A DNA stretch of 64,000 nt, taken from NCBI GenBank assembly GCA_002287035.1, contig NSKG01000004.1, positions 248,001 through 312,000 of the forward strand. The letters are read 5' to 3'. The notes under the pieces were generated by a model. The model searched no databases. It saw only the letters and a program-made list of their open reading frames with translations, and was not told where the DNA came from. Each line of letters opens with the position of its first letter. The first letter of the stretch is position 1. Below are positions 1 through 64,000 of this stretch, one piece after another. A program made the position numbers and the translations under genes. The stretch comes from Pseudomonas sp. WN033 (GTDB lineage Bacteria; Pseudomonadota; Gammaproteobacteria; Pseudomonadales; Pseudomonadaceae).

Positions 1-128
1 CCGCCCAACTGGTCGCCTTCCTTTACCTGGTAAGGTGGAAAAATGTCGGTATTGAGTCTGACCGGATCAGAGGCGGCAGCCAGGCTGGCGCAGCCACACA
101 GCATGAGGATGCTGGCAAGGCGATACAT
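1..128 (-). CDS. Periplasmic solute-binding protein, N-terminal fragment (partial)
   Basis: Only the first 42 codons are in the window; the gene runs off the left edge. The visible protein opens with a hydrophobic signal peptide (MYRLASILMLCGCASLAAAS) followed by DPVRLNTDIFPPYQ. The stretch I-F-P-P-Y is the usual mature start of family 3 extracellular solute-binding proteins (amino-acid type; many Pseudomonas paralogues). The ATG is the complement of 126-128. What it binds cannot be told from this fragment. A lipoprotein cysteine is possible (LCGC) but the context does not make a good lipobox. Confidence 0.6.
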   Translation of the reverse strand, partial: MYRLASILMLCGCASLAAASDPVRLNTDIFPPYQVKEGDQLG

Positions 129-329
129 GTTGGGCGTCCTTTCGGGTTTATGGAATCACTATAGAAGTGTCCGGCCTGATTCGCTGCTCGACCATAAGCT
201 CTGTTACTAAATCGCGATCACGGCCACGCATAGCGCTGGCTCTGGTCATCCTGGACAGGCATTCTATTCACCATATTTATGATGATGTGTGGAATATATC
301 AACTTCACGAGTTTTGAGGAGATAGGCCG

Positions 330-1178
330 ATGAAAGATTTTCAGGGCAAGGTAGCAGCGATTACCGGTGGTGGCAGCGGCCTGGGACGTGAACTGGCGCT
401 GTGCTGTGCCGCCCGGGGAATGAAGCTTGTGCTGGGTGACGTGGATGAAAAGGGCATGGTGGAAACCCAGCGCCTGATCGAAGCTGCTCATCCGGGAACC
501 GAAACCGCAACCATGCGCCTGGATGTCTCCAGTCTGGATCAGGTTCAGGCTTTTGCCGATCTGTGCAAGAGCCGTTTCGGCGGTGTTCATCTGGTGTTCA
601 ACAACGCAGGTGTCAGCGTCGGTGGCCCGGTTTGGGAAAACACCGTGGCTGATTGGGACTGGGTCATGGGTGTCAACCTGTATGGCGTGGTCTGGGGTGT
701 CAAGGTTTTCACACCGCTGCTGATCGCTCAGGGCGAAGGCCATATCATCAATACCGCATCGGCTGCCGGTTGGCTCAATGGCCCGAGCATGGCTATCTAC
801 AACGTCACCAAGCACTCGGTGGTCGCGTTGTCAGAAACGCTGGCGCTGGACCTGCGTGATGTCGGTGCCAATGTTGGCGTGACCTGTCTGTGCCCGGCTT
901 TCTTCCCCACGGGGATATCCGATTCGGCCCGCAATCGCCCGGCCGACAAGGCTGAAACCATTACGCCGAGCGACGTCATGCTCAAGCGCGCCGAGCTGAC
1001 CAAAGCCGCCGTGGCCAAGGGCAAGATTCAGGCCTCCGATATCGCTGAACTGACCCTCAAGGCGGTGGAGAACGACCAGTTCTACGTCTTCCCGCATCGC
1101 AAGATCAAGGAACTGATCAAGCTGCGTGCTGCTGCGGCAGATCGTGAGCAGGTTGTGTTCGACTCGCTCAACCCCTGA
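330..1178 (+). CDS. Short-chain dehydrogenase/reductase (SDR)
   Basis: A 282-residue classical SDR, slightly longer than the usual 250. The N-terminal Rossmann motif is TGGGSGLG (residues 13-20), the structural NNAG motif lies near residue 90, and the catalytic Tyr-x-x-x-Lys is YNVTK near residue 157, preceded by a Ser-containing NTASAAG segment. It should be a cytosolic NAD(P)(H)-dependent oxidoreductase; the substrate is unknown. The ATG at 330 has a strong Shine-Dalgarno sequence (GAGGAGATAGG). It stands alone and converges on the PhaG-like gene; the gap between them carries a palindromic repeat. The longer C-terminus resembles SDRs acting on lipids or xenobiotics, but that is inference. 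Confidence 0.9.
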   Translation: MKDFQGKVAAITGGGSGLGRELALCCAARGMKLVLGDVDEKGMVETQRLIEAAHPGTETATMRLDVSSLDQVQAFADLCKSRFGGVHLVFNNAGVSVGGPVWENTVADWDWVMGVNLYGVVWGVKVFTPLLIAQGEGHIINTASAAGWLNGPSMAIYNVTKHSVVALSETLALDLRDVGANVGVTCLCPAFFPTGISDSARNRPADKAETITPSDVMLKRAELTKAAVAKGKIQASDIAELTLKAVENDQFYVFPHRKIKELIKLRAAAADREQVVFDSLNP

Positions 1179-1189
1179 GCCCTGTTTAT

Positions 1190-1290
1190 AGCCTGGGGAG
1201 CGTTGCGCGCCTGCGCGATGTGTGGGCTGATCGATAACCCGGTGTTGCGCGCCAGCTCTGTGTCGAGCAGGCGCTCGACACTCCCAGGCT
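1190..1290. repeat. Dispersed palindromic repeat, family A, single copy
   Basis: About 100 bp bounded by inverted ends (AGCCTGGGGAG ... CTCCCAGGCT) and holding two internal GC-rich palindromes of the form GCGCGCCTGCGCG and TGTCGAGCAGGCGCTCGACA. Related copies are at 15796-16100 (tandem) and 40183-40280. It lies between two convergent genes, so the RNA hairpins could also end transcription from both sides. Confidence 0.75.
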
Positions 1291-1308
1291 TGCGCTACAC
1301 GCTGTGCT

Positions 1309-2169
1309 CTATACCGCCAGCGCCAATCGCTGCTCGGCCACCCCCTGGCGCAGGAAAAACCGCTCCACCGCCGAGCGGGTATCCTGCCAGGCCGTCTTGT
1401 GTTCCATTTCCAGAAAGTGACCGCTGTGAGCTATGGTTGCAAACTGAGCCTGTGGCGCCAGTTTGGCAAAGGCACGTGCATCATCCGGGCTGGTGTAACG
1501 GTCCCACTCGCCATTGATGAACAGCAGCGGCAGGTCGATGTTGGTCACGCAGCTCATATAGCTGTCGCTATCCAGCCCCAGTACCTGGCGGATATGGAAC
1601 AGCATCTGAGCATACTCGTGTTCTTCAAGGCTGCTGACATGACGAAAATTGCAGCGCCTGAACAGAGGCGGTAGATATTCACCGATAGTGTCATTGACCA
1701 GGTTGCCCACCGCCTGGCGGTCACAGGCCGCCAGATGGGTCTGGCCGCGACTGAGATAGTCATGCATCGCGCTGTTGAGAATCGGCGAGAATGAGCTGAC
1801 CACGGCGCTGCGTATCCGTGCAGGTCGCTGGGCAAGAGCCAGCAGGGTGGCGACTCCGCCCCAGGAGAATGAATAGATGTGGTCGGCACTAAAATGCTCG
1901 ATCAGATCCAGCAGAATCAGTGCCTCGTCCTCCTTGCCAATCAATGGCAGGTTTGGATTGTGCGGGCGTGAGGCGCCAGCATAGGGCTGATCAAACAGCA
2001 CCACGTTGAACAACGGCTGCAGAAACCGCAACGCCTGGCTGAACGAAGCGCTGGTGGCCAGCGAGCCGTTGACCAGAATGATGGTGGCGGTTGCCTCAGG
2101 GTTCGGATAACACCAGGTGTGCACCTTCATATCTCGGTGCACGCGAATTACTGCCTTTTCAGCGTACAT
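1309..2169 (-). CDS. phaG: PhaG/RhlA-family 3-hydroxyacyl-ACP thioesterase/transacylase
   Basis: 286 residues with an alpha/beta-hydrolase fold. It matches the PhaG/RhlA family, which takes (R)-3-hydroxyacyl chains from acyl carrier protein for medium-chain polyhydroxyalkanoate or HAA/rhamnolipid synthesis. Family marks visible: the oxyanion stretch LVNGSLATSASF (residues 33-44), FNVVLFDQPYAG, the nucleophile elbow SFSWGG (near 100), SSFSPILN, LFINGEWDRYTS with the acid residue, and AHSGHFLEME with the catalytic His. Several stretches (FDQPYAG, SFSWGG, HVSSLEEHEYAQM) are closer to PhaG than to RhlA, as recalled from the family. Start ATG has GAGGTG upstream. No phaC or rhlB is adjacent, so its route (PHA or HAA) is inferred. 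Confidence 0.82.
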   Translation of the reverse strand: MYAEKAVIRVHRDMKVHTWCYPNPEATATIILVNGSLATSASFSQALRFLQPLFNVVLFDQPYAGASRPHNPNLPLIGKEDEALILLDLIEHFSADHIYSFSWGGVATLLALAQRPARIRSAVVSSFSPILNSAMHDYLSRGQTHLAACDRQAVGNLVNDTIGEYLPPLFRRCNFRHVSSLEEHEYAQMLFHIRQVLGLDSDSYMSCVTNIDLPLLFINGEWDRYTSPDDARAFAKLAPQAQFATIAHSGHFLEMEHKTAWQDTRSAVERFFLRQGVAEQRLALAV

Positions 2170-2299
2170 GGGGCACCTCGGAATGTTGAAGGCGAGCGTT
2201 TAGCGCGCCGGTGAAAAGTGCCACCAGCTAACCGCACCCAGATGACAACAGCGTGTCATGGTCACAGCCGTTGGTCGGGTGTAACTGGCTGTTCATGAA

Positions 2300-2379
2300 T
2301 CCTGGGAAGCGGGAGCATCTGCTCCCGCAGTGAGCCCGCCGCATCCCCGTCCTGGAGCAGATGTTCCAGGCTCCCAGGA
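2300..2379. repeat. Dispersed palindromic repeat, family B, single copy
   Basis: About 80 bp with inverted ends (TCCTGGGA ... TCCCAGGA) and two inner palindromes, GGGAGCATCTGCTCCC and CTGGAGCAGATGTTCCAG. The same core (GAGCATCTGCTC / GAGCAGATGCTC) recurs at 42846-43014. It resembles REP-type elements. Confidence 0.75.
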
Positions 2380-2531
2380 AACCCCAAGCCACTCTCAAGT
2401 CCGCCCCTGCCTGCTGATAACCTCATGACGGTTAAATTTGCATGTCAAATTGCTGTCAATAGGGCCTTGAGAGGCGATGACTGGCTGCAAGTGCCTGTCA
2501 AGATGAAAGAAAAAAATCCTTTAAAAGGTCC

Positions 2532-2558
2532 TAAAGCTCCCCGAACAGACGCCGATAA
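2532..2558 (+). promoter_or_regulatory. Sigma-28 (FliA) promoter of flagellin 1
   Basis: TAAA at 2532-2535, exactly 15 bases, then GCCGATAA at 2551-2558: a full match to the FliA consensus. It lies about 95 bp upstream of the flagellin ATG. Confidence 0.9.
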
Positions 2559-2652
2559 AGTAATCGAATGCGAACTCTATGGGTGCCTGGGCAAGTCCCG
2601 CCTTAGAGGCGCAGGCTCAGGCAAACATCATTAGGTCCTCTGGAGGCATGAC

Positions 2653-3840
2653 ATGTCCTTGACCGTTAATACCAACGTTGCGTCGCTGAATACTCAGCGC
2701 AACCTCAATAGTTCGGCCAGTTCTCTGCAGACATCCCTGCAGCGTCTGTCCACCGGCTCGCGTATCAACTCTGCCAAGGATGATGCTGCCGGCCTGCAGA
2801 TTGCCAACCGTCTGACCAGTCAGGTCAATGGTCTGAATGTAGCGGTGCGCAATGCCAATGACGGTATTTCGCTGGCGCAGACCGCTGAAGGTGCTCTGCA
2901 GCAGTCGACCAATATCCTGCAACGTATGCGTGATCTGGCCCTGCAGTCGGCCAACGGCTCCAACAGCGCTTCCGAGCGCGAAGCGCTGAATGCCGAAGTC
3001 ACTCAGTTGAAAAAGGAAATCGACCGGATCAGCAACACCACCACCTTTGGTGGCCGCAAGCTGCTGGATGGCAACTTTGGTATTTCCAGCTTCCAGGTTG
3101 GCTCGGCGGCTAATGAAATCATCAGTGTTGGCATTGGTGAGATGAGTTCTAGCTCTTTGGAGGGGGATTACTTCTCTGGTAATAGTGCTGAGTTTGATCC
3201 GGCGGCAGGTACCATCGTAGCAGGTGATGTGACCGTTGCCCTGACGCTGACAACGGGTACTGTGAACGTGACAGCTACCATGAGTGGCGGCGAAACCAAT
3301 AAGCAGGCGGCAGAAAAAATTGCGGCAGCGGTGAATGATGCCAATGTTGGCGTGGGTGCCTTCGTTGAGGAGGACCCTGACAATGCTGGCGACTTCCTGA
3401 TCAAATACGTTTCCAAGGCGGATGATGATGGCGCCTCTCTGTTGACCAGCGTAGCAGTAACCGACACTGATACTACCGGTGTGGGTACGCTCGGTTCTGC
3501 GGCAGCAATGACAGCTTCGACTGACAATACTGTCAAGGATATCGACATTACTACAGCCTCAGGTGCGCAGGCAGCAGTGCTGGTTATCGATGATGCGATC
3601 AAGATGATCGATTCTCAACGCGCTGACCTCGGTGCGGTACAGAACCGCTTCGAGAACACCATTGCCAACCTGCAAAACATTGCCGAGAACGTGTCGGCTG
3701 CCCGTGGACGGATTCAGGATACCGACTTTGCCGCGGAAACTGCGAACCTGACCAAGAACCAGATTCTGCAGCAGGCCGGTACCTCTATCCTGGCCCAGGC
3801 CAACCAGTTGCCGCAGGCGGTACTCAGTCTGCTGGGCTGA
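2653..3840 (+). CDS. fliC: Flagellin, copy 1
   Basis: 395 residues, the polymerising subunit of the flagellar filament, secreted through the type III flagellar export channel. The N-terminal D0/D1 domain (about residues 1-175, opening [18 protein letters not shown]) and the C-terminal D1/D0 domain (about residues 315-395, ending [11 protein letters not shown]) are nearly identical to the three following copies. The middle (about 176-310) is a variable, acidic, Thr/Ala/Val-rich D2/D3 region that differs between copies. The D1 stretch [10 protein letters not shown] corresponds to the segment recognised by TLR5 in other flagellins. Start ATG has TGGAGG upstream. It is transcribed from a sigma-28 promoter and closed by a strong hairpin. 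Confidence 0.97.
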
Positions 3841-3863
3841 TCTGGCAGTAGGGTTGGTTTTCA

Positions 3864-3893
3864 ACACAAGCCGGGCTTATGCCCGGCTTGTGT
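3864..3893 (+). terminator. Terminator hairpin after flagellin 1
   Basis: A perfect 13-bp stem (ACACAAGCCGGGC / GCCCGGCTTGTGT) with a TTAT loop, 24 bp past the stop. The T-run is weak. The core AAGCCGGGC is shared with the hairpins after flagellins 2 and 3. Confidence 0.8.
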
Positions 3894-4001
3894 GTATTTG
3901 CGGCAGGCGCTTGCCTGCGCGGCAAAAATTTGCCGGAATATCTCGCTGGTCAGTCGGTCTGGCTGGCTGTAAGTGGCCGTGGTTGGGCGCTTTATTGTTG
4001 T

Positions 4002-4017
4002 TGGCACACTTCCTGCT
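4002..4017 (+). promoter_or_regulatory. Candidate sigma-54 promoter of flagellin 2
   Basis: TGGCACACTTCCTGCT keeps the invariant GG (4003-4004) and GC (4015-4016) separated by 10 bases; only one base of the TTGC block differs (CTGC). Farther down, GCCGAATA at 4072-4079 looks like a sigma-28 -10, but no TAAA sits 15 bases before it. This copy therefore seems to use a promoter class different from its three sisters. Confidence 0.6.
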
Positions 4018-4150
4018 CATTCAACCTTGTGACATTAAAAAGCGGCAATGCAGTCGTTCGTCTGCATCGATGCCGAATATTCGTTGAATGCAGATTGCAT
4101 GGCTGCCTGGTGATCGCGGTACGGGCAACAGGCAACAATGGAGGCAAGAC

Positions 4151-5332
4151 ATGTCCCTGACGGTGAACACCAATGTGGCGTCGCTGAATACCCAGCGTAA
4201 CCTCAATACTTCATCCAATGCGCTGCAGACTTCTTTGCAGCGTCTGTCCACCGGCTCGCGCATCAACTCCGCCAAGGATGATGCTGCTGGCCTGCAGATT
4301 GCCAATCGTCTGACCAGTCAGGTCAATGGTCTGAACGTGGCGGTACGCAACGCCAATGACGGTATCTCGCTGGCGCAGACCGCCGAAGGTGCTCTGCAGC
4401 AGTCGACCAATATCCTGCAGCGTATGCGCGATCTGGCCTTGCAGGCAGCCAACGGCTCCAACAGTGTCTCTGAGCGTGAGGCGCTGAACGCCGAAGTCAG
4501 TCAGCTGAAAAAGGAAATTGACCGGATCAGTAACACCACTACCTTTGGTGGGCGCAAATTGCTGGATGGCAATTTCGGTATTTCCAGCTTCCAGGTCGGC
4601 TCGGCGGCCAATGAGATCATTAGTGTTGGCATTGGCGAAATGAGTGCTCAGTCGTTGCAAACCAACTTCTACTCGGAAGCTTTTGGTGATGCGGCTGGTA
4701 CGGTAACTGTCGATACCCAGGTTACTCTTGATCTGGTGTTTACTGACACCAGCAAGAACACAACCATCACGGTTGAACTGAAAGCTGGCGATACTGGTGA
4801 TCTTCTTACCGCCAAACTGGCAGCGGCAATCAATGACGCCAATATCGGTGTGGGTGTGCACCTTGATGCTGATGGTGACTATCAGGTGATTTCGCGCACT
4901 GATGCCAATGATCCAACGGTCAGCGATTTGCAGACCATCACTTTTGGTGACTCCACTCCAGCTTCAGGTGCGACATTCACTACTGTTGACCTGTCGGCTG
5001 CTACACCGGTGGCAGACAATACTATTGCTGACCTGGATATTCGCGATGTGGCGGGAGCTCAGGCGGCAATTCTGGTGATCGACGAATCCATCCGTCTTAT
5101 CGATGCCCAGCGCGCCGAACTGGGTGCGGTGCAGAACCGCTTTGAAAACACCATTGCCAACCTGCAAAACATTGCCGAGAACGTCTCGGCGGCCCGTGGG
5201 CGGATTCAGGATACCGACTTTGCTGCGGAGACAGCGACGCTGACCAAGAACCAGATTCTGCAGCAGGCCGGAACCTCAATTTTGGCCCAGGCCAATCAGT
5301 TGCCCCAGGCCGTACTCAGTCTGTTGCAGTAA
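4151..5332 (+). CDS. fliC: Flagellin, copy 2
   Basis: 393 residues. Same conserved D0/D1 ends as copy 1 (opens [20 protein letters not shown], ends [11 protein letters not shown]), with its own central region (about 175-310) rich in Asp and Thr. I chose the ATG at 4151, after GGAGGCAAGAC, because it aligns with the start of the other copies; a longer frame opening at 4088 adds 21 residues not seen in flagellins. Small N-terminal differences ([23 protein letters not shown]) set it apart from copies 1, 3 and 4, and the ALG-type linker [10 protein letters not shown] replaces [10 protein letters not shown]. Its upstream region holds a sigma-54-like site rather than a clear sigma-28 site. Confidence 0.96.
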
Positions 5333-5351
5333 GTTGTATTTGTGGCGGGGC

Positions 5352-5377
5352 AAAGCCGGGCCTGCGCCCGGCTTTTT
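5352..5377 (+). terminator. Rho-independent terminator after flagellin 2
   Basis: Stem AAAGCCGGGC / GCCCGGCTTT with a CTGC loop, running into a TTTTT tract. About 20 bp after the stop codon. Confidence 0.88.
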
Positions 5378-5405
5378 GCTGCCCGAAGAATTGCCGGTGC
5401 TGGCC

Positions 5406-5432
5406 TAAAGCTTTGTCGGTGGGTGCCGATAT
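5406..5432 (+). promoter_or_regulatory. Sigma-28 (FliA) promoter of flagellin 3
   Basis: TAAA at 5406-5409, 15-base spacer, GCCGATAT at 5425-5432 (one mismatch to GCCGATAA), about 90 bp before the ATG. Confidence 0.87.
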
Positions 5433-5519
5433 AGGGATTGAACGCAGATTTCATGGTTGCCCGACCTCGGTCGAACCATGGAGTGGATACTGGGCAATCG
5501 CCATTATCGGAGGCACTAT

Positions 5520-6680
5520 ATGTCCCTGACCGTCAATACCAACGTAGCATCGCTGAATACCCAGCGTAACCTCAACAGTTCCGCCAGCTCGCTGCAGACT
5601 TCCTTGCAGCGTCTGTCCACCGGTTCGCGTATCAATAGTGCCAAAGATGATGCTGCCGGCCTGCAGATCGCCAACCGTCTGACCAGCCAGGTCAATGGTC
5701 TGAATGTGGCGGTGCGTAACGCCAATGATGGTATCTCGCTGGCCCAGACCGCCGAAGGTGCATTGCAGCAGTCGACCAATATTCTGCAACGCATGCGTGA
5801 TCTGGCCCTGCAGTCGGCCAACGGCTCCAACAGCGCTTCCGAGCGTGATGCGTTGAATGCCGAAGTGACCCAGCTGAAAAAGGAAATTGACCGGATCAGC
5901 AACACCACCACCTTTGGTGGTCGCAAACTGCTGGATGGCAACTTTGGTATTTCCAGCTTCCAGGTTGGCTCCGCGGCTAATGAGATTATCAGTGTTGGTA
6001 TTGGCGAGATGAGCAGTTCTTCTCTAGAAGGCTCATACTATGAAGGCTCGATTGCAGTGCCGACTATTGCTACTGCTGCTGAAGATGGTGAGATGGCTAT
6101 CACTGCGACAGTAGGTGGTAAAGCTTTCAGTTTTTCTGCCGCCATTAGTGCGGGAGATGATGTGGCGGCTGTAAGTGCCAAGATAGCTGCAGCGATCAAT
6201 GACGCCAACATGGGAGTGGGCGCCTTTGTTGATGAAGCTACCAATGCAATCAGCATTATCTCGCAGCAGGATGCCGATGGCGCTAATGCGCTTACCGCAC
6301 TCAATGTGGCTGATGGTGCGGGGGTAACGGCTGGTGCATATACAGCTGCTGCGGCGATTACTGATGAAAGTGTTTCAGACATTGATATTACTACTGCAGA
6401 TGGCGCGCAAAAAGCAGTGCTGATCATTGATCAGGCGATTCAAACTATCGACTCTCAGCGTGCCGACCTTGGTGCGGTGCAGAACCGCTTCGAAAATACT
6501 ATCGCCAACCTGCAGAACATTGCTGAGAACGTCTCGGCAGCCCGAGGTCGTATCCAGGATACCGACTTTGCCGCCGAGACTGCGAACCTGACCAAGAACC
6601 AGATTCTGCAGCAGGCCGGTACTTCGATCCTGGCTCAGGCCAATCAGTTGCCACAGGCTGTGTTGAGCTTGCTGGGCTGA
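5520..6680 (+). CDS. fliC: Flagellin, copy 3
   Basis: 386 residues, with the same conserved ends as copies 1 and 4. Its central region (about 176-306) is strongly Ala-rich and is the shortest of the four. The start ATG at 5520 follows CGGAGGCACTAT; an upstream in-frame extension to 5457 is not flagellin-like. The run [17 protein letters not shown] and the segment [20 protein letters not shown] before the C-terminal D1 helix are nearly shared with copy 1, suggesting these two are the closest pair. Own sigma-28 promoter and own terminator, so it is a single-gene unit. Confidence 0.97.
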
Positions 6681-6708
6681 GTAGCTTGGTTAAGCATGTT
6701 GATGTTGA

Positions 6709-6732
6709 GAAGCCGGGCGTATGCCCGGCTTC
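6709..6732 (+). terminator. Terminator hairpin after flagellin 3
   Basis: Perfect 10-bp stem GAAGCCGGGC / GCCCGGCTTC with a GTAT loop, followed by TTGCG. Same core as the hairpins after flagellins 1 and 2. Confidence 0.8.
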
Positions 6733-6766
6733 TTGCGTATGGATGAGTAAAAAATCGTTATTGGGC

Positions 6767-6793
6767 TAAAGCTTTAGTCGGCCTGGCCGATAA
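6767..6793 (+). promoter_or_regulatory. Sigma-28 (FliA) promoter of flagellin 4
   Basis: TAAA at 6767-6770, 15-base spacer, GCCGATAA at 6786-6793: a full consensus match, about 100 bp before the ATG. Confidence 0.9.
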
Positions 6794-6890
6794 CTTTTCT
6801 GAATGCGGATTCTGTTGGTGCCTGGGAAGTGGCGGGTGCCTGAGACGCAACCCAGGCAGTAGCCTTAAATTGCTTCAGTGGAGGCGACCC

Positions 6891-8057
6891 ATGTCCTTGA
6901 CAGTAAATACTAACGTAGCATCGTTGAATACCCAGCGTAACCTCAACAGCTCGGCCAGCTCGCTGCAGACCTCGTTGCAGCGCTTGTCCACCGGCTCACG
7001 CATCAACTCCGCCAAGGATGATGCTGCCGGTCTGCAGATTGCCAACCGTCTGACCAGTCAGGTTAACGGCCTGAACGTGGCGGTACGTAATGCCAACGAC
7101 GGCATCTCGCTGGCGCAAACCGCCGAAGGCGCTCTGCAGCAAACCACCAATATTCTGCAGCGCATGCGTGACCTGTCACTGCAATCGGCCAACGGTTCCA
7201 ACAGCGACTCAGAGCGTGAGGCGCTGAATGCCGAAGTCACTCAGCTGAAGAAAGAAATTGACCGGATCAGCAACACTACCACTTTCGGTGGCCGCAAGCT
7301 GCTGGACGGTAATTTTGGCATCTCCAGCTTCCAGGTTGGCTCGGCGGCCAACGAAATTATCAGTGTCGGTATTGGCGAGATGAGCTCCAGCTCGCTTGAT
7401 GGGACTTTCTTTGAGAGTGCCTTGGGGGCTGCCGGAGCTGCTACCGCTGATGGCTCTTTGGAGCTGACGCTGGTTTTTGAAGATATTGATGACGTTGTTA
7501 TCAATGTAGATATCAAGAATGGTGAAACTGCCGACCAGGTAACGGACAAGATTGCTGCTGCAATCAACGATCTGAACCTTGGGGTGGGTGTTCTCAAAGA
7601 TGGTGCTGATGCTTATCAAGTGATTTCGGGGGCCGCTCAGGACGGAACCAGTAACGCGTTGACCAGCATAACCATGACAGACGCTGATGGCACGGGTGTG
7701 ACATTCACTGCGGTCACTGCATCTACAACTGCTGCTACCGCAAACACGGTCAAGGACATCGACATCACCAACGCCGCGGGTGCCCAGTCGGCCATTCTGG
7801 TCATCGACGAAGCGATCAAGCAGATCGATTCCCAGCGTGCCGACCTCGGTGCGGTGCAGAACCGCTTCGAGAACACCATTGCCAACCTGCAGAATATTGC
7901 CGAGAACGTCTCGGCAGCCCGTGGCCGTATCCAGGACACCGACTTTGCCGCCGAGACTGCGAATCTGACCAAGAACCAGATCCTGCAGCAGGCCGGTACT
8001 TCGATTCTGGCTCAGGCCAATCAGTTGCCGCAGGCTGTTTTGAGTCTGCTGCAGTAA
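6891..8057 (+). CDS. fliC: Flagellin, copy 4
   Basis: 388 residues with the conserved D0/D1 ends (opens [19 protein letters not shown], ends [11 protein letters not shown]) and a distinct central region (about 176-308) with Asp- and Thr-rich strands. The ATG at 6891 follows GGAGGCGACCC and aligns with the other starts. It is the last of the array and is followed 75 bp later by flaG. The small N-terminal substitutions ([24 protein letters not shown]) mark it as a separate lineage within the array. The presence of four complete copies suggests a filament of mixed composition or alternative filaments. Confidence 0.97.
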
Positions 8058-8080
8058 GATTGACCGGATGTGAAATGACG

Positions 8081-8105
8081 GGGGAAAGGTGCTAGCCTTT
8101 CTCCC
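8081..8105 (+). terminator. Possible terminator after flagellin 4
   Basis: An imperfect hairpin, GGGGAAAGG-TGCTAG-CCTTTCTCCC, with one bulged base and no T-run. It could reduce rather than stop transcription into flaG, for which no promoter of its own is visible. Confidence 0.45.
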
Positions 8106-8131
8106 GCATTGTCCTTAATGAGGATACCGCC

Positions 8132-8521
8132 ATGGACATGGGAATGCTTGGAACAGCGATCTCTGAACGGCCAGCAGGTGCTGCTGTCAGCGCGGCTGCC
8201 GGTAAGGTTGTTAGTCTGGTAGCAGGCAAGGCGCCAGAGACTCCGGATAGTCAGAACAAAACTGCACTTCCCGCTGTAGTTGAGGTCCAACCGGCTGATC
8301 GCCAGAGTCTGGAAAAAGCCGTGTCGGACATGCAGGACTTTGTCCAGAGCGTGCGGCGGGATATCAATTTCCAGTTAGATGATGGCACTGGTCAAGTCGT
8401 AGTCCGGGTCACCGAGGCGGCTACTGGTGATGTGATCCGTCAGATTCCTTCCGAGGAGGCTCTGCGTCTGGCAGAGAACCTGTCGGAGATTCGTAGCTTG
8501 TTGTTTGAAGCGGAGGCTTGA
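8132..8521 (+). CDS. flaG: Flagellar protein FlaG
   Basis: 129 residues. The C-terminal part (about 60-129) is the FlaG domain, seen in DINFQLDDGTGQVVVRVTEA and VIRQIPSEEALRLAENL; the N-terminal half is low-complexity Ala/Gly. FlaG proteins influence filament length in Pseudomonas and Vibrio. The ATG at 8132 follows TGAGGATACCGC; a second in-frame ATG lies two codons on. Its place between the last flagellin and fliD is the standard one. Confidence 0.9.
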   Translation: MDMGMLGTAISERPAGAAVSAAAGKVVSLVAGKAPETPDSQNKTALPAVVEVQPADRQSLEKAVSDMQDFVQSVRRDINFQLDDGTGQVVVRVTEAATGDVIRQIPSEEALRLAENLSEIRSLLFEAEA

Positions 8522-8523
8522 GC

Positions 8524-8539
8524 TGGCCCGTTTCTTGCC
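8524..8539 (+). promoter_or_regulatory. Candidate sigma-54 promoter of fliD
   Basis: TGGCCCGTTTCTTGCC: GG (8525-8526) and GC (8537-8538) at the required 10-base spacing, 66 bp before the fliD ATG and just after the flaG stop. Confidence 0.7.
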
Positions 8540-8604
8540 TGAAAGCTCTGGGTGAACCCATCAGGCATTGATGCCGTCAAGAAAACGGCAACGAGGTGAG
8601 TAGC

Positions 8605-10068
8605 ATGAATATTACCGGTATTGGTTCGGGGCTGGATATCAACTCCATGGTCAAAGCGATCATGGACGCTGAACGTGCCCCCAAGGCCGCGTCGCTCTCT
8701 CGTCTGGAAAGCAAAACCACCGCACAGTTCTCGGCACTGGGGCAGTTCCGCAGTGCTATTTCCGATTTTCAAACTGCGCTGAAGAATCTCAATGATTCGG
8801 CGTTGTTCCAGAAGCGCACCGCGACCTCCTCCAACACGGACTATTTTACTGCCACGGCCACTTCCAGTGCAGCAGCGGGCAACTACAGTGTTCAGGTATT
8901 CAACCTGGCCCAGAGCAGCAAGGTGGCTCTGGCTGGATTCGATTCGGCCACTACCCAGGTTGGCACTGGCGAACTGAATATCACGGTTGGTGACGAGGTC
9001 ATCAATGTTCAGATCGGTGAGGATAAGCAGTCGCTCAGTGCGATCCGCGATGCGATCAATGCCGCTGGTGCCGACAAGGGGTTGAGCGCGGCTATCGTCA
9101 ATGATCCGTCAGGTGTTGGCGGGGCACGCATCGTCCTGACTTCGACCAATAGCGGTTCTGGTAACGATATCCAGGTTGATGTGGCCAATGCCACAGGTGA
9201 CTTTGGCCGGCTGGCCTTTACCCCGCCAGACCCGGAGGCAACCAACTACCAGCCTCCGGCCGCTGATCCAGATGATCCACGGGCCGCGCGGGTGATCAGC
9301 TTTGCCCGTGATGCCAGCTTTGCCGTCGACGGCCTGCTGATGAGCAGTGCCAGCAATACCATCGATGATGTGATCGAGGGTGTGAGCCTGACTCTCAAGA
9401 AACCTCAGTCTGCGGAGGATATTGCCAACGCCAATACCTTCAACCTGGTCGTGGCTGAAGACCGCGCCGGGGTTAAGGCGAACCTGCAGAAATTTGTCGA
9501 TGCCTACAACAAGCTGATCGATACCACCAACTCGCTGACCCGGGTAACCCAGGTCGGCGGTGATTCTGGTACTCCACTGGCCGGGCCGTTGGTTGGTGAC
9601 GCTACCGTACGTTCGTTCCTCAGTGCCATGCGTACCGAGCTTGGCAATGCTCAAGGCTCTGGTGATATTCGCATTCTGGCCGATCTCGGGATTACCACCA
9701 AGCAGGACGGCAAGCTGGAAATTGATAGTGATAAGCTGGATCAGGCGCTGGAGCGTAACTTCGATCAGGTTCAGGGTTTCCTGACGGGAGAGAAGGGCTT
9801 GATGGGGCGCCTGGAAGCACGCGCTGAGCCTTATATACAGACCGGTGGCATTCTCGAGCAGCGTACCAAGTCGCTGCAGACCACCCTCAAGAATATCGAT
9901 AAGCAGCGTGAAGACCTGGATCGCAGGATGTCTGCCATGGAAACGCGTCTTTTTGCGCAATTCAACGCTATGGATATGCTGGTAGGGCAGCTCAGCCAGA
10001 CTAGTCAGTATCTCGAAAACCAGCTTTCCAACCTGCCGGGCGTAGTAAGACAGGATAGAAAACGATGA
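8605..10068 (+). CDS. fliD: Flagellar filament cap protein FliD (hook-associated protein 2)
   Basis: 487 residues. FliD caps the growing filament and guides flagellin folding and insertion. The N-terminus [16 protein letters not shown] is the conserved FliD opening, the N-terminal coiled-coil region follows to about residue 70, and the C-terminal D0/D1 helix is long and charged ([20 protein letters not shown]), ending in [20 protein letters not shown] start at the ATG 8605 after GAGGTGAG; a GTG three codons earlier is possible but lies inside that ribosome site. The stop overlaps the start of fliS by 4 bases, indicating translational coupling with the chaperone. Confidence 0.96.
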
Positions 10069-10433
10069 GCAATCCGATCGATACCTACAAGCAGGTCAAG
10101 GTTTCCCAGGAAGTCTCGCAGTACCGTGCGGTCCAGTTGTTGCTGGCTGGTGCTATTGAGCGGGTGCGTTTGGCACGGCATGCCCAGGAAAGCGGTAACG
10201 CCGAACAACGCGGTGTCGCCATTGGCAGCACCATCAGCATCATCGGTGCTCTTCAAGGGGCGCTGGACAAGGAGTTGGGCGGTGAAATCGCCGCAAACCT
10301 GGATGCGCTCTATGATTACATGACCCGTAAACTGGCAGGTGTGGCTTTGGATGACACGCCGCGCACCCTGGATGAGGTTGAGTTGTTGCTGGCCCAGATC
10401 AAGGACGGTTGGGACGCCATCGAGCCGGCTTGA
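10065..10433 (+). CDS. fliS: Flagellin export chaperone FliS, copy 1
   Basis: 122 residues, all helical. FliS binds the C-terminus of newly made flagellin in the cytosol and keeps it from polymerising before export. Family marks: [27 protein letters not shown] near the N-terminus and a four-helix core with [27 protein letters not shown]. It overlaps fliD by ATGA. A second, diverged fliS follows 240 bp later; with four flagellins, the two could have different clients. Confidence 0.94.
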
Positions 10434-10464
10434 TCGTACCATGCTCCAGAGTATGGTGTTTTTG

Positions 10465-10538
10465 GGTAGGAGCGGCCTGCGGCCGCGAAGTGGGTTGGCG
10501 GGGCTCGGTGTTGTTCGCGCTCGCAGAGCGCTCCTACC
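10465..10538. repeat. REP-like palindromic element, family C
   Basis: A 74-bp element with inverted ends GGTAGGAGCG ... CGCTCCTACC enclosing a second palindrome (GCGGCCTGCGGCCGC) and a third (CGCGCTCGCAGAGCG). This GTAGGAGCGG type is widespread in Pseudomonas genomes. It separates the two fliS genes. A related element is at 63600-63660. Confidence 0.8.
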
Positions 10539-10611
10539 GGTGGGACTTTCCTGGAGATGACGCGGTCGCAGGCGTGCAGGATTCCGCCGCCGGCGTTTTT
10601 GACATTTTCCC

Positions 10612-10637
10612 TAAAGTTTTCCCCCGGCAGCCGATAC
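10612..10637 (+). promoter_or_regulatory. Candidate sigma-28 promoter of fliS copy 2
   Basis: TAAAGTTT at 10612-10619 and GCCGATAC at 10630-10637. The -35 block matches the extended FliA consensus, but the spacer is 14 rather than 15 bases and the last base of the -10 differs. It lies 37 bp before the ATG. Confidence 0.6.
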
Positions 10638-10673
10638 AGGAAGTATGTGCAACACTCACTCAGGATGTGCTCG

Positions 10674-11060
10674 ATGAATGCCTACGCCGCCATGAAGCAA
10701 TACCAAACGGTCAACGTCAACGCCCAGATCAGTGAAGCTGACCCGCATCGGTTGATTCAGATGCTGATGGAGGGTGGATTGCGGCGGATTGCCGAGGCCA
10801 AGGGGGCAATGGAATATGGCAATCTGGCCCTCAAGGGGGAGTTGGTAGGCAAAGCTGTAGCGATTATCGGTGGTCTGCGCGACGGTTTGAACCGGGAGCA
10901 GGGTGGTGAGATTGCCGAAAACCTGGATAACCTGTATGCCTTTATGCAGCAGCGCCTGAGTGCAGCCAATCTGCAGAATGATCCGGCAATCCTCGACGAA
11001 GTGGCCGGGTTGTTGCGAGAAGTCAAAAGCGGTTGGGATGGCATCCGTCACGCCGCCTAA
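10674..11060 (+). CDS. fliS: Flagellin export chaperone FliS, copy 2
   Basis: 128 residues from the ATG at 10674 (opens MNAYAAMKQYQTVNVNAQIS), chosen because AGGA lies 8 bases upstream and the protein then aligns with FliS. The longer frame from 10557 crosses the promoter and is rejected. It keeps the FliS core (PHRLIQMLMEGGLRRIAEAK, GLRDGLNREQGGEIAENLDN, LYAFMQQRL) but is clearly diverged from copy 1. Twin fliS genes are known in Pseudomonas (fliS/fliS'). It leads a short unit with the FliT-like gene that starts 10 bp after its stop. Confidence 0.93.
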   Translation: MNAYAAMKQYQTVNVNAQISEADPHRLIQMLMEGGLRRIAEAKGAMEYGNLALKGELVGKAVAIIGGLRDGLNREQGGEIAENLDNLYAFMQQRLSAANLQNDPAILDEVAGLLREVKSGWDGIRHAA

Positions 11061-11070
11061 GGAGATAGTC

Positions 11071-11367
11071 ATGGCTCAAGCCGTCAAGCAGTTGCAGCAG
11101 ACCCATGAAGCGCTGATCGCCGCGGTGCGTGCCGGTGACTGGGAGCAGGTGGGGGAACTGGACAAGCTGTGCCGCCAGCAGGTGGCCCAGGCCATGGAGC
11201 AGCCCGAGCGTGATGACCAGATGGTGGTGGATACTCTGGACGGATTATTGGCTACCTATCGGGAAGTGATTGGGCTGTGCCAGGCAGTGCAGGGCAAGCT
11301 GGCCGAAGAGCTGCAAGGCATGCAGCGCGGCAAGGCTGGCGCCAAGGTTTATCAGATGTTCTCCTGA
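11071..11367 (+). CDS. FliT-like flagellar chaperone
   Basis: 98 residues, helical and charged, no signal peptide. Its size, position right after fliS and helical pattern (QLQQTHEALIAAVRAGDWEQ, LDKLCRQQVAQAM, LLATYREVIGLCQAVQGKL) fit FliT-type export chaperones, which bind FliD and in enterics also control FlhDC. No unique sequence motif proves this; in Pseudomonas this gene is often annotated only as hypothetical or FliT. The start ATG follows a perfect AAGGAGATAGTC. A terminator follows. Confidence 0.75.
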   Translation: MAQAVKQLQQTHEALIAAVRAGDWEQVGELDKLCRQQVAQAMEQPERDDQMVVDTLDGLLATYREVIGLCQAVQGKLAEELQGMQRGKAGAKVYQMFS

Positions 11368-11414
11368 ACGCTGGATTTTTGCGCTCGATTGCTATAATTG
11401 TCCCATTAGTTGCT

Positions 11415-11459
11415 CGCCCTGACCGTTTGTCCTGTGTGGCTAACGGTCGAGGGCGTTTT
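11415..11459 (+). terminator. Rho-independent terminator of the fliD-fliS-fliT block
   Basis: CGCCCT-GACCGTT pairs with AACGGTC-G-AGGGCG (one bulged base), 14-base loop, then TTTT. It separates this block from fleQ. Confidence 0.85.
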
Positions 11460-11484
11460 GCGATACCTTATCCGCGCCAAGTAT

Positions 11485-11513
11485 TTGACTCTGGTGTCGA
11501 ATCTGACTACCTT
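11485..11513 (+). promoter_or_regulatory. Possible sigma-70 promoter of fleQ
   Basis: TTGACT at 11485-11490 (5 of 6 to consensus) with a 17-base spacer to TACCTT at 11508-11513 (a weak -10). The better-looking TGCTATAAT at 11390-11398 lies before the terminator and is therefore less likely to serve fleQ. Confidence 0.35.
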
Positions 11514-11595
11514 TGGGTCCATTCAAAAAAAGCTGGCGCACCGCTATCAAAAATCACTGGTGCCGCTCGTGCGTTAACAGGACGTCTGCCACGCT

Positions 11596-13065
11596 ATGCT
11601 GCTCAATAGCCATATTTTGCTTATCGATGATTGCCCGCAGAATCGTCATGATTTGAGTGTGATTCTGGGGTTTCTGGGGGAAGAGGCGGTCATTTCCACG
11701 TCTTCGGACTGGCAGCGCGACGTCAATGACGAATTCGAGTCGCCTGGTTCAGTCAAGTGCGTGATTCTCGGCCGCTGTGATCATGACCATGGCGTTCAGG
11801 GCCTGCTTGGGCAATTGGACAAGTGGGATGAAAACCTGCCCGTGGTGATGCTGGATCCGACTCAGGCCAGCCATTGGCCTGAGCACCTGCGTCAGCGTCT
11901 GCTGGCGGTGCTGGAGCCACCGCTGAGCTACAGCCAGTTCCTCGATACTCTGCACCGGGCCCAGGTTTATCGCGAAGTGTTCGATGAGCGCAGCAGCCGG
12001 CCACGTCAGCGCGAGCCTAACCTGTTTCGTAGTCTGGTTGGCACCAGCCGGCCGATTCAGGCGGTGCGGCAGATGATGCAGCAGGTCGCCGACACCGAAG
12101 CCACCGTATTGATTCTGGGTGAGTCAGGCACCGGCAAGGAAGTGGTGGCGCGTAATCTGCATTATCACTCCCGCCGCAAGGATTCCCCGTTCGTACCGGT
12201 CAACTGTGGCGCGATTCCGGCCGAGTTGCTGGAGAGCGAGCTGTTTGGTCATGAAAAGGGCGCCTTTACCGGAGCAATTACCAGTCGTGCCGGGCGCTTT
12301 GAGCTGGCCGAAGGGGGCACCCTGTTTCTCGATGAAATCGGTGACATGCCGCTGCCGATGCAGGTCAAGCTGCTGCGGGTGCTGCAGGAACGGACTTTTG
12401 AGCGAGTTGGCAGCAACAAGGTGCAAACCGCCGATGTGCGAATCATTGCCGCGACTCATAAGAACCTCGAGAAAATGATTGAGCAGGGCAGCTTCCGTGA
12501 AGATCTCTATTACCGCCTGAATGTCTTCCCGATCGAAATGCCGGCGATGCGTGAGCGGATCGAGGATCTGCCGCTGCTGCTCAATGAACTGATTACCCGG
12601 ATGGAAACCGAGAAGCGTGGCTCGATCCGTTTCAGCACCTCGGCGATCATGTCGCTGTGCCGGCACGACTGGCCGGGCAACGTGCGTGAGCTGGCCAATC
12701 TGGTCGAGCGTATGGCGATCATGCATCCGCATGGGGTCATCGGCGTCGGTGAGTTGCCGCGCAAGTTCCGTTACGTCGAGGATGATCACGAGGACCTGCG
12801 TCAACTGCGTGACGATGAGGATGAACGCAGTGAAGCTTTCAACGGTCTGGTTGGGCTGGACAGCCCAGCCTTCCTGCCACCCGAAGGGCTGGATCTGAAA
12901 GAGTACCTGGGGGGGCTGGAGCAGACCCTGATCCAGCAGGCGCTGGATGAGTCTTCAGGGGTCGTGGCGCGGGCTGCCGAGCGCCTGCGGATCCGGCGTA
13001 CCACGCTGGTCGAGAAGATGCGCAAGTACGGCATAAATCGCGGGATCGATGCGTCAGAAGACTGA
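11596..13065 (+). CDS. fleQ: Flagellar master regulator FleQ (sigma-54 activator)
   Basis: 489 residues, the family's usual length. FleQ activates the sigma-54-dependent flagellar promoters and, in Pseudomonas, responds to c-di-GMP and FleN. The N-terminal domain (1-120) is REC-like but lacks a receiver's phospho-acceptor. The AAA+ domain carries Walker A GESGTGKE (about residue 175), the sigma-54-contacting GAFTGA loop ([17 protein letters not shown]), and Walker [14 protein letters not shown]. The C-terminal Fis-type helix-turn-helix is [23 protein letters not shown] at 11596. It stands alone between a terminator and the sigma-54 promoter of fleSR; the sigma-54 promoters found in this window are its likely targets. 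Confidence 0.96.
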
Positions 13066-13120
13066 CGTTTAAGTTGCTTGATTTTGCGTAACTTATTGTT
13101 TTTGTTTGTTTATTAATTGG

Positions 13121-13136
13121 TGGCATAGGGCTTGCT
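13121..13136 (+). promoter_or_regulatory. Sigma-54 promoter of fleSR
   Basis: TGGCATAGGGCTTGCT fits TGGCAY-N6-TTGCW fully; GG at 13122-13123 and GC at 13134-13135. It lies 44 bp before the fleS ATG, so a fleS start at the TTG 13132 would be inside the promoter. Confidence 0.9.
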
Positions 13137-13179
13137 TAAGCCCTCCCTGACCGGAGTTTCAACGATCAGGGGATGCCCC

Positions 13180-14382
13180 ATGGCTGTATCCGCACACTCG
13201 CTGCCTGATAACGGGCAGTCACCAACCGAGGCCGTTCAGGCCGAGCGTATCGAGCATAGCCGCGCGCTGCTTGAGCAGGTCTCTGCGCAACTGATCGAAT
13301 CCCATGCTTTGCTTGAGGCCCAGGTAGATACGCTCAAGCGTCAACTGGCCGACGTGCATGCCCAACGCACCCGAGAGCTGGCGGAAAAAGCCTGTGTCAC
13401 GGCACGTCTGCAAAATCTCCTGGATCTGTTGCCGGGTGGGGTAGTGGTACTCGATGGCCGGGGTGTAGTGCGAGAGGCCAATCCGGTGGCGCGTGAACTA
13501 TTGGGCGAGCCATTGGAAGGTCAGCTCTGGCGTGATCTGATTCAGGAGCGCTTTGCCCCGCGCGAAGATGATTACCACGAAGTATCACTGCGCAGTGGTC
13601 GGCGGGTCTCGCTTGCTACCCGGTCTTTGCGTGGCGAACCGGGCCAACTGATTCTGATCAACGATCTTACTGAAACCCGGGAGTTGCAGGCTCGCCTGGC
13701 CCGCCATGAACGCTTGTCGGCTCTGGGGCGCATGGTTGCCTCCCTGGCGCATCAGATTCGTACACCGCTGTCGACCGCGTTGCTGTATGCCAGTCACTTG
13801 GGTGATGACGCCCTGAGTCTTGAACAGCGTCAACGTTTCAGTCTGCGCCTGAAGGATCGGCTGCAGGCCATGGAGCAGCAGGTGCGCGACATGTTGCTGT
13901 TCGCCCGAGGCGACTTGCCGTTGGAGGATCGTTTGACGCCGCCGGCATTGTTCGAGCGCTTGCGTCTGCAGGCTGAGCCGGTGCTGGAGCAGGCCGGGAT
14001 CAAGTGCCGCTGGGTTGACCTGTGCCCGCCGCAGGGGTGGCTGCGTTGCAATGCCGAAACCTTGGTCAGTGCCTTGCTCAACCTGGTGGAAAATGCCTGC
14101 CAGGCCGGTTCGATGAGCTCAGGGCTCAAGGTGGTGGCGCGGCGGCTGGAAGGGCAGTTGAGTCTGTGTGTAGTGGATAACGGTCCGGGTATGAGTGCCG
14201 AATTGTTGGCGCGCCTGGCAGAGCCGTTCCATACCACCAAGCCCCAGGGAACCGGTCTGGGACTGGCGGTGGTCAAGTCGGTGGCGCGGGCGCACGGTGG
14301 AGCGTTTCATTTGCGCAGCAAGGTCGGCCGGGGTACCTGCGCCGAAGTCCTGTTGCCGATTCAGTTTGGTGGGGAGGAGTAA
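13180..14382 (+). CDS. fleS: Flagellar sensor histidine kinase FleS
   Basis: 400 residues, no transmembrane segment, so cytosolic. Order: N-terminal coiled coil (about 20-80), a PAS domain (about 85-170, LLDLLPGGVVVLDGRGVVRE), HisKA with the phospho-accepting His in SLAHQIRTPLSTAL (about residue 190), and the HATPase domain (N box NLVENACQAGS, G1 DNGPGM, G2 GTGLGLAVV). It phosphorylates FleR to turn on the hook and basal-body genes. Start: ATG 13180 with AGGGGA upstream; a longer frame begins inside the sigma-54 promoter. The next gene, fleR, follows after 2 bases. Confidence 0.96.
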   Translation: MAVSAHSLPDNGQSPTEAVQAERIEHSRALLEQVSAQLIESHALLEAQVDTLKRQLADVHAQRTRELAEKACVTARLQNLLDLLPGGVVVLDGRGVVREANPVARELLGEPLEGQLWRDLIQERFAPREDDYHEVSLRSGRRVSLATRSLRGEPGQLILINDLTETRELQARLARHERLSALGRMVASLAHQIRTPLSTALLYASHLGDDALSLEQRQRFSLRLKDRLQAMEQQVRDMLLFARGDLPLEDRLTPPALFERLRLQAEPVLEQAGIKCRWVDLCPPQGWLRCNAETLVSALLNLVENACQAGSMSSGLKVVARRLEGQLSLCVVDNGPGMSAELLARLAEPFHTTKPQGTGLGLAVVKSVARAHGGAFHLRSKVGRGTCAEVLLPIQFGGEE

Positions 14383-14384
14383 TC

Positions 14385-15791
14385 ATGACTCAGAAGATGC
14401 TGCCAATTCTGCTGGTGGAAGATGATCAGGCGCTGCGCGAAGCGTTGGTCGATACCCTGGCCCTGGCAGGCTATGCCTATCGCGAGGCTGAAAGCGCTGA
14501 GGCCGCCCTGGCTCTTCTGGCGCGTGAACCGGTTGCCATGGTGGTCAGTGATGTGAACATGCCGGGCATGGATGGTCACGCGCTGTTGCGTACGCTGCGC
14601 AACCGCTATCCGCAAGTGCCGACGCTGCTGATGACGGCCTACGGCACCGTGCACCAGGCCGTGGGCGCCATGCGTGATGGTGCAGTCGACTATCTGGTCA
14701 AGCCCTTCGAGCCGGAGGCTCTGACTTCGCTGGTGCGCCAGTACGCTCAGGGTCAGTTGCAACCCAGCGCTGACCAGGGGCCGGTCGCGGTCGAACCAGT
14801 CAGTCAGCAATTGCTGGCGCTGGCGCAACGGGTTGCCGTCAGTGATTCGACAGTACTGATCTCGGGTGAGTCGGGTACTGGCAAGGAGGTGCTGGCGCGC
14901 TACATTCATCAGCAGTCACCACGGGCCGACAAACCTTTCATCGCGATCAATTGCGCAGCGATACCCGAGAATATGCTTGAGGCCACCCTGTTCGGTCATG
15001 AGAAGGGGGCCTTTACCGGTGCGGTCGCCTCGCAACCCGGCAAGTTCGAGCAAGCCAATGGCGGCACCCTGTTGCTCGATGAAATCTCTGAGATGCCTTT
15101 GGGTCTTCAGGCCAAGCTGTTGCGGGTATTGCAGGAGCGTGAAGTTGAGCGGGTGGGGGGGCGCAAGTTGATTGACCTGGATATCCGGGTCATTGCCACC
15201 ACCAACCGGGACATGGCTACCGAGGTTGCGGCTGGGCGTTTCCGCGAGGATTTGTATTATCGGCTTGGAGTCTTTCCGCTGCAGTGGCAGCCGCTGCGTG
15301 CCCGGCCCGGCGATATCTTGCCGATTGCCGAACGTTTGCTGGCCCGGCACGCAGCCAAGATGAAACAGACTGGTGTGCGGTTTGCCGAGGACGCCTGCCA
15401 GGCCCTGCGCAGCCACCCTTGGCCGGGCAATGTCCGCGAGCTGGATAATGCCGTGCAGCGCGCGCTGATTCTGCAACAGGGTGGGCTCATCGCCGCTGCG
15501 GATCTGTGTCTGGCTGGCCCGCCGGGGTTGGCGGCGGCCCCGCTGGTACAGGTTCCGACGGTCGAAGCACCAGCGATTCCTGCGGCTTCTGTCGCTGCCG
15601 GGCCCGAGCGCCTGGAAACTGGCGTTCGTCAACGTGAGTATCAACTGATCATTGACGTGCTGCGCGCTGAGCGTGGACGACGCAAGGAAGCCGCCGAGCG
15701 CCTGGGTATCAGCCCTCGTACCCTGCGCTACAAGCTGGCGCAGATGCGTGACGCCGGATTTGATGTTGAGCGGGATCTGGTGGCGTACTGA
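14385..15791 (+). CDS. fleR: Flagellar response regulator FleR (sigma-54 activator)
   Basis: 468 residues. Receiver domain 1-120 with the acidic pair VEDD, the phospho-acceptor D56 in VVSDVNMPGMDG, and K in VDYLVKPFEP. AAA+ domain with [13 protein letters not shown], the sigma-54 contact loop in [12 protein letters not shown], and GGTLLLDEISEMP. C-terminal Fis-type helix-turn-helix RRKEAAERLGISPRTLRYKL. It should act on class III sigma-54 promoters such as that of fliE's neighbours and hook genes outside this window. Start ATG after GGGGAGGAGTAATC. Downstream is a tandem repeat array, then fliE. Confidence 0.96.
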   Translation: MTQKMLPILLVEDDQALREALVDTLALAGYAYREAESAEAALALLAREPVAMVVSDVNMPGMDGHALLRTLRNRYPQVPTLLMTAYGTVHQAVGAMRDGAVDYLVKPFEPEALTSLVRQYAQGQLQPSADQGPVAVEPVSQQLLALAQRVAVSDSTVLISGESGTGKEVLARYIHQQSPRADKPFIAINCAAIPENMLEATLFGHEKGAFTGAVASQPGKFEQANGGTLLLDEISEMPLGLQAKLLRVLQEREVERVGGRKLIDLDIRVIATTNRDMATEVAAGRFREDLYYRLGVFPLQWQPLRARPGDILPIAERLLARHAAKMKQTGVRFAEDACQALRSHPWPGNVRELDNAVQRALILQQGGLIAAADLCLAGPPGLAAAPLVQVPTVEAPAIPAASVAAGPERLETGVRQREYQLIIDVLRAERGRRKEAAERLGISPRTLRYKLAQMRDAGFDVERDLVAY

Positions 15792-15795
15792 GTCG

Positions 15796-16100
15796 GAGTA
15801 ATCCCCTGGGGGGGGGCGAACACCTGCGCGACACAAGGCTGTCCGGCAACACCGTGCCACCCGGCAGTTTCAGCATCGCGCGGGCGCGCGACGCTCCCCA
15901 GGTCAGGCATAAGGCTTCGAGTAATCCCCTGGGGGTGTCGAACACCTGCGCGACACAAGGCTGTCCGGCAACACCGTACCACCTGCAGTTTCAGCATCGC
16001 GCGGGCGCGCGACGCTCCCCAGGTCAGGCACAAGGCTTCGAGTAATCCCCTGGGGGTGTCGAGCGCCTGCTCGACACAAGGCTATCCAGCAGCATCGAAC
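15796..16100. repeat. Tandem array of family A repeats (about 2.5 units of 121-123 bp)
   Basis: Units begin at 15796, 15919 and 16040, each with GAGTAATCCCCTGGGGG. Units 1 and 2 are almost identical; unit 3 is cut short after about 60 bp. Each full unit holds two GC-rich palindromes (GTGTCGAACACCTGCGCGACAC and CATCGCGCGGGCGCGCGACG type) and ends CTCCCCAGG. Single related copies are at 1190-1290 and 40183-40280. Together with the promoter, this fills the 400-bp gap between fleR and fliE. Confidence 0.9.
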
Positions 16101-16122
16101 TGTCAGCCACAAACAGGCAACC

Positions 16123-16138
16123 TGGCACCAATCTTGCT
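16123..16138 (+). promoter_or_regulatory. Sigma-54 promoter of the fliE operon
   Basis: TGGCACCAATCTTGCT, a full match to TGGCAC-N5-TTGCW with GG at 16124-16125 and GC at 16136-16137, 56 bp before the fliE ATG. Confidence 0.92.
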
Positions 16139-16193
16139 CAACTAACCTCAAAGCGATACACGCCGTCAAAAAAATTACGGCTTGGAGGTTACG

Positions 16194-16526
16194 ATGACCC
16201 AGGGTGTAGAATTCAACCGGCTGATGCTGCAGATGCGTTCCATGCAAATGGAAGCCATGGGCAAGCCGCAGGTACCGGCTCAGGTACAGCAGAACGTCAA
16301 TGCGCCGGCATTCGATGACGTGCTCAAGCAGGCGGTGGACAAGGTCAACGAGTTGCAACAGACCACCAGTGAGCTGCAAAGCGGCTTCGAGCGCGGTGTG
16401 CCGGGAATCGACCTGACCGATGTGATGATTGCCGCGCAGAAATCCAGTGTTGCCTTCCAGGCCATGACGCAGGTGCGCAATCGCCTGATCAATGCCTACG
16501 AAGACATCATGAAGATGCCCATCTGA
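16194..16526 (+). CDS. fliE: Flagellar hook-basal body protein FliE
   Basis: 110 residues. FliE joins the MS ring to the rod. The C-terminal half has the family signature ([52 protein letters not shown]). The start ATG 16194 is set by GGAGG at 16184-16188; the TTG at 16182 overlaps that site and is rejected. First gene of fliEFGHIJ, directly behind a sigma-54 promoter. Confidence 0.95.
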
Positions 16527-16564
16527 TCAGCCAACGCCGACCCTGATGTTCTGAGGATAGCTGC

Positions 16565-18286
16565 ATGGAAACCGCCAGCACCGCCAATACCCCTGCCACC
16601 CGGGCAGACGCCGAGTCCGCCGAGGCTCAGCGCAAGCCGTTGCTGGGCCTGGCTTTTCTCGACAACCTGGCGCAACTGCCGATGCTGCGTCAGTTCGCCC
16701 TGCTGGTGGGGCTGGCCGCCAGCGTGGCCATTGGCTTTGCGGTGGTGTTGTGGTCGCAGCAGCCGGAATGGCGGCCGCTGTATGGCAGTCTGGAAGGCTA
16801 TGACTCCGGGCAGGTGGTCGAAGTATTGCAGCAGGGCCGGATTCGTTACCGGGTAGAGCCCAATAGCGGCGCGTTGCTGGTGCGCAGTGAAGACTTGGCC
16901 GATGCCCGTCTGCGGCTGGCCAGCGCCGGCGTCAGTGCCAGCGATCGCAATGTCGGATTTGAAATTCTTGACCGTGAGCAGGGGCTGGGCACCAGCCAGT
17001 TCATGGAGACCACCCGCTATCGCCGGGGGCTGGAAGGCGAACTGGCTCGTACTATCTCCAGTCTTTACAACGTCAAGGCCGCTCGTGTGCATATCGCCAT
17101 GCCGCGTACTACCGTATTTGTTCGCGATGATCGCAAGCCGAGCGCCTCTGTATTGCTGGAGATGTATGCCGGGCGCCGGCTGGAGCCGGCTCAGGTGATG
17201 GCCATTGTCAATCTGGTGGCGACCAGCGTGCCTGAGCTGAGCAAGGATCAGGTCACCGTGGTTGATCAGAATGGCAACCTGCTGTCCGATCAGAACGAGT
17301 TGAGTGAGCTGACCATTGCCGGTCGCCAGTTTGACTACACCCGGCGCATGGAAGAAACCTATACCCGTCGGGTCCATAGCATTCTGCAACCGGTGCTCGG
17401 CTCCGGGCGCTATCAGGCTGAGGTATCGGCTGATGTTGACTTCAGTGCCGTCGAGTCGACTGCCGAAATGTTCAGCCCGGATGCGGCGCTGCGCAGCGAG
17501 CAGGTACTGAGCGAAGCGCGCAGCGGTGGTCAGGCGCCAATGGGTATTCCCGGTGCCTTGACCAACCAGCCCCCAGGCATGGCCCAGGCCCCTGAGCAGG
17601 TGATCGATCCGGCAACCGGTCAGCCAGTCGTGCCGGCGCCGCCGCGCGATACCCGCGAACAGGCGACCCGCAATTTCGAACTGGATCGCCAGATCAGCTA
17701 TACCCGCCAGCAGCAGGGCCGCCTGCGTCGGCTGTCGGTGGCCGTGGTGGTCGATGATCCGCTGTTGCCCAATGCGGAGGGTGAACTGGTCCGCACTCCG
17801 TTGACCGAAGCGGATATCGCGCGCCTGACTCGTCTGGTCCAGGACGCGGTTGGCTATGATGCCAGCCGTGGTGATAGCGTCAGTGTGATCAATACCGCGT
17901 TCGTGGCCGAGGGTGAGGTGGCCGAGATCCCCAGCATCCCGTTCTGGTCCGAACCCTGGTTCTGGGACATCGCCAAGCAGATTCTCGGTATACTTTTCGT
18001 GCTGGTACTGGTGTTCGGAGTCTTGCGTCCGGTACTCAAGAATCTGGCCGGAGCAGGCAAGTCGGCTGAGACTGCTGGCTACCCGGCATCAATTGACGAT
18101 ATCGACTTGGGTGATGATCTGCGAGACGATCAGGTCAGTCTGTCCGGGCCGGCCAGTTCGGCCATGATGCTACCGCCGCCCAATGCCGGTTATGAGCAGC
18201 AGCTCAATGCTATCAAAGGCCTGGTGGCCGAAGACCCAGGCCGTGTCGCCCAAGTGGTGAAAGAGTGGATCAACGCCGATGACTGA
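16565..18286 (+). CDS. fliF: Flagellar MS-ring protein FliF
   Basis: 573 residues. FliF forms the membrane ring on which the motor and export gate assemble. Two membrane segments frame a large periplasmic domain: about residues 40-60 (FALLVGLAASVAIGFAVVL) and about 473-495 (ILGILFVLVLVFGVL). The periplasmic ring-building part contains MPRTTVFVRDDRKPSASVLL. The C-terminal tail, the FliG-binding piece, ends VAEDPGRVAQVVKEWINADD. The stop overlaps the fliG start by 8 bases. Confidence 0.97.
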   Translation: METASTANTPATRADAESAEAQRKPLLGLAFLDNLAQLPMLRQFALLVGLAASVAIGFAVVLWSQQPEWRPLYGSLEGYDSGQVVEVLQQGRIRYRVEPNSGALLVRSEDLADARLRLASAGVSASDRNVGFEILDREQGLGTSQFMETTRYRRGLEGELARTISSLYNVKAARVHIAMPRTTVFVRDDRKPSASVLLEMYAGRRLEPAQVMAIVNLVATSVPELSKDQVTVVDQNGNLLSDQNELSELTIAGRQFDYTRRMEETYTRRVHSILQPVLGSGRYQAEVSADVDFSAVESTAEMFSPDAALRSEQVLSEARSGGQAPMGIPGALTNQPPGMAQAPEQVIDPATGQPVVPAPPRDTREQATRNFELDRQISYTRQQQGRLRRLSVAVVVDDPLLPNAEGELVRTPLTEADIARLTRLVQDAVGYDASRGDSVSVINTAFVAEGEVAEIPSIPFWSEPWFWDIAKQILGILFVLVLVFGVLRPVLKNLAGAGKSAETAGYPASIDDIDLGDDLRDDQVSLSGPASSAMMLPPPNAGYEQQLNAIKGLVAEDPGRVAQVVKEWINADD

Positions 18287-19298
18287 AGAAGCGAGAAAAC
18301 TCCAGAAGCTGTCGAAGCTGGACAAGGCCGCTATCTTTCTGCTGAGCCTGGGTGAGTCCGACGCCGCGGCGATTCTCAAGCACATGGGGCCCAAGGAAGT
18401 GCAGCGGGTCGGTAGTGCCATGGCATCCATGCGTACAGTGCAGCGCGACCAGGTCCAGCAGGTGATGGGCGATTTCATCGAGACCGTCGGAGAGCAGACG
18501 GGCCTGGGTGTTGGCTCAGATAATTACATTCGCAAGATGCTGACCCAGGCACTGGGTGAAGACAAAGCCAATAGCCTGGTCGACCGGATTCTGCTGGGTG
18601 GCAACACCTCGGGTCTGGACAGCCTCAAGTGGATGGAACCGCGTGCGGTGGCCGATGTGATCCGCTACGAACACCCGCAGATTCAGGCTATCGTGGTGGC
18701 CTATCTGGACCCGGATATGGCCGCTGAAGTCGTCAGCTACTTTGATCACAAGGTGCGACTCGACGTACTGTTGCGGGTGGCTGCTCTCAACACGGTTCAA
18801 CCAAGCGCGCTGAAGGAACTCAACGAGATTCTTGAGAAGCAGTTTGCCGGCAACTCCAATACCACGCGGGCAACCATGGGTGGGGTCAAGCGCACTGCCG
18901 ATATCATGAACTTCCTGGAAAGCAGCACAGAGTCGCAATTGATCGAAGCGATCCGGGAACTGGATGAAGATCTGTCGGCGCGGATCGAAGACCTGATGTT
19001 TGTCTTCGACAATCTGGCTGATGTTGATGACCGGGGCATTCAGGCGCTGCTGCGCGAGGTTTCCTCGGAAGTGCTGATCGTTGCCCTCAAGGGCGCGGAC
19101 GAGCCAGTCAAGGAAAAGATCTTCCGCAATATGTCCAAGCGTGCCTCTGAGCTGTTGCAGGACGATCTGGAGGCCAAAGGCCCGGTGCGGATCAGCGAAG
19201 TCGAGGCCGCGCAGAAGGAAATTCTGACCATCGCCCGGCGCATGGCCGATGCCGGCGAGATCGTGCTCGGCGGCAAGGGTGGCGAGGAGATGATCTAA
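18279..19298 (+). CDS. fliG: Flagellar motor switch protein FliG
   Basis: 339 residues, full length. FliG is the rotor protein that meets the stator and sets the turning direction. N-terminal FliF-binding domain (LDKAAIFLLSLGESDAAAIL), middle domain with the EHPQ motif (YEHPQIQAIVVAYLDP), and C-terminal charged torque helix (FVFDNLADVDDRGIQALLRE). The overlap with fliF suggests coupling. It would need to pair with the PomAB stator encoded at 31-33 kb. Confidence 0.97.
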   Translation: MTEEARKLQKLSKLDKAAIFLLSLGESDAAAILKHMGPKEVQRVGSAMASMRTVQRDQVQQVMGDFIETVGEQTGLGVGSDNYIRKMLTQALGEDKANSLVDRILLGGNTSGLDSLKWMEPRAVADVIRYEHPQIQAIVVAYLDPDMAAEVVSYFDHKVRLDVLLRVAALNTVQPSALKELNEILEKQFAGNSNTTRATMGGVKRTADIMNFLESSTESQLIEAIRELDEDLSARIEDLMFVFDNLADVDDRGIQALLREVSSEVLIVALKGADEPVKEKIFRNMSKRASELLQDDLEAKGPVRISEVEAAQKEILTIARRMADAGEIVLGGKGGEEMI

Positions 19299-20096
19299 AT
19301 GGCCGGCGGCAATCCCGACTCGGAACTGATTCGCGGCGATCAACTGACAGGGCTCAGTCGCTGGGATCTGCCCAGCTTCGATGAGGCCGAGCACCATGTG
19401 CCGGTGGTGCGTGAGGAGCCTGAAGACGAGCCAGAGGATATTCCGCAGTCTGAGCTTGAGGAGGCCGACGAGCTCGAAGCGCCCAAACCCTTTACCGTTG
19501 AAGAGCTGGAGCAGATTCGCGAGGAAGCCTACAACGAAGGGTTTTCCACCGGTGAGAAAGACGGCTTTCATGCCGGCCAACTCAAGGCCCAGCAGGAAGC
19601 CCGCAACCGCATGGATGCCCGGGTTGCCGAATTTGAACAGCTTTTGGGGCATTTGCTTGAACCGCTGCGCCAGCAGGACGAGCAAATCGAGGACATGCTC
19701 CTGCATCTGGTTGAACACATGGTCCGCCAGGTTGTGCAGCGCGAGTTGAAAATCGACTCCAGTCAGGTGCTCACGGTACTACGTGGGGCGCTCAAGGTGT
19801 TGCCGATGGGTGCCGAGAACATCCGTATCTATCTCAATCCGGTTGATTTCGAGGCGGTCAAGGCTTTGCGCGAGCGGCATGAGGAGCGTTGGCGGTTGCT
19901 TGAAGATGAGCAACTGTTGCCCGGTGGTTGCCGGATCGAGACCGAACACAGCCAGGTCGATGCGACGCTGGAAACCCGGCTCGAGCAGTTGATTACCCAA
20001 TTGTTCGAGCAGCGCCGCGAGCAGCGTGCGCATCCACCGGCAGCGGACCTGCCAGTCTCGGGCCCTGGGCCGGAGCCCCTTGATGAGCAATCCTGA
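19299..20096 (+). CDS. fliH: Flagellar assembly protein FliH
   Basis: 265 residues. FliH binds the export ATPase FliI and holds it at the export gate. The N-terminal 70 residues are strongly acidic ([20 protein letters not shown]); next comes a GxxxG-like helical stretch ([19 protein letters not shown]), then the C-terminal FliI-binding region ([40 protein letters not shown]). The ATG lies directly after the fliG stop. It overlaps fliI by 14 bases. Confidence 0.95.
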
Positions 20097-21435
20097 ACGC
20101 ATCAGCTTTGCCCGGCGTCTGGCGGGTTATCAGCAGGCATTGAAGTTGCCGTCCGAACCGGTGGTCGAAGGGCGCCTGATCCGGATGGTTGGCCTGACCC
20201 TGGAAGCCGAGGGTTGCAAGGCCCCGGTGGGCAGTCGTTGCCTGGTGATCAGCGACACGCCGCAGGGCCAGACCCGGATTGAAGCTGAGGTTATGGGCTT
20301 TGCCGGCAATAAGATTTACCTGATGCCAGTCGACAGCATGCAGGGCCTGCAGCCGGGGGCGCGGGTCGTACCGAGTGCCGGTGGCGGCAAGTTGCCGATG
20401 GGCAACGCCATGCTCGGGCGGGTCGTGGATGGCATTGGCCGTCCGCTGGATGGCAAGGGCCAGTTCAAGGCCGATGACTGGGTCGACCTCAACGGTCCGG
20501 TGATCAATCCGCTCAAACGCCACCCGATCGAGGAACCGCTGGATGTCGGTATCCGCTCAATCAACAGCCTGCTGACCGTCGGACGTGGTCAGCGCCTGGG
20601 CCTGTTCGCTGGCAGCGGTGTTGGCAAAAGTATGCTGCTGGGGATGATGACCCGCTTCACCGATGCCGACATCACTATTGTTGGTCTGGTGGGCGAGCGT
20701 GGTCGTGAGGTCAAGGAGTTCATTGAGCAGATCCTTGGCGAGAAGGGCATGGCTCGCTCGGTAGTGGTTGCCTCGCCGGCCGATGATGCGCCGCTGATGC
20801 GTTTGCGCGCAGCCATGTATTGCACCCGGATCGCCGAGTATTTTCGTGACCAGGGCAAGAATGTGCTGCTACTGATGGATTCGCTGACCCGTTTTGCCCA
20901 GGCTCAGCGCGAGATCGCCCTGGCCATTGGCGAGCCGCCGGCTACCAAGGGCTATCCCCCGTCGGTATTTGCCAAGTTGCCGCAGTTGGTCGAGCGGGCC
21001 GGTAACGCCGAACAGGGTGGCGGTTCCATTACCGCGTTCTATACCGTCCTGTCCGAAGGTGATGACCAGCAGGACCCGATTGCTGATGCCTCCAGGGCTA
21101 TTCTCGATGGCCACGTGGTGTTGTCGCGGCGGCTGGCTGAAGAGGGCCATTACCCTGCGATTGATATCGAAGCCTCGATCAGTCGGGCCATGCCGCAGAT
21201 TGTTAGCCCCGAACATTTGCAGCAGGCCCAGCGCTTCAAGCAGCTCTATGCCCGCTATCAGCAGAGTCGCGACCTTATCAGTGTCGGTGCTTATGCCGCT
21301 GGATCTGATCCATTGATCGACAAGGCGGTCGAAAAAATGCCGGTTATGCAGTCGTTCCTGCGCCAGGGTCTGCACGTCAGCGTCAATCTGAACGACAGCC
21401 ACAGCGCTCTGGAGCAGATCATCAGTCATGAGTGA
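20083..21435 (+). CDS. fliI: Flagellar export ATPase FliI
   Basis: 450 residues, similar to F1-ATPase beta. It drives unfolding and delivery of export substrates. Walker [12 protein letters not shown] (about 180), Walker [18 protein letters not shown], and the conserved [11 protein letters not shown] and [18 protein letters not shown] start at ATG 20083 ([13 protein letters not shown]) with GGAG 7 bases before; the frame could extend upstream to 20026 inside fliH, but this adds non-homologous sequence. Confidence 0.96.
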
Positions 21436-21871
21436 GACCCGCATCCGTCGTCTGATCCCGGTGCTGGACATGGCGCTGGAGGACGAGCGCAAGGCGGCGG
21501 CCATGCTCGGACAATGTCAGCGCCAGGTGGATGATGCCGAGGCGCGCCTGCGCGACCTGGAATACTACAGCGGTGAATATCAGAAAGGCTGGTCCCAGCG
21601 AGGGGCGCAAGGTGTGGGCCGGGACTGGCTGCTTAACTATCAGCGCTTCATGGGCCAGATGCAGAGTGCTATCGAGCAGCAGGGCCAGACTGTGGCCTGG
21701 CATCGGCAAAGTCTCGACAAGGCCAGGGCGCAGTGGCAACAGCGCTACCAGCGGCTGGAAGCGCTACGCAAGCTGATCGAACGCTATCGGCAGGAGGCCC
21801 GGGCCCGGGCAGACCGACAGGAGCAAAAACTGCTGGACGAACTGTCCCAGAGGGCGCGCGGCAACTCCTGA
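21428..21871 (+). CDS. fliJ: Flagellar export protein FliJ
   Basis: 147 residues, nearly all one antiparallel coiled coil rich in Arg, Gln and Glu. FliJ sits in the FliI ring and links it to FlhA. It overlaps the end of fliI by 8 bases. Seen marks: [20 protein letters not shown] at the start and a basic C-terminal helix ([20 protein letters not shown]). Closes the fliE-J run; the next gene is 123 bp on. Confidence 0.92.
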
Positions 21872-21994
21872 ACTTGGTCGTGTTTTCAATCCTGGCACCA
21901 TGACAGCGGTGGCAGGCTGTGCTACATAGTTGAGACAGCCGTCTTGACTCCGGGCGACCGGGGCAGCGCCGCTTTTCGCCAAGGGAGTGTCAGC

Positions 21995-22300
21995 ATGCCG
22001 ATTCAGGCCAACATGTCAGCTGATGGCCAGATTCTGACCATCAAGGTCAGTGGGCGTTTCGATTTTGGAGCTCACCAGGATTTTCGCGAAGCTTATGAGC
22101 GCGGAGGACTGAGTCCCCAGCGTTATGTGGTCGATCTGCATGATACCGACTATATCGACAGCTCCGCGCTGGGGATGCTGTTGCTCTTGCGTGATCATGC
22201 TGGCGGCGATATGGCCGATATCCAGATTACGCATTGCAATGCCGATGTGCGTAAGGTTCTGAGCATTTCCAATTTCGAACAGCTTTTCACTATCGAGTAA
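21995..22300 (+). CDS. STAS-domain anti-sigma factor antagonist, HsbA-like
   Basis: 101 residues, one STAS domain. The phosphorylation site is DTDYIDSSALGMLLLLRDHA; the serines are residues 56 and 57, at the place of Ser56 in Pseudomonas aeruginosa HsbA. HsbA is switched by phosphorylation between the anti-sigma factor FlgM (motility) and a diguanylate cyclase (biofilm). I start at ATG 21995 with AGGGAG upstream, giving a normal-length STAS protein. Three bases separate it from the phosphatase/kinase gene, so the pair is co-translated. FlgM is not in this window; the partner is inferred from the family. Confidence 0.85.
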   Translation: MPIQANMSADGQILTIKVSGRFDFGAHQDFREAYERGGLSPQRYVVDLHDTDYIDSSALGMLLLLRDHAGGDMADIQITHCNADVRKVLSISNFEQLFTIE

Positions 22301-22303
22301 GTC

Positions 22304-24037
22304 ATGTCATCGGTCAGTCGTGCCAGTGCCACAGACCTCGGTCCCAGTCAGGCACTGACGGTCCTGATCGCCGATGACAATCCTTCCGACCGGATGATTC
22401 TCGGCCGCCTGGTGGAGCAGTTGGGCCATCGAGTCATTCGTGCCGAGAACGGCCGGGAGGCCGTCGAGCAGTTTGCTCGCCAGCGCCCGAATCTGGTCCT
22501 GCTGGATGCCTTGATGCCTGAGATGGACGGCTTCGAGGCGGCTCGTCTGATTCGTCAGGACGCCGGCGAGGATCTGATCCCGATCATCTTTCTCACCAGC
22601 CTGAGCGAGACGACGGCGCTGGTGCAGTGCCTGGAAGCTGGCGGCGACGACTTTCTTACCAAGCCTTACAACCCGATCATTTTGCGAGCCAAAATCCAGG
22701 CGTTCCAGCGCATGCAGGAGATGCACCGGACCCTGCAGAGCCAGCGTGACCTGATCGCTAGCCAGCATCGCAACCTGTTGCGTGATCAGGAGCTGGCCAA
22801 GATCATCTTTGATCGGGTGGCCCATGCCGGCTGTCTGGGCGCGCCCAATCTGCGTTACCTGCAATCGGCCTTCGCCATGTTCAATGGCGATATCCTGCTG
22901 GCGGCCTACAAGCCTGCTGGCGGTATGCATATTCTGTTGGGCGATTTCACCGGGCACGGACTGTCTGCGGCCATTGGCGCCATGCCATTGGCAGAGGTGT
23001 TCTATGCCATGACCGCGCGCGGTTTCCATCTACGTGACATTTTGCTTGAACTCAACCACAAGCTCGGGCGGATTTTGCCGGTGGGCATTTTCTGTTGCGC
23101 GGTACTCATTGAGATCAGTCCTGGCAAGGGGCTTGTTGAGGTCTGGAACGGTGGTTTGCCCGAGGTATTGATTATCGGCCCGCAGGCCGAACTGCTGCAC
23201 CGGATTCCCTCCGCGCATTTGCCGCTGGGAGTAGCCAGTGCCGAGCGCTTCGACCCCAATCCGGTGGTGCTGTCGGTAGCTCCGGGTGAACGGCTGCTGT
23301 GCTGGACCGATGGCGTGATCGAGAGTCGCAATCAGGCCGGCGAGCAGTTTGGCGAGCAGCGGGTAATGGCTGTGCTGGAACGTCAGGTCGGGCTCCCGGC
23401 TATGGTGTTTGATGCGTTGCTGGAAGATATCGAGGCGTTCCACGGTAGCCCGGAGGATGACCTAAGCCTGCTCGAAGTGGTCATGGGGGAGAACGGCATT
23501 CAGCCGCCGGCTCAGCGGCAACTGGCCAGCGATCATCTGGCCGCGCAAGACTGGCAATTGTCCTACCAGTTTCGAGCGGCTTCGATTCGTAAGCATAACC
23601 CCTTGCCATTTCTGCTAGAGGTGCTGATGGATGTGCCGGGGCTGCGTGAGCATGCCGGTAGCCTCTTCACCATTCTCACCGAGTTGTATAGCAATGCCCT
23701 GGAGCATGGCCTGCTGGCGCTGGATTCCAGCTGGAAACGTGATTCAGCAGGCTTTAGTCGATATTACGCCGAACGTAATCGGCGCCTGCAGCAACTTGAT
23801 GACGGCTGGATCCGTGTGTCGCTGGATCACCGGCCATTGGCGCAGGGGGGCGAGTTGCTCATCGAGGTGGAAGACAGTGGCCGGGGTTTTAACCCGCCAG
23901 TTCCAGAAGACAGTACCGATGGCTATGCCGGACGCGGCCTGGCGCTGATCCGGGCGCTGGCGCGGGATATGAGCTTCAGCCCTGCCGGCAACCGGGTGAC
24001 GGTGGTCTTTGAGTGGCGGCTTGGGCATACTAACTGA
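22304..24037 (+). CDS. Response regulator with PP2C phosphatase and HATPase kinase domains, HsbR-like
   Basis: 577 residues in three parts. Receiver (about 18-135): ADDN acid pair, phospho-acceptor in VLLDALMPEMDGF, Lys in DFLTKPYNP. PP2C/SpoIIE phosphatase (about 190-395): GDFTGHGLSAAIGAMPLAEV, WNGGLPEVLI, LCWTDGVIESRN, DDLSLLEV. Histidine-kinase-like ATPase (about 420-575): N box ELYSNALEHG, G1 EDSGRGF, G2 GRGLALIRALA. This order matches HsbR, which both phosphorylates and dephosphorylates its STAS partner under control of its receiver. It follows the STAS gene by 3 bases and precedes an HPt gene, so a complete phosphorelay-driven partner switch lies within the fli operon. Confidence 0.9.
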   Translation: MSSVSRASATDLGPSQALTVLIADDNPSDRMILGRLVEQLGHRVIRAENGREAVEQFARQRPNLVLLDALMPEMDGFEAARLIRQDAGEDLIPIIFLTSLSETTALVQCLEAGGDDFLTKPYNPIILRAKIQAFQRMQEMHRTLQSQRDLIASQHRNLLRDQELAKIIFDRVAHAGCLGAPNLRYLQSAFAMFNGDILLAAYKPAGGMHILLGDFTGHGLSAAIGAMPLAEVFYAMTARGFHLRDILLELNHKLGRILPVGIFCCAVLIEISPGKGLVEVWNGGLPEVLIIGPQAELLHRIPSAHLPLGVASAERFDPNPVVLSVAPGERLLCWTDGVIESRNQAGEQFGEQRVMAVLERQVGLPAMVFDALLEDIEAFHGSPEDDLSLLEVVMGENGIQPPAQRQLASDHLAAQDWQLSYQFRAASIRKHNPLPFLLEVLMDVPGLREHAGSLFTILTELYSNALEHGLLALDSSWKRDSAGFSRYYAERNRRLQQLDDGWIRVSLDHRPLAQGGELLIEVEDSGRGFNPPVPEDSTDGYAGRGLALIRALARDMSFSPAGNRVTVVFEWRLGHTN

Positions 24038-24074
24038 CTTGATGCGCTGGAATTGACTAATAAACAAGGATCGT

Positions 24075-24413
24075 ATGCCCGTAACATTGCCTGATCTTGA
24101 TCAAGAGGTACAAGCGAACCTGCGTGAACTGATGCAGGACGATTTCGCGTTATTGCTCGCCACCTTTCGTTCTGACGCTCAGCAACGTTTGCACCTGATG
24201 AGCTACTGCCTGGATTGCCAGGATTGGGAAGGTTTTCGCCAGCAGGCCCACAGTTTCAAAGGCAGTTGCGGCAATATAGGTGCCCGGGCGCTGGAGCAGT
24301 CCTGCCTGGCTGCCGAGCTGGCTGGCCAGCAGGCGGATGGCGACAGGGCCAAACAGGCTCTGGCCGACATGCGCAGGTGCTTTCAACGCCTGCAGCCACT
24401 GCTTTCCCCCTGA
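24075..24413 (+). CDS. HPt (histidine phosphotransfer) protein
   Basis: 112 residues, one HPt domain. The phospho-accepting residue is H59 in QQAHSFKGSCGNIGARAL, with the invariant H-x-x-K-G and following Gly. A single-domain HPt beside an HsbR-like receiver suggests that it feeds or drains phosphate at that receiver; in P. aeruginosa HptB plays that role. The ATG follows AAGGATCGT. Between it and fliK lies a sigma-54 promoter, so it closes the preceding unit. Confidence 0.9.
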   Translation: MPVTLPDLDQEVQANLRELMQDDFALLLATFRSDAQQRLHLMSYCLDCQDWEGFRQQAHSFKGSCGNIGARALEQSCLAAELAGQQADGDRAKQALADMRRCFQRLQPLLSP

Positions 24414-24436
24414 ATTACTTCGTTATTCCAATAAGC

Positions 24437-24452
24437 TGGCCCGTAGTTTGCT
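24437..24452 (+). promoter_or_regulatory. Sigma-54 promoter of fliK
   Basis: TGGCCCGTAGTTTGCT: GG at 24438-24439, GC at 24450-24451, 10 bases apart, 52 bp before the fliK ATG. Confidence 0.82.
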
Positions 24453-24503
24453 TGGAGTCGGTAACGCTACCGATTGCATGCATTAACCTACGGAGACCGC
24501 GCA

Positions 24504-25640
24504 ATGAATGTCACTCAGAACCTGCTGCTGTCGCTTGGCCAGGATTTGCGCCAGGCCGGACTGTTCAGTGATGAGCAGATCCAGGCAGTATCACTGGATG
24601 GCGAGACCCCGGAGTCCTTTGCCGAGATCCTGGCGAACCAGAACCCAGAACGGCTTGAGGCGTTGATCGAGCTGTTGAATGGTGATGATCCGGATGCGGC
24701 GAGGGCGGCAATTGAAGCCTTGGCCCTTGCCGCCGACGGCAAGGAGTTGCCGGTCGAGCCGTTGGCTTCGGAAATGACCGAGGCTGGCGAGATGGAAGTA
24801 TCCGATCCGACACTGGCCAATGCCGCGCCAGAGGTTATCGCGGCGATTGCCGATGAATGGGTACGCTGGCTGGACAATGCCCGTACCATGGCCTCAGGGG
24901 TGGCCGTTGACCCGAGTCAGAGCCAGGCCAAGGTTGTACAGTCTGCTGAGGATTCCCGCTCAGTGGTCGGCAAGGAGCCGCTGGATCTGCTCGAGATGAA
25001 GCTCAATTTGCGGCAAATCACGGCTCAGCCTGCAACCGTCGAGAGCAGTTTCGCCGCGCGGTTGGGCGATAGCCTGGACAGCGTGTCGGGATCAGGTCGC
25101 AGTGACAGCGAAACGGGTGATGCCGCTCAGCGCTTGGGGGCGGCGCAGCAGGCTGCAGTCCAAGGTGCGCTGACCAGTCGTGCGGTAACCGCAACCTCTC
25201 AATCGCTGGGTGTTCCCTTTGGGCAGAACGGTTGGGGGGACTCCGTAGTGGAAAAGGTGATGTGGATGTCCAGCCAAAATTTGCGGGGTGTGGAGATTCG
25301 CCTGGACCCAGCTGAGCTGGGGCCGCTGGAAATTCACATCCAGAGCCGTGGTCAGGAACATCAGGTGCAGTTTGTCAGCCAGAACGCCGGGGTGCGCGAG
25401 GCGCTGGAAGCGCAGGTCTTCAGGCTGCGCGAACTATTCACCCAACAGGGGCTGGAGTTGCACAGCGTTTCGGTCGGCGACTCGGCGCCCGACGGTCAGC
25501 AGGGCCGTGGTACCGGCTCAGGGCTTGCCGCCAATACCGGGACCAGTCAGTCCGGCCTGGATGCTGAACCGGAAGTCGAGTTGCTCAATCAAGTCGTGCA
25601 GCAGATCAGCAGTCAGCGTCTGGTTGATTTCTATATTTGA
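24504..25640 (+). CDS. fliK: Flagellar hook-length control protein FliK
   Basis: 378 residues. FliK measures hook length and switches the export gate from rod/hook to filament substrates. The N-terminal 240 residues are low-complexity, Ala/Glu/Ser/Gln-rich, as usual for the ruler. The C-terminal switch domain has the family core LRGVEIRLDPAELGPLEIHI and HQVQFVSQNAGVREALEAQV. I start at ATG 24504 (MNVTQNLLLS) after ACGGAG; the frame is open back to 24474 but the extra residues overlap the leader. Single-gene unit with its own sigma-54 promoter. Confidence 0.93.
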   Translation: MNVTQNLLLSLGQDLRQAGLFSDEQIQAVSLDGETPESFAEILANQNPERLEALIELLNGDDPDAARAAIEALALAADGKELPVEPLASEMTEAGEMEVSDPTLANAAPEVIAAIADEWVRWLDNARTMASGVAVDPSQSQAKVVQSAEDSRSVVGKEPLDLLEMKLNLRQITAQPATVESSFAARLGDSLDSVSGSGRSDSETGDAAQRLGAAQQAAVQGALTSRAVTATSQSLGVPFGQNGWGDSVVEKVMWMSSQNLRGVEIRLDPAELGPLEIHIQSRGQEHQVQFVSQNAGVREALEAQVFRLRELFTQQGLELHSVSVGDSAPDGQQGRGTGSGLAANTGTSQSGLDAEPEVELLNQVVQQISSQRLVDFYI

Positions 25641-25695
25641 TAGCTGGCGCGACCCAAGACATTTGCCGTTCAGGCCTATATCCTACACACATCCT

Positions 25696-25731
25696 TTCAG
25701 CAACTCCCAGGTTGGCACGGGAGTTGCTGAA
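25696..25731 (+). terminator. Perfect hairpin after fliK, overlapping the fliL promoter
   Basis: TTCAGCAACTCCC (25696-25708) pairs perfectly with GGGAGTTGCTGAA (25719-25731), loop of 10 bases, followed by TTCAGTT. As RNA it would be a strong 13-bp stem 55 bp after the fliK stop. The sigma-54 promoter of fliL lies inside it. Confidence 0.75.
25713..25728 (+). promoter_or_regulatory. Sigma-54 promoter of the fliL operon
   Basis: TGGCACGGGAGTTGCT, a full consensus match (GG 25714-25715, GC 25726-25727). The -24 part is in the loop of the hairpin at 25696-25731 and the -12 part in its right arm. 51 bp before the fliL ATG. Confidence 0.9.
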
Positions 25732-25778
25732 TTCAGTTAAAACGGGCGTTCAAGCCTGCGATGTGACGGAATATTGGC

Positions 25779-26294
25779 ATGGCAAAGCAGCAAGCAGCGG
25801 CGGCGCAGACCGCAGCAGAATCTTCGGGCAAGAGCCGTAAAACCCTGTTTGTGCTGGTTGGCGTTGGCTTGCTGGCGCTGCTGGTCTCCCTTGGGGGCGT
25901 CGGTTTTTTTCTGCTTGGCGGTGATCGCGATGAGAGCACCGAAGCACCGGCCGAGTCAGTGGCCCCGGTGCGAGCCATGGCGCTGTATCAAACGCTGGAG
26001 CCGCCGTTCGTGGTCAATTACAGTCATGCCGGTCGGCAGCGTTATATGCAGGTAAGTGTGGCCTTGCTGGGTCGAGATCAGGGCGGCATGGCGTCGCTGA
26101 ACCGGCATTTGCCGCTGATTCGCAACCAGTTGGTCATGCTGTTTTCCAGCGAGGAGTTCGAGGTATTGCTGACTCCGGAGGGCAAGGATGAGCTACGCCA
26201 GCGCGCAACTCTGGCGGTTCAGGCCCTGCTGGAAAAAGAAGTGGGCAACCCGGTGATTGAATCGGTGCTGTTCACCAACCTGGTTCTGCAATAG
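25779..26294 (+). CDS. fliL: Flagellar basal body-associated protein FliL
   Basis: 171 residues. One N-terminal membrane segment (about 24-48, TLFVLVGVGLLALLVSLGGV) after a basic, Ala-rich cytosolic tail, then a periplasmic domain with PPFVVNYSHAGRQRYMQVSV and ending ESVLFTNLVLQ. FliL surrounds the stator units and helps them bear load, which matters for PomAB-type stators. First gene of fliLMNOPQR-flhB. Confidence 0.95.
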   Translation: MAKQQAAAAQTAAESSGKSRKTLFVLVGVGLLALLVSLGGVGFFLLGGDRDESTEAPAESVAPVRAMALYQTLEPPFVVNYSHAGRQRYMQVSVALLGRDQGGMASLNRHLPLIRNQLVMLFSSEEFEVLLTPEGKDELRQRATLAVQALLEKEVGNPVIESVLFTNLVLQ

Positions 26295-26303
26295 GAAACC
26301 CTT

Positions 26304-27275
26304 ATGGCTGTTCAGGATCTGCTCTCACAAGATGAAATCGATGCCCTGCTGCATGGTGTCGATGACGGCGCGATCGATACCGATGATGATGCCGATCCGG
26401 GGTCGGTCAAAAGCTATGACCTGACTAGCCAGGACCGCATCGTCCGGGGTCGGATGCCGACTTTGGAGATGATCAACGAACGCTTTGCCCGTTATACCCG
26501 GATAAGCATGTTTAACCTGTTGCGCCGCTCAGCCGATGTCGCGGTTGGTGGTGTTCAGGTCATGAAATTTGGTGAGTATGTACACTCGCTGTACGTACCG
26601 ACCAGTCTCAACCTGGTCAAGATGAAGCCGTTGCGCGGTACCGCACTGTTCATTCTGGACGCCAAGCTGGTGTTCAAGCTGGTAGACAACTTCTTTGGTG
26701 GCGATGGCCGGCATGCCAAGATCGAGGGGCGTGAATTCACCCCGACCGAGCTTCGGGTGGTACGCATGGTACTTGATCAGGCCTTTATCGACCTCAAGGA
26801 AGCCTGGCAGGCGGTCCAGGAAGTGAATTTCGAGTACGTCAACTCCGAGGTCAATCCGGCCTTGGCCAATATCGTCAGCCCCAGCGAAGTTGTGGTGGTC
26901 TCGACTTTCCATATCGAGCTGGACGGTGGCGGTGGCGATCTGCACGTGACCTTCCCCTATTCGATGATTGAACCCTTGCGTGAAGTGCTGGATTCCGGGG
27001 TGCAGTCGGATGTGGATGAACATGACGAGCGCTGGGTGCGCGCCCTGCGTGAGGAAATTACCGGGGTCAAGGTGCCGCTTAGTGCCACTGTGGTTCGGCG
27101 TCAACTCAAGGTCAGGGATCTGCTCAGCATGCAGGTCGGTGATGTGATTCCCGTCGAGTTGCCCGAACACATGGTGTTGTGCGCCAATGGCGTGCCCACC
27201 TTCAAGGCCAAGCTGGGTGCGGTCAAGGGTAACCTGGCCCTGCAAATTCTGGGGCCGGTGCCACGCCCGCGCTGA
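26304..27275 (+). CDS. fliM: Flagellar motor switch protein FliM
   Basis: 323 residues. FliM binds CheY-P and forms the C ring with FliG and FliN. The N-terminal CheY-binding peptide is LLSQDEIDALLHGV (6-19). Middle domain starts QDRIVRGRMPTLEMINERFA and has the GGxG-type motif in VDNFFGGDGRHAKIEGREFT; the C-terminal SpoA/FliN-like domain starts about residue 250 (LKVRDLLSMQVGDVIPVELP). 9 bases after fliL. Confidence 0.97.
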   Translation: MAVQDLLSQDEIDALLHGVDDGAIDTDDDADPGSVKSYDLTSQDRIVRGRMPTLEMINERFARYTRISMFNLLRRSADVAVGGVQVMKFGEYVHSLYVPTSLNLVKMKPLRGTALFILDAKLVFKLVDNFFGGDGRHAKIEGREFTPTELRVVRMVLDQAFIDLKEAWQAVQEVNFEYVNSEVNPALANIVSPSEVVVVSTFHIELDGGGGDLHVTFPYSMIEPLREVLDSGVQSDVDEHDERWVRALREEITGVKVPLSATVVRRQLKVRDLLSMQVGDVIPVELPEHMVLCANGVPTFKAKLGAVKGNLALQILGPVPRPR

Positions 27276-27315
27276 GTGTCACTGGACAATAACGAAACAC
27301 TAGAGGAACGAAACG

Positions 27316-27783
27316 ATGGCTGATGACGGCAAGCCTGGTGAAGTCACCCCTGAGGAGCAGGCGCTGGCCGATGAGTGGGCGGCCGCGCTGGAGGAGGCTG
27401 GCGACGCCAGCCAGGATGATATCGATGCCTTGCTGACGCAGGATCAGAGCGCTCGGGTACCGATGGAAGAGTTCAGCTCCTCTGCGAACAATGTCGATGA
27501 TGGGCCATTCCAGTCGGTCGATGGCCCGAATCTGGATGTGATTCTGGATATTCCGGTCACTATTTCCATGGAGGTCGGCAATACCGATATCACCATCCGC
27601 AACCTGCTGCAGTTGAACCAGGGCTCGGTGGTCGAGTTGGATCGGCTGGCGGGTGAGCCGCTGGACGTCAAGGTCAACGGTACTCTGGTTGCCCATGGTG
27701 AAGTAGTGGTGGTCAACGAAAAGTTCGGTATTCGTCTGACCGATGTGATCAGCCCCTCTGAACGGATCAAGAAGCTGCGTTGA
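27316..27783 (+). CDS. fliN: Flagellar motor switch protein FliN
   Basis: 155 residues. The C-terminal SpoA domain (about 75-155) has LDIPVTISMEVGNTDITIRN, SVVELDRLAGEPLDVKVNGT and VVNEKFGIRLTDVISPSERI, all typical of FliN. The first 70 residues are an acidic extension that contains SQDDIDALLTQDQ, which resembles the CheY-binding peptide at the start of FliM. The stop shares one base with the fliO start (TGATG). Confidence 0.96.
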   Translation: MADDGKPGEVTPEEQALADEWAAALEEAGDASQDDIDALLTQDQSARVPMEEFSSSANNVDDGPFQSVDGPNLDVILDIPVTISMEVGNTDITIRNLLQLNQGSVVELDRLAGEPLDVKVNGTLVAHGEVVVVNEKFGIRLTDVISPSERIKKLR

Positions 27784-28277
27784 TGAAACCAACAGCAATC
27801 GTATCCTCCGCCCGTGCCGCCGGCCTGTCTGCGGCAAACCCATGGTTGAAAGTTCTGTTGGTTCTGGCTGGGGTGTTGGCGTTGCCGCTGGCCGGCTGGG
27901 CTGATACTCCAGCAGCCAGTGCCCCAAGTGCCACCCAGATGTCCCTGACTTCGCAGTTGGCGCAATTGGGTGTTGGCCTGATGGTTGTGGTGGCGTTGAT
28001 CTTTGTGCTGGGTTGGCTGATGCGTCGGATCGGGCCCATGGCCGGGCAGGGTGGCCAGCATATCCGGCTGGTCAGCAGCATGGCGCTGGGGCCGCGTGAT
28101 CGTTTGCTGTTGGTCGATGTTGGCGGTAAGCAACTGCTGCTCGGGGCCTCGCCTGGGCGCATCAACACCTTGCACGTATTCGATGAACCGGTGGCGGACC
28201 TGTCCAGTGCCAAGCCGGTTGACAGTGACTTTGCCCGCCGCCTGCAAACTCTGTTGAAGCGGGAGTCGGACTCATGA
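27783..28277 (+). CDS. fliO: Flagellar biosynthetic protein FliO
   Basis: 164 residues. FliO is a membrane protein needed for stable FliP assembly in the export gate. A first hydrophobic segment at about 19-40 may be a signal peptide ([18 protein letters not shown]), a second membrane helix follows at about 60-80 ([19 protein letters not shown]), and the cytosolic tail has the conserved [20 protein letters not shown]. Start ATG 27783 overlaps the fliN stop; a TTG one codon upstream is possible. It overlaps fliP by 4 bases. Confidence 0.92.
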
Positions 28278-29026
28278 GCCGCTGGTTGGGGCTGGTCCTG
28301 TTGTTGCTGGCGCCAGCGGCGCTGGCGCAGACGGCCGCCGACCCGCTGAGTCTGCCGGCGATAACCCTGAGCACCGACGCCGAGGGTCAGCAGACCTATT
28401 CGGTCAGCCTGCAGATTTTGCTGCTGATGACCGCGCTGACCTTCATCCCGGCTATGGTGATGATGATGACCAGCTTTACCCGGATCATCATCGTGTTTGC
28501 CATCCTGCGTCAGGCTCTGGGGCTGCAACAGACGCCGTCCAGTCAGATCCTGGTTGGCCTTGCGCTGTTTCTGACCCTGTTCGTTATGGCTCCGGTTTTT
28601 GAACGTATCAACGAAACCGCACTGCAGCCTTATCTCAATGAGGAAATGGCTGGCGAGCAGGCACTGGAAGCTGCCAGCATTCCGCTGCGCAACTTTATGC
28701 TGGCGCAGACCCGGGAAACCGATCTGGAACTGTTTGTACGGCTAGCCCGGCGCAATGACCTGAGCGGGCCGGATGACGTACCGTTCCATATTCTGGTCCC
28801 GGCCTTCGTTACTTCCGAGCTGAAAACTGCGTTTCAGATCGGCTTCATGATTTTCATCCCATTCCTGGTGATCGATCTGGTGGTAGCCAGTGTGCTGATG
28901 GCCATGGGTATGATGATGCTGTCGCCGCTGATCATTTCATTACCCTTCAAGATCATGTTGTTCGTACTGGTTGATGGCTGGGCGCTGATCATCGGCACCT
29001 TGGCGGCCAGCTTTGCCGTGACATAG
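28274..29026 (+). CDS. fliP: Flagellar export gate protein FliP
   Basis: 250 residues. Cleavable signal peptide (about 1-19, [15 protein letters not shown]), then four membrane helices with the family motifs [20 protein letters not shown] and FKTAFQIG-type region ([20 protein letters not shown]) and the C-terminal [19 protein letters not shown]. Core of the export channel with FliQ and FliR. Confidence 0.97.
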
Positions 29027-29037
29027 GAGTCTGAATC

Positions 29038-29307
29038 ATGACACCTGAAGTGGCTGTTGATCTGTTTCGTCAGGCCTTGTGGCTGACCACTGTGATGGTC
29101 GCAGTGATTGTCCTGCCGAGTCTGGTCGTGGGTTTGATTGTCGCCATGTTCCAGGCGGCCACCCAGATCAATGAGCAGACCCTGAGCTTTTTGCCGCGCT
29201 TGTTGTTCACCTTCATGACCCTGATCTGGCTCGGACCCTGGCTGGTCAGGGAACTGGTCGAGTTCAGTGACCGTTTATATCGGGAAATCCCCGGGCTGAT
29301 AGGCTAA
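29038..29307 (+). CDS. fliQ: Flagellar export gate protein FliQ
   Basis: 89 residues, two membrane helices (about 16-40 and 52-75). Family marks: EVAVDLFRQALWLTTVMVAV, the glycine in LVVGLIVAMFQAATQINEQT, LSFLPRLL. ATG after AGGAGTCTGAATC. The stop overlaps the fliR start by one base. Confidence 0.96.
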   Translation: MTPEVAVDLFRQALWLTTVMVAVIVLPSLVVGLIVAMFQAATQINEQTLSFLPRLLFTFMTLIWLGPWLVRELVEFSDRLYREIPGLIG

Positions 29308-30083
29308 TGCTCGAACTGACCAGCAGCGAGATCAGTCGCTGGGTTGCCAGCTATCTGTGGGTGCTGTTTCGCATTGGCGCTGTACTGATGACCATGCCGG
29401 TACTGGGCACTCAGTTGTTGCCCATGCGCATTCGCCTGTATCTGGCGCTGGCCTTGACCATTCTGATCGCTCCGCAGGTTCCTGTGGTGCCGACGCTGGA
29501 TGCGCTGTCATTGGCGACCTGGGTCATCATTGCCGAACAGATCCTGATCGGTGCGGCCATGGGCTTTCTGCTGCAATTGCTGTTTCAGATCCATGTTTTG
29601 GCTGGCCAGGTGATCGCCATGCAGATGGGTCTGGGCTTTGCCTCAATGAACGATCCGAGCATGGGGATATCGGTGGCGGTTATCAGCCAGGTGTTCACCA
29701 TGCTGGTGACCCTGCTGTTTCTGGCGATGAATGGTCATCTGGTGGTGATCGAGGTGCTGGCCGAGAGCTTCACAACCTTGCCTGTTGGTCAGTCACTGGT
29801 CGCAGCTGACTTTCTGACGCTGGTCCAGCGCTTTTCCTGGGTGCTGGCGGCATCGCTGCTGATCGGTCTGCCGGCGGTCACGGCGTTGCTGATCGTCAAC
29901 CTGTCTTTCGGGGTGATGATGCGGGCGGCTCCGCAGCTCAACATCTTCTCCATCGGTTTCCCGCTGACGCTGGTATTTGGTCTCTTTATTCTCTGGGTTC
30001 TGCTGGGCAATGTGCTGGGGCAATATCATGAGCTGGCGGCTGAAGCGCTGATCTGGCTGCGTGAAATGGTGGGCGTGCGCTGA
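29307..30083 (+). CDS. fliR: Flagellar export gate protein FliR
   Basis: 258 residues, about six membrane helices. Family marks: RIGAVLMTMPVLGTQLLPMR, the GQVIAMQMGLGFASMNDP segment and the C-terminal APQLNIFSIGFPLTLVFGLF. Joins FliP and FliQ in the export gate. One-base overlaps with fliQ and flhB point to tight coupling. Confidence 0.96.
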   Translation: MLELTSSEISRWVASYLWVLFRIGAVLMTMPVLGTQLLPMRIRLYLALALTILIAPQVPVVPTLDALSLATWVIIAEQILIGAAMGFLLQLLFQIHVLAGQVIAMQMGLGFASMNDPSMGISVAVISQVFTMLVTLLFLAMNGHLVVIEVLAESFTTLPVGQSLVAADFLTLVQRFSWVLAASLLIGLPAVTALLIVNLSFGVMMRAAPQLNIFSIGFPLTLVFGLFILWVLLGNVLGQYHELAAEALIWLREMVGVR

Positions 30084-31222
30084 TGGCTGAACAACAGGAC
30101 AGCAGCCAGGAACGTACCGAAGAGCCCACGGCCAAACGGCTCAAGGATGCCCGGGACAAAGGCCAGATTCCGCGATCCAAGGAGCTCAACACCCTGGCGG
30201 TGGTGATTGTGGCTGCATTGGGCTTGCTGATGCTGGGGCCGGGAATGGCTCAGCGGCTGATGGATGTCATGGTTTACAACTTTGCCTTCGAACGTGAGGT
30301 GTTGTACGTCACCGACAGCATGGGCTGGCACCTGATGGCCTCGCTTGACCAGGGGCTGCGCTCGCTTGGACCACTGTTTCTGATGTTGCTGTTCGCTGCC
30401 TTGGGCGGTCCGATTCTGTTGGGTGGCTGGTTGCTCAGCGCCAAGTCGATGGCACCCAAGTTTGAGCGGCTCAATCCGATTGCCGGGCTCAAGCGGATGT
30501 TCTCGCTCAAGGCGCTGGTTGAGCTGCTCAAGGCTCTGGCCAAGTTCCTGGTGGTGCTGACCGTGGCCTTGCTGGTGCTCAACCTGCGCCGTGAGGATTT
30601 GCTGTCCATGGCCAATGAGCCCTTGCCGATTGCCATTGTGCATGCCGGCTGGGTGCTGGGGACTTCATTGCTACTGCTGGCCTGCTCGCTGATCGTGATC
30701 GCGGCGGTGGATATTCCTTTCCAGCTTTGGGATAACAAGAAAAAACTGCGGATGACCAAGCAGGAAATCAAGGACGAGTTCAAGGACACTGAGGGCAAGC
30801 CCGAAGTCAAATCGCGGATTCGCCAGTTGCAACGGGAAATGGCCGAGCGGCGAATGATGAGTGAAGTGCCCAAGGCCGATGTGGTAATCACCAACCCGAC
30901 TCACTATGCCGTGGCGCTCAAATACGATCCGCTGAACTCGGGGGCACCGGTGCTGGTGGCCAAGGGGGCGGACTTTCTGGCCCAGAAGATTCGCGAGATT
31001 GCCCAGGAGCACGACGTTGTGGTGCTTGAATCGCCACCGCTGGCGCGTGCGGTGTTCCATAGTACCGAACTGGAGCAGGAAATACCGGCCGGGTTGTACC
31101 TGGCAGTGGCCCAGGTGCTGGCCTATGTGTTCCAGTTGCGTCAGTACCGGGCCGGCCAGGGCAAGCGCCCCGGGCCGATGCCTGAACCGAAAATCCCTGA
31201 CGATCTGCGTCGGGATGAGTGA
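30083..31222 (+). CDS. flhB: Flagellar export switch protein FlhB
   Basis: 379 residues. Four membrane helices in the first 215 residues, then a cytosolic domain cut at the NPTH site (VVITNPTHYAVALKYDP, about residue 270), which changes export from hook to filament subunits under FliK. The N-terminus QDSSQERTEEPTAKRLKDAR is typical. Last gene of the fliL operon; flhA is not in the window. The next gene, pomB, converges on it. Confidence 0.97.
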   Translation: MAEQQDSSQERTEEPTAKRLKDARDKGQIPRSKELNTLAVVIVAALGLLMLGPGMAQRLMDVMVYNFAFEREVLYVTDSMGWHLMASLDQGLRSLGPLFLMLLFAALGGPILLGGWLLSAKSMAPKFERLNPIAGLKRMFSLKALVELLKALAKFLVVLTVALLVLNLRREDLLSMANEPLPIAIVHAGWVLGTSLLLLACSLIVIAAVDIPFQLWDNKKKLRMTKQEIKDEFKDTEGKPEVKSRIRQLQREMAERRMMSEVPKADVVITNPTHYAVALKYDPLNSGAPVLVAKGADFLAQKIREIAQEHDVVVLESPPLARAVFHSTELEQEIPAGLYLAVAQVLAYVFQLRQYRAGQGKRPGPMPEPKIPDDLRRDE

Positions 31223-31302
31223 TCAATAGCCGCTTGTTGGTGCGACTCGTGGCCTCGTGCTTTGGCGAAGTGAGGATCAGTCAGCGCCCGCGCAGCGTAT
31301 TT

Positions 31303-32208
31303 TCAAGGTACCGGCTGCACGTCCAGTTCACGTACCAGCTCACTCAGATCCTCTTCCATCAACTGGCGCAGCTCGGCTTCATATTCGGCTGCCGGTCCTG
31401 ACAGGTCGATAATGATCTCAACCCGGCGGTTCAATGCCCGGTTGCCTGCACTGTCATTGCTGGCGCGCGGCCGGGTTTCGGCATAGCCCTGAACCCGCAG
31501 GCGCTCCGGACTGACCGCCTGGCTATAGAGCAGGGCGTTAGCCACCGATGAGGCACGGGCGGCCGACAGGTCCCAGTTGGACTGGAAGCGTGCGGTGCTG
31601 ATCGGGATGTCATCGGTATGACCTTCAATGGTGATTTCGCCCGGTACTCTGGCCAGCACATCGGCTACCTTGTCGAGCATGTCGAGAAAGGCTGGGGTCA
31701 TATCGGCTGAGCCAGAAGGGAACGAGCCTTTTTCCTCGACCCGGATTACCAGACGCTGGCGGTCCTGTTCCAGTTGCAGTCGGCCTTCAGTGATTTCGTG
31801 GCTGAGCAACTGTGCCAGGGCCTGCTGGGTGATTTCGAGCTGTTGGCGGGTTACATCGCTGACCTGGCTTTGCAGGCCGGCTTCCAGTTCGGCGCGCAGG
31901 GTTTCCAGTTGCGGAGCTTGCTCGGTGGTTTGCTGGCGCACGCTGTCGACAGGCGTGGGCTCGGGGGTGCCAGGCGAAAACTTGTCGAATATCGGGCTGG
32001 TACCCATGGGGATTTCCAGTGCCGGCACCTCGCGCTGAACGCCAAAGGCCTTGGACAACTCGCCGGCGATTTGCTTGAAGCGCTGGGCATCGATCTCGGA
32101 GAACGACAGCAGCAGCACGAAAAAGCACATCAGCAGCGACATCAGGTCAGCGAAGGTGACCACCCAGGGCGGCACGCCGGTCTTTTCTTCCTCTGGGGGT
32201 AGTTCCAT
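31303..32208 (-). CDS. pomB: Sodium-type flagellar stator protein PomB
   Basis: 301 residues. One membrane helix (about 16-37) with the ion-binding Asp21 in TFADLMSLLMCFFVLLLSFS; the Cys seven residues after that Asp is characteristic of Na+-driven PomB. The next part, RFKQIAGELSKAFGVQ and SPGTPEPTPVD, parallels Vibrio PomB. A coiled coil links to the C-terminal OmpA-like peptidoglycan-binding domain (TIEGHTDDIPISTARFQSNW, NRALNRRVEIII). Overlaps pomA by one base. Na+ preference is inferred from PomB-like residues, not proven. Confidence 0.88.
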   Translation of the reverse strand: MELPPEEEKTGVPPWVVTFADLMSLLMCFFVLLLSFSEIDAQRFKQIAGELSKAFGVQREVPALEIPMGTSPIFDKFSPGTPEPTPVDSVRQQTTEQAPQLETLRAELEAGLQSQVSDVTRQQLEITQQALAQLLSHEITEGRLQLEQDRQRLVIRVEEKGSFPSGSADMTPAFLDMLDKVADVLARVPGEITIEGHTDDIPISTARFQSNWDLSAARASSVANALLYSQAVSPERLRVQGYAETRPRASNDSAGNRALNRRVEIIIDLSGPAAEYEAELRQLMEEDLSELVRELDVQPVP

Positions 32209-32984
32209 CAGGCCGCTTCCTGTTCGCCGTCAGCATTACGTTCACGTTTGTTCGGTGGCAGGTAGCTGCTCAACAGTTGTTCCACCACCCTGGGGTTGGT
32301 GCCTTCCTGGATAGCCAGGATGGCGTCCAGCCACAGCGCCTGCATGCGGGCTTCTTCGGTCATGCGCAGGTTGAGCTTGTCGGCAATGGGGATGCAGACC
32401 ATGGTTGCGAGCATGGCGCCATACAGGGTGGTCAGCAGCGCTACCGCCATGGCCGGGCCAATGGACTTGGGGTCTTCCATGTTCGACAGCATCTGCACCA
32501 GGCCTATCAGGGTGCCGATCATGCCCATGGCCGGGCCTACATCACCCAGTGCGCTAAATACTTTGGCGCCCCAGCGGTTGCGGTCCAGAGTCAGCAGACG
32601 CTCCTTTTCCAGAATCGCCTTGACGGTTTCCGGGGCATGGCCGTCGATCAGCAGTTGAACGCCACTTCTGAGAAAGGGGGAGTGGATTTCTCGCTCTTCC
32701 AGAGCCAGTAGCCCGCGCTTGCGGGCGATGTCGGCCAGTTCGACCAGTTCATCTATGCTTTCTTCGGTATCCGGCAGGCGAAAGAAAAAGGCTCGGCCTG
32801 CTACCCGAATGGCGCCAATAAATTGGCTTATGCTGAACTTGGCCAGAACAACAAACAGGCTGCCACAAATAACTATCAGCAGCGCGGGAACATTGAAGAA
32901 AACTTCGGCCGAGGCACCGAGAATGATGGCTAGGGCGATGATTACTATTGCGCCTAAAAGGCCAATAAGTGTGGCGATATCCAC
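32208..32984 (-). CDS. pomA: Sodium-type flagellar stator protein PomA
   Basis: 258 residues, four membrane helices. It follows Vibrio PomA closely in recalled motifs: N-terminal MDIATLIGLLGAIV, RKRGLLALEEREI, the pore helix segment GDVGPAMGMIGTLIGLVQML, SNMEDPKSIGPAMAVALLTT and LYGAMLATMV. It works with PomB to turn the rotor by ion flow. The start is GTG (complement of 32982-32984), preceded by CCAGGAG; no ATG fits. It is transcribed toward flhB and apart from the upstream SIMPL gene. No sigma-28 or sigma-54 site was found upstream. Confidence 0.88.
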   Translation of the reverse strand: MDIATLIGLLGAIVIIALAIILGASAEVFFNVPALLIVICGSLFVVLAKFSISQFIGAIRVAGRAFFFRLPDTEESIDELVELADIARKRGLLALEEREIHSPFLRSGVQLLIDGHAPETVKAILEKERLLTLDRNRWGAKVFSALGDVGPAMGMIGTLIGLVQMLSNMEDPKSIGPAMAVALLTTLYGAMLATMVCIPIADKLNLRMTEEARMQALWLDAILAIQEGTNPRVVEQLLSSYLPPNKRERNADGEQEAA

Positions 32985-33156
32985 GCTATCTCCTGGAGAG
33001 TAAATTTTTTTGGCAGAGGTTGAGAGTTGGGCAGGGTGTCTGGTTCGGGTCTTGTCGTAATTTTGACTATTCTAAGGCCCTGCCGGCCTCTTGGAAATGT
33101 GCTTTAGTCGTTGATGTCGTATACATTGTCTGTACTTACTTGGAGCGAGGTGATTG

Positions 33157-33873
33157 ATGGAAAGGGAATCCCGAATTGCGCTGGTGGCATTGCTGGTAGC
33201 CTTGGTTATGGCTGCTGCGCTGGCCTTTATGGCGATCAGTATCAAGACCGGCCTGTTGCAGTTTCGTGATGCTGACCGCATTGTCAGTGTCAAGGGTCTG
33301 GCCGAGCGTACCGTTGAAGCAGATCTGGCACTGTGGCCGATCAATTTCATAGTGGCTGGCAACAGTCTTGATCGCTTGCAGGCCGATATCGAAGCCCAGC
33401 AGGACCTGATTCGCTCGTTCCTGTTGCTCAAGGGCTTTGCCGAGACCGAGGTACAGCTCTCGATGCCGAAGATCACCGATCAGCATTCCAATGTGTATGG
33501 CCAGACCCTGCCACCGGAGCGTTACCGGGCTGAGGTCACCGTGCTGGTGCGAACCGCTGAGGTTGAAAAGGTCAAAACCGGTATGCAGGGGGTAGGGGAG
33601 CTGGTCAAGTCTGGCGTTGCGCTGAGCCAGAGCTATGAATTCCAGCCACGCTTTCTGTTCACCCGGCTGGAAACCATCAAGCCGGACATGATTGCTGACG
33701 CCACCCGCGATGCTCGCGCTGCTGCCGATCAGTTTGCCCGCGATGCCAATGCTCAGGTCGGCAGTATTCGTCGGGCATCACAGGGTTATTTCTCGATTGA
33801 GGATGTTGACCCCTATACCCCGGAAGTCAAGCGCGTGCGGGTAGTTACCAGCATTGACTACAGTCTGGACTGA
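33157..33873 (+). CDS. SIMPL-domain (DUF541) exported protein
   Basis: 238 residues. One N-terminal hydrophobic helix (about 6-28) as signal anchor, then a periplasmic SIMPL domain: DRIVSVKGLAERTVEADLAL, RYRAEVTVLVRTAEVEKVK, ARAAADQFARDANAQVGSIR, and the end RVRVVTSIDYSLD. The SIMPL family includes outer-membrane and periplasmic proteins of poorly known role (stress, signalling). I start at the ATG 33157; the TTG just before is within the ribosome site GAGCGAGGTGA. Divergent from pomA. Confidence 0.85.
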   Translation: MERESRIALVALLVALVMAAALAFMAISIKTGLLQFRDADRIVSVKGLAERTVEADLALWPINFIVAGNSLDRLQADIEAQQDLIRSFLLLKGFAETEVQLSMPKITDQHSNVYGQTLPPERYRAEVTVLVRTAEVEKVKTGMQGVGELVKSGVALSQSYEFQPRFLFTRLETIKPDMIADATRDARAAADQFARDANAQVGSIRRASQGYFSIEDVDPYTPEVKRVRVVTSIDYSLD

Positions 33874-33887
33874 GCAGGCGTGTGCCT

Positions 33888-34385
33888 CTAGCCTAGCGCC
33901 AGAGTAGCGGCTGCCTGCATTTGTTCGCTACTAAGTCCCTGATCGCGCATCAACCTGGCCAGATTGTTGCTGGCAGAGGTCAGGGCGCTATTCAGCCCCC
34001 CCAGCTCCGCCCGCAAGGCTTGCAACCGGGCATTTTTTTGCTCGGGATCAAGACTCTGATCGGCCGTCAGTTCCTGTAGTTCAGCCAGTTTGATGGCTAT
34101 CTGCAGCTTGAGTTCGCGAATCATCTTGAGCAGAGTTTTGATACTGTCAGGCAGATCACTGTCGTCAATGTCCTTGTGCTTTCCGTCTGGCTTGGCCGAC
34201 AGTTCGCGACCGAGCTGAGAAAGACTCACACGCAGCCCCTCTTGCAGTGTTTCGGGAGACTGTTCGACAGTGCTGTTTTGTCGTTGCAGGCTCTGAGCGA
34301 TATTGCCCACAAACCCGCCGGCTTCAATACGCATCACGCTGTTCTCTGGACTGCTGTCACTACCTGCCACATCGGCAGAAAGCAT
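33888..34385 (-). CDS. Hypothetical coiled-coil protein
   Basis: 165 residues, not recognised. No signal peptide and no membrane segment. The middle and C-terminal parts (about 75-150) are charged helices with heptad pattern (IRELKLQIAIKLAELQELTA, NARLQALRAELGGLNSALTS), so it is probably a small cytosolic coiled-coil protein. The ATG at 34385 has a poor ribosome site; an in-frame ATG at 34334 is an alternative. It lies between a SIMPL gene and a Zur-controlled gene, tail to tail with the former. Gene reality rests on length and codon-like composition only. Confidence 0.55.
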   Translation of the reverse strand: MLSADVAGSDSSPENSVMRIEAGGFVGNIAQSLQRQNSTVEQSPETLQEGLRVSLSQLGRELSAKPDGKHKDIDDSDLPDSIKTLLKMIRELKLQIAIKLAELQELTADQSLDPEQKNARLQALRAELGGLNSALTSASNNLARLMRDQGLSSEQMQAAATLALG

Positions 34386-34463
34386 GGAAACTTGAGCTGA
34401 TCTGTCTTTTGGTCCAGAGCAGACGCTTGGTACTCGACCTTCTGAAGCGTCTCTGATATTTTT

Positions 34464-34476
34464 GTTATGTTATAAC
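34464..34476. promoter_or_regulatory. Zur box upstream of the COG0523 GTPase
   Basis: GTTATGTTATAAC, 12 of 13 to the gammaproteobacterial Zur core GTTATANTATAAC, flanked by TTT and AAA (TTTGTTATGTTATAACAAA). It lies 24 bp before the ATG, in the place for zinc-dependent repression. Confidence 0.85.
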
Positions 34477-34499
34477 AAATTTTATCCGTGAGATTTGCC

Positions 34500-35714
34500 A
34501 TGAATACTTCAGTAAAAGCGTTGCCGGTCACTGTGCTGTCCGGCTTTCTCGGGGCGGGTAAAAGTACTCTGCTCAACCAGATTCTGAAAAACCGCGAGAA
34601 CCGCCGGGTTGCGGTGATCGTCAACGACATGAGTGAAATCAACATCGACGGCAGTGAAGTCCAGCGCGATGTCAGCCTCAATCGCGCCGAGGAAAAGCTG
34701 GTGGAGATGAGCAATGGCTGTATTTGCTGCACGCTGCGTGAAGACCTGCTGGAGGAAGTGGCGCGTCTGGCAGCTGAGGGGCGTTTTGACTATCTGCTTA
34801 TCGAGTCGACCGGCATTTCCGAACCGTTGCCAGTCGCTGAAACCTTTACCTTCCGTGATGAGCAGGGGCGCAGTCTGTCCGATCTGGCGCGTCTTGATAC
34901 CATGGTCACTGTAGTCGATGGGCTGAATTTTCTGCGTGATTATCAGGCCAGCGACAGTCTGGCCAGTCGTGGCGAGACTCTGGGGGAGGAAGACGAGCGC
35001 TCGGTGACTGATCTCTTGATCGAGCAGGTCGAATTTGCCGATGTCATTCTGGTCAGCAAGGTGGATCTGATTTCCTCTGCTGAACGTGAGGAGTTGATTG
35101 CCATTTTGCGCAGCCTCAATGCCGACGCCGAGATCGTGCCGGCGGTGATGGGCCAGGTTCCGCTGGACAAGGTGCTGGATACCGGTCGCTTCAGCTTTGA
35201 GCGAGCCTCGCAGGCGCCGGGCTGGTTGAAGGAAATGCGCGGTGAGCATGTGCCGGAGACCGAAGAGTACGGCATCGCCTCTGGCAGCTTCCGGGCCCGG
35301 CGGCCGTTCCACCCGCAACGGTTCTTCAATTTCCTCAATCGCACCTGGGAAAACGGCCGACTGCTGCGCTCCAAAGGCTATTTCTGGCTGGCCAGCCGGC
35401 CGGAAGAGGCCGGGAGCTGGTCGCAAGCTGGCAGCCTGATGCGTTATGGCTATGCCGGGCGCTGGTGGCGGTTCGTGCCACGCCAGTATTGGCCGCAGGA
35501 TGAGGAGAGCCAAACGCTGATCGAAGGCAAGTGGCAGGGTGAGTTTGGTGATTGCCGCCAGGAGCTGGTGTTCATTGGTCAGAATATCGACTTTGAACAG
35601 CTTGAGCGCGAATTGCAGGCCTGTCTGCTTACGGATGCCGAAATGGCCTATGGCGCTGAGCAGTGGTTGAGCCTGCCTGACCCGTTCGGTCCCTGGACCG
35701 AGGCAGCGGCCTGA
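34500..35714 (+). CDS. COG0523 zinc-chaperone GTPase, ZigA/CobW family
   Basis: 404 residues. G-protein domain with Walker A LSGFLGAGKSTLLN (about residues 15-28), the GCxCC metal site SNGCICCTLREDL (near 75) and the base-specificity stretch ILVSKVDLIS. The C-terminal CobW_C domain begins about 250 (YGIASGSFRARRPFHPQRFF). These proteins move zinc to key enzymes when zinc is scarce. A Zur box 24 bp upstream supports that role over cobalt or nickel delivery. Start ATG 34500; a GTG four codons earlier is possible. The stop overlaps the DUF1826 start (TGATG). This resembles the PA5535-PA5534 pair of P. aeruginosa, as I recall it. Confidence 0.92.
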   Translation: MNTSVKALPVTVLSGFLGAGKSTLLNQILKNRENRRVAVIVNDMSEINIDGSEVQRDVSLNRAEEKLVEMSNGCICCTLREDLLEEVARLAAEGRFDYLLIESTGISEPLPVAETFTFRDEQGRSLSDLARLDTMVTVVDGLNFLRDYQASDSLASRGETLGEEDERSVTDLLIEQVEFADVILVSKVDLISSAEREELIAILRSLNADAEIVPAVMGQVPLDKVLDTGRFSFERASQAPGWLKEMRGEHVPETEEYGIASGSFRARRPFHPQRFFNFLNRTWENGRLLRSKGYFWLASRPEEAGSWSQAGSLMRYGYAGRWWRFVPRQYWPQDEESQTLIEGKWQGEFGDCRQELVFIGQNIDFEQLERELQACLLTDAEMAYGAEQWLSLPDPFGPWTEAAA

Positions 35715-36364
35715 TGTTAGCCCCGGTTATTGCCTTGCACCCGCGTCAGGTCCTGAGCCAGGAGGTCGACAGCCTGCTGACGATCTTTGCTGACGATGTC
35801 AATCTGGCACTCTGGCAGCGTGGCCTGCCATTGCACCTGCAGCGTTTTGCCGAGACCCTGCTAAACCAGCCAGGGGATGTCGCCGAGTCGATGACACTGG
35901 AGTTGGAGTCTGGCAGTGATGCCGAACCAGATTTGCGGACGCTGCTGATGGATGCACGGGATCTGGCTCATCATGCGGCCTTTGTTGCCGATGTGGCCTA
36001 TCTGGTACGGATGTTCGCCTGCCTGTTCGATGCCCGTCGGGTTGGCTTGCGGGTGCGTACGCTGGACAAGGCCATGTGTCCGCGCTGGCATGTCGATCAG
36101 GTGCCGGTACGCCTGATAACCACTTATGCTGGCCCCGGCTCGGAGTGGTTGGCTGAGGGCGACTTGCCACGCCGGCGTCTGGGACATCCCGGCTGCGACG
36201 AGTTCAATGAGTTGCCGCCGGCCGGGCGAATGCAGCCGGGTGAAGTGGGCTTGCTCAAGGGGGAGCGCTGGGCAGGCAATGAGGGGCGCGGAATTGTGCA
36301 TCGTTCACCGCAGCCCTCGGCAGGTCAGCGACGGCTGATGTTGACGCTCGACTGGCTGGGGTGA
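35714..36364 (+). CDS. DUF1826-family protein of the zinc-starvation response
   Basis: 216 residues, no signal peptide. The family is recognised from the context (it usually sits next to a Zur-controlled COG0523 gene) and from the segments KAMCPRWHVDQVPVRLITTY, GPGSEWLAE and HRSPQPSAGQRRLMLTLDWL. The spaced Cys and His residues (CPRWHVD, HRSP) may bind metal or form an oxygenase-like site, but its biochemistry is unknown. Coupled by overlap to the GTPase gene. Confidence 0.8.
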   Translation: MLAPVIALHPRQVLSQEVDSLLTIFADDVNLALWQRGLPLHLQRFAETLLNQPGDVAESMTLELESGSDAEPDLRTLLMDARDLAHHAAFVADVAYLVRMFACLFDARRVGLRVRTLDKAMCPRWHVDQVPVRLITTYAGPGSEWLAEGDLPRRRLGHPGCDEFNELPPAGRMQPGEVGLLKGERWAGNEGRGIVHRSPQPSAGQRRLMLTLDWLG

Positions 36365-36373
36365 AGGCGGCGT

Positions 36374-36477
36374 ATTGCCACGGGCCTTTGGCTCTCGCAA
36401 TGACGGGGGGCGTGGGCACGGTGATTGGGGCTGTTGCTCTCACGCCGTCATTGCGAGCCGCGTAGCGGCGTGGCAAT
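36374..36477. repeat. Inverted pair of CGTCATTGCGAG-type repeats
   Basis: Copy 1 (36374-36406, reversed) and copy 2 (36445-36477) share CCGTCATTGCGAG...GTGGCAAT, forming an inverted pair with a 38-bp spacer. This unit is known from many unrelated bacteria. Its A/T balance differs from the REP-like families elsewhere in this window. Confidence 0.75.
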
Positions 36478-36494
36478 CCAGCAGCATGGCGTGC

Positions 36495-37271
36495 TCAACG
36501 CTCTGTAATGAAGCTGTCAATCAGGGCCGGCCACTGCTGCAGGTCTGCGTTGGAGTGGGCGATTATCAGCTCACTGTTCGGTAGCCACCGGGCCAAGCCT
36601 TGGGCCGTGCCCAGCGGGTGAATGTCGTCGTCGCGCCAGGCCAGGATCAGGGTTGGCATAGACAGTTGCTGCAGCGCAGCAGGTGGTGGCAAATCGGAAG
36701 CGGCAGCGCCCAGCAGTATATTGGTCAGGTTGTCCTGGCTGAAACCGGCCAGCTCATCGAGCATCAGCCCTGCCAGCTCCGGGCGGCTGTTTTGCAGCCA
36801 GGCAGGCAAGGGCGGGAAGCGGCGCGAGGCCTTGACCAGTCCGGCTACGCCCTGGCGGCGCAGCAGTTCAATCATCTTCTGATAACGTAGAACCTGGTGC
36901 GGACGACTGTCCCAGGCGGTTGGCGGCAGCGCCAGGACCAGATGGCTGACTCGCTGCGGCTCTTGCAGAACTGCATGTAACGCCGTGGCGCAGCCCATGG
37001 ACTGGCCGCCCAAGGCAAAAGGTTGTTCGCTGGTGCAGTTTTGGCTGGCCACCTGCAACATGTCGTTGGCCAGCGCAGGCCACTGGCAAACTGCTGAATT
37101 ACCGGCAGCAGACGAGAGTCCATGGCCACGGGCGTCGTAGCGAATCCTGCGTACCTGCCCGCCTGTGGCCGGATGAAACCAGCCGCAGGTACTCTCCAGC
37201 GCCAGGCTGCCGAACAGCCCATGCGCCCAGGCCAGTGCCGGGCCATCACCCTGTGTTGCAATATTGAGCAT
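36495..37271 (-). CDS. Alpha/beta hydrolase
   Basis: 258 residues. Oxyanion HGLFGS (18-23), YDARGHGLSS, nucleophile elbow GGQSMGCA (Ser near 93), acid in LILAWRDDDIHP, and a late region IIAHSNADLQQWPALI where the catalytic His appears to be the H of AHSNAD. It is of the BioH/MhpC-like fold, but no feature fixes a substrate; BioH is possible but not supported by biotin genes nearby. ATG 37271 preceded by AGGGAA; GTG one codon upstream. Divergent from the next hydrolase with a 78-bp gap. Confidence 0.82.
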   Translation of the reverse strand: MLNIATQGDGPALAWAHGLFGSLALESTCGWFHPATGGQVRRIRYDARGHGLSSAAGNSAVCQWPALANDMLQVASQNCTSEQPFALGGQSMGCATALHAVLQEPQRVSHLVLALPPTAWDSRPHQVLRYQKMIELLRRQGVAGLVKASRRFPPLPAWLQNSRPELAGLMLDELAGFSQDNLTNILLGAAASDLPPPAALQQLSMPTLILAWRDDDIHPLGTAQGLARWLPNSELIIAHSNADLQQWPALIDSFITER

Positions 37272-37349
37272 CACTGTTCCCTAAAGTGGCTTGGGGGCTG
37301 TGCCCGGCTCTGTGTAGACTGGCGCATCGATTCAGTCAGGTGTGTTGTC

Positions 37350-38222
37350 ATGCAATTGTTGCCTTGGTCCCATAATACCTCTGCCGGTTTTGCCTTGCGC
37401 GGCTGGCATACTCCGCCAAGTGGCAAGCCGCTGCTGCATTTTCTTCACGGTAACGGTTTTTGCACCCGGACTTACGAGCCGATGCTGGAGCCGCTGGCTG
37501 AGCACTTTGACCTGTGGTTGTGCGATTTGCAGGGCCATGGTGAGAGTGATCATGGCGGGCGCTTTGTCGGCTGGAACCGCAATGCCGAGCTGGTGGTGGA
37601 AGCCTTCGAGCATGGTCGCCAGCGTTTCGGTGAGATACCCAGAGTAGCCTGTGGGCATAGCTTTGGCGGGGTGTTGACCAGCCTGATCCTGGCCACTCAT
37701 CCCGGGCTGTTCGAGCGGGCGGTGCTGCTTGACCCGGTGCTGTTTCCGATGAGTCTGATTGGCCTGCGTACCAGCCTGAGTCTGCTGGGGCTGCGGCGTA
37801 ACCCGATGTCGCAGGCGGCGCGGGCGCGCCGGCATCACTGGCCGGATCGTGACAGTGCCTATGGCGCCTTGCACGGTCGTGGGATCTTTCGTGGCTGGGA
37901 TGAAGCTGCATTCCGCGCCCACATTGAGCATGCCCTGAAGGATCACCACGAGCAGGGTGTGGAACTCAAGTGCCGGCCCAGCCGCGAAGCCGAAGTATTC
38001 GACTCCATGCCCAAGCGTCTGTGGCCGTCACTCAAACGGATTCAAACCCCAACCCTGCTGATTTATGGCGACAAGACCTATCCCTTTGTGACGCAGTCAG
38101 CCCGTCGGCTGGCGGCAGTCAATCCGCGCGTGCAAGTACGCTCACTGCCCGGTGGGCACTGTTTCATGCAGGAAGCGCCGCAGATCGCTGCCAGCGAGGT
38201 GTTGGCCTTTCTGGGGTTGTAG
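37350..38222 (+). CDS. Alpha/beta hydrolase
   Basis: 290 residues from ATG 37350 (MQLLPWSHNTSAGFALRGW), after AGGTG. HGNGFCTRTY oxyanion region, LQGHGESD, nucleophile elbow CGHSFGGVL, acid in LIYGDKTYPF, and the catalytic His in LPGGHCFMQEAP. The frame is open upstream to 37122, overlapping the divergent hydrolase gene, but the alpha/beta-hydrolase fold begins at 37350. Substrate unknown. It ends exactly where the PII-like gene ends on the other strand. Confidence 0.85.
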   Translation: MQLLPWSHNTSAGFALRGWHTPPSGKPLLHFLHGNGFCTRTYEPMLEPLAEHFDLWLCDLQGHGESDHGGRFVGWNRNAELVVEAFEHGRQRFGEIPRVACGHSFGGVLTSLILATHPGLFERAVLLDPVLFPMSLIGLRTSLSLLGLRRNPMSQAARARRHHWPDRDSAYGALHGRGIFRGWDEAAFRAHIEHALKDHHEQGVELKCRPSREAEVFDSMPKRLWPSLKRIQTPTLLIYGDKTYPFVTQSARRLAAVNPRVQVRSLPGGHCFMQEAPQIAASEVLAFLGL

Positions 38223-38570
38223 TCAATCGAGCGGATGCTCGCGGCTGAGTGCTTCAATATGGGCGCTCAGCCCCACTGCGCGGCTGACATCCAGCTCAAG
38301 GGCAATACCGGTATCGAGACTTTCGTCCAGCTTCCCTGCATCCAGCACCGCCTGCATGATTTCATCGGTGCGACGGCTCTCAGCCAGAATCAGAATGACG
38401 CTGCGGGCTGCCATGAATTCCAGACCGAAGAAACTCAGGTGGGGCTTCAGGCCCTGACCCTGGGCGTTGTTGATGATGGTTGCTCCGGTAGCCCCGGCAT
38501 CGCGGGCGGCATCCAGTACATCCACGGTGCGCTCGTGATCAACGAAAACCATGATGAGTTTGAAGTTCAT
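38223..38570 (-). CDS. PII-like (GlnB-superfamily) protein
   Basis: 115 residues. Size and pattern (MNFKLIMVFVDHERTVDVLD, ATIINNAQGQGLKP, SVILILAESRRTDEIMQAVL, LDVSRAVGL near the end) fit the small PII-like family annotated as P-II family nitrogen regulator in pseudomonads. It lacks the uridylylation Tyr in a classical T-loop, so it is not GlnB or GlnK; it may bind a nucleotide. It is located just past the ask gene of the ectoine operon, with a strong hairpin between them, so it is probably a separate unit. Confidence 0.7.
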   Translation of the reverse strand: MNFKLIMVFVDHERTVDVLDAARDAGATGATIINNAQGQGLKPHLSFFGLEFMAARSVILILAESRRTDEIMQAVLDAGKLDESLDTGIALELDVSRAVGLSAHIEALSREHPLD

Positions 38571-38664
38571 GTACCCAGCTTCCTGATCGACTCAGTTATG
38601 TGCTGAGCGTAGTACAACTGGGTAATGGCGGTATTGAGGTAGATCAGTGCCTGACAGGACAGGA

Positions 38665-38699
38665 CGCCATCCGGCGCAGGAGCTGTGCGCCGGATGGCG
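38665..38699 (-). terminator. Terminator hairpin of the ectoine operon
   Basis: A perfect 14-bp stem (CGCCATCCGGCGCA / TGCGCCGGATGGCG) with a 7-base loop, starting 7 bp past the ask stop on the minus strand. The T-run is weak. Confidence 0.8.
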
Positions 38700-38706
38700 G
38701 GCCCGG

Positions 38707-40137
38707 TCAGGCGGCGGCGATTACATCGCCATGGTTTTCCGGCTCGATCAGGGCGCGGTGCAGGGCAGCCACTGCGGCGTCGTAGTCGTCCTCATGGACG
38801 ATGCACTGCATTTCCACCTGGCGAATCGACTGGTGAATGGCCTGGATGTTGATGCCGGCTTCGGCCAGCGCCGCTACGGTCTTGGCCAGAATGCCCTTGA
38901 CCTTGAGGTCCGAGCCAATTGCCGAGACGATGGCGATGTTGTGTACGTTGACCTCGGCCATTGGGTAGCTTTCTTCGATCAGGCGCGATGCACGATTGAG
39001 CATCTTGCGCGAGCCGGCCACATAATAGGTGATGCTGTTGGCATCCGAATCCTTGTTCACCAGATACAGCTTGAGCTGCTTGAGCAACTTGGTGATTTCG
39101 ATGTCGTAGCCGACATCGCCAAGCATTTCCTGATCGAACACTTCCAGCCCGAACACGTCGGTACGCCCGGCGATGATTTCGACGCAGGGCTTTTCGCTAC
39201 GATAATCCTGGCTGATCAGGGTGCCGCCGTGTTCCGGTTCGAAGGCGTTCTTGATTCGCAACTGGATGCCGGCCCGGCGCAGGGTACGTGCGGCCTTGGG
39301 ATGAATGGCTTCCATGCCCAGATTCGACAGTTGATCGGCAACGTCGTAGTTGGTGCGGCCAATGGTCACCACCTTATCGACACCGACCAGATTCGGGTCG
39401 GCGCTGGAAAGGTGGTATTCCTTGTGGATGATGGCCTCACGGGCACCGGTGGTGGCGGCGATCTGGGCGAAGGTGATTTCGCTGTAGCCACGGTCAAAGG
39501 TGTTCATCAGGCCTTCGCGGCAGTGAGTGTAGCCAGTGGCAACCACCAGCTCGCGGGACAGGTCGATGCCGTCGAAGCTGTCCTTGATCATGTCCTGGAA
39601 CAGTTTTGGCTCGGTCTGGTTCCAGCCGGTCAGGTCGACCAGGCGGGCGCTGACGCCACGCTTCTTGAGCGCCAGCACGGTGTTGAAGGCGCTGTGCGCC
39701 TCGCCGAGCGAGGCAAGCATTTCGCGCACCTTCATCAGCTGTTCGCTGAGCTGGAAGTGTCCGTAGCTGCACAGCTGCTGGAGGCTGACCATGCATTCGC
39801 GCACATCACTGATCCGGCTTTCGATAAAGCGGTCAGCGGCCTGGAGTTCATAGTCGCTGTTGAACAGTTCGGCGTTCTTGGCCTTCATTTTTTCCAGTAC
39901 GGCATCCAGCGCTTCAAGCCAGGCGTCCTCATTGTGCGCATCGGCAAAGCGCTCATACACGCCGGGCTCACCGGTTTTCTTGTGTTCGAGCAGGGCGTTG
40001 GTCATGCCGCTGTAGGCAGAGACCACGAAGACGCGCTGATACAGTTCTGCGCCCTGACGTTGGCCAATGAAAATGTTGTTCAGTACTTCGTCGAAGCGGC
40101 TCATTGAGGTGCCGCCGATCTTTTCTACTGTATGCAT
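38707..40137 (-). CDS. ask: Ectoine-operon aspartate kinase
   Basis: 476 residues. It makes aspartyl phosphate, the first step toward aspartate semialdehyde for ectoine. The N-terminal KIGGTSM is the kinase motif (K, G, G, T, S); the C-terminal ACT domains carry VNVHNIAIVSAIGSDL and INIQAIHQSIRQVEMQCIVH. This Ask_Ect type is usually less sensitive to feedback by lysine and threonine, as known from the family. Opening at MHTVEKIGGTSMSRFDEV. It is the last gene of ectA-ectB-ectC-ask; a family A repeat lies between ectC and ask. Confidence 0.95.
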   Translation of the reverse strand: MHTVEKIGGTSMSRFDEVLNNIFIGQRQGAELYQRVFVVSAYSGMTNALLEHKKTGEPGVYERFADAHNEDAWLEALDAVLEKMKAKNAELFNSDYELQAADRFIESRISDVRECMVSLQQLCSYGHFQLSEQLMKVREMLASLGEAHSAFNTVLALKKRGVSARLVDLTGWNQTEPKLFQDMIKDSFDGIDLSRELVVATGYTHCREGLMNTFDRGYSEITFAQIAATTGAREAIIHKEYHLSSADPNLVGVDKVVTIGRTNYDVADQLSNLGMEAIHPKAARTLRRAGIQLRIKNAFEPEHGGTLISQDYRSEKPCVEIIAGRTDVFGLEVFDQEMLGDVGYDIEITKLLKQLKLYLVNKDSDANSITYYVAGSRKMLNRASRLIEESYPMAEVNVHNIAIVSAIGSDLKVKGILAKTVAALAEAGINIQAIHQSIRQVEMQCIVHEDDYDAAVAALHRALIEPENHGDVIAAA

Positions 40138-40182
40138 AATTCTGGTTACCGTCCCGGGTGTGTTGGGTTGTGAAGTTCAGTC

Positions 40183-40280
40183 GCCTGGGAGTGTCGCGCG
40201 CCTGCGCGACACCGGGCTATCCTGCAGCACTGTGCTATCCGCCAGTTCCAGCATCGCGCAGGCGCACGATGCTACCCAGG
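40183..40280. repeat. Dispersed palindromic repeat, family A, single copy
   Basis: 98 bp from CCTGGGAGTGTCGCGCGCCTGCGCGACAC to the matching end GCTACCCAGG. It closely resembles the tandem units at 15796-16100. Here it sits in the ectC-ask gap, where its hairpins could lower transcription into ask or protect the 3' end of the ectABC message. Confidence 0.8.
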
Positions 40281-40304
40281 TCAGGCGCCAATCTCAGTGT
40301 TTCC

Positions 40305-40688
40305 TCAATCCAGCGGATAAACCCCATCCTTGTCATGCACTTCCTGGCCGGACAGTGGCGGGTTGAATACGCAGGCCATCTTCATGTCTTCGCTGCCACC
40401 GCGCAGCAGGTGCTCGTCGTGCTGGTCGAGGATGTACAGGGTGCCGGCCTCAATCGGATAGACCTTGCCGTCAGCCAGGGTCTCGATCTCGCCATTGCCG
40501 CTCATGCAGTAGACCGATTCCAGGTGGTTCTTGTAGTGGATGTGGGTCTCGGTGTTGGCGTAGATAGTGGTGATGTGGAACGAGAACCCCATGTTGTCGT
40601 CTTTGAGCAGCATGCGGGTACTTTCCCAGTTCTCCGATGCCACGCGGCGTTCGGAATTTTCGCAATCTTTCAGGGTGCGTACGATCAT
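40305..40688 (-). CDS. ectC: Ectoine synthase EctC
   Basis: 127 residues, the usual family length. It closes the ring of N-gamma-acetyl-diaminobutyrate to form ectoine. A cupin fold with [20 protein letters not shown] and [15 protein letters not shown], which hold the metal-binding Glu, Tyr and His. I start at the ATG 40688 ([16 protein letters not shown]), preceded by AAGGAGATCCTCGA; the upstream ATG at 40712 adds 8 residues not seen in EctC. Confidence 0.97.
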
Positions 40689-40790
40689 TCGAGGATCTCC
40701 TTGGATCATCAAAGATTGAAAGAAGTATTGATTCAGCTCAGCGCGACCGGCGCCAGTGCCAGCCGAGCTGCTGAGCTTTCGCGCAATAAA

Positions 40791-42077
40791 TCAGGAGGCC
40801 TTGCTGTCGACCTGCTCGGTCATGACCTTGGCGAAGGCTGCATCAAGAATGTCCATGGCCTTGGCGATCTGCTCTTCGCTGATGATCAGCGGGCACAGGC
40901 ACTTGACGACCTGACTATGGTTGCCGCTGGTTTCGATCACCAGACCACGCTCGAAGGCCTCACGGCAGATCGCGGCGGCGATCTCGCCGTCCGGGCAGTT
41001 AATGCCGATCATCATGCCGCGCCCTTTGACGTACAGCGAGTCGGGGCCGTGCTTGCGGACGATCTTCTGCATCCGCTCCTTGATCAGTGCGCCCTTGGCC
41101 TGGACCGACTTGGCGAATTCGTCATTGGTCCAGAAGTGCTCCAGAGCTGCCGTGGCAGTGACGAAGGCATGGTTGTTGCCGCGGAAGGTGCCGTTGTGCT
41201 CACCAGGCTCCCATTGGTCCAGCTCACGACGGAACAGGACAACCGCAAACGGCAGGCCGAAGCCACTGAGCGACTTGGACAGGGTAATGATGTCCGGCTT
41301 GATGCCCATTTCTTCGAAGCTGAAGAAGCTGCCGGTACGACCGCAACCGGCCTGAATGTCATCGACGATCAGCAGCATGTCGTGCTTGCGGCAGAGCTTT
41401 TCCAGCTTGCGCATCCATTCGGCCGAGGCGGTGTTCAGGCCACCTTCACCCTGGACCACTTCGACGATCACGGCGGCCGGCTTGTCGACACCGCTGCTCG
41501 GGTCGCTGAGCAGCTTGTCCATCATGGCGATGGTGTTGACGTCCTTGCCGAAGTAGTTGGCATAAGGCATGCGGCTGACTTCGGCCAGGGGTACGCCGGC
41601 GGCGCCACGGTGGTGCTGGTTGCCGGTAGCGGCCAGGGCGCCAATGGTGCAGCCATGGAATCCGTTGGTGAAGCTGATGATGTTGCTGCGGCCAGTGACC
41701 TTGCGCGCCAGCTTCAGGGCGGCTTCAACTGAGTTGGCACCGGTCGGTCCGCTGAACTGAATGACATGATCGCCCAGGCCGCGCGGTTCAAGGATGACCC
41801 GGTGGAAGGTTTCCAGGAAGCGCTCCTTGGCATCGGAGTACATATCCAGACCATGGGTCAGGCCATCGTTCTCCAGATAGTCGATCAGCGCTTTCTTCAG
41901 AACCGGGTGGTTATGTCCGTAGTTCAAGGTGCCGGCACCGGCAAGGAAGTCGATATAGGACTTGCCTTCGCGGGTGATCAGCTCGGCGCCGCGCGCCTGT
42001 TTGAAGACCACGGGGAACGAACGGCAATAGCTGCGGATACCGGATTCATGTTGTTCGAACTGTTCGAAGGTGTTCAT
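40791..42077 (-). CDS. ectB: Diaminobutyrate--2-oxoglutarate transaminase EctB
   Basis: 428 residues. Class III aminotransferase that turns aspartate semialdehyde into 2,4-diaminobutyrate. The PLP-binding Lys is in ITLSKSLSGFGLPFAV; other marks are FLAGAGTLNYGHNHPVLKKA, SPTGANSVEAALKLAR-type (FSGPTGANSVEAALKLAR) and LLIVDDIQAGCGRTG. The start ATG 42077 follows CCAGGAG; a longer frame to 42095 is rejected as it lies in the ectA 3' end. 14 bp after ectA. Confidence 0.97.
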   Translation of the reverse strand: MNTFEQFEQHESGIRSYCRSFPVVFKQARGAELITREGKSYIDFLAGAGTLNYGHNHPVLKKALIDYLENDGLTHGLDMYSDAKERFLETFHRVILEPRGLGDHVIQFSGPTGANSVEAALKLARKVTGRSNIISFTNGFHGCTIGALAATGNQHHRGAAGVPLAEVSRMPYANYFGKDVNTIAMMDKLLSDPSSGVDKPAAVIVEVVQGEGGLNTASAEWMRKLEKLCRKHDMLLIVDDIQAGCGRTGSFFSFEEMGIKPDIITLSKSLSGFGLPFAVVLFRRELDQWEPGEHNGTFRGNNHAFVTATAALEHFWTNDEFAKSVQAKGALIKERMQKIVRKHGPDSLYVKGRGMMIGINCPDGEIAAAICREAFERGLVIETSGNHSQVVKCLCPLIISEEQIAKAMDILDAAFAKVMTEQVDSKAS

Positions 42078-42091
42078 GGGTGCTCCTGGCT

Positions 42092-42604
42092 TCATGCCTT
42101 GGCAGATGGTGAAAAAGGGCCGGCGCGATACAGCACTTCATCGTCGTGCTGGCCGTTGAAATGGTCATTGCGGGAAAACAGTACCCGGGTCTGGTAGTCG
42201 CTGTTGAGGCGCGCGAAAGCGCGCTTGAACAGGGCTTCCGAGGCTTCGTTGCCCGGTGTGATGGTGGTTTCCATGTACTGCACGCCGTTGGCCATCGCTC
42301 GCTCGGTCAGGGCCAGCAACATCTTCAGGGCCAGCCCCTGGCCACGCATGCGGTCGTCGACCGCGACCTGCCAGACAAACAGGGTGTCCGGGCGGGCTGG
42401 TGGGCGATAGCCGGAAATGAATCCGACCAGTTCGCCATTGGCAGCAATGGCTGCGATGGCGGTATCGGCAAAGTCGCTGCATTGCAGCAGATTGCAGTAA
42501 ACCGAGTTGGTATCCAGTGGTTTGCAGCGCTCGACCAGTTGATTCAGTGCGTAGCCGTCAGTGTCGCGCGGCTGGCGCAAAGTCACGGGTGTAAGGTCTG
42601 TCAA
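42092..42604 (-). CDS. ectA: Diaminobutyrate acetyltransferase EctA
   Basis: 170 residues, a GNAT fold. It acetylates 2,4-diaminobutyrate. Marks: LRQPRDTDGYALNQLVERCKP, SVYCNLLQCSDFADT, FVWQVAVDDRMRGQGLALKM (acetyl-CoA site), YMETTITPGNEASEALF. The best start is a TTG (complement of 42602-42604) with AGGA 8 bases before; the ATG at 42610-42612 is in another frame. A rare start codon on the first enzyme may limit its yield. First gene of the operon. Confidence 0.95.
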   Translation of the reverse strand: MTDLTPVTLRQPRDTDGYALNQLVERCKPLDTNSVYCNLLQCSDFADTAIAAIAANGELVGFISGYRPPARPDTLFVWQVAVDDRMRGQGLALKMLLALTERAMANGVQYMETTITPGNEASEALFKRAFARLNSDYQTRVLFSRNDHFNGQHDDEVLYRAGPFSPSAKA

Positions 42605-42641
42605 AACGTCATCCTGATATTTATGTGTAAATGCTTTTTAA

Positions 42642-42671
42642 ATAATAAACATATCCAAAAAAATATCTCAA
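42642..42671 (-). promoter_or_regulatory. Candidate sigma-70 promoter of the ectoine operon
   Basis: On the minus strand, TTGAGA (complement of 42666-42671) with an 18-base A/T-rich spacer to TATTAT (complement of 42642-42647). Both boxes match 5 of 6. The surrounding 90 bp are A/T-rich, as is usual for osmotically controlled promoters. Confidence 0.6.
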
Positions 42672-43015
42672 CCCGCCATTAATGCAGGTCTTGCCCGTAT
42701 GTCGTTGCTCATCAAATATTTTCAACTGTTAAATATGTTTGTCATGAAAGGGGTGTGGGGCAGGGGTGGCGGGGGATTGAGGGAGGCTGGGCAGGCAGCG
42801 GATTTGGGGGTTTCTGGGGGGGGCTTAAGCATCTGCCCAAGGCAGGCGCTGCAGGGTAGTTCGTGCGGGAGCGGATGCTCCCGCCTCCCAGGTGGGCGCT
42901 GCAGGGTAGTGCGTGTGGGGGTGGGTGTTTTTCCTGGGAGCCTTGAGCATCTGCTCAAGGCCGGTGTTGCAGGGTAGTTCGCGCGCGAGCAGATGCTCCC
43001 GCCTCCCGGGTGGCT
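42672..43015. other. Intergenic region between ectA and rhlG
   Basis: About 340 bp with no credible gene. The left part is A/T-rich (ectA leader and promoter); the right part, from about 42846, is filled by family B repeats. Confidence 0.7.
42846..43014. repeat. Cluster of family B palindromic repeats (three units)
   Basis: Three units, each starting with (G)CTGCAGGGTAGT at about 42849, 42899 and 42967. Units 1 and 3 contain GGGAGCGGATGCTCCCGC and GAGCAGATGCTCCCGC palindromes with CCTCCCAGG/CCTCCCGGG ends; unit 2 contains TTGAGCATCTGCTCAA. Related single copy at 2300-2379. They lie 3' to rhlG on the minus strand. Confidence 0.8.
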
Positions 43016-43786
43016 TTAGAGGGTAAAACCGCCGTCGATCGGGATGATGTTGCCGGTCATGTAGGCGCCGGCGCTGCTGGCCAGCATGATCGCCAGGGCG
43101 GACATTTCTTCCGGGCGGCCCCAGCGGCGCATCGGAATGTCTTCGCAGTCCTTGGCCAGGGCTTCGGGGTCGAGATGGATATGCCGGGTCATCTTGCTCG
43201 GGAAGCGTCCGGGGGCGATGACGTTGACATTGATATGCTGATCAACCAGTTCCCGGGCCAGTTGCCGTGAGAGCTGATGAACAGCGGCCTTGCTCGGGCC
43301 ATAGGACCAGGCATTTTCGTTCATGGTGGTAATGCCAGCCACCGAGCCGATATTGATTACTCGTGAGGGGTTGTCACCGCTGGCGCCTTTGCGCAGTAGT
43401 GGCAGCAGCTGCTGGGTGGTGCTGAACACGGCGGTGACGTTGAGCTGCATGACCTTGTGCCAGCCGTCAGCGGGGAAGCTTTCCAGTGGTGCGCCCCAGG
43501 CGGTGCCGGCGTTGTTGACCAGAATATCCAGTTGCTCGATATGCTGGTTCAGTTCGTTGGCCAGGGCCTTGGCCCCATCTTCGCTGGACAGATCGGCGGC
43601 CAGGGCCCGGCATTGGCCATACTGGCTCAGCTCGCTGGCGGTAGCCTGGCCTTCTTCCAGTTTGCGACTGCAGATGATGACGTTGGCGCCGGCCTGAACG
43701 AAGCCCTTGGCAATCATCTTGCCGATTCCCCGACTGCCACCGGTGACCAGGGCCGTACGCCCGGCCAGGCTGAAATATTCCTGCAT
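43016..43786 (-). CDS. rhlG: RhlG-type beta-ketoacyl reductase (SDR)
   Basis: 256 residues, the same length as P. aeruginosa RhlG. NADPH site TGGSRGIG (about 14-21), NNAGTAWGAPLESFP, catalytic INIGSVAGI and YGPSKAAVHQLSRQLA, and the end YMTGNIIPIDGGFTL. RhlG reduces beta-ketoacyl chains and was linked to rhamnolipid and PHA precursors. I start at ATG 43786 (MQEYFSLAG), which has GGAG 6 bases before and matches RhlG; the ATG at 43798 lacks a ribosome site. With phaG at the left end, this is the second enzyme for hydroxyacyl supply in the window, though the two are 41 kb apart. Confidence 0.88.
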   Translation of the reverse strand: MQEYFSLAGRTALVTGGSRGIGKMIAKGFVQAGANVIICSRKLEEGQATASELSQYGQCRALAADLSSEDGAKALANELNQHIEQLDILVNNAGTAWGAPLESFPADGWHKVMQLNVTAVFSTTQQLLPLLRKGASGDNPSRVINIGSVAGITTMNENAWSYGPSKAAVHQLSRQLARELVDQHINVNVIAPGRFPSKMTRHIHLDPEALAKDCEDIPMRRWGRPEEMSALAIMLASSAGAYMTGNIIPIDGGFTL

Positions 43787-44013
43787 GAGATGCTCCATCG
43801 AATAGTGTTGTTGATTGCTCTACCCTAGTGGTAACGGGGCTTCTGGCCAAGTTGTGGCGGGTCTTATCAGGGCCTGGAATGGCCCGCTATAGCGCTGGCA
43901 GAGTCACCGAAGTGTCGCTAAAACGACCGTCCCGGGCCGTTGCTCGTTCGGCAGTCAGCGTGGTTTTGCTTTATCCTGTGGGCACTATCGAGTTGCTGAG
44001 AAGGGGTATCCGG

Positions 44014-45933
44014 ATGGGGTCACAACGACGTTCGCGCAAGGAAGACGCTTCGGCCTGGACGGTCGCCGACAGCCGTAGCGTCTATGGCATACGTCATTGG
44101 GGTGCGGGCTTCTTCAATGTCAATGACAAGGGGCATGTCCAGGTTACCCCCAGGGGCGAGCAGGGGGCGGCTATCGATCTGCATGAGCTGGTTGGCCAGT
44201 TGCGTGACAGTGGTCTGGATCTGCCCTTGCTGGTGCGCTTCCCGGACATTTTGCAGGATCGGGTACGGCAGTTGACTGGGGCCTTTGACCATAATATTGC
44301 CGAGCTGGAGTACACCAGCGGCTATACCGCGCTGTATCCGATCAAGGTCAACCAGCAAGAGGCGGTGGTTGAAAATATCATTGCCACTGAAAATGTCTCC
44401 ATTGGCCTGGAGGCCGGCTCCAAGCCTGAACTGATGGCTGTGCTGGCATTGGCGCCCAAGGGCGGGACCATCGTTTGCAACGGCTACAAGGATCGCGAAT
44501 TCATTCACCTGGCCTTGATCGGTCAGAAGCTCGGTCACCGGGTGTTTATCGTGATCGAGAAGGAATCCGAGGTCGAGCTGGTTATTGAAGAGGCTGCCCG
44601 GCTTGGGCTGGTGCCGCAGATTGGTCTGCGGGTCCGGCTGTCGTCCCTGGCTTCGAGCAAATGGGCTGATACTGGCGGAGAAAAATCCAAGTTTGGCCTG
44701 TCGGCTGCACAGTTGCTGCGGGTGGTCGAGCGTTTCCGCGAGGCCGGGCTGCAGGATGGGGTGCGTCTGCTGCATTTCCACATGGGCTCGCAGATTGCCA
44801 ATCTGGCCGACTACCAGCATGGATTCCGTGAGGCTATCCGCTATTTTGGCGAGTTGCGCGGGCTGGGTTTGCCGGTTGATCACATCGATGTTGGTGGTGG
44901 CCTGGGGGTCGATTACGACGGTACCCATTCGCGCAACGCCAGCTCGATCAACTACGACGTCAATGAGTATGCCCACACCGTAGTGGCGATGCTCAAGGAT
45001 TTCTGCGATCAGCAGGGCCTGCCGCATCCACACATCTTCTCCGAAAGTGGCCGGGCCCTGACTGCCCACCATGCTGTGCTGGTTGTGCAGGTGACCGATG
45101 TCGAGCGGCAAAATGCCGAAATCCCGCCACTGGAAGATCTCGACAGCCAGCCGCAGGTAGTACGCAACCTGGTGGGCCTGCTGGACCGCAACGATATCGA
45201 GCTGGTGACCGAGACCTACTGGCGGGCGACCCACTACATGGCCGATGTGGCAGCCCAGTATGCCGAGGGGCGTCTGACTCTGGCCCAGAAGGCGCTGGCC
45301 GAGCAGTGCTATTTTGCTCTGTGCAATCGCCTGCATACCCTGCTCAAGGCGCGTCAGCGTTCACATCGTCAGGTGCTGGATGAGCTTAACGACAAGCTGG
45401 CCGACAAGTACATCTGCAACTTTTCGGTGTTCCAGAGTCTGCCCGATACCTGGGCGATTGATCAGGTGCTGCCGATCATGCCGCTCAATCGGCTGGAGGA
45501 AGAGCCGCTGCGTCGGGCGGTGTTGCAGGATCTGACCTGTGATTCGGATGGCAAGATCCGTCACTATGTCGATGAGCAGAGCATTGAAAGCAGCCTGCCT
45601 GTGCATGAGCTCAGAGATGGCGAGGATTACCTGCTGGGGATCTTCCTGGTCGGGGCCTATCAGGAAATTTTGGGTGACATGCACAACCTGTTCGGTGATA
45701 CCGACTCGGTCAACGTCTACCTGCGCGAGGATGGTCGGGTAGTGCATGGCGGCATCGAAACCCATGACACCATCGAGGACATGCTGCGCTATGTCCATTT
45801 TGCTCCGGATGAGCTGGTCACCCTGTACCGCGACAAGGTGGCCGGTGCGCGTCTAAGTCAGGCTGAGCGCACCCGTATTCTCGATACCCTGCGGTTGGGC
45901 CTGACGCGCTCTTCGTACCTGGCAGCCGAGTAA
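44014..45933 (+). CDS. speA: Biosynthetic arginine decarboxylase SpeA
   Basis: 639 residues. PLP enzyme that turns arginine into agmatine for putrescine and spermidine. PLP Lys in YPIKVNQQ (about residue 105), LHFHMGSQI, the phosphate-binding [26 protein letters not shown], and the second-half Cys region [20 protein letters not shown]-type ([19 protein letters not shown]). The start ATG 44014 follows GAAGGGG and fits the family; an open frame up to 43828 adds 62 residues of non-homologous, basic sequence. Convergent with the autotransporter gene, stops 16 bp apart. Confidence 0.94.
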
Positions 45934-45949
45934 GGCTCGGCCGCTAGTA

Positions 45950-48334
45950 TCAGAAACGCTGCTGCCACTGCCCCATGACGACCTGCATGGGCGCTGCGTC
46001 AGCCTGGTGGCCCGGTTGGTGGATGCCAAGCCAGGACAGCTTCAGGTCACTGTTGGTCCACAACGGGCGTTGCCAGGACAGCTCCAGATTGAGTTGGCGA
46101 CCGCTGGGCGCCAGATCCAGCTTGACCGGCTGCCAGGCGAACTGATTGCCGCTGTAACCGGTGGCCAGCCAGACCTGGGTATCGGCGCGTTCAACGCGCA
46201 GTGGTTGCTGCAAGGCCAGGCCCCAGTTGTTGAGCTGCTGCTGGTAGTGGCCGTTGAACTGCCAACTGCTGGTGGTGACGCGACCCAGATCGCGTAACAG
46301 CCCCTGGCCTGAGACCTGGCTGTGGCCAATCCAGGCAGCGTGTCCCAGTAGCCAGGGGCCGTTCTGGTAGCGACCGTAGAGACCACTGAACCAGGTATCG
46401 TTACTGTCATCCAGGCCAAACAGGCCCAGTCCACGACTGTTGAACAGGCCGTCACGGCTGCGCAGGTAACCCAGCTCCCAGGTAGTCTGATAGTTCTCGC
46501 CGATGTAGCGCTGGTAGCCCAGAGCGCCGCCCTGACGTATCGAGCTGGCGCTGCTGGTCAGCTCCAGGTGGCCGTCGCCCAGCGGCAGGCGCTGGCGGAG
46601 CCCCAAACTGCTTTCACCGGGTTGCTGCAGCCAGAAGGGGGCGGCCAGACTGGTATTGAGCAGGCCTTGTGCATGGCTGACAGCGTGCCCGCTGAGCAGT
46701 CCAAAGTCCTCGACCAGCCCCAGGTGCAGCGAGCGGCCCAGCCCTTGCTGAATGTGCAGTACCCGGCTGCCTGTGCTGCTCGGGCTGCTATGCCAGGTCA
46801 ATTGATAGTCGCCCTGTTGTTCGGACTGCAGATGACGGCCTAGCCGGTTGAGCGCATCGCTGGCCGCAAAACGGTAAGCCTGGTGGTGTACTGCACTGCC
46901 CAGATCAATGCTGAACCCAGCCCCGAGGCTGTCGGTTGCCATGGCCGATTGGCCGGCTAGGGGGTTGGTGTTGCCGAAGGGCGTGCCCAGGCTCAGAACG
47001 GCACTTTCCAGACTCAGATGCTGTCCGTCACTGCCCAGCAGTTGCAGGCTGCCGACCGGCCGGGTAGCACGTTCCAAGTCTAGTAGCCCCTGACCGTACA
47101 AGGTCTGATTGGCGTAGTCGCCGGTTTTCTCGGCAGTGCTGAGTAGGCGTTCGACGACCTGGGCACCGCTCAAGGTCGGGAACGCCTCGCTGATTACGGC
47201 CAGTGCCCCGGTTACTGCCGGTGCGGCCACCGAGGTGCCGGTCGCGGTGGCATAGCCTGTGTCGCTGTTGTTGTAGCTGGAGTTGATATTGGTCCCGGGC
47301 GCCGCCAGACACCAGGCTGCCGCGTTGCCGCAGCGGCTGGAACTGGCATGCAGTTGCCCGGTTTGCGGATCGACATTGACCACTGCCAGCCAGTGACTTT
47401 GCAGCTCCGGGTAGTGGATTGGCAGGGCGGCGAACAGCAACGGTTGACCGCCATTGTTGTTGCCGGCGGCCCAGACGTACACATGCCCCTGACTGACACC
47501 GTGCTGCCACTCGGCTAGCAGGGTTGGGTAACTATTGGCCACCTGGGTGCGGCTGAACTGAGTGGCGTCAACGCTGATGCTCCAGCTGTTGTTGAACCAG
47601 CGGGCGCCCTGTTGCCGGGCCCAGGCGAAACCATTGGCCAGTTGCTGCTCGGTGGCGGAAATCTGGTTGATATCATCGGTAAAGCGCACGTTGAGCAGTT
47701 GTGCGCCATGGGCATAACCGACATTGCCGAATCCGTCGAGCTTGGCGGCGATTACGCCGGCGACCAGGGTGCCATGACCGTCACTGTCCTGGGCATCGGC
47801 AGGGGCATTGCTGGCGCTGAATACGTTGTAGTGAGCGGCGATCTGTCCATTCAGCTCGGTGTGGCTGCTACGTATGCCGCTGTCGATCAGGGCTATTCGC
47901 TGGCCTGCACCGGTAAAGTCGCGATCATGGGCTACATGACCGTAGCTGATGTTGTAACCATTGGTGAACAGGTATTCGGCACCCAGAGGCAACAGCTTGG
48001 CGGAGTTGTCTTCCTCTGGCGGTGCGCTTGGCGGGCTGCTGGTATTGCTGCCACCGCCACCGCCACCGCCACCGCCACCGCCACCGCCAGCAGCTGCGGC
48101 CAGCCCTGCTACGACAGCCCCGCCGGCGATCCAGCCGAGATTACCGGTTTTACGTGCTGCTTGCGTAGCTTGGGGCGCAGGCGCGCTCTGGGTGTCCGCT
48201 GCAGAATCTGTCTGGCTCTGGCTGAACTGATCTTGTTCTGCGGTCTCTGCTTGATCGGCGGTGCTCTGGGCTTGGGTCAGTGGGCTGCAGGCCAGCAGTG
48301 CCCCCAGGCAGAGGTTACGGTGAAAACTGCGCAT
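45950..48334 (-). CDS. S8 (subtilisin-type) serine protease autotransporter
   Basis: 794 residues. Signal peptide (about 1-23, LCLGALLACSPLTQAQ), acidic linker, a run of 13 Gly (83-95), then a subtilisin domain with the triad D151 (IALIDSGI), H187 (SDGHGTLVAG) and S368 (GTSVAAPAVTG); the oxyanion Asn is in AAGNNNGGQ. The C-terminal ~300 residues are beta-rich and end in ...GQWQQRF with a terminal Phe, as outer-membrane barrels do. Likely secreted by type Va to the cell surface. Targets are unknown. The barrel is diverged, so autotransporter assignment is by layout. Confidence 0.85.
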   Translation of the reverse strand: MRSFHRNLCLGALLACSPLTQAQSTADQAETAEQDQFSQSQTDSAADTQSAPAPQATQAARKTGNLGWIAGGAVVAGLAAAAGGGGGGGGGGGGGSNTSSPPSAPPEEDNSAKLLPLGAEYLFTNGYNISYGHVAHDRDFTGAGQRIALIDSGIRSSHTELNGQIAAHYNVFSASNAPADAQDSDGHGTLVAGVIAAKLDGFGNVGYAHGAQLLNVRFTDDINQISATEQQLANGFAWARQQGARWFNNSWSISVDATQFSRTQVANSYPTLLAEWQHGVSQGHVYVWAAGNNNGGQPLLFAALPIHYPELQSHWLAVVNVDPQTGQLHASSSRCGNAAAWCLAAPGTNINSSYNNSDTGYATATGTSVAAPAVTGALAVISEAFPTLSGAQVVERLLSTAEKTGDYANQTLYGQGLLDLERATRPVGSLQLLGSDGQHLSLESAVLSLGTPFGNTNPLAGQSAMATDSLGAGFSIDLGSAVHHQAYRFAASDALNRLGRHLQSEQQGDYQLTWHSSPSSTGSRVLHIQQGLGRSLHLGLVEDFGLLSGHAVSHAQGLLNTSLAAPFWLQQPGESSLGLRQRLPLGDGHLELTSSASSIRQGGALGYQRYIGENYQTTWELGYLRSRDGLFNSRGLGLFGLDDSNDTWFSGLYGRYQNGPWLLGHAAWIGHSQVSGQGLLRDLGRVTTSSWQFNGHYQQQLNNWGLALQQPLRVERADTQVWLATGYSGNQFAWQPVKLDLAPSGRQLNLELSWQRPLWTNSDLKLSWLGIHQPGHQADAAPMQVVMGQWQQRF
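48051..48089. repeat. In-frame CCACCG simple repeat coding poly-Gly
   Basis: About 6.5 copies of CCACCG (plus strand), read on the minus strand as GGT/GGC codons for 13 glycines in the linker of the protease. Copy changes by 3 or 6 bp keep the frame, so this could vary linker length between strains. Confidence 0.85.
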
Positions 48335-48432
48335 GACTAATCACCCTGATTCTTGTTGTGCCAGGCTGAACTCTAGCAGGCGCGGATGATGTTGCCATGA
48401 CAGCATGGTGTGGATTGTGCACAACTGCACAG

Positions 48433-49137
48433 TTAGACCGCTTGCCGGCCCCGCTGGGTCGCCAGCGGCAGTTCGCTGAGACAACCCAACGTGCGGTTGC
48501 GGCCCTCGCGTTTGGCCTGGGACAGGGCCATTTCGGCGCGCTGGAACAGGGTTTCCAGGGCTTCATCCGGTTGCAGGCTGGCTGCACCTATGCTGACGGC
48601 CACTGGCGAGTCGACCAGCAGGTTGCTGCTGGCAATCCTTTGACGCAGTTTCTCGGCCAGTTCCAGTGCCTGCTCGAGACTGGTATGCGGGAGTAGCAGC
48701 ATAAAGCTGCCGCCGGACCAGCGTCCTAGGGCATCGGATTGTCGAATCGCGCTTTGCAGCAGGCGGGCCACGCCGTTGAGTACTTCGTCGCCGATGCTAT
48801 GGCCGTAACTGTTGTTGATCTCGTTGAAGTGATCCAGGTCTATGCATAGCAGGCTGAGCGGATGGGCATAGCGTTGGCAGCGTTTGAGCTCAGCTTCGGC
48901 GTTTTCACTAAAGCGCTGGCGGTTCCAGACGCCAGTCAGGGCATCGGTTCGGGTTAGTTTGTGCAGTTGCTGCTGGATATGGAGCTGGGCTTCACAGGCT
49001 TGTTCTTTCTGCTCGCCCAGGCGGCGTATGCGGGCCATGAGTTTCAGACAATAGCCCAGCGTGAGCACCCAGAGCAGGAAGCAAATCAGTGCCGCCATAC
49101 TGGCGACGAGTGATGAAGGCAGCCAGAACGCATCCAT
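48433..49137 (-). CDS. Membrane-anchored GGDEF protein with degenerate active site
   Basis: 234 residues. One membrane helix (about 11-30), a short coiled coil (38-60), then a GGDEF domain beginning TRTDALTGVWNRQRF. Most core motifs are present (CIDLDHFNEINNSYGHSIGD), but the signature is SGGSF (residues 141-145) in place of GG(D/E)EF, so the acid residue needed for catalysis is absent. It may bind GTP or act as a receptor or partner rather than make c-di-GMP. No strong ribosome site at the ATG. It stands divergent from a chemoreceptor gene. Confidence 0.85.
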   Translation of the reverse strand: MDAFWLPSSLVASMAALICFLLWVLTLGYCLKLMARIRRLGEQKEQACEAQLHIQQQLHKLTRTDALTGVWNRQRFSENAEAELKRCQRYAHPLSLLCIDLDHFNEINNSYGHSIGDEVLNGVARLLQSAIRQSDALGRWSGGSFMLLLPHTSLEQALELAEKLRQRIASSNLLVDSPVAVSIGAASLQPDEALETLFQRAEMALSQAKREGRNRTLGCLSELPLATQRGRQAV

Positions 49138-49588
49138 AAAAGCGAGTGACTCATCAGTGAAATGGCATAAGTCAAAAGGCTATTAATGCCTGTAATGAAC
49201 ATGGCCAGTACAGGCTGATAAGTCAAGCCGAGGATCCTGTAAGCCGACGGTTGGTCAGGCAATCTGGCTGGTGCGAACAGGGAATCCTGTACCAGTCCTG
49301 GCAACGAAAAGATCAGGATTTTGCGCCGATAACGACGCATTCTGGCATTAACGCGATAGTGGCATATTGCTTTTTTTGCTGGGGCTGCAGGAGGTTTTTG
49401 GTAAAGCCAGGGCGGGCAAATGTGTTTTTTTGTATGTGTTGCTAAAGTCGGAACGCTTTTGGGTCGATAACACAACTATGGAATAGATTCTATTGCCCGG
49501 AAGGCGTAGACGACTGGGTCATACCTGCGGCGGGTATGACGTTGACATAGTGAGTGACGGCCTGCGTGGTACGTCAAGGAGTTCCTGG
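49138..49588. other. Intergenic region between the GGDEF and chemoreceptor genes
   Basis: About 450 bp between divergent genes. It contains the sigma-28 promoter at 49306-49332 and a ~250-base leader for the chemoreceptor message. A 129-codon minus-strand frame here (to 49475) has no ribosome site and overlaps the GGDEF start, so it is not called. No riboswitch was recognised. Confidence 0.6.
49306..49332 (+). promoter_or_regulatory. Candidate sigma-28 promoter of the chemoreceptor
   Basis: GAAA at 49306-49309, 15-base spacer, then a perfect GCCGATAA at 49325-49332. Only one base differs from TAAA-N15-GCCGATAA. About 257 bp before the ATG. Confidence 0.7.
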
Positions 49589-51517
49589 ATGGGTGGTGTA
49601 TTGCGGTCAATGGGGTTTGGCACACGGCTGACGGTGATGATGGTCGGCTTGGTGTTGGCGGCGGTTCTGGCGGTCAGCACCCTGGTGTTTGTGTCCTTCC
49701 GCGAATCCTTTACCCAGGCAACGCTTGATGAGCTGGAGGCGACCGGTCGGCTCAATGCCGAGTCGTTTGTCGACTGGGCGCTGGCCCGTCAGGATGAAAT
49801 GCGTTACCTGGCCAGTCTGGATGCCGCTATCGACATTGATGAGCTAGGACTTGAGCATTTGCTGGAGCGGATTGCCGCGGCGCAGGGGTTCTACGACACG
49901 ATTTTCTTTGTCGCACCCAATGGCCGTGGAGTGGTCGGGGTGGCCTACGATGGGCGTGCCCGGGTATTGAGCCGTGATGAGGCTCAGGCTTTCGATGTGG
50001 CCGATCGGGAATGGTTCCGTCAGGCGATCAGCGGCCAGGACTCCTTCTCCCAGCCGGTACTGTCGAGGGCGACTGGCAATCGGGTCAGCACCGTGGCGAT
50101 CCCGGTCCGGCGTGATGGCCGGATAATCGGGGTGGTACGCGGCGCGGTACGAGTCGACACCATTCTGAAGCGGGTCAGTGAGCTGAACCGTGGTCCGGGT
50201 AGTGAGATTTTCCTGCTCGATAATCAGGGCGCACCGGTTACTCCGGCCAATTCGTTACGCAACATGGACCAGCCGGTCAACAGCGAAGCCGGACGGGCGA
50301 TGGCGGCTGGCCGCAGTGGCGTCGGGATCTACCCCAATGCTGCCGGGGTTCCGGTAGTGGGCAGCTATACTTTTATTCCGCTGCTGGGCTGGGGTCTGGT
50401 GCAGGAAACCGAGCGATCGGTGGCGCTGGCCGAGGTTGACGCTGTGCTCTGGATGCTGGTGCTGGTGACTGCCGGGATTCTGGTAGTGGCGGTGCTGGCC
50501 TGTCTGTCGCTGGTACGTTCTGTGGTCAAGACCCTGGGCGGTGACCCCGAGTATGCCGCTGCCATAGTGCATCAGGTATCCGAAGGCGACCTGACCGCGA
50601 CCATCCAGCTCAAATCCGGTGACAAGAGCAGCCTGCTGGCGTCAATCCATACCATGCAGAACAGCCTGCGGACCATGCTTGGTGAGGTCAGTCAGTATTC
50701 CGAACAGGTGGCTGCGGCGGCGACTGAGCTGACTCAGATCAACGAGGAAACCGAAGCCGGGATGCAGCAGCAGAACACCCAGATCAACAGCGCGGCGGCC
50801 GCCATGAATGAAATGACCGCTACTGTTGAAGAGGTAGCGCGCAACACGCTCAATGCTGCCGATGGCGCCAAAAAGGCCAGTCAGGATGCCGGGCAAGGTC
50901 GGCAGGTGGTGGCTGGTACAGTGCATGCCATCGATCAACTGGCCCAGGAGATCAATAACGCGGCGACGGCTGTGAGCGACCTCAAAAGCGATAGTGACCG
51001 GATTGGCTCGGTACTGCAGGTGATCGAAACCATCGCTGAGCAGACCAACCTGCTGGCGCTGAACGCGGCTATTGAAGCGGCGCGGGCCGGTGAGAGCGGG
51101 CGTGGTTTTGCGGTGGTGGCCGATGAGGTTCGCTCACTGGCCAGCCGAACCAAGGATTCGACCACCGAAATTCAGGCAACCATCGAGAAGCTCCAGAGTG
51201 GCGCCCTGAAAGCCGAGAACCAGATGCACAACAGCCGTGAAGGCATGCATAACGCGGTTGGCCGGATTGCCGAAACTGGCGAGTCGCTGGAGCGGATCGC
51301 CGAAGGGGTGCTGATGATCGACGAGATGATGCAGCAAATCGCCAGTGCCGCCGAGGAGCAGAGTGCCACGGCCCGGGAGATCAACCAGAATATCCACGGC
51401 ATCAATGATGTGGCCGAACAGACCGGGCGTAGCGTCGAGCAGTCAACCCAGGCCAGCGAATCGCTGGCCCGGCTGGCGGAGCAGCTGCGTTCGCTGGTAT
51501 TGCAGTTCAGGGTGTGA
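49589..51517 (+). CDS. Methyl-accepting chemotaxis protein, dCache type
   Basis: 642 residues. Membrane helix 1 (about 16-38), a periplasmic double-Cache sensor (about 40-285: [40 protein letters not shown]), membrane helix 2 (about 290-312), HAMP, and the signalling hairpin with tip [20 protein letters not shown]. The ligand is unknown; dCache sensors often bind amino acids or amines. I start at ATG 49589, after AAGGAG; the frame extends to 49493 without support. It likely belongs to the flagellar regulon (sigma-28 site upstream). Confidence 0.93.
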
Positions 51518-52469
51518 AGTGACGTTCGAGAAAACTCAGCAGTAGCAGGTTGACGGTCTTGGGCTGTTCCGCCTGAATCCAGTGCCCGCAGTGGGGCAGA
51601 ACATGTTGCTCCACTGCCGGTACCACGCTGGGCATTTTCTCGATGGTGTAGGCCTCTAGCTGGCCCACCGGGTCGCGATCACCGATCAGGAACAGGGCAG
51701 GTTGATGGATCTTGCGCTCGGCCAGGTCGGCGGTGCGTTCCCAACTGCGCTCGAAGTTGCGGTACCAGTTGAGCGGGCCACGAAAGCCGTTTTTGCTGAA
51801 AGTATCGACATAGACCTGGAAGGCTTCATCGGGACACCAGGCTGGCGGTTTGCCCGGGTCTTCCAGGTCGTCGAGCCAGCGTCCGTCGGCGGGCTTGTCC
51901 TGGGCCAGATTGTTCTTGCCATTGGACAGGCCGTGCATCAGCAGGCGCAGGGTGCGCGGGACGTTTTCCTCCAGCTCGGCCTCGGCCAGACCGGGCGTCT
52001 GGAAGTACAGAATATAGTGAAAGCGGTCCTGGTAGTGTTTGCGCATGGTGTCGATGGCCGGGCGCTTGGGACGTCCACCAAAAGGTACCGACAGGCCGCC
52101 GACGACCTGAACTCGCTCGGGCTCGAGCAGGGCCAGGTGCCAGGCGACCGGAGCCCCCCAGTCGTGCCCAATCATGGCGACCCGGCGATGGCCGAGCAGG
52201 TCCATGGCCTGACGGATGTCATCGCACAGGGTGATCAGGTCGTAGGCGGTGGGGTCTTGTGGTGCGCTGCTCAGTCCATAGCCGCGCATTTCCGGGGCGT
52301 GTACCCGGTAGCCGGCTTTGGCCAGGGCGTGGATCTGGTGACGCCAGGAGTACCAGCATTCAGGGAATCCGTGCAGCAGCCAGACCGGCTGGCCGTCGAC
52401 CGGGCCGCTGATGTGCAGGCTGAGCTGGATGCCGTTGACGTCCAGCAGATGCGGTTCTATGGCGTTCAT
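51507..52469 (-). CDS. Epoxide hydrolase-like alpha/beta hydrolase
   Basis: 320 residues. Marks of the epoxide hydrolase branch: oxyanion motif HGFPE (about 33-37) in [17 protein letters not shown], the nucleophile Asp in [24 protein letters not shown], and catalytic His in [13 protein letters not shown]. An Asp nucleophile fits epoxide hydrolases or haloalkane dehalogenases; HGFPE favours the first. Start ATG 52469 after GGAG; an upstream frame to 52496 is possible. It lies between two chemoreceptor genes and overlaps the first one's end by 11 bases, convergent. Confidence 0.87.
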
Positions 52470-52666
52470 GATGCTCTCCATGGGCATTGAAAACACCCAC
52501 TATGGCAAATCCGGCCGCTTTGCGCCGGGCTATTCAGCGGACGAAGCGACCATCATGCATTGACGCTATGGACACTCCGGATTTATCGCGGCCTGGGCGC
52601 ATGCGAGGAATCGGGGCTTTACTGGGATGTGTGGCAATCATAACGAGTATAGCGAGGCACCCACCC

Positions 52667-54301
52667 ATGAGTTGGCTTAGATCCCTGAACATCAGCGCCC
52701 GTCTGTGGCTTATCCTTGGCGCATCCGTGCTCATGCTGTTCGCCTTGGGCAGCCTGATGCTGCAGCAGCTCAATAACCAGTTGTACGTCGGCAAGGCGGA
52801 AAAGACCCAGCATGTGGTTGAAAGTACGCTGGGGATTTTGCAGCACTTTCATCAGCGTCAGCAGAGCGGCGAGCTGGATCGTGAACAGGCCCAGCAACAG
52901 GCCATGGCCCTGATTCGCCAGCTTCGTTACGACGGCCAGGAATACTACTGGATCAACGACCTGCATCCGCGCATGGTCATGCACCCGACCAACCCGGCGC
53001 TGGAGGGCGAAGACCTGTCCGGTTACCGGGATCCGGATGGCAAGGCGCTGTTCAACGAGATGGTTGCAGTGGCTCGAGGCCCCGGTGCCGGTGTGGTTGA
53101 CTACCGCTGGCCCAAGCCTGGTTCGGCCCAGCCGGTGGAAAAGGTCTCCTATGTGCAGTTGTTCGAGCCGTGGGGCTGGATTCTCGGCTCGGGAGTGTAT
53201 ATCGACGACATTCGGGTGCTGTTTTGGCAGCAGGTGCTGCGGGCGGCCTTGCTGGCGGGTGTGATTGCGCTGTTGCTGGGGCTGTTGATCATGTTCATCG
53301 CCCAGAGTATCAGTCGTCCGTTGCGGGCTTCGGTCGCGGCTATGGCCGATATAGCGACTGGCGAGGGCGATTTGACCCGGCGTCTGGATGAGCAGGGTGC
53401 CGACGAACTGACGGCCCTGGCCCGGCATTTCAATGCCTTCACTGGCAAGCTTGCTGGAGTGGTGCGGCAACTGCTCAGTTCGGCTGGGGCGCTGGATCAG
53501 TCGGCACTGCGTCTGGGCGATGTGGCCGGCAGCACCCAGGACAAGAGCGGCAAGCAGTCACAGCAGATGGAAATGATCGCCACAGCGGTCAACGAAGTCA
53601 GCTATGCGGTGCAGGATGTGGCCAAGAATGCTGAGCATGCTGCAGCCGAGGTGCGTCAGGCTGACGATTATGCCCGTGCCGGGCAAGCCAGCATTGAACA
53701 GAGCCTGACCCAAGTGGACCAATTAGCTGCGACCATGAGTCGGGCGGTGATAACCATGGAGTCTCTGGCCCAGGACTCGAACCAGATCGGTCGGGTGCTG
53801 GAGGTGATCGAGGCCATTGCCGAGCAGACCAATTTGCTTGCGCTTAATGCCGCGATTGAGGCAGCGCGGGCTGGTGAGCAGGGCCGGGGTTTCGCTGTGG
53901 TGGCTGATGAAGTGCGGCTGCTGGCTCAGCGCACGCAAAAGTCCACGGCCGAGATTCAGCAAATGATCAGCACCCTGCAGAGCAATGCCCAGGCGGCGGT
54001 CAAGGTGATCCATGATGGCAGTGAAGCTACTCAGGTAACGGTGCAGCGGACCACTGAGGCTGGTAGTCAACTGGCCCAGATTGTTACCGCCCTGCAGACC
54101 GTCAATGGCCTGAACGAGTCGATTGCCAGTGCTACCTTGCAGCAGTCGCATGTGGTGGACGATATCAACCGCAACGTGACTGAAGTGGCCGGTTTGGCCC
54201 GCGACAATGCTGAGTCGGCGGATGAGTCAAGTCGTGCCAGCCAGCAGTTGACCGCGCTGGCGCGGGAGTTGAATCAGGTGTTGGGGCAGTTCCGGGTGTG
54301 A
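52667..54301 (+). CDS. Methyl-accepting chemotaxis protein, sCache_2 type
   Basis: 544 residues. Membrane helix 1 (about 12-35), a single-Cache sensor (about 38-190) with [32 protein letters not shown] and [15 protein letters not shown], membrane helix 2 (about 195-217), HAMP, and the signalling tip [20 protein letters not shown]. sCache_2 sensors of this type often sense small organic acids; the ligand here is not known. The ATG 52667 is chosen as it opens the membrane helix ([18 protein letters not shown]); the 60 extra residues upstream do not look like a chemoreceptor. Confidence 0.92.
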
Positions 54302-54310
54302 TTGGAGATA

Positions 54311-54337
54311 GCCGGGCAGGCCATTGACCTGCCCGGC
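54311..54337. terminator. Bidirectional terminator between chemoreceptor and receptor genes
   Basis: Perfect 10-bp stem GCCGGGCAGG / CCTGCCCGGC with a 7-base loop, between two convergent stops (54301 and 54343). AATCTTT follows on the plus strand. Confidence 0.82.
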
Positions 54338-54342
54338 AATCT

Positions 54343-56535
54343 TTAGAAGCTCACTGCATAACTCAGGCTCCAGGTCCGCCCGCGACCGCGATAGTCGAAG
54401 GTTGAGGCCGGTGCGTAGGCGCTGTAGAACAGAATCGCCCGCTGACCCCAGACGCTGGTGTAGTCCTTGTTCAGCAGGTTCTGAATGCCAAAGCCGAGCT
54501 GACCTACCGGCAGTTGACGTTCTACCAGCAGATCCCAGGTGGTGTAGCCGTCGATGCGGTTGCCATCGTCGTCTTTCAGGTTGAGGCTATGGATACCCTG
54601 CAGTCGCACGCTGGTTGAGTCATCGGCCCAGCCGCCCCAGGCCGTGAGCTTGGACGGACTGGCCTGGGTCACGTTCTGCTTTTTCCAGTCACCGTCGGCC
54701 CGCAGTTCCGCACGCGTCAGGTGGGTGCTGGTGCCCAGTTGCCAGTGGGTGGTCGGCCGCCAGTTGAGCTGGGCTTCCAGCCCGTAGTTGCGTTTCTTCT
54801 CGTCGTTGACCTGGACTGCCAGGGTATTGCGGTCATAGCTCAGGCTTTCATCCGACCAGGCGTAATAGGCTGCCAGCTGGGCGTCCAGGTCGCCATGGTA
54901 CAGACGCCAGCCCAGTTCGGCCTGATTGGTCTTGATCGCCTTGAGCGGCTGGTCGGCCACACTGACCCCGGCGATCAGCTCGCGGTGGCTGCCGTTGTAG
55001 GCATACTGCCCCTGACCGTAGTACTTGCCTGGGTCGGGGACTTCGTAACCTTGCGACAGGTTGCCCCAGAGCTGCTGGCCCTGATCGATGCTGAAAACCG
55101 CTCCAAGGTTGACCAGGGTGGTGTTGTAGCGGTTCTTGCCTCCAGGTACCGGGTCGGCGCCTGAAGCCAGGCCGAGTGCGACCCGGACCTGTTCTGCGGC
55201 GGCAATGAAGTCATCGACCTTGACCCGGTAGCGCTGCTGACGAATGCCTGCGGTGGCCAGCCAGCGCTGGCTGAGTTGCCATTCGGCCTGGGCGAAGGCG
55301 GCCAGACTGTCCACCTCATAGCCCGGATAGCGGCCGACCTTGTCGAATTTGGCAAGGTCGAGACCGCCGCTGGCCTGTGCTCTGGAGAAGTCGAACAGGG
55401 TCTGGTCGGCTTCGAAGCTTTCGTGCTCCAGATCCAGTCCGTAATTGAAGCGCCAGGCTCCTTGCTGACGGCTGAAGACCGCCTTGAGTCCGCTCAGCTC
55501 GGTATCCTGCTCGGAGGCGGCGAAATAACCGGAGGCTACGTAGGGAAAGGGGTGAAAGTTGAGCTTTTCCCGGCGATGGTAGGCCTGGAGGTTGACGTTG
55601 TGCCCCAGCAGTTCGCTGAGCCGGTAATCGGCGCTTAGTTGCAGGCGCTCGGTGCGCGGTTCCAGATCCGAGGACAGGCCGCTGCGAATCTCTACCTGTT
55701 CCGGGTAGGGTGGGTACAGCGCTGCCAGGTTGGGGCCGAAATACAAGCCCTTGCTGCCCTCATAACCGGAGTCGTAGACCTGTGCATTCAGGCTTAGGCT
55801 CTGGCCGTCTGTCAGCGCCAGATCAAGGTTGCCCAGCAAGTCGATGCTGCGGTTGTACTGCATGTCGGTCTGAGCGATGTCAAAGATCACCTGATCGCCG
55901 TTGGCATCCCAGGCGCCGCCATTGTCCTGGCCGGCCAGAGCCAGGCGTCCGACCCAGTGCTGGTTGCCGCCACTGATCGCGGCGCCGGCCCGTAGATCGC
56001 GGTCGTCGCTGGCTTCAAAGCCGCTGCGTACTCCGGCCTCAAGCTCGTAGCGGGGACCGCCAATCTGACCACGCTTGGTGACGATGTTGATGACTCCGCC
56101 CGTAGCCCCGCCGCCGTAAACTGCACTGGCGCCAGACAGCACTTCAATGCGTTCTATGTTGAACGGGTCGATGCTGTCGAACTGGCGGCTGACATTACGT
56201 GAGCTGTTCAGCGAGACTCCGTCGATCATCACCAGGACTCCGCGGCCGCGCATGTTCTGACCGTAGTTGGTGCGTCCCTGGGAAGCAATGTCGAGGCTGG
56301 GGACCAGATGAGCGAGTGCCTCCTTGAGCGGTACGCCAGCACTGAACTGGGCCCTGAGCTGTTCGGCATCAATGATCCAGGCATTGCCGGGAATATCGCT
56401 GATGCGGGTGGCAACCCGTGAACCGACCACGACTTCGCTATCCAGTCGGGTGCTGCTGGCGTGGGCGAAAGGCAGGGGCAAAAGGCTGGTGATGGTAGCG
56501 CCAAACAGAGTCCAGCGTAGGGCGGGGGACAACAT
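54343..56535 (-). CDS. TonB-dependent siderophore receptor, IutA/ChtA (aerobactin) type
   Basis: 730 residues. Signal peptide (about 1-26), TonB-like box (EVVVGSR), plug domain with RTNYGQNMRGRGVLVMIDGV and IERIEVLSGASAVYGGGATG, and a 22-strand barrel ending RGRGRTWSLSYAVSF with terminal Phe. It follows enterobacterial IutA along most of its length (for example SRQFDSIDPFNIERIEVLSG, YEVPDPGKYYGQG, DGYTTWDLL), which suggests aerobactin or a related citrate-hydroxamate. A Fur box lies 47 bp upstream. Start is likely the ATG 56535; a TTG at 56544 is also possible. No siderophore synthesis genes are nearby, so it may pirate others' siderophore. Confidence 0.9.
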   Translation of the reverse strand: MLSPALRWTLFGATITSLLPLPFAHASSTRLDSEVVVGSRVATRISDIPGNAWIIDAEQLRAQFSAGVPLKEALAHLVPSLDIASQGRTNYGQNMRGRGVLVMIDGVSLNSSRNVSRQFDSIDPFNIERIEVLSGASAVYGGGATGGVINIVTKRGQIGGPRYELEAGVRSGFEASDDRDLRAGAAISGGNQHWVGRLALAGQDNGGAWDANGDQVIFDIAQTDMQYNRSIDLLGNLDLALTDGQSLSLNAQVYDSGYEGSKGLYFGPNLAALYPPYPEQVEIRSGLSSDLEPRTERLQLSADYRLSELLGHNVNLQAYHRREKLNFHPFPYVASGYFAASEQDTELSGLKAVFSRQQGAWRFNYGLDLEHESFEADQTLFDFSRAQASGGLDLAKFDKVGRYPGYEVDSLAAFAQAEWQLSQRWLATAGIRQQRYRVKVDDFIAAAEQVRVALGLASGADPVPGGKNRYNTTLVNLGAVFSIDQGQQLWGNLSQGYEVPDPGKYYGQGQYAYNGSHRELIAGVSVADQPLKAIKTNQAELGWRLYHGDLDAQLAAYYAWSDESLSYDRNTLAVQVNDEKKRNYGLEAQLNWRPTTHWQLGTSTHLTRAELRADGDWKKQNVTQASPSKLTAWGGWADDSTSVRLQGIHSLNLKDDDGNRIDGYTTWDLLVERQLPVGQLGFGIQNLLNKDYTSVWGQRAILFYSAYAPASTFDYRGRGRTWSLSYAVSF

Positions 56536-56581
56536 CTCGGGCAAGGCTCCATGTGCATGAATTGAGGGTGTTATTTATATC

Positions 56582-56600
56582 AAATGATAATCATTATCTG
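56582..56600. promoter_or_regulatory. Fur box of the siderophore receptor
   Basis: AAATGATAATCATTATCTG; on the minus strand GATAATGATTATCATTTGA, about 16 of 19 to the consensus GATAATGATAATCATTATC. It lies in the A/T-rich leader, so iron should repress the receptor. Confidence 0.88.
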
Positions 56601-56754
56601 AAATATTTTGTTTATCTTTTGATTCTTTGGGATTGGCTTTGCTGCTCTGAAAAGACCGTGCCAGACGGCAGAACTGGCAGAACTGGGCTATCTTGAAGTC
56701 ACCTTAAAATCACCTTGAAACCGCTGCCGTATCTGCCCTTTTCCAGAGGCTCGC

Positions 56755-59622
56755 ATGAACTCATTGGGACGACGTATTTCGCTGCAAGGGTTGTTGGCCA
56801 GCTCAATCGTGCTTTGTTTGTTGGCTATGCTGGCGGTGGTGGTGGTACAGGGGTATCGCGGCGCGGAGGCGGCGATGCTGGCGGCGGCCAATGACTCGGC
56901 TCGGCAACTGGGCAGTACTCTCAACGAACGGGCCGGTCGGCTGATCAATCCGGCTGAAAGTGCCATTCGCCTGCTGGCCCATGATCCTATTGCCGCTGCC
57001 ATCGATCTTGAAACACGGCTACAGCGCATCCCCGTGCTTGTTGAAACCCTGAATGCCAATGCGACGCTGAGTGCGGTGTATATCGGTTATGCCAATGGTG
57101 AGTTTGTTCTGGTTCGGCGCCTGGACAACCCCGAGTTCAAGGCTCTCGTCGAAGCGCCAGAGATGAGCGACTATCTGGTACAGACCATCAGTCTTGATGA
57201 GCAGGGGGTGCTGCAGGGCAACTGGCTGTTCTACGACCTGGCGTTTCGTCTGCATAATCGCCGGGAAATGCCGGATTACCAGTTCGATCCTCGTACCCGG
57301 CCCTGGTATCAGCAGGCGGAGGCGTCAGGCAGTCTGGTGCTGACGCGGCCCTATGTGTTCTTCACCACCGGCGAGGTTGGCCTGACCATGGCCATGTACA
57401 GTCTGACCGGGGATGCGGTGATTGGCATGGATGCATCGGTCAGCGATCTGGCTGGCGAGGTCGAGGACATGCGTCTGACGCCAGGGACTGAAATGGCTGT
57501 GGTCGGGCATGATCTGGAGGTGATTGCCTATCCTGAGCTGGAGCGGGTTATTCGCAGCGATGCGCAGGGGCCGCGTCTGGCCAGTCTGAGTGAATTGAAC
57601 ATTCCGGCTCTGAGCCGGTTGGCGACCCTTGACAGCACCATGACCAGCCCTCAGGCGTTTGAGGTGAATGGTGCGGCCTGGTACGGATTAAGCTTGCCGC
57701 TGGCCAGCTTCAACCAGGCTGATGCCCGGATTCTGATTGCCATTCCAGCTTGGGAGCTGCTCAGTGGTGCCCGACGAATCCTGATTGATCAGGCGCTCTG
57801 GGCGCTGGCGCTTATGGGGGTTCTGATACTGGCCGGTTGGGCTTTGGGTCACCGCCTCGGGCAGCCGCTGAAAACCCTGGCAGATCAGGTCAAGGCGTTG
57901 GCGGATTTCGATTTCAGTAGCCCGCCGGGGGTGCGCTCGCAGATTCGTGAGGTAGACAATCTTAGCCAGGTGATCGGCAGCATGGCCAAGGCCATCGACA
58001 ATTTTCAGGCCATCAGTCTGAATTTGAGCAGCGAGCCTCGGTTGGATCGGATGCTGGATAATTTGCTGGTCAACCTGGTCGATATTGCCGGAGCTGTGGC
58101 CGGGGCGGTGTATCTGGGCAGTGAGGATGAAACCCGGTTGCAGCGTGCGGCCGCCTTCAAGGGTGAGCACTACCCGGACAGCTTCGAGCTGGATGCCGCG
58201 CTACGTCAACAGCCGGCGTTGGAACTGGCTCGGCGCCTGGACCGTGAGCAGTACGACCTGACTCTGGTACTGCATGATCGCAAGGGCGAGCTGTTGGGGG
58301 TGGTGGCGCTGCAGATGCCCGGTACCCTAGATGCCCAGCACAGCCTGCGCCGGTTCATGCAGGAATTGTCCGGGGTGCTGGCCGTGGCGATCGAGACAAG
58401 GCAGCTGTTCGAAGGTCAGCAACGCCTGCTGGAGGCGATCATCAAGCTGCTGGCCGATGCCATCGATGCCAAGTCGCCCTACACCGGTGGCCATTGCGAG
58501 CGGGTGCCGCAATTGGCACAGATGCTGGTGGACAAGGCAGTGGCGATGGAGCAGGGGCCGTTTGCCGCTTTCAGTCTGGATGATGAACAGCGCTATGCCT
58601 TCCGGATCGCAGCCTGGCTGCACGATTGCGGCAAGATCACCAGCCCGGAATATGTGGTCGACAAGGCGACCAAGCTGGAGACCCTGTATAACCGCATTCA
58701 CGAGATTCGTACCCGGTTCGAGGTGCTGTGGCGCGATGCCGAGCTGGATTACTGGAAAGCGCTGGCCAGTGGTGAATCGCAAGAGCAGTTGGTTGAGCAA
58801 TTGGCGGCGCGGCAGCGGCAATTGCAGGAGGACTTTGCCTTGCTGGCCGAGGCCAATATAGGCGGCGAGTTCATGTCCGATCAGGCTTTGGCTGAGGTAC
58901 GGCGAATTGCCGGGCAAACCTGGTTGCGACATTTTGATAACCGGATTGGCCTGTCTTTTGAAGAGCGTGAGCGACTGGCCAGGGTGCCGCTGCAGTCATT
59001 GCCTGTCGTTGAACCTCTGCTGGCTGACCGGCCGGAGCATCTGGTGCATTGGGGCGAGCGCAAGCCACCGGTACAGCGCGATGATCCGCGCAATAGCTGG
59101 GGGTTTGACATGCGTTTGCCTGAACATGCCTACAACCTTGGGGAACTGCACAACTTGAGCATTCGACGCGGCACGCTGACCGATGAAGAGCGCTTCAAGA
59201 TCAATGAGCATATTGTTCAGACCCTGATCATGCTCAGCACCCTGCCATTTCCCAAAGCACTGCGTGACGTGCCTGATATTGCCGCGAACCACCACGAAAA
59301 ACTCGACGGCCAGGGTTACCCGCGGCGGTTGGATGCCAGTCACCTGGATGTCCCGGCGCGGATTATGGCAATTGCCGATATTTTCGAGGCGCTCACTGCC
59401 GCAGACCGGCCCTACAAACCGGCCAAGACTCTGTCGGAGTCGTTGGCGATTATGACCCGCATGGCCGCTGAACGGCATATCGATGCCGAGCTTTATGCGT
59501 TGTTTCTGCGCTCCGGGGTGTACCGCGAGTATGCCGAAGGTTTTCTGCAGCCTGGGCAGATCGATGCAGTGGATGTCGAGGCCATGCTGACGCCTTTGCG
59601 TGAACAGGGCGTACTCGACTAA
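56755..59622 (+). CDS. Cache-HAMP-HD-GYP protein (c-di-GMP phosphodiesterase-like)
   Basis: 955 residues. Membrane helix 1 (about 12-34), periplasmic dCache sensor (about 40-330: FDPRTRPWYQQAEASGSLVL), membrane helix 2 (about 340-365), HAMP, a GAF-like segment (about 425-550), then an HD-GYP domain. The metal motif HDCGK starts at H623 (AWLHDCGKITSPEYVVDKAT) and the GYP motif is HHEKLDGQGYP near residue 850. In ordinary HD-GYP proteins these are about 60 residues apart; here there are about 230, so about 165 residues are inserted after KATKLE. The last part, IADIFEALTAADRPYK, is normal. Probably active, as both motifs are whole. The stop overlaps that of the BLUF gene. Confidence 0.92.
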   Translation: MNSLGRRISLQGLLASSIVLCLLAMLAVVVVQGYRGAEAAMLAAANDSARQLGSTLNERAGRLINPAESAIRLLAHDPIAAAIDLETRLQRIPVLVETLNANATLSAVYIGYANGEFVLVRRLDNPEFKALVEAPEMSDYLVQTISLDEQGVLQGNWLFYDLAFRLHNRREMPDYQFDPRTRPWYQQAEASGSLVLTRPYVFFTTGEVGLTMAMYSLTGDAVIGMDASVSDLAGEVEDMRLTPGTEMAVVGHDLEVIAYPELERVIRSDAQGPRLASLSELNIPALSRLATLDSTMTSPQAFEVNGAAWYGLSLPLASFNQADARILIAIPAWELLSGARRILIDQALWALALMGVLILAGWALGHRLGQPLKTLADQVKALADFDFSSPPGVRSQIREVDNLSQVIGSMAKAIDNFQAISLNLSSEPRLDRMLDNLLVNLVDIAGAVAGAVYLGSEDETRLQRAAAFKGEHYPDSFELDAALRQQPALELARRLDREQYDLTLVLHDRKGELLGVVALQMPGTLDAQHSLRRFMQELSGVLAVAIETRQLFEGQQRLLEAIIKLLADAIDAKSPYTGGHCERVPQLAQMLVDKAVAMEQGPFAAFSLDDEQRYAFRIAAWLHDCGKITSPEYVVDKATKLETLYNRIHEIRTRFEVLWRDAELDYWKALASGESQEQLVEQLAARQRQLQEDFALLAEANIGGEFMSDQALAEVRRIAGQTWLRHFDNRIGLSFEERERLARVPLQSLPVVEPLLADRPEHLVHWGERKPPVQRDDPRNSWGFDMRLPEHAYNLGELHNLSIRRGTLTDEERFKINEHIVQTLIMLSTLPFPKALRDVPDIAANHHEKLDGQGYPRRLDASHLDVPARIMAIADIFEALTAADRPYKPAKTLSESLAIMTRMAAERHIDAELYALFLRSGVYREYAEGFLQPGQIDAVDVEAMLTPLREQGVLD

Positions 59623-60239
59623 AGCCAGCCCAGCTCCATGGCCAGTACCAGCAAGCTGACCAGCAGGGCGGTCATGCTCATTATCAGCGCCAAGCCGGAG
59701 TTGCCGCGCGTAGGGCCACTGGCGCTGAAGCCTTGCATGGGAAGCACGCCGCCCAGTTGCAGGTCGCGGGCTGGGGCTGAGGCGTTGCGTGCATGACCGT
59801 TATCGGTTGGGTCGGGCAGGCCCTGGAGTAGTTGTAGGACTCTCTCGATCAGGTGGTGGTCAAAGCGGTAGGGCTCAAAATGCTCGAACCCGTGCTCCTG
59901 CAGCAGGCGCTGCATGTGCTGATCTTCGGGCGCGTACTTCATGCTCCAGTCAGGAAAGGCAAGGCGTGCAATCGGTTCGCTGACCAGAAGTTTTAGTTCG
60001 GTGTGGCGCCGGTCTTTGAGCAGTGTCCGATACAGCGCGTGGACCTTGTCCCGTTCACCTTCCAGGCACTGGATAAAGCAGCCGTTGGCGTAATACAGCA
60101 GGCCAACGATTCCCCGGCGGGCATTGTTGAGGCGCGCACTGATCAGAATTCTGGCTACCGTGGGATCGATCCCGTCGATGTTGGGCGCGGGGCTGAAGGT
60201 CGCGCGACTGATGTAGACGATACGCACCAGTTCGGTCAT
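59619..60239 (-). CDS. BLUF blue-light photoreceptor with C-terminal membrane anchor
   Basis: 206 residues. N-terminal BLUF domain (about 1-95): Tyr in LVRIVYIS, Asn in LNNARRGIVGLLYY, Gln in NGCFIQCLEG, and the Trp/Met pair in FPDWSMKY - all residues of the flavin photocycle. About 60 linker residues follow, then a hydrophobic helix (about 180-203, LALIMSMTALLVSLLVLAME). Most short BLUF proteins lack a membrane helix. I start at ATG 60239 (MTELVRIVYIS) with AAGG upstream. Convergent with, and overlapping by four bases, the Cache-HD-GYP gene; BLUF proteins often feed c-di-GMP signalling, but this link is inferred. Confidence 0.9.
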   Translation of the reverse strand: MTELVRIVYISRATFSPAPNIDGIDPTVARILISARLNNARRGIVGLLYYANGCFIQCLEGERDKVHALYRTLLKDRRHTELKLLVSEPIARLAFPDWSMKYAPEDQHMQRLLQEHGFEHFEPYRFDHHLIERVLQLLQGLPDPTDNGHARNASAPARDLQLGGVLPMQGFSASGPTRGNSGLALIMSMTALLVSLLVLAMELGWL

Positions 60240-60356
60240 GAAAAGCCTTGTACAGCGGGTGGTATTACATGACAGCAGCATAGGCTTTTATGACCGGATT
60301 ATGGCAATCTTTGTATTTCAAGAAGCGTCAGTCATAGTCTCCGGGAACATCAGTCC

Positions 60357-61154
60357 ATGCTTAATCTTCAGCCTGTCAGTGAATCCGCCACCCTGTTGCG
60401 GCGTATCGGAGTCGTCTTGGGCTCTGTGCTGGTCACTGCGGGTTATTGCATCGATGTGTTGGCTCGGGCGGCGGTAGGGCGGCTGGATCGTGCCCGGGTT
60501 GATCGCTACACCCGCAGTTGGGCGGGCTGGATGTTGCGTCTGGTACGCATGCGTCTGAGCGTGGTCGGGCAAAGCCCTGACTTCAATGATGGCCGTCGGT
60601 ATCTGGTGCTGTGCAGCCATGCCAGTCACTATGACATTCCTGCCAGTTTTGCCGCATTGCCCGGTTCAATCCGGATGCTGGTCAAATCCGAGTTGTACCG
60701 TATTCCCCTGTTGGGAGCGACCATGCGGGCGGCGGAGTTTCCATCGATCAACCGCCACCGCCATGACCGGGCACTGGCCGATCTGGCCAAGGCCCGGGCG
60801 ATGATGGAATCGGGCATTGTGCTCTGGGCGGCGCCGGAGGGCACTCGCTCGCGTAGCGGCGAGTTGCTGCCGTTCAAGAAGGGCTGTTTTCACCTGGCTC
60901 TGGATACCGAGGCGGTCATCATCCCGGTGGCGATCCGGGGGATTCACCAGGTGTTGCCGGCCAAGACCTGGCGCTTCAACCTGGGGATGCCAGTATCGGT
61001 GCATATTGGCGAGCCGATCGATACGACCAGCTACAATCGTGCCGAAATCGAACAGTTGATGGCGCAGACCCGTCAGCGGATCGAGGAGCTGTTGGGGCCG
61101 CAGGTCGAGCCGGTCGGGCAGCGCCAGGCTCAGCCGCAGCCTGTTCAGCTCTGA
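60357..61154 (+). CDS. 1-acylglycerol-3-phosphate acyltransferase (PlsC family)
   Basis: 265 residues. The H-x4-D catalytic motif is SHASHYDIPA (about residue 83), followed by the glycerol-phosphate-binding APEGTRSRSG (near 160) and ALDTEAVIIPVAIRGIHQVL. One N-terminal hydrophobic segment (about 13-32). It moves an acyl group to lysophosphatidate or a similar lipid at the inner membrane. It could also be a PlsC paralogue with another acceptor. Divergent from the BLUF gene; converges on the endonuclease gene. Confidence 0.88.
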   Translation: MLNLQPVSESATLLRRIGVVLGSVLVTAGYCIDVLARAAVGRLDRARVDRYTRSWAGWMLRLVRMRLSVVGQSPDFNDGRRYLVLCSHASHYDIPASFAALPGSIRMLVKSELYRIPLLGATMRAAEFPSINRHRHDRALADLAKARAMMESGIVLWAAPEGTRSRSGELLPFKKGCFHLALDTEAVIIPVAIRGIHQVLPAKTWRFNLGMPVSVHIGEPIDTTSYNRAEIEQLMAQTRQRIEELLGPQVEPVGQRQAQPQPVQL

Positions 61155-61172
61155 CTGCGGCAACAACAGATC

Positions 61173-62120
61173 CTAACGGCAGTTCCCGGCGCGTCGGTAG
61201 CCTTGAGCCAGGGCTTCGGCTTCGCTGGCAAAGTGCACCTGGTTTTGCGGGCTGACCTGCTGATAACCCGGGCAGCCCTGGGGCAAATGGTAAACCTGAC
61301 TGCGGCGGTTGCCGATCACGGGGCCATTGTTGGCCAGTGAGTTGTACTGGGATTCGGCCTGGTGGGTCTGTAGCCCTTCGGCCAGGTTGCGGTGACCTTT
61401 GAGCCATTGGCGTTGGCCGTCGACGAATGGGTTGGCGTGCCCCATCAGCCGACTGATCCGCTGGTTGCGCTCCAGTTCCCAGCTGCTGGGGGCGTGGCGA
61501 TTATCCCAGGCCATCAACAGCCTCTCCTGCTGGTCCGACAGGCGCAGGTTGTAGCGGTCGTGCATATAGAAATAGGTCCGTGCGATCATGCCCTTGACCT
61601 CGTCACGCGGTTCGGCTGCGCGTTGGTTGAACTCAACCTTGAACGGGCAGGCTCCATGCCGGTACGGCGTATCGGGGAGCATGGCAAACCGGTAGTTGCT
61701 ACGATCGGCGTTGACCTCGCCAATGGCCGGGGTCAGGTTGTGCAGGTCGGCTTCCATGATGTTGAACAGCGGGTCGGTGCGGCTGCAATTACCGCGTCCG
61801 CCCTGCTGCCAGCATTGGCGCTGCTGGCCGAACAGTGAGGCCGGGACTATATGCTCCCACTCGATCCGCTGGGCGCGCTGGTCCTGGGCGCGAACCTGAT
61901 AGCCGCAACTGTCCAGGTCGACCCGGCCGCCAGAGCGTCCGGTCCACTGCCAACGACAACCGCAGTAGAAGGTGCCCTCAGTGGTGCGGTCATGGTAGAC
62001 CTGCTGGCGGGCCATGACCTTGGCTGCTTCAAAGGAGTTGGGTGCGGCCTGGATGCTGGTGACGGCAAACACCAGGCAGGCGGCCAGCCCTGCCAGGGTA
62101 ATACTGCATGATCTGAACAT
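61173..62120 (-). CDS. Secreted endonuclease I (EndA/NucM family)
   Basis: 315 residues, longer than the ~235 of EndA. Signal peptide (about 1-25, LAACLVFAVTSIQA). Endonuclease I domain: YCGCRWQWTGRSGGRVDLDS, IEWEHIVPASLFG (catalytic His), NIMEADLHNLTPAIGEVNAD, SNYRF, and KVEFNQRAAEPRDEVKGMIA. The C-terminal 60 residues, GNRRSQVYHLPQGCPGYQQV to the last Cys, form an extra small domain like the Ada-type metal-binding piece found on some nucleases. Six or more Cys suggest disulfides in the periplasm or outside the cell. Confidence 0.9.
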   Translation of the reverse strand: MFRSCSITLAGLAACLVFAVTSIQAAPNSFEAAKVMARQQVYHDRTTEGTFYCGCRWQWTGRSGGRVDLDSCGYQVRAQDQRAQRIEWEHIVPASLFGQQRQCWQQGGRGNCSRTDPLFNIMEADLHNLTPAIGEVNADRSNYRFAMLPDTPYRHGACPFKVEFNQRAAEPRDEVKGMIARTYFYMHDRYNLRLSDQQERLLMAWDNRHAPSSWELERNQRISRLMGHANPFVDGQRQWLKGHRNLAEGLQTHQAESQYNSLANNGPVIGNRRSQVYHLPQGCPGYQQVSPQNQVHFASEAEALAQGYRRAGNCR

Positions 62121-62301
62121 TGAACGACTTGATGCAATGTGGATTCATTACCCTCGCGTGTCTACCCGAGGTGTTACGGACGCGGAGTGTACCTGAGTGA
62201 TGGAGGCTTGTAGAGCAGTGCTTGTCGGCCTTAATTCATCGTGTGAATACGGCCCATCAGCGCCAATCGTTTCAAAACGTCGCGACTTTTGCGTAATGTA
62301 T

Positions 62302-62330
62302 CGGTCCTCACGAACGGACCGGTCAGTCAT
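62302..62330. promoter_or_regulatory. Possible operator before the hydroxyacyl-CoA dehydrogenase gene
   Basis: CGGTCC and GGACCG are inverted with 8 bases between (62302-62321), and the right half runs into GACCGGTCA, a palindrome. Such overlapping symmetric sites are typical of TetR-family repressors of fat-related genes. About 50 bp before the ATG. Confidence 0.35.
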
Positions 62331-62370
62331 GCCGGGTCCCGCTTTTTTCACTGGCAGGAGGTAGGCTGCG

Positions 62371-63594
62371 ATGGCTTCTTTTGAAGGTATCAAGAAAGTT
62401 GGCGTAATCGGCGCGGGCACCATGGGCCGCGGTATTGTTATGAACTTCATCAACGTCGGTTATCCGGTGGTCTGGCTGGATGTGAATGCTGAGATGCTGG
62501 AGAAGGGCGTTGAGGAAATTCGCAATGTCTACAAGCGTTCGGTCGCCCAGCAGCGTTTCGATGAGGCCGAGGCTGAAGCTCGCGTAGCGCGTTTGAGCAC
62601 TACCCAGAACTACGCCGATCTGGCGGACATGGATCTGGTAATCGAGGCTGTGTACGAGAACATGGACCTCAAGAAGAAGATCTTTGCTGAGCTGGATGCG
62701 GCAGTAAAACCTGAAGCCATTCTGGCTTCAAATACCTCTTACCTTGATATCGACGAGATCGCATCGGCCACCAAACGCCCTGCTCAGGTGCTGGGTCTGC
62801 ACTTCTTCAGCCCGGCGCATATCATGAAGCTGCTGGAAGTGGTGCGCGGCAAGGCGACCGATCCGAGCGTGCTGGAAGCCTGTCTGGCAGTGGGCCAGAA
62901 GATCAAGAAAGAAGCGGTGCTGGCCGGCAACTGCCATGGCTTCATCGGCAACCGGATGCTGGAGAAGTATTCGCGCCAGTCCCGCGAAGTGGTCCTTGAG
63001 GGCGCTACGCCCTGGCAGGTTGATCAGGCTCTGCAGGGCTTCGGCATGGCCATGGGGCCGTACCGTATGTATGACGTGGTGGGTGTTGATCTGGGCTGGC
63101 GTTCGCGGCAACTGGCTGGTATCGGTCGTGGTGAGCCGATTGTCTGGTTGGATAACAAGCTCTGCGAAATGGGCCGTTTCGGCCAGAAGAGTGGTCACGG
63201 TTTCTATCAGTACGAGCCGGGCAGCCGTCAGGCAATTCATGATCCGGAAACCGATCTGATGGCCCGTGAAGTGGCCGAGGAAGCCGGTTATACCCCGCGT
63301 GAAGTGGGTGATGAGGAAATTGTGCGTCGCTGTATTCTGGCTCTGGTCAACGAAGGTGCGCGTATTCTTGATGAGGGCTTTGCCGAGAGCGCCGAGGATA
63401 TCGACCGGGTCTACCTGTTCGGCTATGGTTTCCCGGCAGAGCGCGGTGGCCCGATGGCCTACGCCGATAGCCTGGGGCTGGATGTGGTGCTCAAGGAAAT
63501 TCGTGAGCTGGAAGCGGCTCAAGGTGAGTTCTGGAAGCCGGCTGCCGGGCTGGTCAAGCTGGCTGAGCAGGGCGGCAAGTTCCGCAAGGCTTGA
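62371..63594 (+). CDS. 3-hydroxyacyl-CoA dehydrogenase
   Basis: 407 residues. NAD-binding Rossmann fold VGVIGAGTMGRGIVMNF (about 10-26), catalytic region EAVYENMDLKKKIF, SNTSYLDI, and the His-containing LGLHFFSPAHIMKLLEVVRG; then the C-terminal dimer domain, duplicated (GNRMLEKYSRQ..., and a second half from about 300, VRRCILALVNEGARILDEGF, YGFPAERGGPM). It oxidises 3-hydroxyacyl-CoA in beta-oxidation. It lacks the hydratase half of FadB, so it is a single-function enzyme. ATG after GGCAGGAGG. Confidence 0.93.
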   Translation: MASFEGIKKVGVIGAGTMGRGIVMNFINVGYPVVWLDVNAEMLEKGVEEIRNVYKRSVAQQRFDEAEAEARVARLSTTQNYADLADMDLVIEAVYENMDLKKKIFAELDAAVKPEAILASNTSYLDIDEIASATKRPAQVLGLHFFSPAHIMKLLEVVRGKATDPSVLEACLAVGQKIKKEAVLAGNCHGFIGNRMLEKYSRQSREVVLEGATPWQVDQALQGFGMAMGPYRMYDVVGVDLGWRSRQLAGIGRGEPIVWLDNKLCEMGRFGQKSGHGFYQYEPGSRQAIHDPETDLMAREVAEEAGYTPREVGDEEIVRRCILALVNEGARILDEGFAESAEDIDRVYLFGYGFPAERGGPMAYADSLGLDVVLKEIRELEAAQGEFWKPAAGLVKLAEQGGKFRKA

Positions 63595-63599
63595 TACCG

Positions 63600-63660
63600 T
63601 TCACGGCTGCGGACCGCTCCTGCCGGAGGTGATGTTCCGGTAGCAGCGGCCCGTGGCCGC
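63600..63660. repeat. REP-like palindromic element, family C relative
   Basis: CGGCTGCGGACCGCTCCTGCCGG ... CCGGTAGCAGCGGCCCGTGGCCGCG: two GC-rich halves facing each other, with the TAGCAGCGGCC/GGCCGCGAA core seen at 10465-10538. It lies between convergent genes and may serve as terminator. Confidence 0.65.
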
Positions 63661-63680
63661 GAAACGAATTCAGTTATGCA

Positions 63681-64000
63681 TCAATTGGCGCTGCCGACCA
63701 CCGGTTCGCCATTGATTCGGGCTTCTTCCAGCATGATCTGGTAATGCTGCCCGTCGGTTTCTGTCTGGCTCAGGCGTACCAGCAGATACTGGTAATCCTT
63801 GGCGAACCACAGGGTGGTCTGGCGCTTGGCGTCGGGTTCGCGTACCCGTTCGACCTCGACCGCGTTGAATCGGCCGGCCTGGGTTGAAACCTGCTTCTCT
63901 CCGACTACCCGGAAATGGTAGTCATCAATATCGTCACCTTCGACCACCCGGTAGTGCATCTCCTGCTTACCGGCCATCAGGTCGCGCTGTAGCGCCAGTT
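63681..64000 (-). CDS. DUF3108 exported protein, C-terminal part (partial)
   Basis: The last 106 codons of a gene that runs past the right edge; the frame stays open to 64000. The segments QRDLMAGKQEMHYRVVEGDD, FRVVGEKQVSTQAGRFNAVE and TTLWFAKDYQYLLVRL fit the DUF3108 family, beta-rich periplasmic proteins of unknown role. The ATG at 63977 is an inner Met, not the start. Confidence 0.75.
   Translation of the reverse strand, partial: LALQRDLMAGKQEMHYRVVEGDDIDDYHFRVVGEKQVSTQAGRFNAVEVERVREPDAKRQTTLWFAKDYQYLLVRLSQTETDGQHYQIMLEEARINGEPVVGSAN

Follow-up and report, generated by a model that had tools for sequence, protein, structure and literature searches.

Introduction

In the accessible parts of the published reports, FlaA of Shewanella putrefaciens is described as a FliA-independent flagellin that can precede completion of the hook-basal body and occupies the basal part of the filament, next to the motor (PMC6299084), and flaA of S. 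oneidensis as likewise independent of sigma-28 (PMC3120886). Vibrio cholerae flaA is presented there as an FlrBC/sigma-54 gene that is expressed with rod and hook, the other flagellins being sigma-28 dependent (PMC7064773, PMC3930126), and FlaB of Helicobacter pylori and Campylobacter jejuni as RpoN dependent beside a FliA-dependent flagellin (PMC3930126). For Pseudomonas aeruginosa, the accessible text of PMC8036289 assigns flgB, flgF and fliK to class III (sigma-54 plus FleR), fliD and fliE to class II (FleQ) and fliC to class IV (FliA). An RpoN-dependent or paralogous flagellin in the Pseudomonadaceae was not mentioned in the titles and abstracts of the open-access matches listed in our literature search. 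Arrangements of this kind, in which a FliA-independent flagellin accompanies others that use sigma-28, have been described before; the case presented here is new as far as the literature searched shows.

The window, that is, the whole stretch of 64,000 nucleotides from Pseudomonas sp. WN033 that was analysed, contains four flagellin genes in a row. We consider it likely that the second, F2, belongs to the early, class III-type flagellar genes and is transcribed with sigma-54, most likely under activation by FleR; its product would be the first flagellin to enter the filament, at its base.

Results

Flagellin genes and their promoters

According to Pfam, the flagellar cluster at the start of the window comprises the four tandem flagellins, followed by flaG, fliD, two fliS genes, fliT, fleQ, a fleS-like and a fleR-like gene. 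Both rpoN and fliA are encoded in the same genome. The features are as follows.

2532 to 2558, plus strand: sigma-28 promoter of F1, TAAA-N15-GCCGATAA, matrix score 29.7
2653 to 3840, plus strand: flagellin 1 (F1), Pfam
3872 to 3890, plus strand: terminator-like hairpin in the F1-F2 gap, with a poor T run
4002 to 4017, plus strand: sigma-54 promoter element (-24/-12) of F2, TGGCACACTTCCTGCT, GG-N10-GC, 10 of 12 consensus letters, predicted start at about 4028
4042 to 4049, plus strand: GCGGCAAT, corresponding to the left half of the element behind the flgF promoter (whose majority form is GCGGCAATTNNTTGTCGC) and proposed as a site for FleR, offset 21 nt as at the flgF gene of the same genome
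4048 to 4067, plus strand: dyad ATGCAGTCG/CGTCTGCAT, an inverted repeat, 89% complementary
4072 to 4079, plus strand: decayed sigma-28 -10 remnant of F2, GCCGAATA; the matching -35 place, 4053 to 4056, reads GTCG
4151 to 5332, plus strand: flagellin 2 (F2), 393 amino acids, Flagellin_N and Flagellin_C (Pfam)
5406 to 5432, plus strand: sigma-28 promoter of F3, TAAA-N15-GCCGATAT, matrix score 18.1
5520 to 6680, plus strand: flagellin 3 (F3), Flagellin_N and Flagellin_C (Pfam)
6767 to 6793, plus strand: sigma-28 promoter of F4, TAAA-N15-GCCGATAA, matrix score 17.6
6891 to 8057, plus strand: flagellin 4 (F4), Flagellin_N and Flagellin_C (Pfam)
11596 to 13065, plus strand: fleQ, FleQ and Sigma54_activat domains (Pfam)
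13132 to 14382, plus strand: fleS-like sensor kinase with a provisional start codon (PAS, HisKA, HATPase_c), named from its position ahead of fleR
14385 to 15791, plus strand: fleR-like sigma-54 activator with a receiver domain (Response_reg, Sigma54_activat), the proposed activator of F2

The fleR-like protein is named from its domains and position, since no NCBIfam model was above its cut-off among the 25 matches listed.

The original prediction had assigned F2 to sigma-54 and the other three flagellins to sigma-28, and the sequences that it relied on are indeed present. F1, F3 and F4 have TAAA-N15-GCCGATA(A/T), beginning at 2532, 5406 and 6767. F2 has no paired TAAA; the -10-like GCCGAATA stands alone, and 70 bp ahead of it lies the sigma-54-type site TGGCACACTTCCTGCT, whose GG (-24) and GC (-12) are separated by ten letters, in a context near TGGCAC..TTGC. 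This assignment of sigma factors is well supported by the sequence. The same prediction had made F2 dependent on FleQ, and this part is less likely to hold as far as direct control is concerned (see below).

In the F2 leader, RNA structure was not more stable than in shuffled sequences (z 0.28). An inverted repeat, TGCCTG...CAGGCA, lies at 4098 to 4140 directly ahead of the ribosome binding site of F2; similar stems are present in the leaders of F1 and F4, and like letters in many fliC leaders of the genus. A search of 2300 to 8200 against Rfam gave no family above the cut-off and one subthreshold match, to sX6, at 3739 to 3914.

An flgF-like promoter ahead of F2

Taken alone, the sigma-54 site was set aside as proof, since the window has 13 sites with at least 10 of the 12 letters and 10.7 are expected from a first-order Markov model. 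A lone site is thus at chance level, and we therefore compared F2 with the promoters of rod and hook genes. The flgF promoters of 19 genomes of the genus have a two-part frame, TGGCA(C/T)...TGC followed 20 to 22 nt further on by a GCGGCAATTNNTTGTCGC-type element, in which CGGCA is present in all 19 and GCGGCAA in 15. F2 reads TGGCAC...TGCT and then GCGGCAAT, at an offset of 21 nt that equals that of its own genome's flgF and of 8 of the 19 flgF promoters; over the whole frame, 25 of 48 letters are identical between F2 and that flgF. This downstream element had been overlooked in the original prediction, and it is in combination with it, and only so, that the F2 site becomes credibly nonrandom. 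Unlike flgF, F2 lacks the right half of the complete element (GCGGCAA...TTGTCGC): TTGTCGC is not present in phase, and its place is occupied by the dyad ATGCAGTCG/CGTCTGCAT. Read on the minus strand, this dyad and a T run form a terminator-like hairpin (4046 to 4069).

A sequence-only model was built from the 19 flgF promoters (out of 37 genomes of the genus), with F2 excluded; the likeness of F2 to flgF had been spotted before the model was built. In the 64-kb window the model had a single match, 4002 to 4049, with 16.3 bits and an E value of 0.0007. In the whole 4.16-Mb genome F2 ranked second, after flgF itself, with an E value of 0.03, which is modest and rough. F2 thus has the promoter layout of flgF in the genus, as a class III promoter would.

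When the model was run on all 37 genomes, the top match was at the flgF place in every one, as judged from its position ahead of a rod-protein match. Six matches outside flgF reached at least 16.3 bits: F2 in the window's genome (G000), F2 in its sister species (G016) and four others (G029, G007, G023 and G027; 16.3 to 17.9 bits). Among the non-flgF matches with E values of up to 2, those spanning model position 1 to at least position 48 were F2 in both species and sites ahead of flgB in G021 and G017. Ten weaker matches were inspected, with genes assigned by eye, and several fit the sigma-54 half only. Examples are an A-rich noncoding locus that we take to be CrcZ, the fliD gene of G007 and, in both G030 and G018, genes resembling transporters.

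An explicit pattern, TGGCAYN6TGCN{20,32}CGGCAA, chosen with F2 already seen and with genes assigned by position, gave 73 matches in the 37 genomes: 33 at flgF, 3 ahead of flgB, 2 at F2, 3 just behind fliC and 32 others, against 8 for the reversed control pattern. In the window's genome it occurs twice, at flgF and at F2, and the reversed pattern is absent. The 32 unexplained matches amount to about 0.9 per genome, so that a chance match on the right strand within 300 bp ahead of any of the four flagellins would be found about once in ten thousand cases, a figure that flatters the case because the pattern was picked with F2 in view. Furthermore, we trained a two-part matrix on the flgF promoters with those of the window's genome and of G016 left out, so that 17 of the 19 remained; it scored F2 at 23.1 and the genome's own flgF at 46.6; the best score in 1 Mb of Markov sequence (one strand) was 13.1.

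FleR or FleQ as the activator of F2

Since the F2 promoter resembles that of flgF, which is class III in P. aeruginosa, FleR appears likelier than FleQ as the direct activator of F2. Eight sigma-54-type sites of the genome were compared, and CGGCAA or its complement, TTGCCG, was sought in the 80 nt behind each; the FliE, FliL, FliK, FlgB and FlgF proteins of the genome were confirmed. CGGCAA follows F2 and flgF at one identical offset and fliD at a different one, and neither form was found behind the sites of fliE, fleS, fliL, flgB and fliK. In three other genomes (G017, G021 and G029) the element stands ahead of flgB. Since flgB and fliK of the window's genome are without it, the element does not appear to mark FleR control or class III promoters in general here; by its letters and spacing it ties F2 to flgF. 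The titles and abstracts of the literature searched name no FleR site for flgF, and the flgF-like element is a candidate for such a site.

If FleQ instead were the direct activator of a sigma-54-driven F2, F2 would be a class II gene made with the basal body, before rod and hook. The vicinity of fleQ is in line with this, as is the absence of the element from flgB and fliK; moreover, the cap gene fliD, already class II in P. aeruginosa according to the accessible text of PMC8036289, has CGGCAA behind its promoter here, at another spacing. Against it, F2 has its spacing and half-element in common with a class III gene, flgF, whereas the class II-type genes fliE and fleS are without CGGCAA or TTGCCG. 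Direct activation by FleQ is therefore unlikely, and FleQ could act on F2 indirectly, via fleSR. A search for a FleQ box at F2 was discarded: the best site had 9 of 13 letters, which 154 of 400 random 350-bp stretches equalled or surpassed, with a consensus that has little power, fliE and fleS themselves reaching just 10. The resemblance to a FleQ box at F2 is at chance level, weak as that box is.

The sigma-28 remnant at F2

A sigma-28 matrix was derived from 28 fliC promoters of the genus, out of a sample of 31 flagellin upstream regions; one region (L119:7880) had no strict site, and two (L011 and L120) were left out because their last 150 nt duplicated another region. At F2, TAAA followed after 14 to 16 nt by GCCGATA does not occur, and the best site scored -9.9, compared with 17.6 to 29.7 for F1, F3 and F4, with a matrix that is strict by design, its training sites having been chosen by the rule TAAAG...G(C/T)CGATA. 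The -10 remnant GCCGAATA has been kept, and one could imagine that sigma-28 continues to transcribe F2 from a degenerate promoter and that the sigma-54 site, which on its own does not exceed the chance level in 64 kb, is fortuitous or of minor use. The missing -35 and the distance in score from the neighbouring genes make this quite improbable, and the two-part match to flgF would be an improbable coincidence.

Conservation of F2 in a sister species

Between the window's genome and G016, silent and replacing codon differences number 51 and 2 in F1, 28 and 0 in F2, 81 and 75 in F3, and 87 and 28 in F4; the F2 protein (393 codons) is identical in both species. The central domains of F3 and F4 (6000 to 6450 and 7400 to 7750) are largely different between the two, and those of F1 and F2 are nearly constant. 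Alternatively, F2 might be barely served by a promoter in its own upstream region and either depend on readthrough from F1 or be nearly silent, as a spare copy maintained by exchange with its neighbours. This fits the poor T run of the hairpin between F1 and F2 and the low silent divergence of the F2 centre, which suggests recent exchange, but 28 silent changes without a single amino acid change in 393 codons between two species speak for a working protein, and we give this explanation very little credence.

The region from 4002 to 4150 has no difference in 149 positions between the two species, and the nearby genes measured, F2, F3 and F4 excepted, differ by 4 to 7%. This identity was set aside as proof of selection, since silent sites in the central part of F2 have hardly diverged either, with 2 silent changes over 139 codons. 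Recent exchange could be the source of the identity of both promoter and centre. Also, F2 departs from a residue shared by F1, F3 and F4 at 12 places of the core, 8 N-terminal and 4 C-terminal, all of which are kept in F2 of G016. Several of these residues are widespread among the fliC genes that occur singly in the genus (S22 in 20 of 25, N23 in 12 of 25), and for this reason the set was not taken as proof of a special role of F2; part of the 12 differences may be a change shared by F1, F3 and F4.

Distribution of sigma-54-type flagellin promoters

All 37 genomes of the genus match the flagellin query, some of them weakly, and four tandem flagellins are present solely in the window's genome and G016; in most of the others examined there is a single polar flagellin, under a sigma-28 promoter. 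In a BLAST search of 398 genomes of the family, the F2 promoter had full-length matches in the same two genomes only and matches of 22 to 39 bases in 12 others. A sigma-54-like site 91 to 151 nt ahead of a flagellin start was found in these two and in G382, counts that are lower bounds because the search pattern demands one form of the start sequence and the stated spacings. The site in G382 is weak (TGGCTC...TGCG) and has a sigma-28-like pair inside it; a narrower search (67 to 127 nt) gave G382 alone, since F2, at 134 nt, falls outside. By these sequence searches of 398 genomes, only the window's genome and G016 clearly show a sigma-54-type flagellin promoter.

Flagellin pairs of Marinobacter offer an independent hint that the element may accompany sigma-54 flagellins. 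In all six loci (L084, L092, L099, L105, L106 and L113), one gene has, 74 to 119 nt ahead of its start, a sigma-54-like site that matches 9 to 11 of 12 letters, and the partner has a sigma-28 match of at least 10 letters in five; a 10-letter sigma-28-like pair additionally precedes the sigma-54-type gene of L099. CGGCAA or CGGCAG follows the sigma-54 promoter in three of the six, always at one place, which is closer than at F2 by 11 bp, roughly a turn of the helix; moreover, there are two genes there and four here. In the locus survey behind this result, 4 of 80 loci had no flagellin start under the pattern used. A literature search listed nothing on such pairs in Marinobacter.

Discussion

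In the model that we infer for F2 as an early flagellin, the -24/-12 element at 4002 to 4017 would direct RNA polymerase with sigma-54 to a start near 4028, and the activator, most likely FleR, would occupy the flgF-like GCGGCAAT a short way downstream of that start. Production of F2 would thus coincide with that of the rod and hook proteins, ahead of FlgM export and FliA release. F1, F3 and F4 would be made with sigma-28 once the hook is complete, FliA being held by FlgM until then. F2 that had accumulated by the time the hook is finished would be exported ahead of the other flagellins and would build the filament base, by analogy with FlaA of Shewanella putrefaciens.

The comparison with Vibrio FlaA that came with the original prediction is apt in light of the accessible text of PMC7064773 and PMC3930126, and Shewanella FlaA, located at the filament base (PMC6299084, accessible text), is an even better counterpart. 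In Shewanella one flagellin is FliA independent and the other requires FliA, and in V. cholerae a single sigma-54 flagellin stands beside sigma-28 ones, a division that is read here from promoter sequences only. Shewanella differs in having two polar flagellins instead of four, with the FliA-independent gene first and not second in the array, and its regulators are RpoN, FlrA and FlrBC. In V. cholerae flaA is the major or core flagellin, and the Helicobacter and Campylobacter systems are two-gene systems with FlgSR in distant bacteria. The arrangement at F2 is probably of separate origin from these known systems.

Since four polar-type flagellins in a row are present in just 1 of the 36 other genomes of the genus (G016), the array seems to have arisen separately, and since the promoter is restricted to two sister species, the switch looks young. 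As a tentative scenario, less probable than the early role of F2 as such, a sigma-28 fliC would have expanded in tandem and its second copy would have been rewired to the rod and hook programme by gaining an flgF-like promoter and losing the sigma-28 -35. The constant F2 would be laid down first as the base and the sigma-28 flagellins after it, leaving the surface domains of F3 and F4 free to vary fast, and the result would be a segmented filament as in Shewanella, with a separate origin within the Pseudomonadaceae. If this is true, a flagellin copy has come under early control on more than one occasion in evolution, and the steps of the switch may still be readable if it is young. A family with well-studied flagellar regulation would also become a test bed for the question whether the filament base is set by an early flagellin.

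The two FliS paralogues (10065 to 10433 and 10612 to 11060) differ in their setting as well: the first gene lies behind fliD, which has a sigma-54-like site, and the second has a sigma-28 promoter of its own, TAAAGTTT...GCCGATAC at 10612. Both paralogues are present in all 14 loci examined, with the sigma-28 pattern matched ahead of the second gene in 5, and the pair is therefore older than the flagellin array. The FliS encoded behind the sigma-54-type fliD may be a chaperone for the early flagellin.

A second flagellar gene set is present on contigs C7 and C6 of the window's genome (L131 and L132) and in G016 (L133), with flagellin matches of its own, a second FlgB and a second FliA-like sigma factor (C7, 19461 to 20078) above the family cut-off. 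Weaker flagellin matches together with a second FlgB were also found in G016, G017 and G034. This second set looks like a lateral system.
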